Below are positions 1-64,000 of a stretch of DNA of 64,000 nt, piece by piece. The notes under the pieces are model-generated. The model ran no database searches and had not been told where the DNA came from. It worked only from the letters and a program-made list of their open reading frames with translations. The position numbers and the translations under genes were made by a program. This stretch comes from Gammaproteobacteria bacterium (GTDB lineage Bacteria; Pseudomonadota; Gammaproteobacteria; Pseudomonadales; Pseudohongiellaceae), in contig PBYU01000023.1 in the NCBI GenBank assembly GCA_002730035.1, forward strand, positions 38,496 to 102,495, written 5' to 3'. How positions within the stretch are numbered: position 1 is the stretch's first letter; every line of letters starts with the position of its first letter.

Positions 1-108
1 ATAACGGGTTTTTCTGTTAGCCTCTCTTGATTCCCGCTGGCACAGCATCTGGCGTGAGATCACTAAAGCAAACCCTGACTGGAAACCATCAAATCAAACG
101 AGACCATC

Positions 109-1920
109 ATGCGACAACTATTAATGATTATTCTGGCGGCTGCTTGCTCTGCTTCAGTCTCCGCCCAATCGCAGAATGCCTTCGGTATTCCCACCGAAGA
201 ATCCCCGACTCCGGCGGCAAATGTCGTGGCGGCACCGGGTTCTCGAGCGCAAGGTTGGCCAGCCCAGGGCCGTTCTGAGGTGATCGCCCGGCACAGCGTG
301 GTGGCCACCAGCGATACGCTGGCCGCCCAGGCGGGACTGGAAATTTTGCAGCAGGGCGGCAACGCCATCGATGCGGCGGTGGCTGCCGGAGCCGTGCTGG
401 ATGTCACCTCCCAGAATGACACCGGTATTGCCGGCGACCTGTTTGCGCTGGTCTATGTTGCCGAAGAAAAGAAACTCTATGCGCTAAATTCTGCAGGATG
501 GGCACCGGCTGCCTGGACGCCGGAATACTTCAAAGAAGAACTTGGAGTAGAGCGTGTCCCCGGTCTCGGCGTGAATGCCGCAACTGTACCGGGTGCTATT
601 TCCGGTTATGACGCCATGCTGAGCCGCTTCGGTACCCTGGGTTTTAAAGAAACCTTCGAGCGTGCAGCCCAACTGGCCGAAGAAGGATGGGGTCAGGGAG
701 AACGCCGTCACCGTGACCTGATGAGCGTCGAGCGCAAGCTGCGTCAGGATGATTACTCGGCCGAAGTTTTTCTCGACGCAGATGGCAATGCGCCGGATCT
801 TTACAGCATCGTCCGCAACCCGGACCTTGCCGATGCGCTGCGGCTGATCCAGGCGCAGGGGCGAGGTGCTTTTTATAAAGGTGCAATCGCCGATGCCATC
901 GTGGCAAAGATGCAGGCCGATGGCGGGGTAATGACCCACGCCGACCTGGCGGAATTCGAATCTGAATGGGTGGAGCCGATTACCACCAATTACCATGGCT
1001 ACGATGTGTACCAGTTACCACCCCCGGGGCAGGGTTTGGCCGCGCTTCAGATGCTGAACATACTGGAAGTCTGTGCCCCGGTGCACGAGGTAAACCTGAC
1101 AGCCCTGGGCCCCTCCAATGCCGATTATTGGCACTTCATGGTGGAAGCCAAGAAGCTGGCCTACTCTGACCTATATGCCTACAACGGCGACCCGCTGTTC
1201 AGCGACATACCGGTAGGTAGCCTGCTGGATAAATCCTACGCCGCGAGCCTGTGTGATCGTATCGATATGGATAGCGCTGCAGAGCCTTCCGTAAAGGGTG
1301 GGCTTGGTGGAGGCACTATCTATCTCACTACCGCCGATCGCTGGGGGAATATGGTGTCTCTTATTCACAGTGTGTACTCAGTCTACGGCAGTGGGGCGAC
1401 GGTGGCTCCCTATGGCATGGTTCTGCATAATCGCGGCACCGGCTTTGTCCTCGATGCAGACAGCCCGAACGTAGTCGCACCACGCAAGCGCCCCTTTCAC
1501 TCCATCATAGCCGGCTTCGTAATGCACAATGGTGCGCCACTCATGACCTTTGGTAACATGGGGGGAGCCGTACAACCGGAGACCCACGCGCAGCACATGG
1601 TGAATGTTATTGATCACGGCATGAATATTCAGATGACCACCGACGCGGCGCGCTTTACCCACAACCAGACTGCCAACGTGCTCTCACTGGAGCATAACCT
1701 GTACAACCTGGTGGGCAGGGCGCTAGAAGCCAAGGGTCATTCGGTAAGGCCGGTGAACGGTGGCGCCGTTGGGGGGTATCAGGGCATCCTGTTCACCCGA
1801 GATTCGTCACTTCCTGAACCGGTGTACTCGCAACAGAGCATTACGGATGACCATCCTGTTAACGGTGTCTATCGAGCAGGATCGGATCACCGTAAAGATG
1901 GTCAGGCGGTGGGCTGGTAA
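109..1920 (+). CDS. gamma-glutamyltransferase family protein, secreted
   Basis: 603 aa ORF with signal peptide; GGT-like motifs (GGNAIDAAVAAGAVLDVTSQNDTGIAGD, PPPGQGLAALQMLNILE, DRWGNMVSLIHS). Confidence 0.85.
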   Translation: MRQLLMIILAAACSASVSAQSQNAFGIPTEESPTPAANVVAAPGSRAQGWPAQGRSEVIARHSVVATSDTLAAQAGLEILQQGGNAIDAAVAAGAVLDVTSQNDTGIAGDLFALVYVAEEKKLYALNSAGWAPAAWTPEYFKEELGVERVPGLGVNAATVPGAISGYDAMLSRFGTLGFKETFERAAQLAEEGWGQGERRHRDLMSVERKLRQDDYSAEVFLDADGNAPDLYSIVRNPDLADALRLIQAQGRGAFYKGAIADAIVAKMQADGGVMTHADLAEFESEWVEPITTNYHGYDVYQLPPPGQGLAALQMLNILEVCAPVHEVNLTALGPSNADYWHFMVEAKKLAYSDLYAYNGDPLFSDIPVGSLLDKSYAASLCDRIDMDSAAEPSVKGGLGGGTIYLTTADRWGNMVSLIHSVYSVYGSGATVAPYGMVLHNRGTGFVLDADSPNVVAPRKRPFHSIIAGFVMHNGAPLMTFGNMGGAVQPETHAQHMVNVIDHGMNIQMTTDAARFTHNQTANVLSLEHNLYNLVGRALEAKGHSVRPVNGGAVGGYQGILFTRDSSLPEPVYSQQSITDDHPVNGVYRAGSDHRKDGQAVGW

Positions 1921-1971
1921 ATTTTCTCGCTTATGCGATGACTGCGTTAGTATTACCAGGGAATAGCTGTT

Positions 1972-2538
1972 ATGGAAATGATTTCTGAACAACGTATCGA
2001 CGCGAGCCGAGGAAAAATTTGGGAGGCGCTCAACGATACTGAAATACTGAAGAACTCTATGCCGGGCTGCGAGAGTTTTGAATCCACGGGAGAGAACAGC
2101 TTCGAAGCAAAGATCACCGTGAAAGTTGGCCCGGTCAAGGCCAAATTCAAATTCAATGTCAATCTCACCGATATCGACCCACCCAACGGCTACACAATTA
2201 ATGGCGAGGGTCAGGGTGGTGCCGCTGGCTTCGCGAAAGGGTCTGCCTCGGTAAATCTTACCGAGGATGGCAGTGCCACCATTCTCGCCTACAACGTCAA
2301 AGCCAATGTCGGTGGCAAGCTGGCACAGCTCGGCGCGCGCCTGATTGACGGCGCGGCCAGGAAGATGGCAGATGAGTTTTTCGGTAACTTCATCGGCATC
2401 ATGTCAGGCGACTCCTCAGCTTCCGAGCCTGCTCCCAGTGACACAGCGGCGACACAGCAACCGGCTTCCGTCCCCAAGTGGGTATGGATTACCGCGGCAG
2501 TTCTGGCTCTGGCTATTATCTTTCGCGCATTCGCTTGA
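1972..2538 (+). CDS. coxG: CoxG-like SRPBCC family protein (carbon monoxide dehydrogenase subunit G family) with C-terminal TM
   Basis: N-terminus EQRIDASRGKIWEALNDTEILKNSMPGCESFE typical of CoxG/SRPBCC; hydrophobic C-terminus; adjacent to coxSLM. Confidence 0.85.
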   Translation: MEMISEQRIDASRGKIWEALNDTEILKNSMPGCESFESTGENSFEAKITVKVGPVKAKFKFNVNLTDIDPPNGYTINGEGQGGAAGFAKGSASVNLTEDGSATILAYNVKANVGGKLAQLGARLIDGAARKMADEFFGNFIGIMSGDSSASEPAPSDTAATQQPASVPKWVWITAAVLALAIIFRAFA

Positions 2539-2631
2539 CGGGGCTAGCGCAATCTCTGAAACTGATAAATCCGATTCGCGACGGCCTGCGAACCTGGCAA
2601 CAACAAAGCATTAAGAAGTGGGAGAAAGACC

Positions 2632-3102
2632 ATGCTGACCGTTAATATGAACGTCAACGGCAATCCTGTCAGCGGTGAAGTGGAAGACCGCACACTGCTA
2701 GTTCAATTCCTCAGGGAAAACCTTCGCCTTACCGGCACCCATATCGGTTGTGATACCAGTCAATGTGGTGCCTGCGTAGTGCTCGTCAACGGTGCCTCTA
2801 TAAAGTCCTGCACGATGCTGGCAGTCCAGGCCGACGCTGCTGACGTGACGACCATCGAGGGCCTGGCCAGCAATGGTGAGCTACACCCGATGCAACAAGC
2901 CTTCATGGATAACCATGGATTACAGTGCGGATTCTGTACGCCCGGCATGGTGATAAGCGCGCTAGACATCGTCAACCGGAATGGCGGTGATGTCGATGAA
3001 GCAACAATTCGCGAAGAGCTGGAAGGCAACATCTGTCGTTGTACCGGCTATCACAATATTGTTAAGGCCGTGCAGGCTGGCGCCAAGGGCATGGGAGATT
3101 AG
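2632..3102 (+). CDS. coxS: (2Fe-2S)-binding small subunit of xanthine dehydrogenase/CO dehydrogenase family
   Basis: [16 protein letters not shown] and CGFCTPGM...[11 protein letters not shown] 2Fe-2S motifs. Confidence 0.95.
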
Positions 3103-3103
3103 C

Positions 3104-5455
3104 ATGACAGAGAATGGTATCGGCGTCAGTGTGCGCCGCAAAGAAGACAGCCGTTTCCTGATAGGTAAGGGCAATTACACCGACGATATCAATGTCGTTG
3201 GTCAAACTCATGCGGTGTTCGTGAGATCTCCCCACGCCCACGCCACCCTTAATGGCATCGATACATCTGCCGCGGCCGCTGCATCGGGCGTAGTCGCGAT
3301 CTTCACCGGCGATGATCTGGCAGCAGATGGTATTGGCCCCCTGATCTGTGGCGTCACCGTCACCAGTGATGATGGCGAGCCTCATAGAGCCCCGGTACAC
3401 GCGGCGCTGGCACAGGACAAGGTTAACTATGTGGGGGATCACATTGCCGTGGTCATCGCCGAATCGCTTGCCGAAGCGCGCGATGCGGCAGAGCTGGTCG
3501 AGGTGGATTATGGTGTATTGCCTGCCGTAACTGATACGGCAACCGCAGCAGACGATGGCCAACAACAGATCCACGAAGTGGCACCGAACAATATGTGTTT
3601 TAACTGGCCCTTTGGCGACAAGGCGGCCGTCGACGCGGTATTCGAAACTGCGCACAAGACGTCAACTCTGGATCTGTTGAACAATCGCATGATCACCAAC
3701 CCGATGGAGCCCCGTGCCGCCATCGGTGAATACAATACCGGTACTGAAGAAATTACCCTGCACCTGACAACCCAGAATCCCCACGTGCATCGTCTGGTCT
3801 TGTCGGCGTTCAATCAATTGGCGCCGGAGCACAAACTGCGAGTTGTCGGACCCGATGTGGGCGGCGGCTTTGGGGCTAAGATCTTTGTCTATGCCGAGGA
3901 GCTGGTCGTAGGCTGGGCCTGCCGCAAGGTGAATCGACCGATCAAATGGACGGCTGACCGCACTGAGGCGTTTTTGTCCGATGCCCACGGCCGCGACCAT
4001 GTTTCCACCGCCGAGATGGCGATGGACGAGAACGGCAAGTTTCTGGCGATGCGAGTGCACACCAATGCCAATCTCGGTGCGTACCTATCCACGTTTAGCA
4101 CTATGGTTCCCAGCTACTTGTATGCATTCCTGTTGGCAGGCCAATACACCACACCGCTCATCTATTCCGAGGTCAAGGCGGTGTTCACTAATACCGCGCC
4201 AGTCGATGCCAGTCGTGGTGCCGGCAGACCCGAAGCCACATTTTTACTCGAGCGACTGGTGGACGTTTGTGCCGAAGACATGGACCTGGATGCGGCAGAG
4301 ATCCGCCGCCGCAACTTTATTCCTGTCGACGCCTTTCCCTACCAGACACCCGTTGTCCAGTGTTATGACAGCGGCGACTACAATGCCGCGCTGGAAAAGG
4401 CACTGCTGCTAGCGGATTACGAAGGCTTCCCCGACCGTGCCGATGAAGCGGTATCGCGTGGCAAGCTACGCGGCATTGGAATCTCATCCTACGTAGAAGC
4501 CTGTGGAATTGCGCCTTCGGCCGCCGTTGGGCAACTCGGCGCTGGTGTTGGCCTATGGGAGAGTGCCCAGGTGCGCTTCAACCCGACCGGCAATGTGCAG
4601 GTCTTCACCGGCACCCATTCCCACGGGCAGGGTCACGAGACTACCTTCGCCCAGCTAGTTACTGAGAAGCTCGGGGTCCCATTTGAAAATATCGAAGTCA
4701 TCCACGGCGACACCGCTAAGACTCAGTTCGGTATGGGCACCTACGGTTCTCGTTCGCTCGCGGTAGGTGGCGTGGCTATCGCCAACGCCTGCGAAAAACT
4801 CATCGCCAAGGGCAAGAAGATTGCCGCCCATGCGCTGGAGGCAGCCGAAGGCGATATGGAATTCAGCGATGGAAATTTTACGGTAGCTGGAACCGACAAG
4901 GCCATGTCGATCGGTGAAGTGGCATTCAATGCCTACGTGCCGCACAGTTATCCGGAAGGATTGGAGCCGGGCTTCGATGAAAACGCCTTCTTCGATCCAC
5001 TCAATTTTTCATTTCCAGCCGGCTCTCACATCTGTGAGGTGGAGGTCGATCCAGAAACCGGCGTAGTGGAAATCGTCAAATATTCCGCTGTGGATGATTT
5101 CGGCAAACTGATCAACCCGATGATCGTGGCAGGCCAGGTCCACGGTGGTATTGCACATGGTGTTGGACAGGCACTCCTGGAAGGCTGCCAGTATGACAGC
5201 GAAGGCCAGTTGATTACTGCCTCTTTTATGGATTACGCCATGCCGCGGGCGGACAACCTGCCCAGCTTCGATGTGGATTACGCGCCCACCGATCCGCCAC
5301 ACAACCCCCTGGGGGTCAAAGGCTGTGGCGAGGCGGGCGCCATCGGCGCGCCGCCGGCGGTGATCAATGCCATCACCAATGCATTAGGAGTGAAACACAT
5401 CGATATGCCAGCCACTCCAGAAAATGTCTGGCGTGCCGCCCGGTCGGCCGCGTAA
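3104..5455 (+). CDS. coxL: molybdopterin-binding large subunit, xanthine dehydrogenase/CoxL family (form-II-like)
   Basis: ORF listed from 2981; likely ATG at 3104 just after the coxS stop. Motifs [35 protein letters not shown]. Confidence 0.93.
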
Positions 5456-5485
5456 ACAGTGCTTGGAATATAGAGGAAAGGAACA

Positions 5486-6280
5486 ATGTACGAATTTGTT
5501 TATCAAAAAGTTAGCAGTGTAGACGACGCCGTCGCGGCCATGCAGAAGGCCGAAGAAGGCAAATTCGTCGCCGGTGGCCAGACTATGTTGCCAACTATGA
5601 AGCACCGGCTCGCCAGTCCGTCAGATTTAATCGACTTGGGTGGTATCGATGCGCTAAGTGGCATCAGTATCGATGGTGATACTGTGACAATTGGCGCCAT
5701 GACAACGCATGCGGTGGTGGCTGCCTCGGTGGATGTGCAGGGAGCGATTCCGGCACTGGCACAGCTGGCGGCTAACATTGGCGATCCTGCAGTTCGTAAT
5801 CGGGGTACTATCGGAGGTTCTATCGCCAACAACGATCCGGCCGCGGACTACCCGGCGGCGGTTATTGCACTTGGCGCCACAGTCACCACAAACAAACGGG
5901 AAATTTCTAGCGATGAATTCTTCACCGGCATGTTTGAAACCGCGTTAGAAGAAGACGAAGTGATAACTTCTGTGAGTTTTCCCAAGGCCGATGCAGCGGC
6001 CTACATGAAGATCGAAAATCCCGCCTCCCGATATGCGATTGTCGGTGTGTTCCTCGCCAAAACCGGTGATTCAGTAAGAATCGGCGTAACCGGCGCAACT
6101 CCCTGTGCCCACCGCGGCATGCGGCTGGAAGAATCCCTGAACGGCAATTTCTCGGCCGATGCAGTAGAGGGTGTGGAAATTCCAGTGGAGAAGATGAATG
6201 CGGATATTCATGCCAGCGCCGAATACCGGGCGCATTTGGTGAAGGTTATGACCAAGCGTGCGGTCCTCGCCTGCTCCTGA
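5486..6280 (+). CDS. coxM: FAD-binding medium subunit, xanthine dehydrogenase/CoxM family
   Basis: [24 protein letters not shown] and [28 protein letters not shown] motifs. Confidence 0.93.
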
Positions 6281-6293
6281 ACCCTGTTTATTT

Positions 6294-7217
6294 ATGAGTC
6301 CAGCTCTACCCAGCTCTATCGATGTAACCCTGGCTCTGCTGAATCAGGGTGACTACATCGCAGACCGCGCCCTGGCGACAACGCTGTTCCTGTCATTAAG
6401 CATGGGCAAACCCCTGTTTCTGGAAGGTGAAGCTGGCGTCGGTAAGACCGAGATTGCCAAGGTGCTGTCCCAGGCACTGGGGCGCAGACTGGTTCGACTG
6501 CAGTGCTATGAAGGTCTCGATGTTTCTTCGGCAGTCTATGAGTGGAACTATTCCCGGCAGATGATCGAGATTCGGTTAGCCGAAGCCTCCGGGTCGGTGA
6601 ATAAGCAGGATCTGTCCACCGATGTCTTCTCCAATGACTTTCTTATCGAGCGACCACTACTGCAAGCACTGCACAGTGATGAGAATGGGCCGCCGGTGCT
6701 GCTGATCGACGAACTGGATCGCACCGACGAACCCTTCGAAGCCTACCTGCTGGAAATTCTGTCGGACTTTCAGATTACTATCCCAGAAATTGGCACCATC
6801 AAGGCAGAGGAGCCGCCCATCGTCATCATCACTTCCAATCGCACGCGAGAGATTCATGACGCCCTCAAGCGTCGCTGTCTCTACCATTGGATCGATTACC
6901 CCAACTCGGAGCGTGAGTTGCAGATTGTGACTGCGAAACTGCCGGGCATCGATGTCCAACTCTCTCAGCAGCTGGTGGCTTTCGTGCAACGCTTGCGAGA
7001 TGAGGATCTGTTCAAGTCTCCTGGTGTCGCAGAAACTCTCGACTGGGCCGATGCACTCACCCAACTGGACAAAGTAGCACTGGACAGCGAGGCCATCGAC
7101 AACACCCTCGGGACTCTGTTGAAGTACCAGGATGATATTGCGCGCATCCGCGGTAGCGAAGCCGCGCAGTTGCTGGAACAGATCAAGACCGAGCTGGCAG
7201 CAACCGTTGGCAGCTAA
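6294..7217 (+). CDS. coxD: MoxR-family AAA+ ATPase, CoxD-like
   Basis: ATG at 6294 in ORF 6258..7217; GEAGVGKTEIAKVL Walker A, LLIDELDR Walker B. Confidence 0.85.
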   Translation: MSPALPSSIDVTLALLNQGDYIADRALATTLFLSLSMGKPLFLEGEAGVGKTEIAKVLSQALGRRLVRLQCYEGLDVSSAVYEWNYSRQMIEIRLAEASGSVNKQDLSTDVFSNDFLIERPLLQALHSDENGPPVLLIDELDRTDEPFEAYLLEILSDFQITIPEIGTIKAEEPPIVIITSNRTREIHDALKRRCLYHWIDYPNSERELQIVTAKLPGIDVQLSQQLVAFVQRLRDEDLFKSPGVAETLDWADALTQLDKVALDSEAIDNTLGTLLKYQDDIARIRGSEAAQLLEQIKTELAATVGS

Positions 7218-7221
7218 GCCT

Positions 7222-8439
7222 ATGCAATCCCCGCACAGTACCGAAGGCCGAATCGCTGAGAACATCATGTATTTCGCTCGCCTGCTGCGATCCGCTGGAT
7301 TGCCGGTGGGCCCTGGTAAAGTACTCGATGCGATCAGCGCCGTTAAGCTAGTTGGTATCGGGGCTCAGGAAGACCTGTACTGGTGCCTGTTTTCCTTGTT
7401 CGTCAATCGCTATGACCAGCAACAGCTGTTCAATCAGGCATTTCATATCTTCTGGCGCAATCCACACATCATGGATCGGATGATGGGTGCCATGTTGCCC
7501 ACAATACGTGTCGAGAAGGAAGCAGAGCTGGAGGAAATGAGCCGCCGCTTGAGCGAGGCAATGAGCGGGGGCGATATAAGCAGTATTGTAGACACCGAGT
7601 CGGAAAGGATTGAGTTCGATGCCAGCTTCACATATTCCGACAAGGAGGTTTTGCAGGATAAGGATTTCGAAGACATGTCAACGGAAGAAATCGCCGAGGC
7701 GAAGCAGGCAATTTCCAGGCTTAGGCTGCCGATTGTAGAAGTACCCACGCGGCGCTTTAAGTGCAACGCCCTGGGGAGTCAGATCGATATGCGGGCTACC
7801 CTGCGTGCTGCGCTGCGCTCACCGGATGCGATCCCATTAAAGTTCAAGAAGCCGGGGCACCGTCATCCACCGCTGGTCATGTTATGCGACATCTCCGGTT
7901 CGATGAGTCAGTACTCACGCATGTTCCTGCATTTCATGCACGCCATTACCAACGATCGGGACCGGGTGCATTCATTTGTGTTCGGCACGCGGCTGACCAA
8001 TGTCTCCCGCTACCTGCGTCATCGTGATGTGGATGTGGCGTTGGACAAGGCGGCCGAGGCAGTCAAGGACTGGTCTGGAGGCACGCGCATCGGTGCCTGT
8101 TTGAAAGAATTCAATAACTACTGGTCGCGGCGCGTGCTGGCGCAGGGTGCTATTACACTCATCATATCCGATGGACTGGATCGTGATGAGGGAGAAGGCT
8201 TGCAAAAGGAGATGGATCGTCTGTCGAAGTCATCCCGGCGCTTGATTTGGTTGAATCCGCTGCTGCGTTATGATGGTTTTGAGCCGAAGGCCAAGGGCAT
8301 TCGAACCATGCTGCCATTTGTGGATGACTTTAAGTCCGTGCACAGTCTGCGTAGCCTGATCGAATTGTCGGATGTATTGAGCAAGCAGCAGTCCCCTGGT
8401 TACGATAGTAAATTTGATGTAATGAAACTAAGCGCGTGA
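7222..8439 (+). CDS. coxE: VWA-domain protein, CoxE-like
   Basis: ATG at 7222 in ORF 7132..8439; MLCDISGSMSQYSRM MIDAS motif; adjacent to coxD. Confidence 0.85.
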   Translation: MQSPHSTEGRIAENIMYFARLLRSAGLPVGPGKVLDAISAVKLVGIGAQEDLYWCLFSLFVNRYDQQQLFNQAFHIFWRNPHIMDRMMGAMLPTIRVEKEAELEEMSRRLSEAMSGGDISSIVDTESERIEFDASFTYSDKEVLQDKDFEDMSTEEIAEAKQAISRLRLPIVEVPTRRFKCNALGSQIDMRATLRAALRSPDAIPLKFKKPGHRHPPLVMLCDISGSMSQYSRMFLHFMHAITNDRDRVHSFVFGTRLTNVSRYLRHRDVDVALDKAAEAVKDWSGGTRIGACLKEFNNYWSRRVLAQGAITLIISDGLDRDEGEGLQKEMDRLSKSSRRLIWLNPLLRYDGFEPKAKGIRTMLPFVDDFKSVHSLRSLIELSDVLSKQQSPGYDSKFDVMKLSA

Positions 8440-8465
8440 AGAACAGCAAACCATAGGTAGGATCA

Positions 8466-9503
8466 ATGTCGGCAATCTGCAGGGCTAAAAAATTGCAATT
8501 CGTAGGCTTAGTTGCTGTCGTACTGTGCTTTACGCCATTTCTTGCGGTGTCTCAAAGTGGCTCCCGAGTCCAGAAATTGGCGGACATCGAATTCGACGCT
8601 ATCGCTGAAATGAGCGGGCTCGCCGTGAGTCGCCGTTACGAGGATGTGATATGGATGCATAACGACAGCGGCGATGAGCCACGCCTGTTCGCAACCAATT
8701 TCCAGGGACGCGTCATCATTCCTTCATTTTTACGTAACTTCTATCATGGGGAAGAAGCCGAATCCGGCAAGCAACCCTGGCCAGGTCTAAGCATTGCAAC
8801 GGCAGCCAACATTGACTGGGAAGACATCGCTGTCGATGACGACTTTATTTATATCGCTGACATGGGGAATAACGGCAACGCCAGGCGAGACCTGGGTGTG
8901 TATTTGCTTGCTGAGCCCAATCCGCGTTCGAGGCCAATAGCCAGGCCGTTCAAGTTCATTCCGGTGCGCTACCCGGAGCAAGAATCATACCCGCCCAGTC
9001 CTCCGGCAAATTGGCAGTTCGACAGTGAAGCGGTATTTGTACAACAGGGTAGGCTGTACTTTCTCACCAAGCATCGTGGGCTTTCCATCAATGAACCCGC
9101 CGCGGGAACCCACTTGTACCGCCTGGACACCACGGATAGCGATCGGATCAATGATCTTACCCGAATCGATAGCTTCGATGATGCCTTCTTCATTACCGCC
9201 GCCGAACTCTCACCGGATGGACTGCAATTGGCTGCCGTGGGCTACACCGAGTTGTGGTTGTTCGAGAATCCGTTGGGTGTAGACGGTTGGTTGTCGGGCC
9301 AGGCGAGGCGACTGGAACTGGATATCGATTTTACCGGGTTCATTGAATCGCTAACCTGGCTGGAGAGCGATAGCCTACTGATTGGCAACGAAGACGAAGA
9401 ATGGTTTACGGTGAAAGTGAGTGATTTGCCACTGCATGACGATGTCTCACGCACCGAGCAGGGGCTGCGCGAGTTCAGGGACTACGTGATTCGCAGGCGG
9501 TAA
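8466..9503 (+). CDS. secreted protein of unknown function, possible beta-propeller
   Basis: 345 aa ORF with signal peptide; IADMGNNGNARRDLGVYLL and similar propeller-like segments. Confidence 0.6.
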   Translation: MSAICRAKKLQFVGLVAVVLCFTPFLAVSQSGSRVQKLADIEFDAIAEMSGLAVSRRYEDVIWMHNDSGDEPRLFATNFQGRVIIPSFLRNFYHGEEAESGKQPWPGLSIATAANIDWEDIAVDDDFIYIADMGNNGNARRDLGVYLLAEPNPRSRPIARPFKFIPVRYPEQESYPPSPPANWQFDSEAVFVQQGRLYFLTKHRGLSINEPAAGTHLYRLDTTDSDRINDLTRIDSFDDAFFITAAELSPDGLQLAAVGYTELWLFENPLGVDGWLSGQARRLELDIDFTGFIESLTWLESDSLLIGNEDEEWFTVKVSDLPLHDDVSRTEQGLREFRDYVIRRR

Positions 9504-9571
9504 CGAGCAACAACTCTGTTCCATTCACTATCAACTTGTACAAAATAGATCTCGTGCTGCGATACATCACC

Positions 9572-9739
9572 TCATTCTCCGAGGCGCTGATGGGATGGCA
9601 GTGCGGAAATCGATGCCGAATCCTTAACGACAGCGCCGCCATCCTCTGCGGATCCAGCAGACAGTGTCAGCAGGAGTGTAACTCCGAATAGAGACAGATA
9701 GTAAAATACCAGAAAGCCGAGTTTTGTATTCTTTTTCAT
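9572..9739 (-). CDS. possible small membrane/secreted protein (about 55 aa)
   Basis: Met at 9739 inside ORF 9572..9790 gives MKKNTKLGFLVFYYLSLFGVTLLLTLSAGSAEDGG, a signal-like N-terminus; no family recognised. Confidence 0.35.
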   Translation of the reverse strand: MKKNTKLGFLVFYYLSLFGVTLLLTLSAGSAEDGGAVVKDSASISALPSHQRLGE

Positions 9740-9984
9740 TGTTCTCTTGCCTGAATTAAAAAAACCGATAATCCAATTGAAAAAGGCCAAATCTTAAGCA
9801 GTTTGCTTATCCTTGCTCCTTGTCGATTAGCAGCTTGAATTTACTGAGCTATTGAGTAGCTAGTACAGACACCTTCGTTGCTTTTTCCACTGAGAGCACT
9901 TTATTGAATTACTAGTCAGATTACTATGGTGGGAGGAAACCATGTACATATTTACAGTACTTCAGGCTACGCAACATCAACTGC

Positions 9985-11964
9985 CTAGTCCGGAAGAGCA
10001 TAGGCAATCAGCTGGGGCGCGGGATTGGTCAGCACCGCCACCACGATATACTGCTTGCCATCCTGGCTATAGGTCATCGGTGCGGCTCTAGCAGAAGCTG
10101 GCATCTCAACTGAGGCCAGTTCGGCACCGCTGGCCTTGTCTCTCGCGATCAGCCGTGCCCCATCGCTGTAGTTCTGCGCATGAATTAACATATTTGGAGT
10201 TACCAGAATCGGATTGCGACCGCCACCGCCCAGTGGGGGCAGGTCGATTCCTTCTAACGCCGGATGATTGTTGACGTTGGGTGAGCGGTCGCCGTTTGCT
10301 ACTCGCCACAGGATATCGCCCGTGTTCATGTCGATGGCGGTAATCGTGGCATAGGGAGGTTTCAGTAACGGCAGGCCTTGCGGACCGCGTGCACCACCAT
10401 AGGAGAATCGGCGGAAGCGCAGCGTCGATTCGTCCGGATCGGTTTCTCTTACTATGGGAACCGATATTGAATCGGAAGACGGCACATAGAGCATACCGGT
10501 TTCAGGATCGACCGCTGCACCCATCCAGTTGGCACCGCCACCAGCGGACGGCCTCAGGATCGTGCCCCGATTGCCACCCACTTCGGACAGGGTGATCGGT
10601 GTAAACAGGGGTCCGTAGGTGTACTCGCTGATGATTTCTTCGGCTTCGGCGCGCAGTTCAGGTGTGAAGTCGATCAGGTCATCGACAGTGAGCCCCTGGG
10701 CTTCGAAGGGTGGTGGTTTGCTGGGGAAGGGCTGTGTGGGGGATAGCCGATCGCCTGGCAACACGGGTGTCAGGGGAACTTCTCTCTCTTCTATAGTCCA
10801 GATTGGCTCGCCAGTTTCCCGATCGAAGGCGAATACGAAACCCTGCTTGGTGACCTGTGCAAGGGCTTTGATCCGTCTGCCCTCTACCGTGACATCCAAC
10901 AGATTAGGTGCGGCCGGCGGGTCGTAATCCCAGATGCCATGGTGCACCATCTGAAAATGCCAGCGGCGTTCGCCAGTCTGGGCATCGACGGCCACAACGG
11001 ACTGGCTGAACAGGTTATCGCCAGGGCGGTTGCCGCCGTAGAAGTCGTCGGTCGGTGCATCGATCGGCAAGTACACCAATCCCAGTTCAGGATCGGCGCT
11101 CATCATCGACCACACGCCGCTGTTGCCGGTGCGACGCCAGGATTCTTCTTCCCAGGTATCCACGCCGTACTCGCCGGCCAGTGGGATGGTATGAAAGGTC
11201 CACACGGTCTCGCCGGTATGCACATCGAAACCACGCACCCACATGGGCGGGCGCTCTCTCAACAAGGGTCGCGCCTGAGTTATTGTAGAAGTGACTACAA
11301 TATCGCCGATTACAATAGGCGGTGAGACGACCGCTACCGGTTGTGCGCCCTGCCAGTCCAGCACGTCTCGGGTTGCGCGAGGCAGGCCGACGGAGAGGTC
11401 GACCCTGCCACCATTAAAATTGGCATCGGGAATGCCAGTCTCGGCATCCACTGAAACGAGATAGCCGTCATTGGTGCCAACAATGATTCTGGCTTCAATG
11501 CCATCGGACCAGTAGCTGACACCCCGCGTATGGAAACCGATGTTGTTGACCGGCGAGCCAGACAGGTAGACTTCGGTATCATGAGTCCACAGAGTCTCAC
11601 CGGTGGTGGCATCGAGAGCTGCAATCAGGTTCATCGCCGTGATGATGTAAAGCCTGTCACCAATCTTGAGTGGGGTTCCCTGGAAGTTGTTGATGTTTAC
11701 ATAACCGTTCACTTCCTCCAGTGCTTCGATGTCGAGCTCGGTATCTACGGAGGTCCAAGTCCAGGCAACTTCCAGGTCTTCGAAGTTCGCGGCATTAATC
11801 TGGTCCAGAGGTGAGTACTTGGTGGAGCCCGTATCGCCGCCATAGCTTGGCCAGTCGCCAGATTGGGTGCCGTACTGCGCGAGGGCGCTGCAAGACAGTA
11901 TTGTTGACACAAAAGCTACTGCGAATTGTTTCGTGGGTTGCTGGCTGAATTTGAAGCTAAGCAT
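9985..11964 (-). CDS. PQQ-binding-like beta-propeller quinoprotein dehydrogenase
   Basis: Likely start at 11964 (MLSFKFSQQPTKQF..., signal peptide); GDWPSYGGDTGSTKYSPLDQINAANFEDLEVAWTW and FAFDRETGEPIWTIEE repeats. Confidence 0.88.
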   Translation of the reverse strand: MLSFKFSQQPTKQFAVAFVSTILSCSALAQYGTQSGDWPSYGGDTGSTKYSPLDQINAANFEDLEVAWTWTSVDTELDIEALEEVNGYVNINNFQGTPLKIGDRLYIITAMNLIAALDATTGETLWTHDTEVYLSGSPVNNIGFHTRGVSYWSDGIEARIIVGTNDGYLVSVDAETGIPDANFNGGRVDLSVGLPRATRDVLDWQGAQPVAVVSPPIVIGDIVVTSTITQARPLLRERPPMWVRGFDVHTGETVWTFHTIPLAGEYGVDTWEEESWRRTGNSGVWSMMSADPELGLVYLPIDAPTDDFYGGNRPGDNLFSQSVVAVDAQTGERRWHFQMVHHGIWDYDPPAAPNLLDVTVEGRRIKALAQVTKQGFVFAFDRETGEPIWTIEEREVPLTPVLPGDRLSPTQPFPSKPPPFEAQGLTVDDLIDFTPELRAEAEEIISEYTYGPLFTPITLSEVGGNRGTILRPSAGGGANWMGAAVDPETGMLYVPSSDSISVPIVRETDPDESTLRFRRFSYGGARGPQGLPLLKPPYATITAIDMNTGDILWRVANGDRSPNVNNHPALEGIDLPPLGGGGRNPILVTPNMLIHAQNYSDGARLIARDKASGAELASVEMPASARAAPMTYSQDGKQYIVVAVLTNPAPQLIAYALPD

Positions 11965-11986
11965 TAACAATTCCCTATAAGCAAAG

Positions 11987-13855
11987 TTAGGGCAGGCTAT
12001 AAGCCACCAGGGTGTCGGAGGCGACAATAACCAGGTACTGCTTGCCGTCGTCGCCAAGATAGGTCATTGGGTTGGCATTGCCGCGCCTCTCCATTACATC
12101 TTCCCAGATGATGTCACCGCTGGTCGCATCCAGCGCTCGGAAACGGTTGTCATCGGTGGCAGCGATGAATAACAAGTTTGATGCAGTGATCAGCGCAGCG
12201 GCACGGCCGGGTCTGCCAGTGTTCTGTTTGTCCACCGTCAGTCCTTCGGTAATTCCGAGAGGAATCTGCCAGGCGATATCACCCGTGCTGGTGTCTACCG
12301 CGGTGAGCTTGCCCCAGGGCGGTTTCTGACAGGGCATACTGCGGCCATTGAGGCGCACATCAAAACCAGCCGGTTGTGGTCCGCGGCGCACATAGGCGGG
12401 ATTACTTCCCGGTTCGGCGTCTTCTATCCAGCCGAACGTACCGATGTCGGCAGCGAAGATGTATACGTAGCCGTTGTTGGGATTGTGCGCCACACCGCCC
12501 CAGTTGGGACCACCGGCAAGGCCGGGAAACAGCAGTGTAGTCTGCCCACCAGCACCATCCGGACGGTAGGCCCAGGGTGTAAAGGCGCCGACGTTGTAAA
12601 TATCACCCACAGCCTCTACCAGTTCCGCACAGGCAGCCGCATGTTGGGCGTTGGTATCCGCCGCAGTCACTAAATCGGAGGAATCGTAACTCACTCGAGC
12701 CATCGGTCCAGGCTTAATCGGAATCGGTTGGGTGGGAAAAGTCTCCTCACCCGGCACGCCGCTCTGGGTAACAGGACGTTCTTCGACGGCATACACTGGC
12801 TCGCCGGTTTCCCGATTCAATACATAGAGATACCCGGATTTGGTGGTCACACCCAGCGCAGGAATCCTGTTGCCGTTCTGTTCTATGTCAAACAAAGCCG
12901 GAGGCGCAGGTGGATCATGATCCCATAGATCGTGATGAATGGTCTGGAAGTGCCAGGCATACTCGCCGCTGTGGATGTCCACGGCAACCAGCGAATTGGC
13001 ATAGAGATTGGAGCCGGCTCTATCACCGCCATACCCGAAAGGAATAGGCGAGGCTAAGGGAAGGTAAAGCTGATCGCGTTCCGCATCGATGGTGAAATAG
13101 AATGGCCAGGCATTGGCGCCCAGTGCTCCCACCCAGCTATCGCCTTCCCATGTGTCATTACCGGGACTACCGGCCTGCGGCACGGAACTGAATGCCCATA
13201 AACTTGTTCCGTTAATCGCACTGAACGCGCGTGCATTGCCGATGCCACCGATGGCACCACGCGGCGTATTCGCGCCGACGATGATGACGTTTTCATACAC
13301 CATGGGAACCGAGATATAGGGCACGCCCAACTCGATCATGCCGGACTCGCCAAACTCCCGATCCAACTCGCCAGTTTCGGCATCAAGTGCTACCAGACGA
13401 TCGAAGGCGGTATAGAAAATGCGGGCAGACTGGCCGCCCTGACCGGGCCAGTAAGAAACGCCGCGTCTCGAGGGCGCGTTCAACGGAACCGGATGACGCC
13501 ACAGTTCCTCACCAGTGACTGGATTCAATGCCACGACGCTGTCAACAGTAGGCAGGTACATCACATCGTCTACCACTATCGGGGTAGCCTGGGAATTGGG
13601 TTCCCGCGGATTCTGGGCGTCATCGTTGCGCAGGGAGAAGCGCCAGCTTTCCGCCAGGGAATTCACATTGCCGGCATTAATCTGATCGAGTAAAGAGTAT
13701 CCGGTACCGGCTACATTACCGCGGTACATGGGCCAGTCAGTGGAGCCGGTCCCGAGAGATTCGGCTGCCTCACCGGTGTCCTGAGAGCATGCGCCCAGTG
13801 CGATCAGGCTCAAGAACAGCGCGCGCGTCTTCAGCGAACAAGATAGGTCCTTCAT
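11987..13855 (-). CDS. PQQ-binding-like beta-propeller quinoprotein dehydrogenase, lipoprotein
   Basis: Lipobox-like ALGACSQ; DWPMYRGNVAGTGYSLLDQINAGNVNSLAESW, YVLNRETGEPVYAVEERPV. Tandem paralogue of the preceding gene. Confidence 0.88.
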   Translation of the reverse strand: MKDLSCSLKTRALFLSLIALGACSQDTGEAAESLGTGSTDWPMYRGNVAGTGYSLLDQINAGNVNSLAESWRFSLRNDDAQNPREPNSQATPIVVDDVMYLPTVDSVVALNPVTGEELWRHPVPLNAPSRRGVSYWPGQGGQSARIFYTAFDRLVALDAETGELDREFGESGMIELGVPYISVPMVYENVIIVGANTPRGAIGGIGNARAFSAINGTSLWAFSSVPQAGSPGNDTWEGDSWVGALGANAWPFYFTIDAERDQLYLPLASPIPFGYGGDRAGSNLYANSLVAVDIHSGEYAWHFQTIHHDLWDHDPPAPPALFDIEQNGNRIPALGVTTKSGYLYVLNRETGEPVYAVEERPVTQSGVPGEETFPTQPIPIKPGPMARVSYDSSDLVTAADTNAQHAAACAELVEAVGDIYNVGAFTPWAYRPDGAGGQTTLLFPGLAGGPNWGGVAHNPNNGYVYIFAADIGTFGWIEDAEPGSNPAYVRRGPQPAGFDVRLNGRSMPCQKPPWGKLTAVDTSTGDIAWQIPLGITEGLTVDKQNTGRPGRAAALITASNLLFIAATDDNRFRALDATSGDIIWEDVMERRGNANPMTYLGDDGKQYLVIVASDTLVAYSLP

Positions 13856-13942
13856 GTCATCCCCTTTTTCTTCTTCGTTTTTTTAGTCCAGTAAAGAGCA
13901 GACCAGGATTGACGAGTGTACGTGAAAGCCGCTAATTTGTAT

Positions 13943-14875
13943 TCAGGGCCGTGCGATTATCATGGCGAAGTGCGGCAGCAAACCACCACTCGCCACCAGG
14001 GTGTCTTCGATGTCGAAGATCAACTGTAGGATCTGCATGGATTCGGCATCGCTCTCTTTAAAATTGCCGGCAATATCCAACAACATGAATTGCATTAAGG
14101 TGCCACCGGTGTAGTTGAACTCTTCTATTTTGAAATGACGCTTCAGCGAGTCGACAATTTCTTCAGAATGAATCGCTTCTGATGGGTCCACCCGTTCGAC
14201 TTCGGCGGGATCCGGGTAGTGCACCTGCTTGCGAATCTGTCCACGGTCGTGCTCAGCATGGGAGACACGGTATTTTTCTGGAATCAGGTGGAACACCGAC
14301 TGCATCACTTCCTTTTCCCGGTCGCTGAAGGTGAACCGATTCGGCCCGATGTACTCATTGACGAACAGGTAGCCGTCCTGCTTCAGCGCGGTGCAACACT
14401 TGATTAAAATAGCGTCCAGATCAGACATGTGATGTAGCGATGAATTGAAATAGATGGCATCGTAGTCGCTTAAAGGAAAGGGGTTCGTTTCCACGTTGCA
14501 GACACTGTAGTGAATGGTGTCCTGCATACCGGCATTAACGGCCTCCTCGCGGGCAATCTCGATGCGTTTCGGCGCCAGATCGATGCCGTCGATGTGCCTG
14601 GCCGTATTGATACTGGCCAGATGGCGCTCCAGCGCGCCGTCGCCACTACCAATGCTTAGCACCCGCTCCACTGGACACTGTTCGGCGAGGAAGTGCTTTA
14701 CACTGAAGTTAACCCAGCTCTCATAGTCCCTGCCACCGGCCGCCTTCGACTGGTGATGGCGGTTGATCACGGGATTGGCAAGCCAGTAAGTCTCACCGAA
14801 ATAGGTCTCGTCTGTGTGCTCGTCCCAGTAATCGGCTACTTTGCGGTCGGTACTTCGCCGTTCTTGTTCTACCAC
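13943..14875 (-). CDS. class I SAM-dependent methyltransferase
   Basis: RVLSIGSGDGALERHLAS motif I; DAIYFNSSLHHMSDLDAILIKC. Confidence 0.85.
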   Translation of the reverse strand: MVEQERRSTDRKVADYWDEHTDETYFGETYWLANPVINRHHQSKAAGGRDYESWVNFSVKHFLAEQCPVERVLSIGSGDGALERHLASINTARHIDGIDLAPKRIEIAREEAVNAGMQDTIHYSVCNVETNPFPLSDYDAIYFNSSLHHMSDLDAILIKCCTALKQDGYLFVNEYIGPNRFTFSDREKEVMQSVFHLIPEKYRVSHAEHDRGQIRKQVHYPDPAEVERVDPSEAIHSEEIVDSLKRHFKIEEFNYTGGTLMQFMLLDIAGNFKESDAESMQILQLIFDIEDTLVASGGLLPHFAMIIARP

Positions 14876-15017
14876 TCTTACTTCCTACGTTGTGGAAGTT
14901 TCTGCGGTTATTGTAGCGGTAAACACGCTAAATGGAAGTTGCCGGTTGGACATGATGGCGCTAGAGTTGTAGCAATAAATCCCCAACAGAGGGATTACAC
15001 CAGAAGGAGCGTGCGCC

Positions 15018-16220
15018 ATGAAAACCACACTAACCGCTATTTGCCTCAGTCTGTTGATTTCACCGTCTGTGCTAGCACAGCGGGGCACACCCCCTGAGCT
15101 CCCCGATGGTCGGGGTAAGGCGCTGGTGCAGACGGTTTGCTCGACCTGTCATAGCACGGCGACCATTAGTCGCTCGGTTGGCTATAGTAGTGCCACCGAA
15201 TGGCGCCGGGTGTTCTCCACCATGATCGACCTGAATGGTGCTCAGGCAAACACCGTTGCCAGATATCTCGCTGCAAATTTTCCAGAAGACCTATCACGAC
15301 GCCCGAATCTGATCGCAGGCGATGTGGAGATCGAGATCATCGAATGGACCGTGCCAACCCTCGGTCAACGTGCCCGAGATCCTGTTGAGGCACCGGATGG
15401 TTCCATCTGGTGGACCGGCATGTGGGCCAGCCTCACCGGTCGACTCGATCCTGAAACCGGTTTGATGGAAGAGTATCAACTTCCCGCCAGTGCCCGTCCC
15501 CATACCATCGTGCCGGATGAAGACGGTAACATCTGGTACACCGGCAACAGCAATGCCACGGTTGGTATGCTGGACCCTGCTACCGGCATCGTTACCGAGT
15601 ATAAGACCGAGGCTCGCGATCCCCATTCCGCCACGTTTCATCCCAATGGCAATCTCTATTTCACTGCTCAGGGTGCCGCCATGCTGGGACGCCTGAACCC
15701 GGTCACCGGTGACCTGAAAGAGATCGATACCGAACCTCGGCCCTATGGTATTCAGGCCGGCTCCGACGGGACCCTGTGGATAGCCTACAACGGCACGAAT
15801 AAAATCGGTGCCATGCACCCGGATACCATGGAAGTAAAATACTATGAAGTACCCGATACTCGCACCCGGGTGCGTCGCCTGGGGCTGGACAGCGAAGGTA
15901 TCGTCTGGTTCGTTAATTCCACCATGGGCAAGATTGGCCGATTGGATCCTGCCACGGGGGATATCAAGCAGTGGGATTCCCCCAGCGGTCCCAATTCCCA
16001 TCCCTATGCGATTGCAGTTATAGACGACGTTATATGGTACAACGAATCCGGTATGCGTCCCGATGCGCTGGTGAGATTCAACCCGCGCACCGAATCATTC
16101 CAGAGCTGGGCGATTCCCTCCGGTGTCGGCATCGTGAGAAATGTCTGGGTAACGGAAGAGGGCAATCTGCTGATTCACCAGAGCAGTACCAATCAGGTGG
16201 GTCTGGTCAAAATAGACTGA
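15018..16220 (+). CDS. secreted Vgb-like (virginiamycin B lyase family) beta-propeller with N-terminal c-type haem motif
   Basis: Signal peptide; CSTCH haem motif; repeats DGSIWWTGMWASLTGRLDPETG, DGNIWYTGNSNATVGMLDPATG. Confidence 0.85.
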   Translation: MKTTLTAICLSLLISPSVLAQRGTPPELPDGRGKALVQTVCSTCHSTATISRSVGYSSATEWRRVFSTMIDLNGAQANTVARYLAANFPEDLSRRPNLIAGDVEIEIIEWTVPTLGQRARDPVEAPDGSIWWTGMWASLTGRLDPETGLMEEYQLPASARPHTIVPDEDGNIWYTGNSNATVGMLDPATGIVTEYKTEARDPHSATFHPNGNLYFTAQGAAMLGRLNPVTGDLKEIDTEPRPYGIQAGSDGTLWIAYNGTNKIGAMHPDTMEVKYYEVPDTRTRVRRLGLDSEGIVWFVNSTMGKIGRLDPATGDIKQWDSPSGPNSHPYAIAVIDDVIWYNESGMRPDALVRFNPRTESFQSWAIPSGVGIVRNVWVTEEGNLLIHQSSTNQVGLVKID

Positions 16221-16249
16221 AGCAGATCGCGAATTCAGGGAGAAGTAGA

Positions 16250-16339
16250 GGACACTAACAATTTAACAACTTAGCTTTGTATTCGGCTATTAGATTTTTA
16301 TATAACTCGGTCACTTATGTTGTCAAATTGTTAGTGTCC
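16250..16339. repeat. inverted repeat A with GGACACTAA...TTAGTGTCC ends (21-nt arms, one mismatch)
   Basis: Left arm ggacactaacaatttaacaac 16250-16270; right arm gttgtcaaattgttagtgtcc 16319-16339. Confidence 0.9.
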
Positions 16340-16394
16340 CCATTTATTTTTTCCCACGGCCCTTTTGCGGGCAATATTAATTCACTTGTTAGAT

Positions 16395-16617
16395 TTATTG
16401 CTCTGATAATGGACGTTTTTTAATATAAACCCATCCTTCTCGCCCGTCAGCGAGAGTAAACCCTCTGGCTTTGACTTCGATTAATAGCTTCCTACATTCG
16501 TCGGGCTGGGCACCGGTAACCTTAGATAAAGTATCTAAAGATCTTCCGTCTTTAAACCTTGAGTCACTTAGCATTTTATTTAAAAGCTCTATCCTGGCAG
16601 GCTCACCTACACCAGTT
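16395..16617 (-). pseudogene. C-terminal gene remnant (small helix-rich/winged-helix-like segment)
   Basis: Minus-strand frame reads ...TGVGEPARIELLNKMLSDSRFKDGRSLDTLSKVTGAQPDECRKLLIEVKARGFTLADGREGWVYIKKRPLSEQ*; no upstream start or body, runs into the palindrome. Confidence 0.55.
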
Positions 16618-16618
16618 A

Positions 16619-16672
16619 AAAATGGGGTCAGAGTAAATATACAGTACTGTATATTTACTCTGACCCCATTTT
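16619..16672. repeat. perfect 54-bp palindrome (27-bp arms)
   Basis: aaaatggggtcagagtaaatatacagt|actgtatatttactctgaccccatttt, all 27 pairs complementary. Confidence 0.97.
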
Positions 16673-16680
16673 CTCGCAGA

Positions 16681-17814
16681 TTATCGGGTTAGCGACGGAT
16701 CGGCGTGCATCAACGCCAGCGCGGCGAATCCCGTGGCTGCGTCGGCCATCATGAGACCTCTGTCCGACGTCGGATCCCTCTCTCTATTGAGTGAGGAGGA
16801 AGGCCAAAGACCGGTGGTCGGGTCCTGATTCTGCACCAACCACGTGAGGGCCCGACTCAGGTTCTCTTGCTCGGGGGAAACACCGGTCCGCTGAAGCGCG
16901 AATGCGATCAACCCGGTGGCGTATCCATCGCTCCCGGGATTGGGATTGAGCTCATCCGGCCGCTCCCAGGACCCGAGTGAAGGGAGACTCCAACCGCCGT
17001 CGTCGTTTTGCAGGCGCCCCAGGGCAACTATGATGGATCGCTGTTGATCCTGAGTCAGAAGATCCGAGAGTTCGCCTGAAGCCCAAAGCAACATGACTCG
17101 GTCCAGTGCTGACCGGTCTTCCCAGTCCTCCTGAAGATAGCCCCTGAGCGATGCCACGTTATCCTGGAATTTGGTCGAGCTCGCGTACTGGTCCGGCGCG
17201 ATTCCAACTGCAACGGCGGCAAGTGCGGCTCCGAAATATGCCGCACCCTCCGACTCCCAAGGGGCCAGGTTGAAGTATAGCCAAGCCCAGCCACCGGACC
17301 CCTTTCCGCGTTTGAACTGAAGCTTCCAGAGATGCTCGAACGCCTGTCGTGTTTCGCTGCTCAGGCGTCCCTCCTCGGCGTCACGGTTGGCCAAGATCAG
17401 CGCGTTCAAAATGGCCTCCACCCCTCTCGACTCACTGGCCTTGGGGAGGCCGAATGTCTGATCGGGGTAGAATGGGTCCACTTCGTTCCACAACGCCACT
17501 CGCTTCTCGACGCCTTCCAGCAGGTCTACTTCGGGAGCGGCGAGTTTGGTCTCTCCAAGAACCGCGCGAAGTGCTGGACGAGCCAGCGCGTACGGCAGCG
17601 ATGTGTGACAGGAGACGCAAGACGTATTCTGGTCGCGGGCCGCCGTGGACCAAGTCATCCACCAGGCCAGTCGTCCATCGAGGTAGTCGGCTGCCGCCGC
17701 TTGATCCCACTCAGCCGACAACGCGGGCTGTGCCTGTGACTCGACCTCCCCAGGTCCAAGCACGAGGAACATACTCACTACACATAGCAGGGTAGTCTGC
17801 GGGATAGTCTTCAC
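16681..17814 (-). CDS. squalene/terpenoid-cyclase-like (alpha-toroid repeat) protein with c-type haem motif
   Basis: DTSCVSCH-type motif (NTSCVSCHTSLPYALARP), LQNDDGGWSLPSLGSW, TGLIAFALQRTG. Probable GTG start at 17814 behind GGAGG; the longer ORF extends to 17913. Confidence 0.7.
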   Translation of the reverse strand: MKTIPQTTLLCVVSMFLVLGPGEVESQAQPALSAEWDQAAAADYLDGRLAWWMTWSTAARDQNTSCVSCHTSLPYALARPALRAVLGETKLAAPEVDLLEGVEKRVALWNEVDPFYPDQTFGLPKASESRGVEAILNALILANRDAEEGRLSSETRQAFEHLWKLQFKRGKGSGGWAWLYFNLAPWESEGAAYFGAALAAVAVGIAPDQYASSTKFQDNVASLRGYLQEDWEDRSALDRVMLLWASGELSDLLTQDQQRSIIVALGRLQNDDGGWSLPSLGSWERPDELNPNPGSDGYATGLIAFALQRTGVSPEQENLSRALTWLVQNQDPTTGLWPSSSLNRERDPTSDRGLMMADAATGFAALALMHADPSLTR

Positions 17815-18201
17815 ACTCGTCACCTCCGTTAGGGCTGGTTTTCGGCCGACCGCCTGTCCTCGGAACGTGCACTCCGATGGATGTTCGACATAGAGTAGCT
17901 CCCCTCGTGACACGCATTTTCGTAGAGCACGTCATCGAACTTCCGGAAATCCATCTCACAGCCGTGTGTAGGGAGAATAGAAGCTATCTCCATTTAAGTC
18001 CACGTCTTCATAGTCAGAAAATCCCATCCGTCCTGTTTGTGGTCTGGCCCCGGTTTTACGGACCACCTCATTATGAGGCCGTAGACAAAGTAGGTAACTA
18101 TCGCGTAGCAGTTAATGCCAGGATGATGGACTCTTCAGATATCGAAGGGATAGAGTTACGTATGTTCAACGGCACGGACATGTAATACAGCAATTGCAGG
18201 T

Positions 18202-18269
18202 GACACTAATAGTTTAATAGCTTTAGGCTTGGAGCTGTATCGTCGTTAAGCTATTAAACTATTAGTGTC
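18202..18269. repeat. inverted repeat B (22-nt perfect arms)
   Basis: gacactaatagtttaatagctt 18202-18223 and aagctattaaactattagtgtc 18248-18269. Confidence 0.93.
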
Positions 18270-18298
18270 CCCTACTTTTCCAGAAAGGAAGTAACAAC

Positions 18299-18739
18299 AT
18301 GCTAAAAAAACTAGTAATTGGACTATCCCTGGTGAGCTTAGCCACCTTCGTTATCGGACAAACAGCGCTACCACCTGCGCTTTATGTGAGAGCCACCGAT
18401 ATGGCCACCGTGCTGGAAGCCTCGACCGAGGAACGGCAGTCGATGGGGGTATCGAATATCTCCAATGGTGATGACTACCGTATTAACGTCATTCATCGCA
18501 CGGTCGCGGCCGGTCCGATTGTGCATGATGTCGGTACCGAGCTGCATTTCATAACCGGCGGTGCCGGTACTCTGCATACCGGAGGCTACGTAGTCCGCCC
18601 CGAAAACGGCCCTGCCTATATCGAAGCGGGGCTGGCGCGTCGTGTCAGCGAAGGAGATGCGATTCTTATTCCGGAAGGTACGCCGCATCAATACACGGCA
18701 GTTGAGGGATCGGTTACCTACCTCGAAGTGCGATTCTAG
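18299..18739 (+). CDS. secreted cupin-domain protein
   Basis: Signal peptide; GTELHFITGGAGTLHTGG...GDAILIPEGTPHQYTAVEGSVTYLEVRF. Confidence 0.75.
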   Translation: MLKKLVIGLSLVSLATFVIGQTALPPALYVRATDMATVLEASTEERQSMGVSNISNGDDYRINVIHRTVAAGPIVHDVGTELHFITGGAGTLHTGGYVVRPENGPAYIEAGLARRVSEGDAILIPEGTPHQYTAVEGSVTYLEVRF

Positions 18740-18813
18740 GGCGCCTGAACGAGAAGGTGGCTACTCTTGCTTATATCAAAAGCATCAAGCGAATTACAAT
18801 TGTGGAGCGACTC

Positions 18814-20994
18814 ATGAGACAAGTTTCCCTGTTTACTCTGTGTGTGTTCTTTGCACCCCTGTTGTTAACCGCGTGCGGTGCACCGGAAGATAGTTCGGTA
18901 GCGATTCAGCCGCCGTCTGCCACCGCTGAGAGTGATGGGTCGGCGGAGATGTTTAGTACGGATGATCCGTTCATCTGGTTGGAAGAAGTCGAGGGCTCGG
19001 AAGCGCTGGCCTGGGCGGCGGCGCAGAATGAATTGTCAATTCCGCGGCTGCAGGGTGATGCCCGGTTTACCGAAATTAGAGCTGAGATCGAGGCGATTCT
19101 GACTTCCGACGACCGCATCCCTTCCGGTTCCCTGGTAGATGGTTATGTCTACAATTTCTGGCAGGACAATGACCATGTGCGCGGCGTCTTAAGACGCTCC
19201 AGCCTGGCGAGCTATGCCGGCCAGGACGTCGAGTGGGAGACGGTGCTGGATGTCGATGCATTGGCGAGCATCGAGAATGCGAACTGGGTCTACAAAGGAC
19301 GCACCTGCCTGCCCACCGATCACAGCCGCTGTCTGATCCATCTGAGCGACGGCGGCAAGGATGCCGTGGTGGTGCGTGAGTTCGATCTGCAGGCGAAGAA
19401 TTTTGTCGACGGTGGTTTCTTCGTAGCGGAGGCGAAGACCAATATCGATTGGGTGGATGCTAATACCTTGCTGGTGGGAACAGATTTTGGTGAGGGCTCT
19501 CTCACTACCTCCGGTTATGCACGCACGCTGCGGCTATGGCGGCGCGGCACCGATCTGGAGACCGCCGAACAAATTATTGAGATCGATTCTGCAGACATGA
19601 GTGTGGACGTCAGAACACTAAGCGCGGATGAGTCAGATCTGAGCATTATTACTCGTCGACCCGATTTCTTCACCGAGGAAAATTGGCTTCTCACAGAGCA
19701 GGGTACTCTCGCCGACATTCCTCTTCCTATCGATGCCAGTTCCCAAGGCATGCTGGGCAAGCAGATACTGGTGTTACTACGCTCGGATTGGTCGATCGAT
19801 GGCGATGCAATCTATAAAGCCGGCAGCCTGGTGTCGATGAACCTATTGGAGAGCATTCGGTCACAGGCACCGGTAGAGCTGACCACGGTTCTCGATCCCA
19901 GTAGCAATGATCAGCTTGACGCCATCGACGCTGTATCGATTACCAGTACCTCGGTTTATGTCTCAGGATTAAAAGACGTCGCCGGCATCCTGTTGCGAGC
20001 ACGTCCGGATGAGCAGGGCTGGACGACTACACCGATTGATTTGCCTGACAACGGCGCTATTCAAGTGGTCTCGGCAGATGACTATACGGATACGGTGCTG
20101 GTTAATTACGAGAGTTTTCTGATACCCGACACGCTGTACCTGATTGAGGGTGATGCTGAGCCGAGGCAAATTAAGGCCTTATCCCCACGCTTCGATGCCA
20201 GCGACTATGTCACAGAGCAATACTTCGCAAACAGCGCAGATGGCACCGCTATCCCTTACTTCGTAGTACGTCCCGCTGGAATTGAAATGAATGGGTCGAC
20301 GCCCACCGAGCTCACTGCCTACGGTGGATTCGAAATATCCCGAACCCCCGCTTATATCAGCGCCATCGATCAGGCGTGGATCAGCCGCGGTGGGGCCTAT
20401 GTGCTAGCCAATATTCGAGGCGGTGGTGAATACGGCCCAAGCTGGCACCAGTCGGCGTTGTTGGAAAACCGACAGCGGGTGTTCGATGACTTCATCGCCG
20501 TCGCTGAAGATGTCATCGATTCCGGGCTGACCAGCTCAACGCTTCTGGGCATACGCGGTGGTAGCAATGGCGGCTTGCTGGTTACCGCAGTGATGGTGCA
20601 ACGCCCTGAGCTGTACAAGGCCATCATCAGCGCGGTACCGCTCATCGACATGCTGCGTTATCACAAGCTTCTAGCAGGCGCGAGCTGGATGGCGGAGTAT
20701 GGCAATCCCGATATTCCGGAACACCATGCCTTTATCTCTGAATATTCTCCGTACCAACTTGTTTCACCAGATGAGGATTATCCGGAGATTTTTCTCTGGA
20801 CTAATCCCAAGGATGATCGCGTGCATCCCGGCCATGCCCGCAAGATGGCGGCGCGTATGATAGATCAGGGCCATGACATCATCTACTTCGAGAATTCCGA
20901 AGGAGGGCACGGCGGTGGCGCCAACCTGAATCAACTCGCTACCACCAACGCCATGCAGATCGTCTATTTCCTGCAACAGTTGACCGATAGATAA
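18814..20994 (+). CDS. prolyl oligopeptidase family serine peptidase (S9), lipoprotein
   Basis: Start at 18814 with LLLTAC lipobox; IRGGGEYGPSWHQ, GIRGGSNGGLLVTAVM catalytic Ser, GHGGGANLNQ. Confidence 0.9.
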   Translation: MRQVSLFTLCVFFAPLLLTACGAPEDSSVAIQPPSATAESDGSAEMFSTDDPFIWLEEVEGSEALAWAAAQNELSIPRLQGDARFTEIRAEIEAILTSDDRIPSGSLVDGYVYNFWQDNDHVRGVLRRSSLASYAGQDVEWETVLDVDALASIENANWVYKGRTCLPTDHSRCLIHLSDGGKDAVVVREFDLQAKNFVDGGFFVAEAKTNIDWVDANTLLVGTDFGEGSLTTSGYARTLRLWRRGTDLETAEQIIEIDSADMSVDVRTLSADESDLSIITRRPDFFTEENWLLTEQGTLADIPLPIDASSQGMLGKQILVLLRSDWSIDGDAIYKAGSLVSMNLLESIRSQAPVELTTVLDPSSNDQLDAIDAVSITSTSVYVSGLKDVAGILLRARPDEQGWTTTPIDLPDNGAIQVVSADDYTDTVLVNYESFLIPDTLYLIEGDAEPRQIKALSPRFDASDYVTEQYFANSADGTAIPYFVVRPAGIEMNGSTPTELTAYGGFEISRTPAYISAIDQAWISRGGAYVLANIRGGGEYGPSWHQSALLENRQRVFDDFIAVAEDVIDSGLTSSTLLGIRGGSNGGLLVTAVMVQRPELYKAIISAVPLIDMLRYHKLLAGASWMAEYGNPDIPEHHAFISEYSPYQLVSPDEDYPEIFLWTNPKDDRVHPGHARKMAARMIDQGHDIIYFENSEGGHGGGANLNQLATTNAMQIVYFLQQLTDR

Positions 20995-21029
20995 ACATCG
21001 AAATCGAACTTTCATGTGAGAAAAACAGC

Positions 21030-22154
21030 GTGAATCATTTTGCTTATAACGAGTCACCCTATCCAATACGAGAAGAAATTAGAACGGCTTATCGAAGCTA
21101 TTGGCAGCAGCTAGCCAGCGCCGGTTCCTGGTGGTCCGGCGCGGAACGCGTAGCAATAGCACAGGAAGTACGCAATGCTACTAATTGTGAATTCTGCAGT
21201 GAGCGTAAACAGGAGTTGTCTCCCTACGCCTTGAAGGGAGTGCATAACAGTAGTACTACGATACCAGAACTAGCGATCGATGCAGTGCATAGAATCGTTA
21301 CCGACCAGACCCGGATTACCAAGCGCTGGGTAGAGGAATTAGCCGAGAATGACTTGAGCAATGAGGCCTATGTAGAACTGGCGGGCATCGTCGTCGCCGT
21401 GTTCAGCATCGATGAGTTTAACAGGGCTCTTGGCTTGGCACTGGAGACACTGCCTGAGTCTGAATCGGGTGAACTCTCGCACTACCGGCCCCAGCAGGCA
21501 GTGGAAGGCACTGGTTTCGTTGCCATGTTGCCAGTGGATGGTGACGCCGGTAATGAAGCAGGTATCTGGCCGGGAGGAAGGTCTGCCAATGTCTTGAGAG
21601 CGCTTACGCTGGTGCCCAATGCATTTCGTGAATGGCTGGCACTATCCGCTGTCCAGTACATCCCGATACAGGACATGGTGAACATGGTCCAGCCGGAAGG
21701 GCGGGTAATCGACCGCATGCAGATCGAACTGGTCGCCGGGCGGGTATCGGCCATTAACCAGTGTTTCTACTGAACCAGTGCCCATGCCTCGATGCTCCGT
21801 GCGAGCGCGATGACCAATCAGACCGATGTCAATCTACAGGCGGTGAACGGTGAGGTGTCTGGAGCCGATATCGGCATTACCTACGGAATGGAATTGATGA
21901 ACTTTGCGCAAAGCGTGGCAAGCCGCAATGAATCCGACCTGGTAGCAGCAAGACAGACTTTGCTCGACGTGGCTGGCCCTGCTGTTCTGGTGGACGCGGC
22001 CGGGGTTGCAGCCAATTTTCAACGCATGGTGCGTATCGCCGACTCGATGGGCATACCTGTAGACGACATGCAGACTGAACTCGGCCAACAGGTTCGGCAA
22101 GAGTTGAATCTCGGTCGTTTCACAACAGCGCAAAATTCAATGGCAACACAATAG
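21030..22154 (+). CDS. putative selenocysteine-containing AhpD-like/carboxymuconolactone decarboxylase-fold protein; in-frame TGA (Sec) at 21771..21773
   Basis: ORFs 21030..21773 and 21792..22154 share a frame; the only intervening stop is TGA. Readthrough gives RVSAINQCFYUTSAHASMLRASAMTNQ, matching AhpD CxxCxxxH with U at Cys 2. Candidate SECIS hairpin at about 21788-21812. Confidence 0.8.
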
Positions 22155-22233
22155 ACGCGGTAATGCCCTGGACTGATCACCAGCAGCGTTGTCAGACTCA
22201 GTTATTGGGCGTGAAGGTACTACCCGACGATGA

Positions 22234-23478
22234 TCAGGCCATGGCCGTCGCGACGGACTGATCCAGGCGCCGCAGGGTCGAACTACCCAGGTAGAAAAGA
22301 CTCACCAGGACCACCAATATCACTGACGCGCCGAGGATGGCATTGGCGGCGCCGATATTATCGGCGACGATCGCCATGGGAAACACGCCGATGGGGGTTA
22401 ATCCGTAACTCAACATCATGAAACTGCTCATGCGACCGCGTAACTTGTCTACAACCAATAATTGCATGGAGGCATTGTTGACAGTCTGGCTGGCACTGGC
22501 ACAGAGGTTGGCGGCAAGCAGGGGGAGCAGGGCAACATAAAAATTACTGGTCTGAGCGAACAGTCCCAGAAATGTGCCGAAGGCGATGGTGCAGCCGAGC
22601 ATGAGCTTGAGGCGGCTGGCATTTTCGCCACGCCTGACGATCCAGATTGCGCCGAGTACCCCACCGACGCCACCGGTTCCCATCAAGATACCGACACCAC
22701 TCTCACCGGCCTGCCAGGCCTGTTCGGCCAACATCACCAGAATGTTCTGGAAGGGCATAGCCAGGAACATCGGCAGCAATCCGAATAGCAGGCAGATAAG
22801 TACCGGACGGTTCTGCCGCATATAACTGAGACCCTGGACAATGTCTGCCAGCAGGGGTTTTTTTTCGTCCCCGGGTTCCGATGACCGGCTTTTCTCAATA
22901 CCGAACATGCATAGCACCGCACTTCCGTAGAGGATAACTGAAAGTGCATAGGCGGTGGTAAACGAGGACTGGGCGATGATGATGCCCATCACCGCCGGGC
23001 CCATCACCCGGTTCAGGTTCATGGCGCCACTCTGAAACGCCATGGCACTCTGCAGGCGTTGTGGTCCGACCACCTTCATGGTAATCGCCATGCGGGCCGG
23101 CATGATAAAGGGGAAGGCGCAGCCCGCTACGAAGGCGGTACACAGCAGGTGCCAGAACTCCAGGCGCCCCGCTATCAGCAAGGCAAGGATGAACACTTCA
23201 TTGGCGACAATCAGACTTTGACCGACTATGACTAGCCGTCGTCGCTCCACGCGATCGGTGATGGCACCGCCTAATAGTGAGGCAAAGATCATAGGTATTG
23301 CCACCACCAGATTAATGTAAGCCAATGAGGTAGCTTCGCCGGTAAGCTCCCAGGCGATCAGCGTACGCGTGAGCATCTGCCCCTGCATGGCGAAGAAGAA
23401 GGCGACGTTACCGGCGAACAACCAGCGAAACTGATGCACAGAAAATACGTCAAAAGCGCCGGAGCGCGCTGGCTCCAA
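22234..23478 (-). CDS. MFS transporter
   Basis: 414 aa, multiple TM helices; SLLGGAITDRVERRRLVIVGQS motif. Confidence 0.88.
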   Translation of the reverse strand: MEPARSGAFDVFSVHQFRWLFAGNVAFFFAMQGQMLTRTLIAWELTGEATSLAYINLVVAIPMIFASLLGGAITDRVERRRLVIVGQSLIVANEVFILALLIAGRLEFWHLLCTAFVAGCAFPFIMPARMAITMKVVGPQRLQSAMAFQSGAMNLNRVMGPAVMGIIIAQSSFTTAYALSVILYGSAVLCMFGIEKSRSSEPGDEKKPLLADIVQGLSYMRQNRPVLICLLFGLLPMFLAMPFQNILVMLAEQAWQAGESGVGILMGTGGVGGVLGAIWIVRRGENASRLKLMLGCTIAFGTFLGLFAQTSNFYVALLPLLAANLCASASQTVNNASMQLLVVDKLRGRMSSFMMLSYGLTPIGVFPMAIVADNIGAANAILGASVILVVLVSLFYLGSSTLRRLDQSVATAMA

Positions 23479-23655
23479 GTCTGCTGCTGAAGTGGAAATG
23501 GTGCTGCTCTCAAAAAATCAGGGCGCAGTATAACCTAGCGACCCTCTGATTAATCAATTATGAGCAGCGGAGCGTACTTGCAAACATTCTATGGATCATG
23601 AAACACTCAGCTGAATTTCCAGACCCGAGCCTACGCCCAAGCGGGATAATTTGAT

Positions 23656-24930
23656 TTGTCTTCTCTACAAGCCCTGTTAGGAATCACTGTCTTTATCGCG
23701 CTCGCTGTTGTGTTCAGTGAACAACGCCGCTTGCCGCATTGGAAATTGCTGCTGGCAGGGCTGGGATTGCAATTCCTTTTTGCCCTCCTGGTGTTCCGAT
23801 TCAGTCTATTGCAGGCAGTCCTCAATGTGCTTAATCGTGGAGTGGCTGCTATCGCCGATGCAACCGAAGCGGGCACTCTGTTTATTTTTGGTTACCTCGG
23901 TGGCGATCCGGCCAATGTGGACTACCCATTTTCCATCGGCGACCCTGCCGCTACCATAATACTGGCATTTCGCATCTTGCCCCTGATACTCATCTTCACC
24001 GTTCTATCAGCCATTCTATGGCATTACCGCATTCTGCCCTGGATTGTGCATGGCTTCTCATTCGTGTTGCGGCGGTCCATGGGAGTCAGCGGGGCTGTGG
24101 GGGTCAGTGCTGCCGCGAATATTTTCATCGGCATGGTGGAATCCCCAGCACTGATTCGGCCTTATATAAAGCGCTTAACCCGCAGTGAATTGTTCGTGGT
24201 CATGTCCTGTGGCATGGCGACCATAGCCGGTACCGTGATGGTGTTCTATTCGGTCATACTGGAAGTGGTGATCGATAACGCACTGGGGCATATTCTCACG
24301 GCTTCAGTAATTAGTGCGCCGGCTGCCATCATGCTGGCGCTGATTATGGTACCGGCACAGCAGAGCCAGGAGGCAGGCGAATCAGCGGTGGATGCCGTTG
24401 ATATCGGTACCGACTACCACAATGTGATGGATGCCATCGCGCGAGGCACTTCCGATGGCTTGAAGCTGATGGCCAATGTCGGTGCCATGTTGCTGGTACT
24501 AGTGGCGTTGGTAGCCTTGCTGAATAGTGCGCTGTCCCTGATCCCGATACCCGGCGGCGAAGCGCTTACTCTACAGGCGATGTTCGGATGGGTGTTCGCA
24601 CCACTGACATGGCTGATGGGGATACCCTGGCAGGAAGCTCCCCTTGCCGGTAGTCTGATGGGGACTAAGACGGTGTTGAATGAATTGCTGGCGTTCCTGG
24701 CGCTTGCCGAACTGCCTACGGGCGCGCTGTCCGAAAAGTCCACTATCATCATGACTTATGCGATCTGTGGCTTCGCTAATTTTGGCAGCCTCGGCATCAT
24801 GATTGCCGGGCTCACGGGGATGTGTTCCGAGCGTGCCCAGGAAATTGTAGCGCTGGCACCGAAGTCTTTGATCTCAGGTACGCTGGCCACCTGCATGACA
24901 GGTGCAATTGCCGGGCTGCTAACTTTCTAA
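23656..24930 (+). CDS. NupC-family nucleoside transporter
   Basis: ANIFIGMVESPALIRPYIKRLTRSELFVVMSCGMATIAGTVM and GTKTVLNELLAFL...YAICGFANFGSLGIMIAGL. Confidence 0.92.
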   Translation: MSSLQALLGITVFIALAVVFSEQRRLPHWKLLLAGLGLQFLFALLVFRFSLLQAVLNVLNRGVAAIADATEAGTLFIFGYLGGDPANVDYPFSIGDPAATIILAFRILPLILIFTVLSAILWHYRILPWIVHGFSFVLRRSMGVSGAVGVSAAANIFIGMVESPALIRPYIKRLTRSELFVVMSCGMATIAGTVMVFYSVILEVVIDNALGHILTASVISAPAAIMLALIMVPAQQSQEAGESAVDAVDIGTDYHNVMDAIARGTSDGLKLMANVGAMLLVLVALVALLNSALSLIPIPGGEALTLQAMFGWVFAPLTWLMGIPWQEAPLAGSLMGTKTVLNELLAFLALAELPTGALSEKSTIIMTYAICGFANFGSLGIMIAGLTGMCSERAQEIVALAPKSLISGTLATCMTGAIAGLLTF

Positions 24931-24999
24931 GAGCTTTAAGTTTGCGGCGCTTTGTAATACCTTCAGTTTCCCTATTTACAGAATTACAGGAAACTCGCC

Positions 25000-26085
25000 A
25001 TGAGTCTCAACCGTCGTACCTTCTTGCAACACACCTTAAAGACCACGGCATTCGCTGGTCTGGGAGCTGCTTATCCACTGTCTTCCTTAGCTCAGAATAA
25101 TGGTGTAAGGCCGGCCCCGATGATGCCGGACCCCAGTTTCGTGGAGACTAACGGCATCTCCATGGCCGTTTATGAAAAAGGCTCCGGCCCGGCCGTGGTG
25201 TTCTGCCACGGATTTCCCGAGCTGGCCTTTAGCTGGCGCGGCCAGCTCGACGCGGTAGCGGCTGCCGGCTATCACGCCATCGCGCCGGACCAGCGTGGTT
25301 ATGGGCTCACCGGCGGACCGGAAGATCCCATGCAATACGACATGGGAATTTTCTGCGATGACCTGATCGGCATGCTGGATGCAAAGGGCATCGACAAGGC
25401 TGTGTTTGTCGGTCATGACTGGGGCGGTGCCCTGGTGTGGGCCATGCCGCGTCTGCATCCCGATCGTTGCCTGGGAATCATTGGTCTCAATACTACCGCT
25501 GGACGCCCGGCCGATCTGCCCCCGGTTACCGGCAGTGAACCATCGTTAATCGTAATGACACCCGACTATTATTTCGCCAAGTTCATTCCGACGGGTCAGG
25601 CCGAACCGATACTGGAGGCAGATGTCAGGAAGACATTCGATTTTTTCCTCTCTCGCGGTGGTATCTGGGACAGGGAGGCGTTCGCCAGATTGCCTGAAGA
25701 TTCGGCCGAACGGAAGATGGATCTGCTGACAATGCTGCAGCGCGAGAATCCTCCCGGTGAGCCGTTCATGTCTGAAGAAGTCATGTCCTACTTCACTGAC
25801 ACCTTTGAGGCTACTGGGTTTACCGGCGGACTGAACTGGTATCGGGGCAGTGCGCGTATGGGTGCCATACTGGCCGATACGCCGACCCGCATCGAGGTAC
25901 CCAGTCTCTATATTGGCGCAGAGAACGATGTAATTCTGCCACCATCTTCAGCCGACGGCATGGAAGACTTTATCAGTGACCTGGAAAAACACACGGTAAT
26001 GGACAGTGGTCACTGGACACAGCAGGAAAAACCGGAGGAGGTAAACCGGGTAATAGTCGATTGGCTGAATCGAAAGATCGGCTGA
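25000..26085 (+). CDS. Tat-signal alpha/beta hydrolase, epoxide-hydrolase-like
   Basis: RRTFLQ Tat motif; CHGFPELAFSWRGQLDAVAAAGYHAIAPDQRGYG and GHDWGGALVW. Confidence 0.88.
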   Translation: MSLNRRTFLQHTLKTTAFAGLGAAYPLSSLAQNNGVRPAPMMPDPSFVETNGISMAVYEKGSGPAVVFCHGFPELAFSWRGQLDAVAAAGYHAIAPDQRGYGLTGGPEDPMQYDMGIFCDDLIGMLDAKGIDKAVFVGHDWGGALVWAMPRLHPDRCLGIIGLNTTAGRPADLPPVTGSEPSLIVMTPDYYFAKFIPTGQAEPILEADVRKTFDFFLSRGGIWDREAFARLPEDSAERKMDLLTMLQRENPPGEPFMSEEVMSYFTDTFEATGFTGGLNWYRGSARMGAILADTPTRIEVPSLYIGAENDVILPPSSADGMEDFISDLEKHTVMDSGHWTQQEKPEEVNRVIVDWLNRKIG

Positions 26086-26158
26086 TAAATGGATGGCAGG
26101 ACAGCGCGGGGACTGCGAATTGATTAGTCAGACCCAAGTAAGCTTAGAATGAATTCTT

Positions 26159-27931
26159 ATGGCAGCAACAGATGAAACAGGCGGGGTGAGCAAATCGGCT
26201 GTTAGCTATGCACTCCCGCTCGTTGTTGCCGTAACGGGGCATCGCGAACTTGTTGCAGATGAAGTTCCGCAAATTCGTGCTCGAGTGAAGAGTCTGTTCG
26301 AGGAGCTCTGCGAAAAATACCCCTACAGCAGCTTGACAGTTCTTTCGCCGCTTGCCGAAGGTGCAGACATGCTCGTAGCAGAAGTAGCACTGGAGCTCGA
26401 TCTGGATTTAGTGGTACCTCTGCCAAAGCCAAAGCAAGACTATCTTGATGACTTCAAATCGAAGCAAGGCAGAGAGCATTTTGAACAGCTACTAAGCAGG
26501 GCCACTGATGTATTCGAGTTGGCAGACAATTTTCCAGCAAAATCTGATGATATCGGCCAGGACGAATGGGAAGCTGCTTTTCCCTACGCTCAACTCGGAG
26601 CGTTTCTTTGTGCTCATTGCCACATTTTATTGGCCATCTGGGATGGCAATGAATCAGACAAGATGGGCGGTACGGCTCAGGTCGTGAAGTTTCATCATGA
26701 CGACGTGATGCGGGGATTGACGCCAAAAACAGGGGCTTCTCAGCAGATGTTGGTAGATGACGAGAGCGACCTTGTGTTTCACATTCCCTGCTCAAGAGAT
26801 AAAGAAGGATTTGAGCCACATCCTGAGATTGAACCTTTAGATTGGTGTTGGTACACCAAAGACGAAAAATCGCCGCGCTCTAAGAAACTGCCGGCACAGC
26901 ACGAACTGATATTTCAGAGAAGTTCGGAATTCAGCACCGATGCGATAAAATTTGCGGATAGTATTGAAACGGGAAAATGGTCGCTACTCACCGACGAAGA
27001 GCCAACGGATTTACCTCTAGGAATTGCCAGTGTCAATCACCTCTACTGCATCGCCGACTGACTGGCCATTTACTACCAGAAAAAAACATTGCGTACCTTG
27101 CGGATTACCCATTGGATGGCGTTTCTAATGGGACTTATGTTTATTCTCTATTCGGATGTAACGTCCGTACAATTGTTGCTATTTGCCTTTCTGGGATTTT
27201 TTGCAATTGCAGTGGCAACTCAGTATCTGGCAAAGAAGAACGCCTGGCAGAGGAAGTATCTAGATTACCGGACTCTGGCTGAGGGATTAAGAGTACAGTT
27301 CTATTGGGCGGCGTCCGGCGTTACTGCCGAGAATAAATGGAAATTTGCTCATGATAGTTTTCTGCAGAGTCAAAACCCTGAGTTTGGCTGGATAAGAAAT
27401 GTAATGAGGGTGGCAGGCATACGCTGTGATGCCGTGCCCTATCTGGATCCCGCTGGAGTGGAATACACTCTCCGAGAATGGGTAGGAGGGCCTGATCAGG
27501 GTCAGCTCGGTTACTTTCGGGTCAAGGCTCATGAACGTATACGACATCATGCAAATACTGAGAAGTTGGGCCGGCTAAGTCTTCTGACCAGTGTATCAAC
27601 GGTATTCATTTTCCTGTTTTTCGGATCGACGCTAACTGATCTATGGGAAAACGTCCTAATATTTGTCATGGGATCAACACTTCTGGTTTATGCGGTACGG
27701 GAAGGGTATAGCTACGCCACCGCTACCAAGGAGCTTATCAAGCAATATGAGTTCATGTTGCGGATCTTCGACAATGCCCATAGGAGGCTGTCGGCAGTCA
27801 CCAGTGTCGATGAACAGCGCCAGATTCTGTCCGCGCTCGGTCAATCGGCACTCGATGAGCATTCCGACTGGATTTTGATGCACAGAGAACGTTCGCTTGA
27901 CGAAAGTGAAATCTGGCGGATGGGAGCTTGA
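26159..27931 (+). pseudogene. SLOG-like N-terminal domain plus C-terminal two-TM region, interrupted by in-frame TGA at 27059..27061
   Basis: ORFs 26159..27061 and 27089..27931 are in the same frame; N-part VVAVTGHRELVADEV...LSPLAEGADMLVAEVAL; junction reads HLYCIAD*LAIYYQKKTLRTLRITHWM. Confidence 0.65.
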
Positions 27932-27966
27932 GGGTACCAGCAGGCTCCCTTGACTATGCGGAAAGT

Positions 27967-29652
27967 TTAAAGCGCTTCCCTTGACAACTCTCGAATATTC
28001 TTAAACTCATTTCCCTCGAACCACTCAGGGAACGAGGTTTCCCCGCTGAGTTTTTGTGCGATATCGAAATACAACAGGATATCCTGAGCAGCACCGCCGA
28101 GATTCCATTCGGGATCGTATTCATCAGAAGGTGCGTGATAACGATTGTCGGTATAGTCCTGTGCTTGCAGCGCACCATACTCTTTGCCAAACTCGACATT
28201 ATCTTCGCCCGATTCTGCATAAAGCGCCGGGACGCCTACCCTGGCAAAATTGAAATGATCAGATCGGTAGTAAGAACCGCGTTCCGGATTCGGTTCAGCT
28301 TCCAAATACCTTCCCTGTGCGGTAGCGGCTTCCTCGAGGTAGATCTCCAATTCACTGCTGTTGGCTCCCACTACTACCACATCATACGTGCGGCCTACTG
28401 TATTCAAGTTGTCCATGTTGATATTTGCAACCGTGCCAGGAATGGGATAAATGGGATGTTCGGCATACCACTGCGAGCCGAGTAGTCCGGATTCTTCGGC
28501 AGTCACCGCCAGGAAAACGATGCTGCGCTCCGCTGGAGCGGCTTGGGAATGTAAGCTCGCAAGCGCCAGCAAGCCCGCTGTGCCGGTGGCATTATCGGCG
28601 GCGCCATTGTAGATGTTGTCGCCTGGCACCTCCGGGTTCACACCCAGGTGATCCCAGTGTGCGGTATAGATGATAGTTTCATCGGGTCGTGCCGTGCCGG
28701 GTATGGCGGCGATGACGTTCTGTGAAACGGAAGTGCGCACTGAGTTCTTGATGCTTACGCTGGCTTTTATGTCGGCCAGAGGGACTGCTGTAAATCCGGG
28801 TATCGCGGCGGATGCTTTCAGTTGCACATAATCGAGCCCGGCGCCGTCAAACAGGGCCTCGGCAGAATCCAGGGTTAACCAACCTTCAATCTCTGTGCGA
28901 CTGCCATTGAGGTCCGCTGCCTGTAGACCAATTTGTGGGCCAGACCAACTATTGCTCACCACGTCCCAGCCATAACCGGCCGGACCGGTTTCATGCACTA
29001 TCAATGCGGCAGCGGCTCCCTGCCGTGCTGCTTCTTCGTATTTATAGGTCCAGCGCCCGTAGTAGGTCATGGCGTTGCCATTAAACAGGGAGGCATCCTG
29101 GGTGGCATAACCCGGGTCATTCACCAGAATGACCACCGTCTTGTCTGTCACGTCGATACCGGCATAGTCGTTCCAGTTACGTTCCGGCGCCACGATGCCG
29201 TAGCCGACAAACACGACGTCGCTGCCCTGTACGGTGATAAAAGGAAGCTGCTGTTGGCTGCCCATCATCATTTGTTCGCCGTAGTTGAGAGTAGCCGCAT
29301 AGTCGCTGCCTTGCAGATAGAGCAACGCATCGCTCGAGGTTGTCAGTTCGGTCACTGCCACGGCTTGAAAATAGGAATCACCATTTCCAGGGCCGACGCC
29401 CAGTTTCTCGAATTCTGCCTGTAGATAGGCAATGGTTTTTTCTTCACCGGGAGTGGCGGGTGCGCGCCCCTCGTAGGCATCGGATGCCAGCACTTCGATG
29501 TGTCTGTGTAGAATCGCCTCTATTTCAGCGGTTGAAGAGGCAGCGGTGTCGGCAGGCAGGCGCGCCATGCCGGAGGGTTCAACACCTTCCTGGCTACAGG
29601 AAGCAAGCCCTAGCGTGAGCAGGGTTAGTAAAGTTTTAAAACCGGTAGTCAT
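27967..29652 (-). CDS. M28 family peptidase with PA domain, lipoprotein
   Basis: LGLASCSQ lipobox; YTAHWDHLG...YNGAADNATGTAGLLALA, AVTAEESGLLGSQWYA, YYRSDHFNFARVGVPAL. Confidence 0.9.
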   Translation of the reverse strand: MTTGFKTLLTLLTLGLASCSQEGVEPSGMARLPADTAASSTAEIEAILHRHIEVLASDAYEGRAPATPGEEKTIAYLQAEFEKLGVGPGNGDSYFQAVAVTELTTSSDALLYLQGSDYAATLNYGEQMMMGSQQQLPFITVQGSDVVFVGYGIVAPERNWNDYAGIDVTDKTVVILVNDPGYATQDASLFNGNAMTYYGRWTYKYEEAARQGAAAALIVHETGPAGYGWDVVSNSWSGPQIGLQAADLNGSRTEIEGWLTLDSAEALFDGAGLDYVQLKASAAIPGFTAVPLADIKASVSIKNSVRTSVSQNVIAAIPGTARPDETIIYTAHWDHLGVNPEVPGDNIYNGAADNATGTAGLLALASLHSQAAPAERSIVFLAVTAEESGLLGSQWYAEHPIYPIPGTVANINMDNLNTVGRTYDVVVVGANSSELEIYLEEAATAQGRYLEAEPNPERGSYYRSDHFNFARVGVPALYAESGEDNVEFGKEYGALQAQDYTDNRYHAPSDEYDPEWNLGGAAQDILLYFDIAQKLSGETSFPEWFEGNEFKNIRELSREAL

Positions 29653-29713
29653 GATGTTCTCGGCAGCCAATTATGCGTTTATGCAGGACGCAGCATAAAC
29701 GCTAACAACTTTA

Positions 29714-29803
29714 GGGGACTCCCACAACTTAACATTGGCCAGGTAATCGCAGATTAATGCCGCAGAAGTTAAGTTGTTAAGTTGTTAAGTTGTGAGTGTC
29801 CCC
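29714..29803. repeat. inverted repeat C with GGGGAC...GTCCCC ends
   Basis: ggggactcccacaacttaac 29714-29733 and gttaagttgtgagtgtcccc 29784-29803 (near-complementary). Confidence 0.8.
29769..29792. repeat. three tandem copies of 8-mer TTAAGTTG
   Basis: ttaagttg ttaagttg ttaagttg. Confidence 0.95.
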
Positions 29804-29812
29804 GGGCTCCTC

Positions 29813-30379
29813 TCACCGATCCGGATCACCTGGTGGTGGGGGAATCGGCTCTGCTGAGTCAGGGGGATACGGGGGGCGCCCGGGGCTGCCGGGAGGTCCA
29901 CCACGACCACCCGGGCCACCAAAACCAGGTCGGCCATCCCGTCCACGCGGTCCACGGCGTTGCACAAATTCCTGTGCCATCTGGCGTTCAGCCTCGGTCA
30001 GCTCAGCTAACAGGCTGATGGTCTGTTGATGGGATAGTGTCTGATAACGCTCATTGAGTGCTCGAAGCTCGGTGAACGCCTGTTCCAGCGCGGTGCTATC
30101 GAAATCTGTCGAAGCCATCAATTCATTGACGCGTCGTTGAGCCTCAAACATCTCCCGCCGCATCGGTAGAATCTCCTGGTAGCTCTGCTGCAACAGGGGT
30201 TCTAGTTCAGCACGCCGTTCCTCGCTGAGGTCGCGTACTACCCAGCCTACATTCGGGGGAAAAGGTCGCGGCCCCATCTCACGAAAGCTTGTCGCGCGAT
30301 AACCGATGCCACCGACAAACACCAGGTTAATCGCAATCGAGGCGAGCAGGGCGATGAGTATCAGCCTTTCTCTACTCAT
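29813..30379 (-). CDS. periplasmic heavy-metal-sensor/Spy-like protein with Gly/Pro-rich tail
   Basis: N-terminal TM; helical LSEERRAELEPLLQQSYQEILPMRREMFEAQRRV; low-complexity C-terminus. Confidence 0.65.
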   Translation of the reverse strand: MSRERLILIALLASIAINLVFVGGIGYRATSFREMGPRPFPPNVGWVVRDLSEERRAELEPLLQQSYQEILPMRREMFEAQRRVNELMASTDFDSTALEQAFTELRALNERYQTLSHQQTISLLAELTEAERQMAQEFVQRRGPRGRDGRPGFGGPGGRGGPPGSPGRPPYPPDSAEPIPPPPGDPDR

Positions 30380-30381
30380 GA

Positions 30382-30855
30382 TCAGAAAATACTCTCTGAG
30401 TAGTCGCTTAGCGAGAGCATGGCTAGTTCGTCTTCCCAGTATTCAACTTCACTGGACTGAAGGCCAACACCGAAGCTGTAATAATTGCCTAACACGATTC
30501 CGAACACCAGCGGCAGGCAGGCTACCATGGCGGGTCGCCACAGCTGAATTGTAAATCCCCCAGCTGGAATTAACCAATCCAACAACTTGTCCAGCAGGGG
30601 GTCGTTTCGAGGCGGTAGCTGTTGGTTCAGGATTCTGGCTTGCAAACCGGCGAACTCGGGAACTGTAATCTGATCCAGTTGCTGCTCCAGGCGTCGTTGC
30701 TCTGAAATCAGAGCCCTGGCCCGATCACTGCTCTCTAAAAATGTTTTGCTGTCCTTGCGCAGTGCAGATGGCCAATTCTCGATGTTCGAGCCATGGACAT
30801 CCACCAGCGTGGAAAATTCTTCTAGTGTCATCGTTGTCGTCATTGTCAGTGCCAC
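30382..30855 (-). CDS. putative membrane anti-sigma-factor-like protein
   Basis: 157 aa with one TM (PAMVACLPLVFGIVLGNYYSFG); sits between ECF sigma and sensor-like genes. Confidence 0.5.
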   Translation of the reverse strand: MALTMTTTMTLEEFSTLVDVHGSNIENWPSALRKDSKTFLESSDRARALISEQRRLEQQLDQITVPEFAGLQARILNQQLPPRNDPLLDKLLDWLIPAGGFTIQLWRPAMVACLPLVFGIVLGNYYSFGVGLQSSEVEYWEDELAMLSLSDYSESIF

Positions 30856-30876
30856 ACTCTTGATTGCGCTTGCTTG

Positions 30877-31431
30877 CTACTGCGCATTGTCGCTTTCACT
30901 CAATTCCGTTCGCAGGGAGCGTTTTGCTCTGGCTATCGATGATTCCAGTGCCTTGACGGACATGTTCATGATAGCAGCGGCTTCCTTGTTAGAGAATCCG
31001 GAGTAGTAACAAAGCATCAGCGCACTACGTTGATTTTCCGGAAGTCTCCCTATTGCCTGTTCTAATTGCGTTGTTTGTTGTTGTGTTGCATCGTCCCGGT
31101 CGGCGCCCTCTTTTTCGATCAGCGCGGCATCGACTTCATTTTCAATGTTTTCCTGTGTCTGCATCTTGCTGTGTTTGCGCAGATAATCGATGCACAGGTT
31201 GTGGGTTATGCGATGTAGCCACGTGGAGAGTTTTGATTTCTCCGGCTGCCACTTTCCGGCGTTGATCCACAGCTTTAAGAAAGTCTCCTGGGTAATGTCC
31301 TCGGTATCCTTCTGGTTGCCGAGCATTCTGTAAGCGTAATGACTAATGGACTTCAGCTGCTGTTTAACAATGATCTGATAAGCGGATTGATCACCATCGC
31401 ATACTGCCAGCATCAACTCTTCATCAGTCAT
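30877..31431 (-). CDS. ECF-type RNA polymerase sigma factor
   Basis: DTEDITQETFLKLWINAGKW (region 2) and RLPENQRSALMLCYYSGFSNKEAAAIMNMSVKALESSIARAKRSL (region 4). Confidence 0.92.
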   Translation of the reverse strand: MTDEELMLAVCDGDQSAYQIIVKQQLKSISHYAYRMLGNQKDTEDITQETFLKLWINAGKWQPEKSKLSTWLHRITHNLCIDYLRKHSKMQTQENIENEVDAALIEKEGADRDDATQQQTTQLEQAIGRLPENQRSALMLCYYSGFSNKEAAAIMNMSVKALESSIARAKRSLRTELSESDNAQ

Positions 31432-31459
31432 TACGCTCTTTAATCAATCCTTTCGATCG

Positions 31460-32098
31460 CTAGATTTGCTGCGATTGTCCTCCACTGTCTCTGTCAGGTC
31501 TACCTCCGCCAGGACCGCGGCGTCCTCCCGGTCCACCTCGACGTCCTCCTGGACCACCAAAGCCAGGGCCACCACGACGTGGTCTGCGTAGTTCATCCCC
31601 GCTCAATACGCCGTCGCCATCACCATCCATCATCTCGAAGTTGGCTTCCTGATATTCAGTCAGTGTAACAATCTCATCCCCGTCGACATCCATTTCATTG
31701 AAGCGTTCGGTGGCGCGTTGCGTCATCATTTCACGCATCTGGGCACGGCGTTCGTCGATCTCGCTCGGATCGCCCTTGTCATCAGTCTGATTACTCTGCT
31801 GCCCTGGTTGTCCGCCGCGAGTGCCACGGCGTGGACCTGGGGCTGGCCGGGCATTCAAAAATTCGTCAATCGTCAATACGCCATTCTGGTCGGTATCGAT
31901 CTGAGACAACATATCGTCCCGGTCGCTCTGCTGGAATTCCACGAAGCTGATTACGCCATCTCCGTTTGTATCCAGGGTCTCCAATCTATTTGGGCTGGCG
32001 CCATCATCATCGGCGGCCAGTAAAGACGTTGAGATTCCGAGGATTCCCAGGCCGGCAACAAAGGTTAGTTTTTGCATGTTATTTCTCCTGCATATCAA
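31460..32098 (-). CDS. secreted EF-hand protein with Gly/Arg-rich tail
   Basis: Four EF-hand-like loops (DTNGDGVISFVEF, DTDQNGVLTIDEF, DVDGDEIVTLTEY, DGDGDGVLSGDEL). Confidence 0.88.
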   Translation of the reverse strand: MICRRNNMQKLTFVAGLGILGISTSLLAADDDGASPNRLETLDTNGDGVISFVEFQQSDRDDMLSQIDTDQNGVLTIDEFLNARPAPGPRRGTRGGQPGQQSNQTDDKGDPSEIDERRAQMREMMTQRATERFNEMDVDGDEIVTLTEYQEANFEMMDGDGDGVLSGDELRRPRRGGPGFGGPGGRRGGPGGRRGPGGGRPDRDSGGQSQQI

Positions 32099-32244
32099 GA
32101 TAGTTCATTTACTTATACGCAGCGGGTGCCGGTTACCTTCGCATTCTTTTTTCTCTATATGGTGTCTGCTTCGAAGCGGTTGATTCACCCGAATTTCCAT
32201 GTAAGCATAGAATTTCCTGATAATTACAGCGATGGTTCTCCAAC

Positions 32245-33171
32245 ATGATTAACCGAGCACGAAGATTCGCGAGTAGGTTCACCCTCGTCATAATGGCAAG
32301 TTTTCTATTGCTAACCCCTGGCTTCGGGCAAGAGTACGTAATGGATCCGGACTGGCCAAAACCGTTACCGGATGGTATCGGGTGGGGGCAGGTGCCCAAT
32401 ATCACAATTGACCAGCAGGGTTACATCTACGCTTTTCACCGGGCAGATCCACCGGTATTGAAGTTCGACAAGGAAGGAAACCTGGTTGACTCTTTCGGCG
32501 GTACTGACTGGGTAGCCACCCCACACGGTTTCCGAGTGACTCCGGAGGGCAGCATCTGGGGCACTGACTATAATAGACAGACTGGACACACCATCACCAA
32601 GATCGATACCGACGGCAGGATTCTATTACGTCTGGGCGCGCGTGGTTTTATCGGCACCGGCCCAAACACCTTCAATGGACCCACCGATGTTGCCCAGGCA
32701 ACCGACGGCACCTTCTTCGTTGCCGACGGTCACTGGAATAATCGCATCGTCAAATTTGACAAGAACGGCCGCTACCTCATGGAGTGGGGTACCAAGGGTG
32801 CCGGACAGGGAGAGCTGAATGTGCCCCACACCATTGTCATCGATAGTCGAGGCCGTGTAATGGTAGGCGATCGCTCCAATGAACGTATTCAGATCTTTAA
32901 CCAGGACGGCGAGTATCTGGATGAGTGGGATCAGTTCGGTCGGCCCAGTGGTATGTTTATCGACCAGAATGACATGCTCTTTGTTGCCGATTATGAAAAG
33001 CTGCGCCGCGTAACCTTTGGCAGTGCTGCCAGCGGAGAAGTCATGGGTTTCATCGAAGGATCGGAGCCGGAGGGTGTGGTTGTCGATGACGATGGCAATG
33101 TCTATACCAGTGAAGTGACCGGTGGCCAGGGTGGCGAAGGTCAGATCATCCGCAAGTTCATCAGGCAGTAG
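32245..33171 (+). CDS. secreted NHL-repeat six-bladed beta-propeller protein
   Basis: FNGPTDVAQATDGTFFVADGHWNNRIVKFDKNGRYLMEWGTKGAGQGELNVPHTIVIDSRGRVMVGDRSNERIQIF. Confidence 0.85.
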   Translation: MINRARRFASRFTLVIMASFLLLTPGFGQEYVMDPDWPKPLPDGIGWGQVPNITIDQQGYIYAFHRADPPVLKFDKEGNLVDSFGGTDWVATPHGFRVTPEGSIWGTDYNRQTGHTITKIDTDGRILLRLGARGFIGTGPNTFNGPTDVAQATDGTFFVADGHWNNRIVKFDKNGRYLMEWGTKGAGQGELNVPHTIVIDSRGRVMVGDRSNERIQIFNQDGEYLDEWDQFGRPSGMFIDQNDMLFVADYEKLRRVTFGSAASGEVMGFIEGSEPEGVVVDDDGNVYTSEVTGGQGGEGQIIRKFIRQ

Positions 33172-33300
33172 CCCAAATCAGCGGGTCCTTAATAGGACCC
33201 GACCCCCTATATCTGGTAGAATCCGGCTCCTTCTAACCCGCTGGCAGGTACACCTACAAGACGCGGGTGTTTTGCATAACTAATGTTCTAATTACTGACT

Positions 33301-35202
33301 ATGGAACTGGCCGAAGAAAAACTGGACGAACATCACCTCGACAAGAAAGAAGTAGTCGATGTGGTGGTGCGTTTCGCCGGCGATTCCGGTGACGGCATGC
33401 AGTTAACCGGTGCCAATTTCACCCAGGCCACAGCGCTGTATGGCAATGACCTGTCCACCTTTCCGGATTTTCCCGCCGAGATACGTGCGCCGGTAGGTGC
33501 CACCTTCGGGGTCTCAGCCTTCCAGATCTACTTCGGCGCCGAAGATGTCACCACTGCGGGCGATGCCCTGGATGTACTGGTGGCAATGAACCCGGCAGCG
33601 CTGGTGACCAATAGAGCTAACCTCATCGACGGTGGGTTGATCGTCGTCGATAGCGGCGCCTTCACTGCCAAGAACCTCAGCAAGGCGAAGTACAAAAATA
33701 ATCCGTTGGAAGACGGATCATTGGATGCCTTTCGCATTCTGGCAATCAACATTTCCAAGCAGGTTCTAGCTGCCGTAGAGCCATTCGGTCTCAGCCATAA
33801 GGCGGCACTGCGGTGCAAGAACATGTGGACGCTGGGTCTGGTGATGTGGTTGTTCGATCGCGACCGCATGCCCACCATCGAGAATTTGAAGACTAAATTT
33901 GCCGTCACGCCGGAGATAGCCGATGCCAATGTCGCCGCGTTAAATGCCGGGCATGCCTATGGTGAGACTGCCGAGTTGCCGGTCGGAATTCATCTGTATA
34001 AAGTTCCCAAGGCGAAAGTGGCACCTGGCACCTATAGAAACATCACGGGTACGACGGCACTGGCCTGGGGCTTGATAGCAGGATCGGAGTTAGCAGATAT
34101 CAATCTGCTGTTTGCATCCTATCCAATTACACCGGCTTCCAATCTATTGCATGAATTGGTCACCCGTAAGCAGTTTCGTGTCAATACGTTTCAAGCCGAA
34201 GACGAAATCGCCGCCGTGTGTGCGGCTATGGGCGCGTCATTTGCCGGGTCGCTTGGAGTGACTTCCAGTTCGGGACCGGGAATCGCGTTGAAACTGGAAG
34301 GCATCGCGCTGGCTGCTGCTACGGAATTGCCGCTGGTCATTGTGAACTCGCAGCGCGGCGGTCCTTCCACCGGCCTGCCAACCAAGACCGAGCAATCCGA
34401 TTTCAACATGGCACTGTATGGCAGACACGGCGATACACCCATGCCAGTCATCGCCTCTGCTACTTCCATCGATTGTTTCGAAGTGGCCATAGAAGCGGTG
34501 AGAATTGCCACTAAATACATGACGCCGGTGATGTTGCTGTCCGATGGATATTTGGCTAACGCCGCCGAGCCCTGGCAGATACCCGATGTCGATTCCCTGC
34601 AGCCATTTCCGGTCAGTCACCATACTGATGCCAAAGACTTCAAACCTTCTTTGCGAGATGACAAGACGCTGGCCCGGGTATGGGCCAAGCCGGGCACAGC
34701 AGGAACCGAACACCGTATAGGTGGCATAGAACGCAGCTTTGAGACTGGTGATATTTCCTATGACCCGGCCAATCATCAGAAGATGACGGAACTGCGGGCA
34801 GCCAAAGTAGCCGGCATTGCGGATGACATTCCCTTGCAGGAGGTCTGCTACGGCAACGACTCCGGCAAGCTGGCAGTAGTAGGTTGGGGCTCGACCTTCG
34901 GCGCCATTCATCAGGCTGTAAAACGCGCCTGTGGGGAGGGGCTGGACGTGTCCCACATTCAGGTCAGGTATCTCTCGCCACTGCCGAGTAATCTGGGTGA
35001 ATTGCTGCGGAGCTTCGAGGCAGTACTGATTCCAGAGATGAATACTGGCCAGTTCATCCGGCTTATTCGTTCCGAATTCCTCATCGATGCCGAGGGCGTC
35101 AACAAGGTAGCGGGTCAGCCCTTCAAGATTGGTGAAATCCTCGCCGCGATTCACAAGAAGCTTGCCGAGCTCGAAGCTGACGATTCCGGGAGCGCTTCAT
35201 GA
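33301..35202 (+). CDS. korA: 2-oxoacid:acceptor oxidoreductase subunit alpha
   Basis: FAGDSGDGMQLTGANFT; YPITPASNLLHELV; TSSSGPGIALKLEGIALA; PEMNTGQF. Confidence 0.92.
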   Translation: MELAEEKLDEHHLDKKEVVDVVVRFAGDSGDGMQLTGANFTQATALYGNDLSTFPDFPAEIRAPVGATFGVSAFQIYFGAEDVTTAGDALDVLVAMNPAALVTNRANLIDGGLIVVDSGAFTAKNLSKAKYKNNPLEDGSLDAFRILAINISKQVLAAVEPFGLSHKAALRCKNMWTLGLVMWLFDRDRMPTIENLKTKFAVTPEIADANVAALNAGHAYGETAELPVGIHLYKVPKAKVAPGTYRNITGTTALAWGLIAGSELADINLLFASYPITPASNLLHELVTRKQFRVNTFQAEDEIAAVCAAMGASFAGSLGVTSSSGPGIALKLEGIALAAATELPLVIVNSQRGGPSTGLPTKTEQSDFNMALYGRHGDTPMPVIASATSIDCFEVAIEAVRIATKYMTPVMLLSDGYLANAAEPWQIPDVDSLQPFPVSHHTDAKDFKPSLRDDKTLARVWAKPGTAGTEHRIGGIERSFETGDISYDPANHQKMTELRAAKVAGIADDIPLQEVCYGNDSGKLAVVGWGSTFGAIHQAVKRACGEGLDVSHIQVRYLSPLPSNLGELLRSFEAVLIPEMNTGQFIRLIRSEFLIDAEGVNKVAGQPFKIGEILAAIHKKLAELEADDSGSAS

Positions 35203-36203
35203 ACGAGCCGCTGCCCGTACTCACGCTGAAAGACTTTGCCTCCGATCAGGAAGTGCGCTGGTGTCCCGGCTGTGGAGACTATGCGATTCTCAAAACCATT
35301 CAGAAGCTGATGCCACAGCTGCAGCGACCACGAGAAAATCAGGTGTTCGTCTCCGGTATCGGTTGTGCCTCGCGCTTTCCGTACTACATGAATACCTATG
35401 GATTTCACTCCATACACGGGCGAGCGCCGGCGATCGCAACTGGCATCAAGCTGGCTAACCCGGAACTCGATGTATGGGTTGTCACCGGCGACGGCGACGG
35501 CTTCAGTATTGGTGGAAACCACATGCTGCATGTGATTCGACGTAATGTGAACCTGCAGATTCTGCTGTTCAATAATGGAATTTATGGTCTGACCAAGGGC
35601 CAATATTCACCCACTTCCCCGCCAGGCACACGCTCCCCCTCTTCGCCGGAAGGTTCCATCGATTCGCCTCTGTCTCCCTGCGCGGTCGCTTTAGGGTCAG
35701 GTGGCACATTTATAGCTAGATCTATTGATACCGAGGCGAAGCACTTGTCTGCCATAGCAGCCCGTGGATACGCCCACAACGGAGCCGCTTTTATAGAAAT
35801 TCTGCAGAACTGTCCAATCTATAACGATGGTATCTTCGAACAGGTCAAAGACAAGAAGCAGGCACCGGATTTCCGTGTCGAGCTGGAACATGGACAACCA
35901 ATCCTGTTTGGCCAGGAGAATGAGATAGGAATACACCTCAACCGCGAGAGCCTATCATTAGAAGTGATCGAGGTAGCCGGTAATGAGGACAGGATTCTGG
36001 TGCACGATGAAACCAACAAGGTGCAGGCCCAGTTACTCGCGGTGATGGCGGGGCCGAAATTTCCAGTTGCGGTCGGTGTGCTGTACCGCGAAGATAAGAC
36101 TTGCTTTACCGAAGATAACCGCGAGCGAATCGATACGGCTCGCAGCAAGCCCGGCTCACTTAAGCAGCTGTTACACAGCGGTCATGCCTGGGAAGTAAGC
36201 TAG
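35199..36203 (+). CDS. korB: 2-oxoacid:ferredoxin oxidoreductase subunit beta
   Basis: RWCPGCGDYAIL; GIGCASRFPYYMNTYGFHSIHGRAPAIATGIK; GDGDGFSIGGNHMLH; NNGIYGLTKGQYSPTS. Confidence 0.95.
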   Translation: MNEPLPVLTLKDFASDQEVRWCPGCGDYAILKTIQKLMPQLQRPRENQVFVSGIGCASRFPYYMNTYGFHSIHGRAPAIATGIKLANPELDVWVVTGDGDGFSIGGNHMLHVIRRNVNLQILLFNNGIYGLTKGQYSPTSPPGTRSPSSPEGSIDSPLSPCAVALGSGGTFIARSIDTEAKHLSAIAARGYAHNGAAFIEILQNCPIYNDGIFEQVKDKKQAPDFRVELEHGQPILFGQENEIGIHLNRESLSLEVIEVAGNEDRILVHDETNKVQAQLLAVMAGPKFPVAVGVLYREDKTCFTEDNRERIDTARSKPGSLKQLLHSGHAWEVS

Positions 36204-36243
36204 GGCCCCTAGTTCCCAATCCGCACGCCAGGAGTTCAAGTCA

Positions 36244-37614
36244 ATGCGCCACAAGTTGCTTTTCACAGCCATCCTGTCCCTGGTTGTCCACTCGGTATCT
36301 GCCCAGACACTCGAAGATGAGTCAGTGGCCTGGCTGCAAGATCTGATTCGCATAGACACCATAAATCCTCCCGGCAACGAGAGCCGGGCAGTGGATTATT
36401 ATGCACGCATCTTCGAAGCAGAGGGTATCGAATTTGAAACCGCCGAGAGCGCTCCCGGCAGAGGCAATATCTGGGCGCGCCTCGAGGGAGGCGATGAGCC
36501 AGCCTTGATCCTATTGCAGCATACCGACGTGGTGCCCACCGAAGAAGAATTCTGGACCATTGATCCGCTGTCAGGAGATATTCGCGACGGTTATATACTG
36601 GGCCGCGGTGCTAGAGACATGAAAGGTCTGGGTATTCTTCAGCTCGCTACGTTTCTCAGCCTGCATCGTTCTGGCGTAGAACTGAACCGCGACATTATCT
36701 TTCTGGCGACTGCCGATGAAGAAGCCGGTGGTTACTTCGGGGTGGGTTGGCTGATTGACAATCGTCCGGACATTTTTGATGGTGCCGGCATCTTGCTCAA
36801 CGAAGGCGGAGGCGGCAGCCGCAACGCTGACGGTGACATCGTGTTCGGTGTCGAAGTCACCCAGAAGGTGCCAGTCTGGTTGCGTCTCAATGCCATCGAC
36901 ACGCCGGGCCATGGCTCCTCTCCGCGCACCACCAGTTCCGTCACAAGAATCGTGCAGGCACTGAATACGCTGCTGGAGAATCCGTTTCCGCCCCGCATTA
37001 TTGGCCCGGTCGCAGAGTATTTTTCTGAGCTGTCTGTGGATATGGGTGAAGAGTGGGGACCTGCCTATGCCGATATCGCTGCTGCCATTCGTGATCCTGC
37101 CTTCGTGCAGAAGTTGCATGAAGCGCGACCTGGCCACAACTCGCTGGTGCGAGATACCTGCTCTATGACGCGCCTCAGTGGTTCCACCAAGATCAATGTG
37201 ATTCCCCCGAAAGCCTGGGCAGAACTGGACTGCCGCGTTCTTCCTGATAAACCGTCGGAGGTGTTTATCGCGGAATTACAGGAATTGATCGCCGGCACTG
37301 GCGTGGAAATTGAAACCATCATGGCGTTCACGCCAGCCATCTCCGAGACCAGCACTCGTCTGTTCGCGGCAATCGCAAGCGTAACTCGGGAACTGTATCC
37401 CGGCTCCAGAGTATTGCCCTCGGTGAGCACTGGGTTTACCGACAGCCACTTCACCCGTGACTTCGGTATCGTCAGCTACGGTTTCAATCCGCTCATTACT
37501 AATAGCGGCGAACACACCGGTGTGCATGGCAACGATGAACAGGTTGGCGAGGCGGCTTTCAGGCGCGCGGTGGGTGACTTTTACGCCGTGGTCAGAAACG
37601 TGGTAAACGACTAG
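36244..37614 (+). CDS. M20 family peptidase, secreted
   Basis: HTDVVPTEEEFWTIDPLSGDIRDGYILGRGARDMKGLG; ATADEEAGGYFGVGWL. Confidence 0.9.
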   Translation: MRHKLLFTAILSLVVHSVSAQTLEDESVAWLQDLIRIDTINPPGNESRAVDYYARIFEAEGIEFETAESAPGRGNIWARLEGGDEPALILLQHTDVVPTEEEFWTIDPLSGDIRDGYILGRGARDMKGLGILQLATFLSLHRSGVELNRDIIFLATADEEAGGYFGVGWLIDNRPDIFDGAGILLNEGGGGSRNADGDIVFGVEVTQKVPVWLRLNAIDTPGHGSSPRTTSSVTRIVQALNTLLENPFPPRIIGPVAEYFSELSVDMGEEWGPAYADIAAAIRDPAFVQKLHEARPGHNSLVRDTCSMTRLSGSTKINVIPPKAWAELDCRVLPDKPSEVFIAELQELIAGTGVEIETIMAFTPAISETSTRLFAAIASVTRELYPGSRVLPSVSTGFTDSHFTRDFGIVSYGFNPLITNSGEHTGVHGNDEQVGEAAFRRAVGDFYAVVRNVVND

Positions 37615-37618
37615 TGCA

Positions 37619-37738
37619 TTGTCAAATTCAATCCACATAAACCGCCGTAAGTTTCTGCAGATGGGAGCCACCGGCGCAGTGCTGGGATCACCTATGAAAT
37701 CAGCTACATCGGCTAAGCCAGCGGTGCGTATACAGTAA
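37619..37738 (+). pseudogene. orphan Tat-signal-peptide remnant
   Basis: Short frame LSNSIHINRRKFLQMGATGAVLGSPMKSATSAKPAVRIQ*; twin-Arg RRKFLQ followed by a hydrophobic segment and stop. Confidence 0.45.
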
Positions 37739-37781
37739 AACTGTTATTTGCTAAGTTGTCTCCTTATCTACGGAGAGCGAC

Positions 37782-38504
37782 ATGGCAAACAATCACGATC
37801 AGCCGGATAATCCTTCCCGGCGTAATTTGCTGAAGAGTGCTGGTATCGTCGGCGCAGCGGCGGTGGGTTCAACGGCTACACCCACAATAATTGCTCAGGA
37901 TTCCCCATCTACCAGCCAGGCCACTAGCCCCATCGCGCGGGAAGCCCTGGAAGCCTTGACGGCTGCCGAGGCAGAGACCCTCGAAGCCATCTGCGATGCT
38001 TTGATTCCATCCGATGACAACGGTCCCGGAGCACGGGAAGCACGCGCCGTACACTACATCGATCGCTCCCTGGCCAGCCACAATTCCGCTGCGCGCCATA
38101 ACTACATGGTCAGCCTAGCGGCCATCGACGAATACGCCCGGCAGACCCGCGGCGAATCGTTCTCTCGCTTGATACGGGATCATCAGGATTCAATTCTAAG
38201 GGGTGTGCAGGACAACAAGGTGCCGGGTTGTGAGCCAAGCGCCAGTGCTTTTTTCAACATGGTGCGCAGTCACACTATCGATGGCACGTTCTGCGATCCG
38301 TACTACGGGGGTAATCAGGACTTTGTGGGTTGGGACATGATTGCTTATCCCGGCATCCGACTGAGCGCTTCCGAGACTGATGTGGCCCAGGGTGCGGCGC
38401 TTCAGCCCAATCACCAGTCTGCCTATGACAACCAGACCTATACCAAGATGGCCGATAACATGGGGCTTGGTACCAACAACAGCGGAGGTAGGGACAATGC
38501 CTAA
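37782..38504 (+). CDS. gluconate 2-dehydrogenase subunit 3 family protein, Tat-exported
   Basis: SRRNLLKSAGIVGAAAVGSTA; LEAICDALIPSDDNGPGAREARAVHYIDR; precedes GMC oxidoreductase. Confidence 0.88.
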   Translation: MANNHDQPDNPSRRNLLKSAGIVGAAAVGSTATPTIIAQDSPSTSQATSPIAREALEALTAAEAETLEAICDALIPSDDNGPGAREARAVHYIDRSLASHNSAARHNYMVSLAAIDEYARQTRGESFSRLIRDHQDSILRGVQDNKVPGCEPSASAFFNMVRSHTIDGTFCDPYYGGNQDFVGWDMIAYPGIRLSASETDVAQGAALQPNHQSAYDNQTYTKMADNMGLGTNNSGGRDNA

Positions 38505-40200
38505 GCGACTACCGAAAACCGATGTTGTGATTGTCGGCATGGGCGCGGTGGGCGGAGTCGCCGCGCTGCCGTTGACCAATGCCGGGCTTAAAGTGATCGG
38601 CATCGAAGCCGGCGGTTGGTTGAGCCCGCGGGATTTCGCTCCCGATGAGCTGCGCAACGGTGCGCGTAACTGGCCGCAGTCCGTACAGAAAGCCGCTACT
38701 GAAGCACCCACGGTGCGAGCCAGTTCCGATGCCACCGCGGTGCAGGGTGGCCACCCGATGATGAATGCCGTCGGCGGTACCACCATGCACTACTGGGCGC
38801 AGAGCTGGCGCCTCAATCCCTGGGATTTCAAAGTGGTCAGTGCTACGCGCGAGCGCTACGGCCGCGACCGACTGCCAGCGGACACTACCGTGGAAGACTG
38901 GCCATTCGGATACGAAGAACTGGAACCCTATTACGACAAGGTCGAATACGCGGTAGGCATCTCCGGTCAGGCCGGTAATGTGCAGGGGCGTATCAACCGA
39001 GCTGGTAATATTTTCGAAGGTGAGCGCTCACGGGAATATCCTATGCGCCCGCTACGCTCTTCACCCTTCACCGATTTGATGGGTGATGCGGCACGCCGCC
39101 TCGACTTGAATCCATTCCAGGGTCCGGCGGCAATAGCTAGCGAGCTCTATGATGGTCGCCCACCCTGCCAATACCATGGTTTCTGCAACAAGGGGGGTTG
39201 CCATGTGCAGGCGAAGAGTTCGACCGCGTTTACCACCATTCCTAAGGCCGTGGATTCGGGGAATCTTGAGGTAGTCACTTTTGCACGCGTGACCAATGTG
39301 GTTACCGATAACGATGGCAAGGTTACCGGCGTCGATTACATCAAAGGTAGTGAGACATTCTTCCAGCCGGCGGACGTGGTGCTGCTGGCCAGCTACACCT
39401 ATGAAAATGTACGCATGTTACAGCTGTCCAAGTCACGAGCGTTCCCGAGTGGTTTGTCCAACAATGCCGGGCAGGTTGGCCAGCATTACCTGAGTCACCA
39501 TCAGGGATCGCCTGTTTTGGCATTGTTTCCTGACGATCTGCACAACTGGTACGGCCTGCCTGCCCAGGGTGTGGCCGTCGATGACTGGGCCGATGACAAT
39601 TTCGATCACGCCGACCTGGACTTCATCGGTGGCGCAAACCTGTGGGTACACACAGATCGCAAACCCATGGCTGCCGCCAAGATGAGCACCTTTGGTCAGG
39701 CGCGTAACTGGGGTTCGGATTGGAAGAAATTCATCAAGCAGAATGCCGATCGCAGTAACACCGCCTACATCCAGAAAACTACACTACCCTATGCAGGTAA
39801 CTACCTGGACCTCGATCCGACGGTGAAAGACCCGATGGGTTATCCGGTAACCCGGATCACTGCTCGCTACCGTGACAATGAGAAGCGTATCGCGGCCTTC
39901 GTGGCAGACAAGATGGAGCAATGGTACCGGGAAGCGGGCGCGAGCAGCGTCATCAAGACCGGACCTGGCAATGCCATGGGCGCGTCTACTCATGCTTACG
40001 GCGGCACTCGAATGGGTAACAACAGCGAGACCAATGTCGTTAACCGTTGGGGCTTCTCCCATGAGGCACCTAATTTAGGGATACTTGGCGCTTCTGTGAT
40101 GGGTAGCAGCGGGGCTCGCAATCCGACGCTCACCGCCCAGGCGCTGTCATGGAGAACGGCTGAATACCTGGCTAACAACTGGCGCTCTGTGGTTGGCTAG
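38497..40200 (+). CDS. GMC family oxidoreductase
   Basis: ATG at 38497; DVVIVGMGAVGGVAALPLTNAGLKVIGIEAG; HAYGGTRMGNNSETNVVNRWGFSHEAPNLGILGASVMGSSGARNPTLTAQALSWRTAEYL. Confidence 0.92.
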   Translation: MPKRLPKTDVVIVGMGAVGGVAALPLTNAGLKVIGIEAGGWLSPRDFAPDELRNGARNWPQSVQKAATEAPTVRASSDATAVQGGHPMMNAVGGTTMHYWAQSWRLNPWDFKVVSATRERYGRDRLPADTTVEDWPFGYEELEPYYDKVEYAVGISGQAGNVQGRINRAGNIFEGERSREYPMRPLRSSPFTDLMGDAARRLDLNPFQGPAAIASELYDGRPPCQYHGFCNKGGCHVQAKSSTAFTTIPKAVDSGNLEVVTFARVTNVVTDNDGKVTGVDYIKGSETFFQPADVVLLASYTYENVRMLQLSKSRAFPSGLSNNAGQVGQHYLSHHQGSPVLALFPDDLHNWYGLPAQGVAVDDWADDNFDHADLDFIGGANLWVHTDRKPMAAAKMSTFGQARNWGSDWKKFIKQNADRSNTAYIQKTTLPYAGNYLDLDPTVKDPMGYPVTRITARYRDNEKRIAAFVADKMEQWYREAGASSVIKTGPGNAMGASTHAYGGTRMGNNSETNVVNRWGFSHEAPNLGILGASVMGSSGARNPTLTAQALSWRTAEYLANNWRSVVG

Positions 40201-40247
40201 GCGTAGTCGTTACTAAGAAAACCACCAACGAAGGTAATCAGAAGCAG

Positions 40248-41410
40248 ATGGATTCGAGTCGGCCAGCGGCATTTAACCGGTAGAAGATTCCGATCCTGGA
40301 TGCGTTTCGTTTTATCGCCTCGGTGCTAGTGGTTTTCGTGCACTACGAAGTTATCTTCGGCCAGGCAGTAATCTATGGCAGCTTCGCCACAACGGCCGTG
40401 TCCTGGTTCTTCGTGGTGAGCGGCTTCATCCTCTCCTATACCTATCCAAGCCTCGATTCGGCTAAGGATTACCGGCGCTTCTACCACCACCGTTTAATTC
40501 GCATCTACCCGATTTACTGTCTGAGAATCATCGTCTCGTCACTGTTCGTGTCATTGAACTATGCCGCCATGGGGGAGGGCTTCTTTGCGGAGGTAAACCG
40601 CCCCTTCGAATTGATGCACGATCTACCCGAACAGAAAGATTCGGCATTTTCCTCATCAGTACCTTGCGCCACCTGGTCTTCGCACAATCGGTGGGTGGCG
40701 TCGAAACACTGAAGCTCGTGTTTAATGGGCCACTATGGTCGATCGTGCTGGAGGTGTATTTCTATTTGGCGTTTCCATTGCTTTTGCTACTGATTAAGCC
40801 CCTCAACAGCTTAGGCAAGGTCATCGCCGCATTTATTGTCGGTTACATCCTGCAGTTTTTACTCATTCAGCTTTATCTGCCCGAAGCCGAGCGCTTTGAT
40901 GTGATCAATCTAAACGTGCCTGTGTACACGAATCCGCTTATTCGGGGCATCGAGTTTCTATTCGGCATGTTGCTTTACCGGGCTTTCACCTTTACCGAGG
41001 TTTCCCGGAATGCCACTAAAACAAACTGGATTCCGACGCTCGTCAGCGTCGCGTTATACATACTCGTTGTCATGTACGTACATGACAATATCCCCTACCA
41101 GTACAGATCGTTCTTCCTGGTAGTGCCTTTCGTCACGCTGATGATCTTCACGCTATTGAAATTGCATTGGCATCCGGCGGAAAACATCGTGCGCTGCTGC
41201 ACGATGCTGGGTGGGCTCAGCTACGTGCTCTACAGCTTTCACTGGCCGTTGATGGAGATCATCCAATTTTATAATCTACTGCCGGAATTGGATTCGCTGC
41301 CACTACAGCTGTCTCTATTGATGAGCGTGCTGTTGATAGTGTCATACCTTATCTATAAATTTCTCGAGACTCCGGTGCGGCGAGCCCTGTATCGTAAAGT
41401 GGACAGCTGA
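40248..41410 (+). pseudogene. acyltransferase-3 (OafA-like) gene with amber codon and frameshift
   Basis: ATG 40248 frame MDSSRPAAFNR*KIPILDAFRFIASVLVVFVHYE (TAG 40281..40283); continues as ORF 40323..40712, then in another frame as ORF 40664..41410. Confidence 0.7.
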
Positions 41411-41610
41411 GAAGAACCGCCATGCCTGTGCAATGTTGATGTGGCCTTCCAGGGCGTTGTGTGCATCCCTTGAGCTAGAGTAACAGACCATCCCCAATTG
41501 CTTTGAAAGCCTGATTATTCGGCGCTATTGGCTTGACACACTCAGACCTAGATGGTTATATCGTTGCTCCTTACGGGGGAGAAAATTCCATAAAGCAAAA
41601 AGGTAGAACT

Positions 41611-42507
41611 ATGAAGATTCAATGGCTGCTCTTGGCAATTGCCGCTCCAATAATAGGTTGTTCACCAGCCGAAAATACAACAACTGAGACCCAATCAACC
41701 CAAGTCGCTGCCGCCGCTGAAGCGCCGGGTAGTGATATTCCTCGCGGACCCAATGGTAAGCCCGATTTGAATGGGATCTGGCAGGTCCTGATGAATGCCA
41801 ACGACAATCTGGAAGCTGCCCCTCCACAAGCAGCCTACCACCTCGTTCCAGGGGACTTTGTACCGGTACCCGGCCCCGAGGTCGTAGCGCTTGGAGCAGT
41901 CGGCGCGGTTCCAGCCAGTTTTGGTGTGGTAGAGGGTGGCACTATCCCTTACAAGCCTGAAGCAGTGGCGCGTCGCGATGAAAACCGTGCCAACTGGATC
42001 ACTTCCGATCCTGAGATCAAGTGCTATATGCCGGGCGTTCCACGGGCGACTTATATGCCGCATCCGCTGCAGATATTCCAGAGTGAGAGTGCGTTTTTCA
42101 TAGCCTATTCATTCGCAGGCGCGGTGCGTAACGTGTTCCTCGAAGATCCCGGTCCTGCTCCGCTGGATTCCTGGATGGGACAGTCCTGGGGCTATTGGGA
42201 CGGCGATGTGTGGGTAGTCGAGGCTTCTGGCATGGACGACCGCACTTGGTTTGACCGGGCCGGCAACTATCACACGTATCAGCTCAAAGTAACCGAACGT
42301 TACGAGTTGGTGAGTGAAAATGTCATCATGTACTCAGCAACCATGGAAGATCCAGACCTCTTCGAACGTCCCTGGACTATCAACATGCCACTGTATCGTC
42401 GCCTCGAAGAGGGTTTCGAGCTACCACAATTCAAGTGTGTAGAGTTCGTGGAAGAATTGATGTACGGCAGATACCGCAAGGGCCGTGAATCGGAGCTGGG
42501 CTTCTAA
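41611..42507 (+). CDS. lipoprotein of unknown function (GKPDLxGxW family)
   Basis: Start at 41611, IIGCSP lipobox; GPNGKPDLNGIWQVL. Confidence 0.7.
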   Translation: MKIQWLLLAIAAPIIGCSPAENTTTETQSTQVAAAAEAPGSDIPRGPNGKPDLNGIWQVLMNANDNLEAAPPQAAYHLVPGDFVPVPGPEVVALGAVGAVPASFGVVEGGTIPYKPEAVARRDENRANWITSDPEIKCYMPGVPRATYMPHPLQIFQSESAFFIAYSFAGAVRNVFLEDPGPAPLDSWMGQSWGYWDGDVWVVEASGMDDRTWFDRAGNYHTYQLKVTERYELVSENVIMYSATMEDPDLFERPWTINMPLYRRLEEGFELPQFKCVEFVEELMYGRYRKGRESELGF

Positions 42508-42690
42508 ATTTAGATTTGTATCAAAAAAAGGCTCGTTTTAACGTATTACTACTTGGAAAACAGGTGAGCCCCTGTATAGAATGCGGCATAGTGTCCGATT
42601 GACCGAACTTTCGAAGCATTCCAGGTGAGGGTAGAGTGATAACCTGCTATGGAATGCAACGATTTAAAGCAAATGATGGGGTGAAACTAT

Positions 42691-43134
42691 ATGAAAACTA
42701 AATTACTGGCTTTAGCAGCTGTTACCGCGATTGGTGTTGTTGCAATTAAGCCACCAGCGACTGCGCATCACGCGTTCTCAGCTGAATTTGATGCGAATCT
42801 GCCGGTTCGCCTGGGTGGCCCGATCACACGTGTTGAGTGGATTAACCCTCACACCTGGATCCACCTGGCCAATGATGACCCGGAATCGACTCGTGATCCA
42901 GGTCCCTGGATGGTAGAGGGCGGAACGCCAAATACGCTGTTGCGTCGTGGCATCAACCGTAACTCTCTGGAACTGGGTAGCGATATCATCGTAACTGGTT
43001 ACCAGAGCAAAGACCGTCTGTGTGAGCCGACTTGCCGTGCCAATGGCCGTGACATCACCTTCCCGGATGGACGTAAGTTGTTCATGGGTTCATCGGGTAC
43101 CGGTGCTCCGCGCGACGGCGCCGATGGCAACTAG
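42691..43134 (+). CDS. DUF6152-like secreted protein
   Basis: Signal peptide, AHHAFSAEFDANLPVRLGGPITRVEWINPHTWIHL. Confidence 0.75.
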   Translation: MKTKLLALAAVTAIGVVAIKPPATAHHAFSAEFDANLPVRLGGPITRVEWINPHTWIHLANDDPESTRDPGPWMVEGGTPNTLLRRGINRNSLELGSDIIVTGYQSKDRLCEPTCRANGRDITFPDGRKLFMGSSGTGAPRDGADGN

Positions 43135-43163
43135 CAATACCTGATTACTAGCTAGCTAGATTC

Positions 43164-43201
43164 AAAAAACCGGCCACTCTATTGAGTGGCCGGTTTTTTT
43201 T
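43164..43201. terminator. bidirectional intrinsic terminator
   Basis: aaaaaaccggccactc-tatt-gagtggccggtttttttt. Confidence 0.9.
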
Positions 43202-43233
43202 GTGCCCCGATTTACAGCCTGGCGTGCTGCCTG

Positions 43234-43800
43234 CTACTCGATGATCGGATCGATCACCCTGGGAAAATCACTGCCGTCTCTAAAGACGGTGGAGTCTACA
43301 TAGAAGCCGGCGGTATAGAGTCGCACCTTAATGGTTCTCGATCCCCGGTTTTCCCAGAACCAGCCATGGATACCGGCGAACGGTGCGTGGAATGAGCCCA
43401 TACGGCGGTCGGCATCGCCCTGTTCGAAACTCTCTGCATACTCCTCACCCAGGCCGGCGGGTTCGGCGTGCATGTCATAGTACACTTCGTCGTCGGCGAT
43501 CCAGCTGAACACCATCGGTGCGTCTAGGTCTAGCGTGTACTTATATTCGACCGATTGGAACGGCCCGAGTTCGAACTCCACGTAGTCGGTGCGGTGGATT
43601 TGCAGCTGTTCCTCGAAGGGATTCTCATCGGCCGAGAGTGCAGTCAGGCCGAGCAATCTACCCGTACCGAGAGGGTCTGATCCGAATTCAGCCGGCAGTA
43701 TGGCAGTCAGCAACACCAGCATGCCAACTACGAACGCAATGCCGGTTGCTATCAGAATATTTCTAGCTGAAGGGGTTTGGGTGGTATCGGGCTCTGCCAC
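43234..43800 (-). CDS. membrane-anchored protein of unknown function
   Basis: N-terminal TM (NILIATGIAFVVGMLVLLTAILPAEFG); adjacent to HupE-like gene. Confidence 0.65.
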   Translation of the reverse strand: MAEPDTTQTPSARNILIATGIAFVVGMLVLLTAILPAEFGSDPLGTGRLLGLTALSADENPFEEQLQIHRTDYVEFELGPFQSVEYKYTLDLDAPMVFSWIADDEVYYDMHAEPAGLGEEYAESFEQGDADRRMGSFHAPFAGIHGWFWENRGSRTIKVRLYTAGFYVDSTVFRDGSDFPRVIDPIIE

Positions 43801-43813
43801 TTAACTTCTCCGT

Positions 43814-44527
43814 TTAAAAGGGGGGCGCCAGCAGAAAGGCACTCATCTGGTAGCCAGCCAAAAGAAAGCCGCCGGTCATTAATGCGGTATTGGTAACGAA
43901 GGCATGGCGCAGGTAGCTGGCATTGCTGCGCCACACACTGAGCACGATGAACACTGCCGATAGGGCCAGAATCTGGCCGATCTCGACGCCGACATTGAAG
44001 CTGATAATATTGGTAACCAGGCCATTGTCGGAGATGGTAAATTCCTGCAGCTTGGTCGCCAGCCCCAAGCCGTGAAACAGCCCGAAGACAAATACCGCTA
44101 TTTTTGTATTGGGCTCGAATCCCAGCACGCGCTTGAAACCGTCGATGTTTTCGAAGGCCTTGTAGACGATCGACAGGCCGATGATTGCATCTATGATGTA
44201 GGCGTTTACCTGCAAGTTTGCGAGCACACCGAACAACAGGGTAATGCTGTGGCCGATGGCAAACAGGGTGACATACTGCACCACGTGCTTGGGGCGATAC
44301 AGGAAGAAGATCACACCCACCAGAAAAAGCAGGTGATCATAGCCGGTCACCATGTGCTTGGCACCGAGGTATATAAAGGGAAACACGGCAGGGCCGTCGA
44401 TCGCCTGGACAAAGTTTGCATCAGACCCTTCGATGCTGTGTCCAAATACACTAACGGCGAATAACGCCATAAAAGCGGCAGCGAGCGCAAGCACAGCGCT
44501 ATGAAGCGAATGAGCAGGGCGAGACAT
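43814..44527 (-). CDS. HupE/UreJ-like membrane protein
   Basis: YLGAKHMVTGYDHLLFLVGVIFFLYRPKHVVQYVTLFAIGHSITLLFG. Confidence 0.8.
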   Translation of the reverse strand: MSRPAHSLHSAVLALAAAFMALFAVSVFGHSIEGSDANFVQAIDGPAVFPFIYLGAKHMVTGYDHLLFLVGVIFFLYRPKHVVQYVTLFAIGHSITLLFGVLANLQVNAYIIDAIIGLSIVYKAFENIDGFKRVLGFEPNTKIAVFVFGLFHGLGLATKLQEFTISDNGLVTNIISFNVGVEIGQILALSAVFIVLSVWRSNASYLRHAFVTNTALMTGGFLLAGYQMSAFLLAPPF

Positions 44528-44532
44528 CTTAA

Positions 44533-45048
44533 TCAGTCGGCTTCTTCATCGAAGGCATTGAGGATGTCGGGATTGTAAGCCTGATGGCAGGCGGTACAGA
44601 CGCTGTACAGCTGGGCGCCGGCCTGGAAAAAATCCTCCTTGTTCTGCTCGGCAGCCGCCTGCATTGCCAGTATACCGGCCTCGCTCAGGCCTTCGGAATA
44701 AATCATCCACGCGTCGTTGTCTTCCGCTCGGCCGGGCATTGCCAGCAGGTTGCCTGATTCGACCACGATAGCGGCCTGTGCTCTGACGTAGTCCCAGCCA
44801 TCGTCGGTTGTCGGATAGAGTTCTTCATAGCCTGAGGCATCGACTACCCAACCACCAGAGTCCCACAGTATGTCAGAGGCGGGTTCCAATACCAGCACCA
44901 TAAGATCCACCATATTTAGAGAAGTGTTGTAAGCGCTTTCGGTGGCTGTCGCTTCGCTGGTCTCTTCCGGAGCCGAACAGGCAGCGATAAGCAGTGCCAT
45001 CAGCGCTATCGATGCAGTTCGAATGTTGATCGGTCTCAAAGTAATCAT
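44533..45048 (-). CDS. cytochrome c-like lipoprotein
   Basis: Start MITLRPIN at 45048; LIAACSAPEE lipobox; CTACH haem motif near C-terminus. Confidence 0.75.
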   Translation of the reverse strand: MITLRPINIRTASIALMALLIAACSAPEETSEATATESAYNTSLNMVDLMVLVLEPASDILWDSGGWVVDASGYEELYPTTDDGWDYVRAQAAIVVESGNLLAMPGRAEDNDAWMIYSEGLSEAGILAMQAAAEQNKEDFFQAGAQLYSVCTACHQAYNPDILNAFDEEAD

Positions 45049-45241
45049 TGCTTCTTCCTGCCAATTGGCTGTTTCGGCGTATTTATCAGTTTCCGGCTTC
45101 AGTTTTCCGTCAGCCAGAGCTAACATGCTGAAACTACTGTACTTGCTTAGAATTGGGCCTAAAGTTAGCATTAATTCGAGGCTTTTAGCTATAACCCGCC
45201 CCAGAAATGGGGACTATGTCTGGAAATTCACAGGTTTCACC

Positions 45242-46402
45242 ATGATTCGGATGAAACGATTACTTAGCACGATTCTGCTCCTCAGTGTGCTGCCGCTGAG
45301 TCTCGACTCAGCCCGGGCGGACGTCATTGTCCAACGTACCCCTGACGAAGGACTGCAACCACGCATGGTGCAGGATGCCGATGGGATTATCCATCTGCTG
45401 TATTTCAAGAAACGGCTTAACCGGCCCGCGGCGCGAGAGGGCAATCTGTATTACCGGCAATATGATGCCGAGCAGCAGCGCTTCGGCTCGCCGGTTAAGG
45501 TTTCCAGCCAGGCTTTCGCCATGCAGACATTTTCAATTGCCCGCGCCGCCGTGGATGTCGATGGCGAGGGACGCATCCATGTCATGTGGTATATGCCGCG
45601 CGAGTCTGAGTTTAACTACACGCGATCGAACCCGGAACGCAGCCAGTTCGAACCGCTACGCTCCATGGTGTCTCAATACGCTAAAGGTATCGATGCCGGC
45701 GGCGAGGTTGCCGCCAGGGGATCTGAGGTTGCCATCATCTGGGGCGCTGGCGATTTGAGCCGCGAGTATGAACGCACCATGTTTGCCCGATTCTCTCACG
45801 ATTGGGGAGCCACATTCGGTGACGAGATTATGATCAGTAATCCCGATCTTGGCGCCTGTGCCTGTTGCTCTATGGCGGCGGACTACATGGATGCTCAGAA
45901 TATCTTGGTGGCTTACCGGTCTGCTATCGATGGTATTGGCAGGCATATGCAATTGCTAACCGTTAACGGTGTAGACGGCGAGATATCCGGCGCATCCTAC
46001 GGTGACGTGCACGAACTACAACAATGGGAGCTTTCGGCCTGTCCGTTAAGCACAAACGACATTGGTACCGATCCGGCTGCCGAGAAATGGCTGGTGTTCG
46101 AGACCAAGGGTCGCATCATGCAGTTTAATCTATCTGTCGCTGGCGAACCTGCCGCAGTGGGAGAGCCTTTTTCTGAGACTCGCCAGAAGAATCCTGCAAT
46201 AGCCTTCAATCAGAACAATAATCGCCTGATCGTGTGGGGGGAAGCAATCAGCCATGCGCGAGGTGGCCGTTTAAACCTCAAGATATTCGACGCGGCAGGC
46301 AATGATACGGGTTATGAGCTAGGCGAAGAAATTAGCATCGATAATTACAGTTTCCCCGCGGCCGCAGGACTGCCGAATGGCGATTTCCTGGTACTCTATT
46401 GA
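45242..46402 (+). CDS. secreted sialidase-like beta-propeller protein
   Basis: Likely start MIRMKRLLSTILLLSVLPLSL at 45242 in ORF 44942..46402; FARFSHDWGATFGDEIMISNPD Asp-box-like repeat. Confidence 0.65.
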   Translation: MIRMKRLLSTILLLSVLPLSLDSARADVIVQRTPDEGLQPRMVQDADGIIHLLYFKKRLNRPAAREGNLYYRQYDAEQQRFGSPVKVSSQAFAMQTFSIARAAVDVDGEGRIHVMWYMPRESEFNYTRSNPERSQFEPLRSMVSQYAKGIDAGGEVAARGSEVAIIWGAGDLSREYERTMFARFSHDWGATFGDEIMISNPDLGACACCSMAADYMDAQNILVAYRSAIDGIGRHMQLLTVNGVDGEISGASYGDVHELQQWELSACPLSTNDIGTDPAAEKWLVFETKGRIMQFNLSVAGEPAAVGEPFSETRQKNPAIAFNQNNNRLIVWGEAISHARGGRLNLKIFDAAGNDTGYELGEEISIDNYSFPAAAGLPNGDFLVLY

Positions 46403-47041
46403 TTGCGGGGAAACGCGGCGGACGGATTCCTGATCTGTTGCCGGATTAGCTCATTCTCCACTTCATTCCACTGTAGCTGGGTTTCCAGCTGGCTACGCAA
46501 TTGCTGCTGTTGAATAGCGTCTTGCAGCAGACGACGTTGCTGATTTGTGATTGATTGAAAATTCAGTTCCGCCAGCCGTCGTGACAATGCCGCACTGGCA
46601 CGCCGTTCTTGAATCTGACCCCCCTGCAACAAGGCGAAGGTATCCACAACGAACTGCGTGCGCTTCTGAAGGGCATTCTCACCACAGGCAAACTCGATGC
46701 CGACAAGTAGTTCTAAAGAATTTGTATTGTTCTGATCATTGCCCACAGCCTCGGCAACAAACTCATCGCGCCAGTTCTTCAGTGCGTCACAATGAGTGAG
46801 ATAGGTGGCAAGCAGTTCACCGTCGATGGCCTGTAAAAATTCATCGCAGCGCTGTTGTGCCTCGCTGGTAGCGGCCTGGTCAAGACTGTTCAGACAGGAT
46901 TGTGCCTTGCTATCGAGTTCGGTCAGCGCAGCCGCGGCTGCCTCGACCGAAGAATCCAGGCTGGATTCCTGGGCGATCAGAGTAGCTGGAAATGCCACCA
47001 GTAAAGCGAAGCAACGTAGCGCGTTCGAGATTAGCCGCCGC
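46396..47041 (-). CDS. secreted helical protein of unknown function
   Basis: Coding frame with signal-like NALRCFALLVAFPATLIAQESS; exact start uncertain (non-ATG, or the long form to 47226 overlapping the next gene). Confidence 0.5.
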
Positions 47042-47476
47042 TTACACGTACAATTCGAAGCGGCGAGGCCATTTCTTAAAGCGCTTACGGCAGTACTTTT
47101 CCAGTTTCTTATGGGTAGAAAACCACAGCTCGCTGGCATCTTTGATAGATTCATCGAATTCGCAGAAATCATTGGTGTACTCCCGGCAAACCCAGGGTCG
47201 ATTGTCATAAATACTACAAACACCACCGTCGAGCAAATGACTGCAGCGGGTATTTATGTAAAGGAACCATCCGTCTGCATCCTTAAAGACACTTATATCA
47301 TCGTGGGACACCTGCCAGAGCAGATGGTCGAAGTCTTCCTTGCTTTTCGGTGTTGGGATTTTCTGATTGATTGAAACACAGCAGATTGACTGCGTACATT
47401 TGCGACACTTCTTGTCTAATTTTACTTTGCCAACCTGTTGTGCATCGGCCAGCTTAATCTTGTCCTTGGCATTCAT
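47042..47476 (-). CDS. YkgJ family cysteine-cluster protein
   Basis: CRKCTQSICCVSINQKIPTP; CSHLLDGGVCSIYDNRPWVCREY. Confidence 0.85.
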   Translation of the reverse strand: MNAKDKIKLADAQQVGKVKLDKKCRKCTQSICCVSINQKIPTPKSKEDFDHLLWQVSHDDISVFKDADGWFLYINTRCSHLLDGGVCSIYDNRPWVCREYTNDFCEFDESIKDASELWFSTHKKLEKYCRKRFKKWPRRFELYV

Positions 47477-47591
47477 ATCCCATTCCGTTTAATACAAGTA
47501 GATGACCAGATTTGTACAGCGACGCCATTCTAACACTGCTTGTATAACAAGTTGAAAGACTGCTGTTGAACAAATCCATATCATTGTTCAC

Positions 47592-49067
47592 TCAAGGGTT
47601 TAGCGCGGGCTGTATTTCGAATTTGTCCAAGCTGTTTACACCATCGATAATTTTGGCGTAGGCGCGGGCAATCTGTTCCAAGCCGACCGCTGGTACCCAC
47701 TCGGCGGTGTCCTGCTCGGTGTGTTTTATTTCAGGTGAAGTGATTACCTGCAGGGAAGCGACGTCTCGAGCTACCGCACCCATCTCGCCCGACGCGCGTG
47801 GCTCCATGTCGGCAGTCACCCCAACGTTGAAGCGTTGAAAGGCATCCAGTACAACATCGAGCATCGGCTCACTACCCCAAACCCACCAGCGCATCGGTGA
47901 CACTGCATTCATTTTACGTAAGCTGGGTCCCCAATATTTTGTTCTGACTACGGCGACGTGCTCCAGGTTGATCAGCAGTGCGGTGTCCGCCAGCGCAGTC
48001 TGCCGCTCATCGTGCAACCAGCGAGCGCCTGGTCCGCTATGATGTCCCAGCGAGGACATGAAAATGAGATTGCGGCGCCGTTCGGATTGCGGTCGCTGTG
48101 CGAAATGTTTTATCAGACCCATCATTACCGCCATGCCAGAGGCGTTATCGGATGCCGCATCGAAGTAACCGTCGACATGGGCCAGGATGAAGATGTTTTC
48201 ATCTGAAGTACCAGGCAATCCACCGAGCACACTGTCACCGGTTTGATCCGGTATCAGTTCGCTCTGGTAATCAAGGTGCACGCTGACTGATTGGCCACCG
48301 CCCAGCAATTCGCGCAGGGCAACGCCGTCTTCATAACCCAGGTTAAATCCGGGCCGGCCACCGGTACGTTGCCATACCGCGAAGTTATTGGAAATACCGT
48401 AGACGATGCCGACCGCCGCTGCGCCGTGGGAATAGGCCCGCTCTATGGCATCTTCGGTGCGAATGGAATGGCGTAGGGTGCCTGGCCTGGGGATGTCCTG
48501 GATAAGCACCGCCTTACCGGCAACGTCGCGCTGCAGATAATCTGCTTCCGTGCCAGTGCCCAGCCACACGAGTTCGAATTCCAGGCCACCTGTGGTCGTC
48601 GAAGTCGTCTTCTCCGGTGGTCTTGCCGAGGCCAGTGTAAATTCTGCCTCACCGGCTTTAAAACTGATGTCCCAACTGGACATGCGCCACACTGGCTCCA
48701 AGTTGAAATTCGAGCGGATGATTTCCTCTAGTCCCAGTTGCCTGAAAGTTGCCTCGGCCCAATCCTGACTCAGGGCGTGGGCTTCGGTGCCCAGATTTCT
48801 ACCCCAGAACAGATTGCCTGATTGTTTGTCCTGTTGAGAGAACTCGATCAACTCATTCATCACTGCCTTCATCCAGGCGCCATCGATGTCAGCATAGAGT
48901 CGGTCGTCTTCACGCAGTGGAATCTGGATAAAGGCGTCCTCGCGAATATTGCCAGTGGCATCCAGTAGCGGCTGCCCGAGAGGGTTTTCCTGCGCAATTC
49001 CTGGACTAAAAATGAACAGTGCAGCAAGCGTTACACAGATCAGCGAAAGGTTTGAAGTAGCTCTCAT
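47592..49067 (-). CDS. M28 family peptidase, secreted
   Basis: Start MRATSNLSLICVTLAALFIFSPGIAQ at 49067; HVDGYFDAASDNASGMAVMMGLI; DTAEWVPAVGLEQIARAYAKII. Confidence 0.85.
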   Translation of the reverse strand: MRATSNLSLICVTLAALFIFSPGIAQENPLGQPLLDATGNIREDAFIQIPLREDDRLYADIDGAWMKAVMNELIEFSQQDKQSGNLFWGRNLGTEAHALSQDWAEATFRQLGLEEIIRSNFNLEPVWRMSSWDISFKAGEAEFTLASARPPEKTTSTTTGGLEFELVWLGTGTEADYLQRDVAGKAVLIQDIPRPGTLRHSIRTEDAIERAYSHGAAAVGIVYGISNNFAVWQRTGGRPGFNLGYEDGVALRELLGGGQSVSVHLDYQSELIPDQTGDSVLGGLPGTSDENIFILAHVDGYFDAASDNASGMAVMMGLIKHFAQRPQSERRRNLIFMSSLGHHSGPGARWLHDERQTALADTALLINLEHVAVVRTKYWGPSLRKMNAVSPMRWWVWGSEPMLDVVLDAFQRFNVGVTADMEPRASGEMGAVARDVASLQVITSPEIKHTEQDTAEWVPAVGLEQIARAYAKIIDGVNSLDKFEIQPALNP

Positions 49068-49203
49068 TGGCTGCACCTTATTGTTTGAGTTATGCGGTGG
49101 AATTACGGATTTGCGGGTGACATAAGCTGCCACCTCAAGGCAGGGGAAGAATAGCATAGCCTTTACATTAGTGTGTCGTGTCCCCAAAATGGCTTGTATC
49201 TTG

Positions 49204-51525
49204 ATGTGCTGGAGAAATAAATTGAAAACAATACACTCTGGATTGGTTCTCATCACTGCGTGCATATTTCTGCTGACGAGTTGTTCGTCCGAAGAGACGA
49301 TTTCCACCGCAGGTTCCCCCGTAACAGCACCCGCTTCATCGGGTTTGAGTATTCAGACCCTGTCCACCAAACCCTGGCTGATAAGCGGCGGTGATGTACT
49401 CGTCGAGGTGAGCCAGGATTCGCAGGCAAACACCGCACCGCTGAGTGTCAGCCTGAATGGCGAAGACATTAGCAACGCCTTCCGTTCGGTGTCGGCGCAA
49501 CGCCTGCAGGCGCTGCTGACCGATTTGCCACTGGGAGAGAGCGAGTTGCGGGCTTCTGTCAGTGGTTCTAACGAGTCTGCGACCCTAACGCTTACCAATT
49601 ACCCGCAAAGCGGGCCGCTATTATCCGGCCCCCATGAATCTCCTTTTTACTGTCAGTCCAGCGAATTTTTACTGGTCAATGGCGAGACCCTGGGGGCTGC
49701 GACGGACGGGCAATGTTCAGTAGCCACCCGGGTGGACTACGTTTACTGGTCAAACTCCGAGCAGGCATTCAAACCATTAACGGAGCAACAGCAGCAGTCA
49801 CTAACAATCACAGCCGCGCAGGAGACTAGCGCTGATCCTATAGATGGACAGGATACAGACCCCTCGGTTGCTGTCTTATCCGACATCGCGGAGATAGTTG
49901 ATTACCGTGGAGCCACAATTCCATTCATTGTGCGAGTGGAAACTGGCACGGTTAACCGCGCTATATACGAGATCGCCATGTTGCATGATCCCAATACGGG
50001 AAACGTCGATCCCTTCAATCCCAGTGACAACTGGAACCGTAAGCTGGTGTATACCCATGGTGGCGGTTGTCGTGGCGGATGGTATCAGCAGGGCAATCGG
50101 ACTGGTGGGGTCATGCGTCAAGGGCTGTTCGAGCAGGGTTATGCCGTCGTGTCTTCGACGCTGAATGTGTTTGGCCAGAACTGTAATGACCTGTTGGCGT
50201 CCGAGACTCACATCATGGTGAAGGAACGGTTTATCGAACATTACGGCGCACCGATCTACACGATTGCAACCGGTGCCTCCGGGGGTTCCTATCAGTCGCA
50301 CCAGACTGCTGATAACTATCCCGGTGTGTTTGACGGCATAATCGTTGCTGCCAGTTTTCCCGATGTCACTACTGCAACTATTTTCACGCTGGCCGACGCA
50401 CGCCTGTTGAACTACTACTTCACCGAAACTAATGCCGAAACTTTCACCGTTGAACAACAACGAGCCGTCTCTGGCTTTGGCTCCTGGGCTTCTATTTCTA
50501 ACCTGGCTCGTGGCGCGGCACGCCTGGACCCTAATTATCAGTTTGATACAACACTGGAAGAACAGGGCGGAGAAGTCAGTATTGCAGCCCTTGAATCGCA
50601 GCGTTATGAACCTACCAATCGCTTCGGTGTACGAGCCACCGTGTATGACCATACAGTGAATGTCTATGGCAATGTCGACGGGACATTTACTGCGCAACGA
50701 CCTCTGGACAACGCCGGTGTGCAGTACGGGCTGGCGGCACTTAATGACGGCGCTATCTCGGTGCGGCAGTTTATCGATCTCAACCGGGACATCGGGGGAT
50801 TCGATCGCGACATGAATCATGTGCCCGAGCGGCATCGGGCCGATACGCAGGCGCGCAAGCGCGCCATCGAATCCGGGCGGATTCTGTACGGGGGTGCAGG
50901 CCTGGCCAGCACACCGATAATCGACTACCGCAGCTATAGAGATCATGCCGAGAATGGTGACATACACATGATCGTGCACCAGTTCTCAACCCGGCAGCGT
51001 TTGCTCGATGCCAATGGCCATGCCGGCAATCATGTCATGCAGGTCGGGGGCCTGTGGGGATTTACCCAGGATCAGCCGGACCTCGGTGAGCTGTTTCGCC
51101 AGATGGATGTCTGGCTGATGGCTATCCTGACTGACAACGCCGCTACAGATCTTGCCACCAAGGTTGTAGATAATAAACCCTCTGGGCTGCGCGACGCCTG
51201 CTGGAATATCGAGGGGGATGCGCGGGAAAAGCTAGAACACACACAGACATTCCGAGGCGATAGCCCCTGTAACGAGTTATATCCGGCCTATTCTACTCCG
51301 CGTCAAGTGGCAGGCGCCCCTCTGGCTAATAATATCGTGAGTTGCCAGCTACGACCGCTAATGCAGGCAGATTACTCGGCCAGGTTTACATCTATCGAAT
51401 ATGCCGAGTTAAGCCGGGTATTTCCAGAAGGGGTCTGTGACTGGTCTCGCAGTGACAGTAGTGGGGCGCGGCATCAGGGAACCTGGGTCTCGTTCGGTCC
51501 ATCACCGGTTAACAAACTGTATTAG
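49204..51525 (+). CDS. DUF6351/tannase-like lipoprotein
   Basis: LLTSCSSEE lipobox; YTHGGGCRGGWYQQGN, TGASGGSYQSHQTADNYPGVFDGII. Start approximate. Confidence 0.75.
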   Translation: MCWRNKLKTIHSGLVLITACIFLLTSCSSEETISTAGSPVTAPASSGLSIQTLSTKPWLISGGDVLVEVSQDSQANTAPLSVSLNGEDISNAFRSVSAQRLQALLTDLPLGESELRASVSGSNESATLTLTNYPQSGPLLSGPHESPFYCQSSEFLLVNGETLGAATDGQCSVATRVDYVYWSNSEQAFKPLTEQQQQSLTITAAQETSADPIDGQDTDPSVAVLSDIAEIVDYRGATIPFIVRVETGTVNRAIYEIAMLHDPNTGNVDPFNPSDNWNRKLVYTHGGGCRGGWYQQGNRTGGVMRQGLFEQGYAVVSSTLNVFGQNCNDLLASETHIMVKERFIEHYGAPIYTIATGASGGSYQSHQTADNYPGVFDGIIVAASFPDVTTATIFTLADARLLNYYFTETNAETFTVEQQRAVSGFGSWASISNLARGAARLDPNYQFDTTLEEQGGEVSIAALESQRYEPTNRFGVRATVYDHTVNVYGNVDGTFTAQRPLDNAGVQYGLAALNDGAISVRQFIDLNRDIGGFDRDMNHVPERHRADTQARKRAIESGRILYGGAGLASTPIIDYRSYRDHAENGDIHMIVHQFSTRQRLLDANGHAGNHVMQVGGLWGFTQDQPDLGELFRQMDVWLMAILTDNAATDLATKVVDNKPSGLRDACWNIEGDAREKLEHTQTFRGDSPCNELYPAYSTPRQVAGAPLANNIVSCQLRPLMQADYSARFTSIEYAELSRVFPEGVCDWSRSDSSGARHQGTWVSFGPSPVNKLY

Positions 51526-51556
51526 TCACCTCAGTCAGGAATGAGAGGATTTGGAT

Positions 51557-52963
51557 ATGATGAGTAAAGGCAGCAGGTCTCTTTCTTTGGCGATGACTGT
51601 CATTATATGTTTGGTATACGCGCCACTAAGCAGTGGGCAATCCGCCAACGAGCAGCAGTTGGCAACCACGGTCGACGATGGTTTTACTATTGCGGTGGTG
51701 GGCGACATCATTATTTCCTATCCGCTGGATCACATGCTGAGCGATCCGGGATTTCGTGCTGTGGTTGAACTCACCCAGAGTGCCGATGCAACAACAGGCA
51801 ACCTGGAAGGCAACATCATCGACGGTCGCACGTTTCGCGGTTCGGCTGGTGGAGGATTTGGCGGAGAACCAGAAGTCGCAGAATGGGTCAAGCAGATGGG
51901 CTTCGATATCGTATCGCGTCCCAACAACCACGCCGATGATTTTGGTCCGGAGGGGCTCGTCTCCACGAGTAGTCACCTGGATCGGGTTGGCGTGCAGTAT
52001 GCCGGCTATGGCGATAGCTACTGGGCGGCTAAGGCGGCGCGTTTCTACAGTAGCCCGGGCGGCCGTGTTGGCATGGTGGCCGTGTCCGATCATGATCCGC
52101 GTGCCCAGCCCGCCCGAGGTGAATGGCCCGGTGTCGGTGGCCTGAGTCCGCTTAGAGTCACCCGTTACTTCATGGTGCCTGAAGAATCCTGGGAGGCGCT
52201 ACAAACCATGCGAGACCATTTTCCGAATGGCAGTGGTTTCTACGCCCGCGGTGCCAATTCCTCGACGGAGATCGATTTCAATGGCAATCGCTATCGCCGG
52301 GCAGACCGAGGCATCAATGAGCCCTCTTACCACTACGAGATAAACCAACGGGACCTGACCGATACTCTGGCTGCAGTGCGCGAAGGCAAGATTCGCTCCG
52401 ACTTCGTTACCGTGGCCATTCACGCCCATCATTTCCTGGAAACCACGGGCGGCTATCGCGGCGCTGGCATTCCCGAAGCGGAACACATCGACACCAACCC
52501 TTCCATTGCCGACTATCTCCCGGAATTCGCTCACGCGGCTATCGACAACGGCGCCGATCTGTTTCAGGGGACCGGAGTACATGCTTTGCGAGGCATAGAG
52601 ATCTATAACAACCGCCCCATCTTCTACGGCCTGGGTGAATTCATCCGGCAGATGGACGTGATCGGCCTGGCTGGACGCGGCGATCCGCAACGCAGCATCG
52701 GACCTCCCAATGCAGAATTTCCAGTAAAGTTTGAGAGCATCATCGCGATTAATGAATACTCCGGCGGCACACTAAAGGAAGTGCGTATCCATCCAGTCGA
52801 ACTGCGTTACGAGGAACAGAAGTTAGCGCAGCGGGGTATACCGCGCATCGCTCCAGCAGCGATTGCGCAGCGCATACTGCGACGTTTGCAGGACTTGTCA
52901 GCCCCGTTAGGGACAACCATCGAAATCGAGGGCAACATCGGCGTGATCCGGCCTAATGATTAG
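51557..52963 (+). CDS. CapA family (poly-gamma-glutamate biosynthesis-like) protein
   Basis: AVVGDIIISYPL; DIVSRPNNHADDFGPEGLVSTSSHLDRVGVQYAGYG; GTGVHALRGIEIYNNRPIFYGLGEFI. Confidence 0.85.
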   Translation: MMSKGSRSLSLAMTVIICLVYAPLSSGQSANEQQLATTVDDGFTIAVVGDIIISYPLDHMLSDPGFRAVVELTQSADATTGNLEGNIIDGRTFRGSAGGGFGGEPEVAEWVKQMGFDIVSRPNNHADDFGPEGLVSTSSHLDRVGVQYAGYGDSYWAAKAARFYSSPGGRVGMVAVSDHDPRAQPARGEWPGVGGLSPLRVTRYFMVPEESWEALQTMRDHFPNGSGFYARGANSSTEIDFNGNRYRRADRGINEPSYHYEINQRDLTDTLAAVREGKIRSDFVTVAIHAHHFLETTGGYRGAGIPEAEHIDTNPSIADYLPEFAHAAIDNGADLFQGTGVHALRGIEIYNNRPIFYGLGEFIRQMDVIGLAGRGDPQRSIGPPNAEFPVKFESIIAINEYSGGTLKEVRIHPVELRYEEQKLAQRGIPRIAPAAIAQRILRRLQDLSAPLGTTIEIEGNIGVIRPND

Positions 52964-53033
52964 CACTTGACCCGGTTAATCGCGTTACCTGTTGGCTCAG
53001 AACGGACCCGACACCTAAATCAGGATTACTGAC

Positions 53034-53906
53034 ATGATCGACGTGCAAGATTTGTGCTACGCCTACCCCGGGCAGGATGAAGACACCATTCGTGGTATCA
53101 GTTTCTCAATCGCTGCCGGGGAAATCTTCGGTTTCCTGGGCCCGAGCGGTTCTGGTAAGAGCACTACTCAGAAACTGTTGATCGGACTGCTGCGTAACTA
53201 CCAGGGCAAGCTGCAGATCATGGACCGGGATGCTCATACCTGGGATCATCGACTCTATCAGCACATCGGTGTTGGTTTCGAACTACCAAATCATTTCTCC
53301 AAGCTGACTAGACTGGAGAACTTGCAACTATTCGCGTCTTTCTATGGTGCAGGCGCTGAACTGCCGCACAGCCCATCCGAGTTGCTTGAACGGGTTGGCC
53401 TGCAGGATGCAGCTAAACAACGCGTTGGTGAATATTCCAAAGGTATGAAGATGCGGCTCAATTTTGCACGAGCGCTGCTCAACAATCCTTCCCTATTGTT
53501 TCTCGACGAGCCAACTGCCGGTCTTGATCCGGTTAACGCGAAGATCATCAAGGACATCATCAGGGACCAACAACAACAGGGTAAAACAGTTTTCCTCACC
53601 ACTCACAACATGCACGATGCCGATGAGTTGTGTAACCGTGTGGCATTCATCGTCGAGGGTGAATTAAGCCTGATCGATGAACCCGCCGTATTGAAGCTGC
53701 GACACGGTCAGCAATCGGTAGAAGTGATTGCCAGACCCGGCGAGGAATATACGCAACCCGATGTGCATTGTTTCGAATTGGACCAACTTGGTAGTAACCA
53801 ACAGTTTATCGATCTTCTGAACTCTAACACGGTGGAATCCATTCATTCTCAGGAAGCGACGCTGGAAGAGGTGTTTATCAAGACTACCGGAGCGCGACTG
53901 ACATGA
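53034..53906 (+). CDS. ABC transporter ATP-binding protein
   Basis: GPSGSGKSTTQKLL; YSKGMKMRLNFARALLNNPSLLFLDEPTAGLDPV. Confidence 0.95.
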   Translation: MIDVQDLCYAYPGQDEDTIRGISFSIAAGEIFGFLGPSGSGKSTTQKLLIGLLRNYQGKLQIMDRDAHTWDHRLYQHIGVGFELPNHFSKLTRLENLQLFASFYGAGAELPHSPSELLERVGLQDAAKQRVGEYSKGMKMRLNFARALLNNPSLLFLDEPTAGLDPVNAKIIKDIIRDQQQQGKTVFLTTHNMHDADELCNRVAFIVEGELSLIDEPAVLKLRHGQQSVEVIARPGEEYTQPDVHCFELDQLGSNQQFIDLLNSNTVESIHSQEATLEEVFIKTTGARLT

Positions 53907-54613
53907 TGCAATCCATGGCTCAGGCCGCTCGCATTCTGTTGTGGGATTTCAGGCTCCAGTACCGCTACTATTTCTGGACAATTGCTCTGGTAGTCGGTGC
54001 CATGTGGTCGGGTGTGTTATTTGCCCTGCCGGAAGACATTATTTCAATCTGGCTGTCAATGGTGATTTTTGCTGATCTGAGCACCATTGGTGTTATGTTT
54101 ATCACCGGCATTCTCTACCTGGAACGCCGCCAGGGTACGATCTATGCAACGGCAGTGATGCCAGCCTCTGCCGGCACTTGGCTGAGCACCAAACTGTTCA
54201 GCCTCAGCCTGTTGTGTCTGGTCTGCGTCATCATCATCGTCTTGTTCACCAGCAATTCGGTCAACTGGTTTCGCCTGATCCCTGCCGTGGTGCTCACTGC
54301 GGCCACGTTTGCCAGTGTTGGATTTCTGGTGGCTGTCCAATTCGACAAGTTATTGAATTACTTCTTCACCATAGCGCTGGTGTTTATCCCGCTGAATCTC
54401 CCAGCACTGGATTACTTCGGTATTTTCAGCAATGAAGCCATGTGGCTGATACCAAGCGAGGCGGCGATATGGGCACTGGCAGGCAGTTTTCAGGAGATGG
54501 AGACGTCCAGATTTCTCGGCTACCTTGTGTTGTTGATCCTCTGGCTTGCTGTAACACACTGGTTGGGGATCAGGGCTTTCCGAAAGTTTATCGCCACACG
54601 GCAACAACTCTGA
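53903..54613 (+). CDS. ABC transporter permease
   Basis: Six-TM-like hydrophobic profile; start overlaps stop of the ATPase gene. Confidence 0.8.
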   Translation: MMQSMAQAARILLWDFRLQYRYYFWTIALVVGAMWSGVLFALPEDIISIWLSMVIFADLSTIGVMFITGILYLERRQGTIYATAVMPASAGTWLSTKLFSLSLLCLVCVIIIVLFTSNSVNWFRLIPAVVLTAATFASVGFLVAVQFDKLLNYFFTIALVFIPLNLPALDYFGIFSNEAMWLIPSEAAIWALAGSFQEMETSRFLGYLVLLILWLAVTHWLGIRAFRKFIATRQQL

Positions 54614-54623
54614 GGACAGCAGA

Positions 54624-55361
54624 ATGCAAGCAGCTCAGTGGCAGCAGGTAATCCTGACCGATCTTCGCAAGGTGTTGGCAGAACCCTTCTTCTGGCTGAT
54701 TCTGTTGGCGCCGCTGCTATTGGCTTGGGGATTGCACTATCTATTGCCTTCACTCGCCGAGCGGTTTCAGAATTTTGATCTGACGGACTACTATCCAATC
54801 ATCGTCGCGCTATTGATTCTTACGCCACCGTTGTACTACGGCGTTGTACTGGGCCTGTTATTGTTAGAAGAGAAGGACGAGAACGTGTTGCTGGCGGTGG
54901 CGGTGACTCCAATAACACTACGCAATTATCTGTTCGCACGCGTGGCCGTCTACACACTGGTCAGTCTGCCGCTAATCTTCGTGGTGCATGAATTGATCGG
55001 TGTTATTGAGATCGACCGGACACAGCTGGCTTTGATCGCTATAGTCACGTCGCTGAATACACCGCTGCTCGTCATGTTACTGGCGGCATTTTGCAAAAAC
55101 CAGCTGGAAGGATTCGTCATCGGCAAGGGCATGAGTCCCTTGCTCCTGCTACCGCTGGCGATGTTTTTCGTACCTGACTACTGGCATGTTCTGTGCGGGA
55201 TCTTGCCTACCTACTGGCCGATAATCGCCTATTTCACTGCTGTCAGTGAAGCGGGATCGGGGCTGTTTTTTGGCTTCGCCATCGTGATGGCTATCGTCAT
55301 GCAAACTTTGGCAATAGTGTGGCTATACCGGTGTTTCGATAAGGGACTGACGACGGCTTGA
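54624..55361 (+). CDS. ABC transporter permease
   Basis: Hydrophobic; LGLLLLEEKDENVLLAVAVTPITLRNYLFAR; third gene of the ABC operon. Confidence 0.8.
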   Translation: MQAAQWQQVILTDLRKVLAEPFFWLILLAPLLLAWGLHYLLPSLAERFQNFDLTDYYPIIVALLILTPPLYYGVVLGLLLLEEKDENVLLAVAVTPITLRNYLFARVAVYTLVSLPLIFVVHELIGVIEIDRTQLALIAIVTSLNTPLLVMLLAAFCKNQLEGFVIGKGMSPLLLLPLAMFFVPDYWHVLCGILPTYWPIIAYFTAVSEAGSGLFFGFAIVMAIVMQTLAIVWLYRCFDKGLTTA

Positions 55362-55447
55362 TTCAGATGAACGGCCTTGATTAATGGCATGATGTAGTTT
55401 ACTTTCAGAGGGTTAGGGGAGGGGACACGCAGGAGAGAGATAGCGAT

Positions 55448-56440
55448 ATGAATACTTTGAAGCGATTGCTCGCCATAGCAGTAGTTATGCTTGCCAGCAC
55501 AGCCCTGGCCCAGGATTACCTGCCTGCGCGCACGGCTTCCGGAAAGCCAGATCTGCAAGGATTCTGGACTAATGCCTCGCTCACTACCATGCAGCGATCA
55601 GCGAATTACAGAGAAGTGGGCCTTATCATTCCGGATGACCGTCTGGTTGAGCTGACCGCCGATCATCATCAAAACGTGCGGCAGGCTACCGACGACAATC
55701 AGGTGCAGGGTCAGGTACCCGATGGTAAGGATCTGGGCCGTGGTCGTGGTTACAACGCATTCTGGGTCGACCCGGGTTCTAAATTTGGCTCGGTGAAAGG
55801 CCAGGAGCGAACATCCTGGATAACCTACCCGGAAGATGGCCGTATTCCGTTTTCCGAAGAAGGCAGCCAGTTGCGTCGCCAGAATTTCAGCAAATTCTCC
55901 GGCAATGACGGCCCTGAGGGCAGGGCGCTGGGAGAACGTTGCATCATCGGATTTGGCAGCACCGGTGGTCCACCTATGAATAACGTGTTGTACAACAACA
56001 TGTATCAGATAGTGCAAACCGATGACTACCTGGTGATTATGGTGGAGATGGTGCATGACGCGCGCATCATCCCCATCAACGGAGAGCATCGCCCGGACGC
56101 TCTGGAGCCCTGGCTTGGAGACTCGGTCGCCTACTGGGATGACGACACCCTGGTAGTGGAAACGGTAAATCTACATCCCCAGCAAGCTCCTCGTAATTCG
56201 GCCGCACTGACCAAGCAGGGTAAGGTCATCGAGCGATTCACACGCTACTCTGAAGAGCAGATTCTTTATGAGTTTGAAGTGACTGATCCGGTTTATTACA
56301 CCGAAAGCTGGCGCGGCGAGATGAGCTTCAATGCGACCGACACTCAGCCTTACGAGTACGCCTGTCACGAAGGTAACTATGGACTGACTGGTATTCTGGC
56401 TGGCGCACGCAGACTAGAGCAATTGGAAGATTCCAATTAG
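55448..56440 (+). CDS. secreted protein of unknown function (GKPDLxGxW family)
   Basis: Signal peptide; TASGKPDLQGFWTNASLTTMQR; same motif as 41611..42507. Confidence 0.7.
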   Translation: MNTLKRLLAIAVVMLASTALAQDYLPARTASGKPDLQGFWTNASLTTMQRSANYREVGLIIPDDRLVELTADHHQNVRQATDDNQVQGQVPDGKDLGRGRGYNAFWVDPGSKFGSVKGQERTSWITYPEDGRIPFSEEGSQLRRQNFSKFSGNDGPEGRALGERCIIGFGSTGGPPMNNVLYNNMYQIVQTDDYLVIMVEMVHDARIIPINGEHRPDALEPWLGDSVAYWDDDTLVVETVNLHPQQAPRNSAALTKQGKVIERFTRYSEEQILYEFEVTDPVYYTESWRGEMSFNATDTQPYEYACHEGNYGLTGILAGARRLEQLEDSN

Positions 56441-56460
56441 TGCTTTAGCTTAGATGTCAT

Positions 56461-56489
56461 AAAAAAGGGGCCAGTTGGCCCCTTTTTTT
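56461..56489. terminator. intrinsic terminator
   Basis: aaaaaaggggcca-gt-tggcccctttttt. Confidence 0.9.
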
Positions 56490-56504
56490 CGGTTGGCTCA
56501 TTGT

Positions 56505-56933
56505 CTATTTATCATCTTTCCAGAACTGCGTCATCTCCATGAACATAAAGGAGGCAGACCACGTGATGAGGGATAGGCCAGTAATAGCTTCCAGCCCGGA
56601 TAGAAACCTTAATTGACCAAATGGCTCGATGTCGCCGTAGCCTACTGTTGTGTAATTAGAGAATGAAAAATACACGCAGTCGATCAGACTGCCATCGAAA
56701 TTGCCCGCCAGATGACCAAACCCACCATTTTGATTCATTAAGTAGAACGCTACGCCGAACATCCACACTTCCACGACATGCGCGCAGATCGTACCGAACA
56801 CGCCAATAATCACTCTCAACCGATGTTTGATTCTTAGCTTGGGAATAATAATGGAGAGAAACCGTAGAATTTCATAATGCAGCACAACTGCTGCAGTCAC
56901 CAGCAGCGTAATAATTAGGAATGCGCTGACCAT
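56505..56933 (-). CDS. two-TM potassium-channel-like (Ion_trans_2) protein
   Basis: Selectivity filter NYTTVGYGDIEPFG. Confidence 0.88.
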   Translation of the reverse strand: MVSAFLIITLLVTAAVVLHYEILRFLSIIIPKLRIKHRLRVIIGVFGTICAHVVEVWMFGVAFYLMNQNGGFGHLAGNFDGSLIDCVYFSFSNYTTVGYGDIEPFGQLRFLSGLEAITGLSLITWSASFMFMEMTQFWKDDK

Positions 56934-57017
56934 CTAAAGATTCTATAGTAGAGAGAGAAACTAAGGGTAGAATGCCTTTCAACGAATAGCAACTCCAGGC
57001 TCAGGCGGTAGCACAAG

Positions 57018-58409
57018 ATGAAGATTTGGAACTCAGTAATTCTACTGGCGATCATGCTGGCAACCATTACTGTCAGCGCACAACGGGATATACCGGCGGA
57101 TGACCAACAGTTATTGGTTGAGATTTACAAGGAATTGGTCGAGTATAAGACCACGGCTTCCGAGCAGAACAACACACGCGCCGTGGAAGGGATGGCAGCC
57201 TGGCTGCAGGCTGCCGGATTTGCCGCCGAGGATATCTTTATTGGCGGCGCACTACCTCATAAAGGCAACCTGGTTGTGCGCTACCGCGGCACTGGCTCGC
57301 GTCAGCCAATCATCCTGATGGCTCATATCGATGTGGTGGAAGCGGAGCGAGATGATTGGAACCTCGATCCATTCGTGTTGAATGAAGACGAGGATTACTT
57401 CTATGGTCGGGGTACCCTCGATGACAAGGCAATGGCGGCGATCTTCACTGCCAATCTGGTGCGTTTCAAGCGGGAAGGGTATGTGCCGAACCGGGATATC
57501 GTGGTGGCGCTTACCTCTGATGAGGAAACCGGGGGCAGCAACGGCATCAATTGGCTGCTGGCTAATCAACCTGGATTGATTCGAGGAGACCTGGCGATTA
57601 ACGAGGGTGGGTACGGGTTATTGCAGGACGGACAACCGCTTGCCACCACCATTCAGATAGCCGAAAAAATCTTCGCCACGTTCCAGGTAACTGCCCGCAA
57701 TCCGGGTGGGCATTCCTCCCTGCCTAGGGATGACAATGCGATCTACGATCTGGCGGTAGCCCTGTTGAAAATAAGGGATTTCGATTTTCCAGTGCAGCTG
57801 AATGATGTGATGCGTGTCAGTTTTGAACGCCAGGCTGAGATAAATAGCGGCCAGCGAGCCGAAGATTTTCGCGCGTTACTACAAGAGCCGATTCCTCAAG
57901 ATTCGTTGGGTCGGCTCAGTGCGGAAGCGGCGATTAATGCCCAGCTGCGCACGACCGCGGTGGCAACCCTGCTCGATGGAGGTCACGCGTCGAATGCGCT
58001 GGCCCAGACAGCCGTGGCGACGGTGAATGTTAGAATGCTGCCGGGCTCCGATCCCCAGGATGTGCTCCGGACCTTGACCCGGGTGGTAGACAACTCTGAA
58101 CTTGAAGTCGTCTACCGTGGCGGTGGCAGGATGTCCGAACCTTCTCCCCTGACTGAAGAGATAATGAATGCCGTAGAGTCGGTAACCGAATCAATGTGGC
58201 CAGGTGTCACAGTTATGCCGACCATGTCTACAGGTGCTACCGATGGCGCCAAGATGCGCATTGCCGGTATCCCCACCTATGGCGTATCCGGAATATTCGT
58301 AGATCGTAACGACATGCGTATCCATGGGCAGGATGAACGCCTGCTCAAGAAATCACTTTATGAGGGCTATGATTTTCTATATCGCCTGGCACAAGAACTA
58401 AGTCAGTAG
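57018..58409 (+). CDS. M20 family peptidase, secreted
   Basis: AHIDVVEAERDDWNLDPFVLNEDEDYFYGRGTLDDKAM; TSDEETGGSNGINWL. Confidence 0.9.
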   Translation: MKIWNSVILLAIMLATITVSAQRDIPADDQQLLVEIYKELVEYKTTASEQNNTRAVEGMAAWLQAAGFAAEDIFIGGALPHKGNLVVRYRGTGSRQPIILMAHIDVVEAERDDWNLDPFVLNEDEDYFYGRGTLDDKAMAAIFTANLVRFKREGYVPNRDIVVALTSDEETGGSNGINWLLANQPGLIRGDLAINEGGYGLLQDGQPLATTIQIAEKIFATFQVTARNPGGHSSLPRDDNAIYDLAVALLKIRDFDFPVQLNDVMRVSFERQAEINSGQRAEDFRALLQEPIPQDSLGRLSAEAAINAQLRTTAVATLLDGGHASNALAQTAVATVNVRMLPGSDPQDVLRTLTRVVDNSELEVVYRGGGRMSEPSPLTEEIMNAVESVTESMWPGVTVMPTMSTGATDGAKMRIAGIPTYGVSGIFVDRNDMRIHGQDERLLKKSLYEGYDFLYRLAQELSQ

Positions 58410-58443
58410 CCAATGATCATTTGGATTTGATACGGGAACGACC

Positions 58444-58842
58444 ATGAAAAATTTCTATTTTTGTAAAATCCTATCACTACTCGTACTGATTGTGTGGTCC
58501 GGCCAACTGTATGCCGCTGATGCACCACTGAACACAACATTTGAACTGCCTGCGATGCTGCAGGGCCAGGAGATGCGCATCGTCGAAGTCAATCTGGCAC
58601 CCGGCCAGGCGTCATCGCCGCATCGGCACAACGCACACGTCTATGTCTATGTGCTGCAGGGCGAAGTCGAGATGCAGGTCAGAGGCGGGCCGATTAGAAG
58701 GCTTAAGGTGGGAGACACATTCTATGAATTACCGGATGACATTCATCAGGTGAGCAGAAATGTCAGTACCTCGGCACCGGCAAAGTTCCTGGTGCACATG
58801 ATTAAGAAAGCAGGAGAACCGGCAACTGTGCCAGTTCCGTAG
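58444..58842 (+). CDS. secreted cupin-domain protein
   Basis: LAPGQASSPHRHNAHVYVYVLQGEVEMQVRGGPIRRLKVGDTFYELPDDIHQ. Confidence 0.85.
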   Translation: MKNFYFCKILSLLVLIVWSGQLYAADAPLNTTFELPAMLQGQEMRIVEVNLAPGQASSPHRHNAHVYVYVLQGEVEMQVRGGPIRRLKVGDTFYELPDDIHQVSRNVSTSAPAKFLVHMIKKAGEPATVPVP

Positions 58843-58874
58843 CTTGCCTGACCAGCGCAACCGATGGCCGGGGT

Positions 58875-59630
58875 TTAATGGGTGAGTGAGTAGATCAGGT
58901 AGTTTATGCCGAGCTGGTAGGCCGAATTGGCATATTGGGTGGGATACCATTGATCGTAGGTATGTTCCCAGCCATCGCCCATGTCTGAATTCCAGTTAAT
59001 CAGCACCATTATCCGGCCGGAGTCGTCCAGGATGGCATGGTTGCTGGCAACGTCTATACCTGCCTGACCGAAACCCTGTCGCCCTCGACGACCCGGTATC
59101 ATCTGCGCCCCGTTAATATCGTAGAATGTATGGAAGATTTCGTGATTGGATTGCAGTTCTATTAATTCGCGGTCGGGAAACAACAGCGCAAAATCACGGT
59201 AGAAGGAATCCCACTGCCGCACACCCCAGAAGTCGTCGATCAGCAGAAAACCGCCACGCAGCAGATATTCCCGCAGATTCTCTATTTCCCTTGGTGTCAG
59301 AGAGAGGCCACCGCCGCGACCCATCTCCAGAGCATAGAGAAAGGGGTAGTCAAAAATCTCCTCATCATCGAAGCGCAGCACAATTGGCTGACTCATTACT
59401 CGCACATTAGTGAGTCTCGCCACGCCACGCAGGAAATTCTCATCGGCAGCTGGAAAGTCCGTGAGCCAGGGGCCGCCGTAATAGCCGCCGGAGAAATAGC
59501 TGTCGTATTGGATGCGAACGAAGGCGAATTCGCCGGCGATATCATAAAGATCTGGATTGTCCAGCTGCGCCTGGGATGGCTGGGCAATAGGTAGAATCAG
59601 TAGTGCCAGGGCGAAAACTTGTAGTCTCAT
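58875..59630 (-). CDS. DUF4159-domain secreted protein
   Basis: EFAFVRIQYDS...LLRGGFLLIDDFWGVRQWDSF...YDQWYPTQYANSAYQLGINYLIYSLTH. Confidence 0.8.
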   Translation of the reverse strand: MRLQVFALALLILPIAQPSQAQLDNPDLYDIAGEFAFVRIQYDSYFSGGYYGGPWLTDFPAADENFLRGVARLTNVRVMSQPIVLRFDDEEIFDYPFLYALEMGRGGGLSLTPREIENLREYLLRGGFLLIDDFWGVRQWDSFYRDFALLFPDRELIELQSNHEIFHTFYDINGAQMIPGRRGRQGFGQAGIDVASNHAILDDSGRIMVLINWNSDMGDGWEHTYDQWYPTQYANSAYQLGINYLIYSLTH

Positions 59631-59738
59631 AGGATTGAACGATCGTATTCACGGAATTGACCGCCGCTAGTTTGTATCGACAAGCTGCAGAGATCAAGTT
59701 ATTGTCAGGAGTCAAACCCTGCGGCGGTCTTCATTACT

Positions 59739-61163
59739 ATGAATCGTCTGTTCAACAGATGCCACTCTCTCTGTCTGTGTGTTTCTCTAGTGTTCCTGCC
59801 GTTGGCCGCTCTAAGCCAGGATCAGGCCACTGTAAGCAATGATGTGCTGCGAGATATTCAGCGCTACCAGGCTCAGTTGGAGGAACTGGAATCCGGATTC
59901 GGGCCCTTCGACAGCAGCTTATTGGAACCGCTTGGCGCCATCGCAGAATTGTTAACCCGAGCCGGTGCCTATCAGCAGGTCACCGAGATTCAGAATCGTC
60001 AACTGGCGCTACTGCGTACTTCCCTGGGGCTCGAGCATCCAGACCTGGTGCCCATGGTGCGTGCCATCATTGATAACCAGCGACGCCTGGGCAACTGGCA
60101 GGAAATTTCCGATCGCCTCGAATACATTCGATTTCTACAGGCGGCAAACCATGGCAATGAGTCCGATGAGATGTTCGCCGCTATCGAGAACCAGGCTCAG
60201 TGGTACCAAGCGCGAGTCGCTATCGATGGGTCGACCTCACCGACACGCAATTTCATGAAGGCACATGAGTTGTACGAAGAGTTGGAAGAGCTTGCCGAAG
60301 ATCGCTTCGGTAGAGACAGCCCCGAATTGATTCCCTGGTACTACAAGCGTGCGACCAGTTTTTCACGCATGGTGTCGCTGTTGAACAGTGATCAAAGATG
60401 GTCCGGGCGCATGCTTCAGGAAGTAATCCGTGCCGATGGCACCATGCGGCTCGAGCAATACACGCCGCGTGGGCTATCGAGTAACAATTTTTTCTTTGGC
60501 AACGGGCGACGTACCCCGGCGCTCAATGGAGATCTGTTGATCGGGGAGGCTTACCTGCGCGACGGACTGAGCCTGATCAACAAAGTACGCGACATCGCAG
60601 AGCAATCTGCTAATCTCGAAATGGAAGCGATGGCCGACCTGTATCACGGCGATTTCTACGTGTTGCTCAATCGTGGTACTGGCTCCCGTGACTACCGCAA
60701 GGCCCATGCAAAATTTCTGCAGGCCGGCATAAGCCCACAACGGGTGGAGGCAGTGTTTAACCGCCCGATGCCAATACCAATGGCGGATTTCTTTAGCGGT
60801 TTCTCTGAGTTGGAAGCCTACCAGGCTGCGAATCTGGCACAGCTGCAATCGAATTCCACTGCGAGAACCCACGTAGGGTTATTTACTGCCTGGCATGAGG
60901 ACGCGCGATCCATCCTCAAACCGGTTACTAACGATCCATTGCTGCGCATTGATTTACCTTATGAAATAGTCGAATTGAATTTTCGATTGAGTTCTCGAGG
61001 CAAGGCTTCTTCCATCAAATATGTTGTGGAGCGAGATGCAACAAGTGCCGATAGACAAGCCTATCGTGCCCTGCGCGACATACGCTTCAGACCCGCTATT
61101 ATAGAAGGCAAGCCCAAGCGACTTCGAGAATTGCAGCTGCGTTATCTGTTGTTTGAGGGGTAG
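59739..61163 (+). CDS. secreted TPR-like protein with TonB-C-terminal-like tail
   Basis: Signal peptide; helical repeats; C-terminal RDIRFRPAIIEGKPKRLRELQLRYLL. Confidence 0.6.
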   Translation: MNRLFNRCHSLCLCVSLVFLPLAALSQDQATVSNDVLRDIQRYQAQLEELESGFGPFDSSLLEPLGAIAELLTRAGAYQQVTEIQNRQLALLRTSLGLEHPDLVPMVRAIIDNQRRLGNWQEISDRLEYIRFLQAANHGNESDEMFAAIENQAQWYQARVAIDGSTSPTRNFMKAHELYEELEELAEDRFGRDSPELIPWYYKRATSFSRMVSLLNSDQRWSGRMLQEVIRADGTMRLEQYTPRGLSSNNFFFGNGRRTPALNGDLLIGEAYLRDGLSLINKVRDIAEQSANLEMEAMADLYHGDFYVLLNRGTGSRDYRKAHAKFLQAGISPQRVEAVFNRPMPIPMADFFSGFSELEAYQAANLAQLQSNSTARTHVGLFTAWHEDARSILKPVTNDPLLRIDLPYEIVELNFRLSSRGKASSIKYVVERDATSADRQAYRALRDIRFRPAIIEGKPKRLRELQLRYLLFEG

Positions 61164-61296
61164 TCTGCCAGGACACAGCGACTATGTTGCGCGTGGCTCG
61201 CATGAAAGAGCAGGGGCCAGGAGTCTTTCTTTGGCATCTCTATAGTAATCTGCCAGCTCTTCTTATTCATGTTGAGTTGGGATATGCTCAGCCGCC

Positions 61297-62520
61297 ATGA
61301 ACCAAACAGATACCATCTGGCGTAGCCTGGAGTTTCGGCACTATCTTGGCTCCACAGCATTCTCCGGAATCGCCTTCGCCATGCAGCAATTGCTGCTGGC
61401 CTGGATACTGATTGGGATTCTGGAATTACCTGCCACTCAGGTAGGCATCATCCAGGCGGCGGTGGGTATCCCCGGCATCTTCCTCATGCTGCTGGGAGGT
61501 GCGAGGGCGGATGACATCGATCCGCGCAGCCTGCTCATCCAGGTGTATTCAGTTGCGCCGTTATTGCCGTTGTTCCTGATCGCCATCATCAATTTCGAAC
61601 TGTTGAGTATCTGGTCCGTGCTGATCTGGGGTCTGGGAATGAGTGTGGTGGTCTCCTATTCGAGCCCGGCACAACAGGCCATCCTCAACCGGGTGGCGAG
61701 TAGTGAAGTTCAGAAGGCGGTGTCGGCAGCGACCGCAATCGGATTCATGGTGCAGATATTGGGGCTCGGTGTGGCAGGCACCATGGATGCCCTCGGGCTC
61801 ATTCCAGTATTGAGTTTTCAGGCACTATGTGTGGGACTGGGCGCCTTCGCGGTGCGTCGCCTCAACCCACAGACACCCACCCAAACCAACACCGAGCCCG
61901 CTTTGAGAAATATCGTAGCCGGGCTTAATGCGGTGTATCGTCACAAGGTCATCCTGCAGACACTGGTGATTAATTTCGTGTCGAGCATCTTCAATGCCGG
62001 TGCCTTCATGACCGTGTTTCCATTTATCATCAAGCGTATCTACGAAGGTGATGCACTGCTGTTGTCGATGATGATGATCATCTTCTATGGCGGTGCCACG
62101 GCGTCGAATTTCATTATGATTCGCCTCATGCCTCTGTTGCGTCCCGGCAGAATCTATCTTCTCATGCAATTTTCACGCATGTTGATACTGGGACTAATGT
62201 GGATTCAACCCAATTTCTGGTTGTTTGCCGTCGCCACGGTGGGATGGGGATTGAACATGGGAGTCACGCTGACGCTGGCCCGTACCATCGTGCAGGAATC
62301 TGCCAGTGAAGAATACCGGGCACGGATTATGTCAGTCTACAGCCTGGGACTACTAGGCAGTGCGCCCATCGGCGCGCTGTTGCTAGGCTGGATCATCGAA
62401 TCCTTCGGCACATTAAACGCACTGCTGCCGGCAATGTGTCTCTCGGTTATCCTGTTTGCCTACGGTGTTCTGTACAGCGATGTCTATAGTTACGAGTCGC
62501 CGCGCGATAAACACATTTAA
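61297..62520 (+). CDS. MFS transporter
   Basis: 407 aa polytopic protein; N-terminus similar in layout to the 22234..23478 MFS. Confidence 0.85.
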   Translation: MNQTDTIWRSLEFRHYLGSTAFSGIAFAMQQLLLAWILIGILELPATQVGIIQAAVGIPGIFLMLLGGARADDIDPRSLLIQVYSVAPLLPLFLIAIINFELLSIWSVLIWGLGMSVVVSYSSPAQQAILNRVASSEVQKAVSAATAIGFMVQILGLGVAGTMDALGLIPVLSFQALCVGLGAFAVRRLNPQTPTQTNTEPALRNIVAGLNAVYRHKVILQTLVINFVSSIFNAGAFMTVFPFIIKRIYEGDALLLSMMMIIFYGGATASNFIMIRLMPLLRPGRIYLLMQFSRMLILGLMWIQPNFWLFAVATVGWGLNMGVTLTLARTIVQESASEEYRARIMSVYSLGLLGSAPIGALLLGWIIESFGTLNALLPAMCLSVILFAYGVLYSDVYSYESPRDKHI

Positions 62521-62683
62521 CTATTTTGAAACCACGTGAGTGTCAGAAAATTCGTTCCGACGCGCCAGGCTCTCTCCATAGCAGAAATCGGCATAATTTG
62601 CCTAGTTCAGGATCCGGCAAAACCCCCTTGATACCTGGCCTGCAACAAGAAAATATCTATAAATGTAACGGCTCGTCAGGAAT

Positions 62684-62697
62684 TTGATCTAAATCAA
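62684..62697. promoter_or_regulatory. candidate FNR/Anr box
   Basis: TTGATctaaATCAA, exact match to TTGAT-N4-ATCAA. Confidence 0.5.
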
Positions 62698-62860
62698 AGA
62701 TGGTAGGGGCTGGCAACCTAGTCTGCTCGAGTTTATGAGATAGTTTCAGCTCAAGAATAAGCAGGGATCTTAAGTCAACGCTTTGCTGGCATTGGCAGCT
62801 ACAGGAAAGATTGAAACTGCGTTTGTGAAACTCAGTAAATCTATAGCATAGGAGCTAACC

Positions 62861-64000
62861 ATGAAAAAAATTCTAGTGATATGTCTGTTCGCCCTGGCGT
62901 CAGTACAGCTTAACGCCGCCGATCGAGTAGGCGATTTCGTACTGCTGGATCAGGACGGCTATGCCCACCTGATGAGTTGGTATGACGATCATGCCGCCAT
63001 CGCCCTGCTAGTGCAGGCTAATGGCAGTAGAGCCACCGTCAATTCGATAGCCAAGTTTGAGGAACTGCAAGCCCGCTATGAAGAGCAGGGCATCGAGTTT
63101 TTCATGCTCAATCCTACCGGCAGCCAGGACCGCCAGTCCGTGCAAGCTGAGATGGTCCGTCAAAATAGCGACATGAAAGTGTTGATGGATGATACCCAGT
63201 TTATTTCTGAAGTCCTGGGGGTGGAAAAAACCGGGGAAGTATTGATCTTCGATCCCAAGTCTTTCACCGTGGAATTTCGTGGCCCGGTAGGCGCCGAGTT
63301 TGAGAGAGCCCTGGATGCCACGCTGGCGGGTCAGCCCATTGCCAATCCGGTGGTGGCCAGCACCGGCGACACCGTGCTGTATCCGGCCAGGCTTGCCCAT
63401 CAACGGAATGTGCCTTCCTATAGCGGAGAAATCGCTCCCATCATCATCGACAATTGCGCCACCTGCCACCGCGAAAACGGCATCGCGCCGTTTGCGATGA
63501 ATAACCACGGCATGATGCAGGCCTGGTCACCGGTGATTCGTGAAGTGTTGATGACCAAGCGTATGCCACCAGGCCAGGTTGACCCGCACATTGGTGAGTT
63601 CACCAATGGAGGTGTAATAGCGAATGGCGATATTCAGAAACTGCTGCATTGGATAGATGCTGGTGCACCCAGAGACGGCGCGGAGGACCCCTTGGCCGAC
63701 TTGACCTGGCCAGAAACCAAGTGGGCTTTCGGTGAGCCGGACGCCATTATCAAGGTTCCGCCACAGGAAATCCCCGCTACTGGGGCAATACCGTACAGAT
63801 ATGTAACGGCAGCTATTGATATTGATGAAGACAGGTGGGTACGCGCCAGCCAGTATATTGCCGGTGATCGTGGGGTGTTACACCATGCCCTGCATACGGT
63901 TATTCCCCCGGAAGCCGCCGGTCAGAATATGGGTTTTGGAGGGGGGCTTTTTCCTACTGGCGATGATCCCGACATTGTCGCCTACGTTCCCGGCGCCGAG
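62861..64000 (+). CDS. redoxin-like domain fused to c-type haem / copper type II monooxygenase-like protein, partial (runs off the window)
   Basis: ATG behind GGAG; MKKILVICLFALASVQLNAADRVGDFVLLDQDGYAHLMSW...NCATCHRENGIAPFAM...ILHHALHTVI-type region; no stop before window end, so absent from the ORF track. Confidence 0.75.
   Translation, partial: MKKILVICLFALASVQLNAADRVGDFVLLDQDGYAHLMSWYDDHAAIALLVQANGSRATVNSIAKFEELQARYEEQGIEFFMLNPTGSQDRQSVQAEMVRQNSDMKVLMDDTQFISEVLGVEKTGEVLIFDPKSFTVEFRGPVGAEFERALDATLAGQPIANPVVASTGDTVLYPARLAHQRNVPSYSGEIAPIIIDNCATCHRENGIAPFAMNNHGMMQAWSPVIREVLMTKRMPPGQVDPHIGEFTNGGVIANGDIQKLLHWIDAGAPRDGAEDPLADLTWPETKWAFGEPDAIIKVPPQEIPATGAIPYRYVTAAIDIDEDRWVRASQYIAGDRGVLHHALHTVIPPEAAGQNMGFGGGLFPTGDDPDIVAYVPGAE

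Follow-up and report, generated by a model that had tools for sequence, protein, structure and literature searches.

The window analysed here, a stretch of 64,000 nucleotides from a Gammaproteobacteria bacterium, contains an intergenic palindrome without a single mismatch, and the question it raises is where such a structure comes from and whether it belongs to a mobile family. The sequence from 16619 to 16672 consists of two arms of 27 nt (16619-16645 and 16646-16672) which, on recomputation, are 100% complementary across a spacer of 0 nt, as the earlier note had described; the symmetry stops at these limits, the flanking bases 16618 (A) and 16673 (C) being unpaired. For a perfect zero-loop palindrome with 27-bp arms the probability is about 4^-27 per position, and a chance origin is negligible. 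The parts of the locus are as follows.

16619..16672, no strand: the whole perfect zero-loop palindrome, 54 bp, very probably a non-autonomous TIRtron derivative with symmetric AAAAT/ATTTT borders
16624..16645, plus strand: left terminal inverted repeat GGGGTCAGAGTAAATATACAGT; the autonomous element L120 (genome G055) has the same outer 22 bp
16646..16667, minus strand: right terminal inverted repeat, the reverse complement of the left repeat and directly fused to it
16619..16623, no strand: left border AAAAT, which pairs with the right border (consensus across copies AATAAAT), either target sequence or the outermost part of the arm
16668..16672, no strand: right border ATTTT, which pairs with the left border (consensus across copies ATTTATT)
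16395..16619, minus strand: orphan open frame (74 aa and a stop) that adjoins the left side of the palindrome
16681..17913, minus strand: neighbour gene, not part of the element, its stop 9 bp from the palindrome (8 bases between)

The distance to the stop of the 16681 gene agrees with that reported earlier. The statement that the palindrome lies at the end of a gene remnant held in part: the open minus-strand frame does adjoin it, and continues into and through it, but no homologue of this frame was found among the other searched genomes of the genus, and it may be a gene remnant, which is plausible but unproven, or an orphan.

Counting copies in the genome and in relatives had been proposed as a check, and the motif is not unique. 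In the window's own genome (G000; 3.96 Mb in 107 contigs, assembly 93% complete), the motif GGGGTCAGAGTAAAT has 37 matches at one mismatch or fewer, against 0 for the reversed-pattern control. These copies are mostly arranged as inverted pairs, and their spacings are discrete, with zero-loop cores of 44 bp and forms of 72-74 bp in which the interiors vary and the arms still pair. The exact 14-mer occurs in 39 of 118 relative genomes and, within the genus, in 36 of 73, with a patchy distribution of 0 to 64 matches per genome. BLAST with the window segment recovers the palindrome of about 52 bp alone, at up to 100% identity and at unrelated loci, in dozens of congeners, including G057, G055, G035, G039, G042 and G003. 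A scan of GTDB for paired motifs gave, among the matches listed, Rheinheimera, Halioglobus, Arenimonas, Lysobacterales, Chromatiales and other lineages, chiefly Gammaproteobacteria. Viral contigs and plasmids were both searched for the motif without a match, and a literature search with the bare motif returned no mobile-element paper among the matches listed.

Such a structure next to a stop codon could be a two-way intrinsic terminator serving the 16681 gene and the gene next to it, and not mobile. Its strong stem is followed by T-rich tracts on both strands and is placed after the gene, and most of the 53 distinct copies in the 44-bp class lie between convergent (21) or tandem (19) genes, with a median of 26 nt to the stop codon, these figures resting on crude ORF calls. 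The same calls nevertheless show divergent genes around 8 copies and put 2 within ORFs (the last 3 lie at sequence edges), and the motif brackets a transposase gene in some relatives. The earlier note had held that conservation solely as a terminator of the 16681 gene would speak against a mobile element; instead, the same sequence stands beside unrelated genes in many species. A static terminator is highly improbable as the source of the palindrome, and since copies also occur between divergent genes this role does not explain the family; the stem with its T-rich tails could still act as a two-way terminator, as a secondary effect and not as its origin.

A Y1_Tnp search over the relatives found proteins of about 240 aa in many motif-rich species. 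In G013, G035, G055 and G008 an intact Y1/HUH transposase gene lies exactly between inverted copies of the motif (loci L118, L119, L120 and L130), the exact terminal inverted repeats (TIRs) being 809-810 bp apart. The G055 element (L120) ends in GGGGTCAGAGTAAATATACAGT and its reverse complement, which are the 22 bp of the window core letter for letter, and the ends of the remaining three are one base off (ATATCCAGT). On the contig that carries the full L120 element there is also a deletion derivative of 283 bp (L120:842-1124) with identical ends, in which the 3' end of the transposase gene has been kept, and the sizes encountered form a series of 810, 283, 91, 60, 54 and 44 bp. It is this graded series of internal deletions that links the zero-loop palindrome to the elements of about 810 bp. 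To judge from the two ends (left ATACAG-TA-GTTTT, right AAAAC-TA-CTGTAT), a deletion at the TA common to both would turn the full element into the 44-bp form. Genomes with a close homologue of the transposase P0001 contain 64, 20, 27, 42 and 8 motif matches, against a median of 0 in 68 others (Mann-Whitney p = 3e-4), an association that is indicative, the species not being independent; 31 of the 36 motif-carrying congeners have assemblies without a close homologue (at least 65% identity) of the P0001-type transposase. The transposases closest in sequence carry the closest TIRs, and the TIRs of other subfamilies are also of the GGGG type.

P0001 has 230 aa with the motifs TNHVHLLV, LWEGRY and YIELNP, and matches Pfam Y1_Tnp at 7e-14. 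A subclass 2.1 of such transposases has been delimited by the signature NHVH, W[EQ] and YIELNP and a median length of 238 aa (Quentin et al. 2018, PMC6006769); its authors regard it as probably equal to the TIRYT described by Di Nocera et al. 2013 (PMC3733652), for which the TIR consensus is GGGGWSAS. P0001 has the NHVH, WE and YIELNP motifs and the length of subclass 2.1, and not the signature of the REP subclasses 2.2, 2.4, 2.5, 2.7 or 2.8, and the TIR motif GGGGTCAG fits GGGGWSAS.

The first reading of the locus had been a REP/RAYT-type or other mobile palindrome. A canonical REP/REPIN would consist of two GT[AG]G-footed REP hairpins mobilised by a RAYT (TnpA_REP), and would agree with an intergenic, dispersed and Y1-transposase-linked palindrome, as well as with REP_Tyr_transpos being the best NCBIfam match of the transposase; its score of 73.5 bits, however, lies under the 80-bit cut-off, and the match of P0001 to the E. 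coli-type TnpA_REP structure 4ER8, the only solved chain among the matches listed, is marginal (E = 0.083). The 54-nt single strand has a folding energy of -25.4 kcal/mol (z = -12.1 relative to shuffled sequences), but a single 22-nt arm forms no stable hairpin (-0.3 kcal/mol) and contains no GT[AG]G-footed one, so that the halves are not paired REP stem-loops. REPs were, moreover, not found for the YIELNP/NHVH subclass 2.1 (PMC6006769), and the GGGGWSAS-type TIR also argues against them. Because isolated element ends do not fold on themselves (about -0.5 kcal/mol), canonical REP/REPIN status fails; this reading is very unlikely and already largely refuted. The core of the first reading stands, namely a dispersed mobile-type palindrome tied to a transposase of the Y1 (IS200/RAYT) superfamily that lies elsewhere. 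Measured against IS200/IS605, the ends again do not fold alone and the motif is YIELNP, with no Y---Q, while at L118, L119, L120 and L130 the Y1/HUH gene sits between terminal inverted repeats, as in a TIRtron. By sequence, the cognate transposase belongs with the TIR-associated TIRYT (subclass 2.1), bracketing itself with the same inverted repeats, and the palindrome is a TIRtron-derived double end, not a canonical REP/REPIN, which joins an already named but poorly studied family.

With TIRtrons and TIRYT (PMC3733652, PMC6006769), the elements share a Y1 transposase of about 230-240 aa with NHVH and YIELNP, GGGGWSAS TIRs, and the dispersal of TIRs as singles and dimers; unlike the TIRtrons described there, the TIR dimer is here a zero-loop perfect palindrome which is itself a widely dispersed unit, and the species group is new. 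REPIN/RAYT systems (TnpA_REP, for instance in E. coli) are similar in their non-autonomous inverted dimers and their intergenic bias, and in a distant Y1 transposase acting in trans, as would be the case here as well, but here the halves lack the REP hairpin and the GT[AG]G foot, the transposase is of another subclass, and its gene sits inside the repeats as an element. HUH/Y1 chemistry like that of IS200/IS605 (IS608, ISDra2) and their non-autonomous derivatives is expected by homology (Y1_Tnp), although the IS200 family has subterminal hairpins and Y---Q where these elements have long perfect TIRs and Y---NP. Bacterial MITEs are likewise short, non-coding, TIR-bearing and graded by internal deletion, and are mobilised in trans as these elements probably were; in contrast to them, the borders are inverted and not direct repeats, and the linked transposase is of the Y1 type. 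No target-site duplication was seen, the window copy having inverted borders and no direct repeats.

Other elements of this kind were noticed alongside. The window holds three sister-family inverted-repeat elements of the GGGGACACTAA type or near it (16250-16339, 18198-18273 and 29714-29803; two are less than 2 kb from the palindrome), which start with GGGGACAC or a near variant, fit GGGGWSAS with small deviations, and are likely products of another TIRYT subfamily (compare L128, GGGGACACTGATCAGA). In Lysobacterales (L158, L170, L178, L180, L191 and L200), 60-bp elements have a GGGACAGAGTAAA-type palindrome placed exactly within a GGGGTCAGAGTAAA palindrome.

A second question is how the copies have changed since they arose. 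Perfect palindromes account for 26 of 59 copies, and in these 59 the deviations from consensus comprise 83 that are one-sided and 10 that match on both sides (0.7 expected if independent); since one-sided deviations predominate, copies decay arm by arm. Symmetric subfamilies have A/A or T/T at position 15, and the window copy is undecayed, identical to the T-type consensus and to the L120 ends, which is consistent with a comparatively recent copy. Taking perfect symmetry as a sign of recent origin, as the earlier note did, is reasonable in view of these proportions but is not proof of recency. The same figures bear on the idea that the palindrome was born in place, when template switching (fold-back synthesis) acted on one GGGGTCAG motif, and not by transposition. 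Inner and outer arms do covary element by element, and tandem repeats of a flank plus a truncated end suggest replication slippage at hairpins; yet the excess of one-sided changes implies that arms are not constantly corrected, and the discrete length classes, whose interiors are homologous across unrelated loci, the recurrence of the same 52-bp palindrome in many species and the match of the TIR to the transposase element all tell against it, leaving in-place birth extremely improbable. For one paralogous pair (C38/C79; L043/L032), quasi-palindrome correction was considered and set aside, a 23-bp deletion between direct repeats AAAGGGGTCAG being simpler.

The bases outside the GGGG/CCCC feet are AT-rich, complementary from side to side and element-specific. 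At least 3 symmetric border bases occur in 63 of 143 motif pairs, against about 12 in shuffled pairings, and in 11 of 18 distinct transposase-bearing elements by manual count; in the 44-bp class, border position 1 is paired in 82% of copies against 52% on shuffling. Such borders represent either a palindromic target or an outermost arm that is part of the element. At L162, L227 and L023/L043 one element lies exactly at the centre of another palindrome. Scars accompany some elements:

L194, L199, L227, L284, L285, L304 and about 30 more: flank repeats with truncated ends (X-GGG..-X-[element]-Y-..CCC-Y), far above chance

The arrangement X-GGG(truncated end)-X-element was found on 22 left flanks and its mirror image on 22 right flanks of 200 elements (1.2 and 2.0 expected), so that about 11% are scarred on a given side; copies in related genomes are not fully independent, and these border and scar statistics describe a pattern and not a mechanism. 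The outer edges of the scars are precise and the inner ones ragged, and the scars may come from hairpin-induced slippage or from abortive transposition. Neither the symmetric AT-rich borders nor the end-scars are described in the portions of the TIRtron/TIRYT accounts at hand (PMC3733652, PMC6006769). It is conceivable, though we regard it as rather doubtful, that TIRYT elements choose AT-rich palindromes able to form hairpins as their targets and integrate at the centre of the dyad, older copies also being entered at their centres, and that repeated attempts leave stacked scars; the order would then be flank X, truncated end, flank X, element, flank Y, truncated end, flank Y. If true, dyad-centre insertion would be a targeting mode, and the scars a trace of single-strand transposition that failed or was repeated, neither of which the literature available describes for TIRYT transposases.

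A cognate transposase was looked for in the G000 assembly (93% complete) and not found; the best matches to P0001 there are a 323-aa gene at 26% identity and a fragment at 34%. The sole Y1_Tnp match of this genome lies on a contig other than the window's, which bears out the earlier observation that the window has no transposase. Mobilisation in trans, proposed on that ground, would fit this absence from window and assembly; because the cognate gene was not found in the host genome, the G000 copies look like orphans formerly mobilised in trans, and for the same reason they are filed as derivatives and not as autonomous members. The genome does carry a TIRYT-like gene of about 322 aa with a Bac_DnaA_C helix-turn-helix (L038:3631-4596; G000 C15:144630-145595). 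Nearly all of its carriers have one copy, and about two thirds of congeners have the gene at 74-96% identity. In 18 of 18 pattern-readable sequences Q, G, E, S or R stands in place of the first HUH histidine, the tyrosine at the catalytic position is Phe in some, and by sequence the gene looks like a catalytically dead, domesticated transposase.

Taken together, the palindrome is very probably a minimal non-autonomous TIRtron derivative, the fused ends of an element of about 810 bp, which spread as a miniature element in trans. The starting point would be a TIRtron of that size, with the TIR-associated Y1 (HUH) transposase gene between GGGGTCAG-type repeats; internal deletion would then have fused both 22-bp ends, the shared 2-bp TA yielding the exact junction, and the 44-bp double end with its short symmetric AT-rich borders would have spread by a transposase acting in trans. 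The route would likely be single-stranded, the palindrome folding as a hairpin in ssDNA, the transposase cutting at the GGGG/CCCC feet and the strand being pasted into an AT-rich, often palindromic intergenic site. Directly observed are the sequence itself, its copy number and dispersal, the motif pairs around the transposase gene, the series of deletions and the lack of a cognate gene in the host assembly; we infer this ssDNA route, the mobilisation in trans, and transposition rather than recombination or gene conversion as the cause of spread; beyond the anatomy, the mechanism would follow from homology to Y1 transposases.

Comparison of empty and filled sites, also suggested beforehand, gave no clean pair among the congeners compared. 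In all comparisons, divergence between orthologous flanks sets in at the element or close to it, and for this reason the elements may mark rearrangement breakpoints instead of simple insertions; the host and many relatives are draft genomes, in which local joins at repeats may be wrong. At the window locus, the inspected congeners have a different neighbour downstream of the 15018-16220 gene and no empty site. One site compared across G013, G008, G035 and G118 is occupied by the transposase element in two of the species, the others having diverged there, which is suggestive but not clean, and the G000 element at L037:4651, between two genes, is absent from the syntenic gap of G063, a gap too diverged to fix the borders. 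The same region (L037; G000 C13:14500-23200) has six motif pairs or remnants in about 5 kb, with one gene between each and the next (among them CoA transferase, VOC, GlcG-like and hydrolase genes). Five other species have the CoA-transferase gene at 88-93% identity, and since it sits there in other contexts, the sequences suggest gene relocation near these elements. An integron-like cassette array on this contig (C13), where BLAST matches in other species stop close to the motif pairs, was considered and dropped, homologous genes occurring elsewhere with no motif nearby and BLAST matches stopping at gene ends.

TIRtrons have been named since 2013, and in the portion of the TIRYT literature found activity tests are not reported. 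The family is already known, and what is added here is a species group together with target and scar patterns. The genus offers a natural series of intact elements, deletion derivatives and zero-loop palindromes with common ends, with several transposase subfamilies that have their own TIRs and about half of the species without the motif; with this series, direct tests become possible of how transposase and ends are related, of the smallest unit that is mobile and of the target rule, and the case shows how the fused ends of a mobile element can be recognised in a perfect genomic palindrome.
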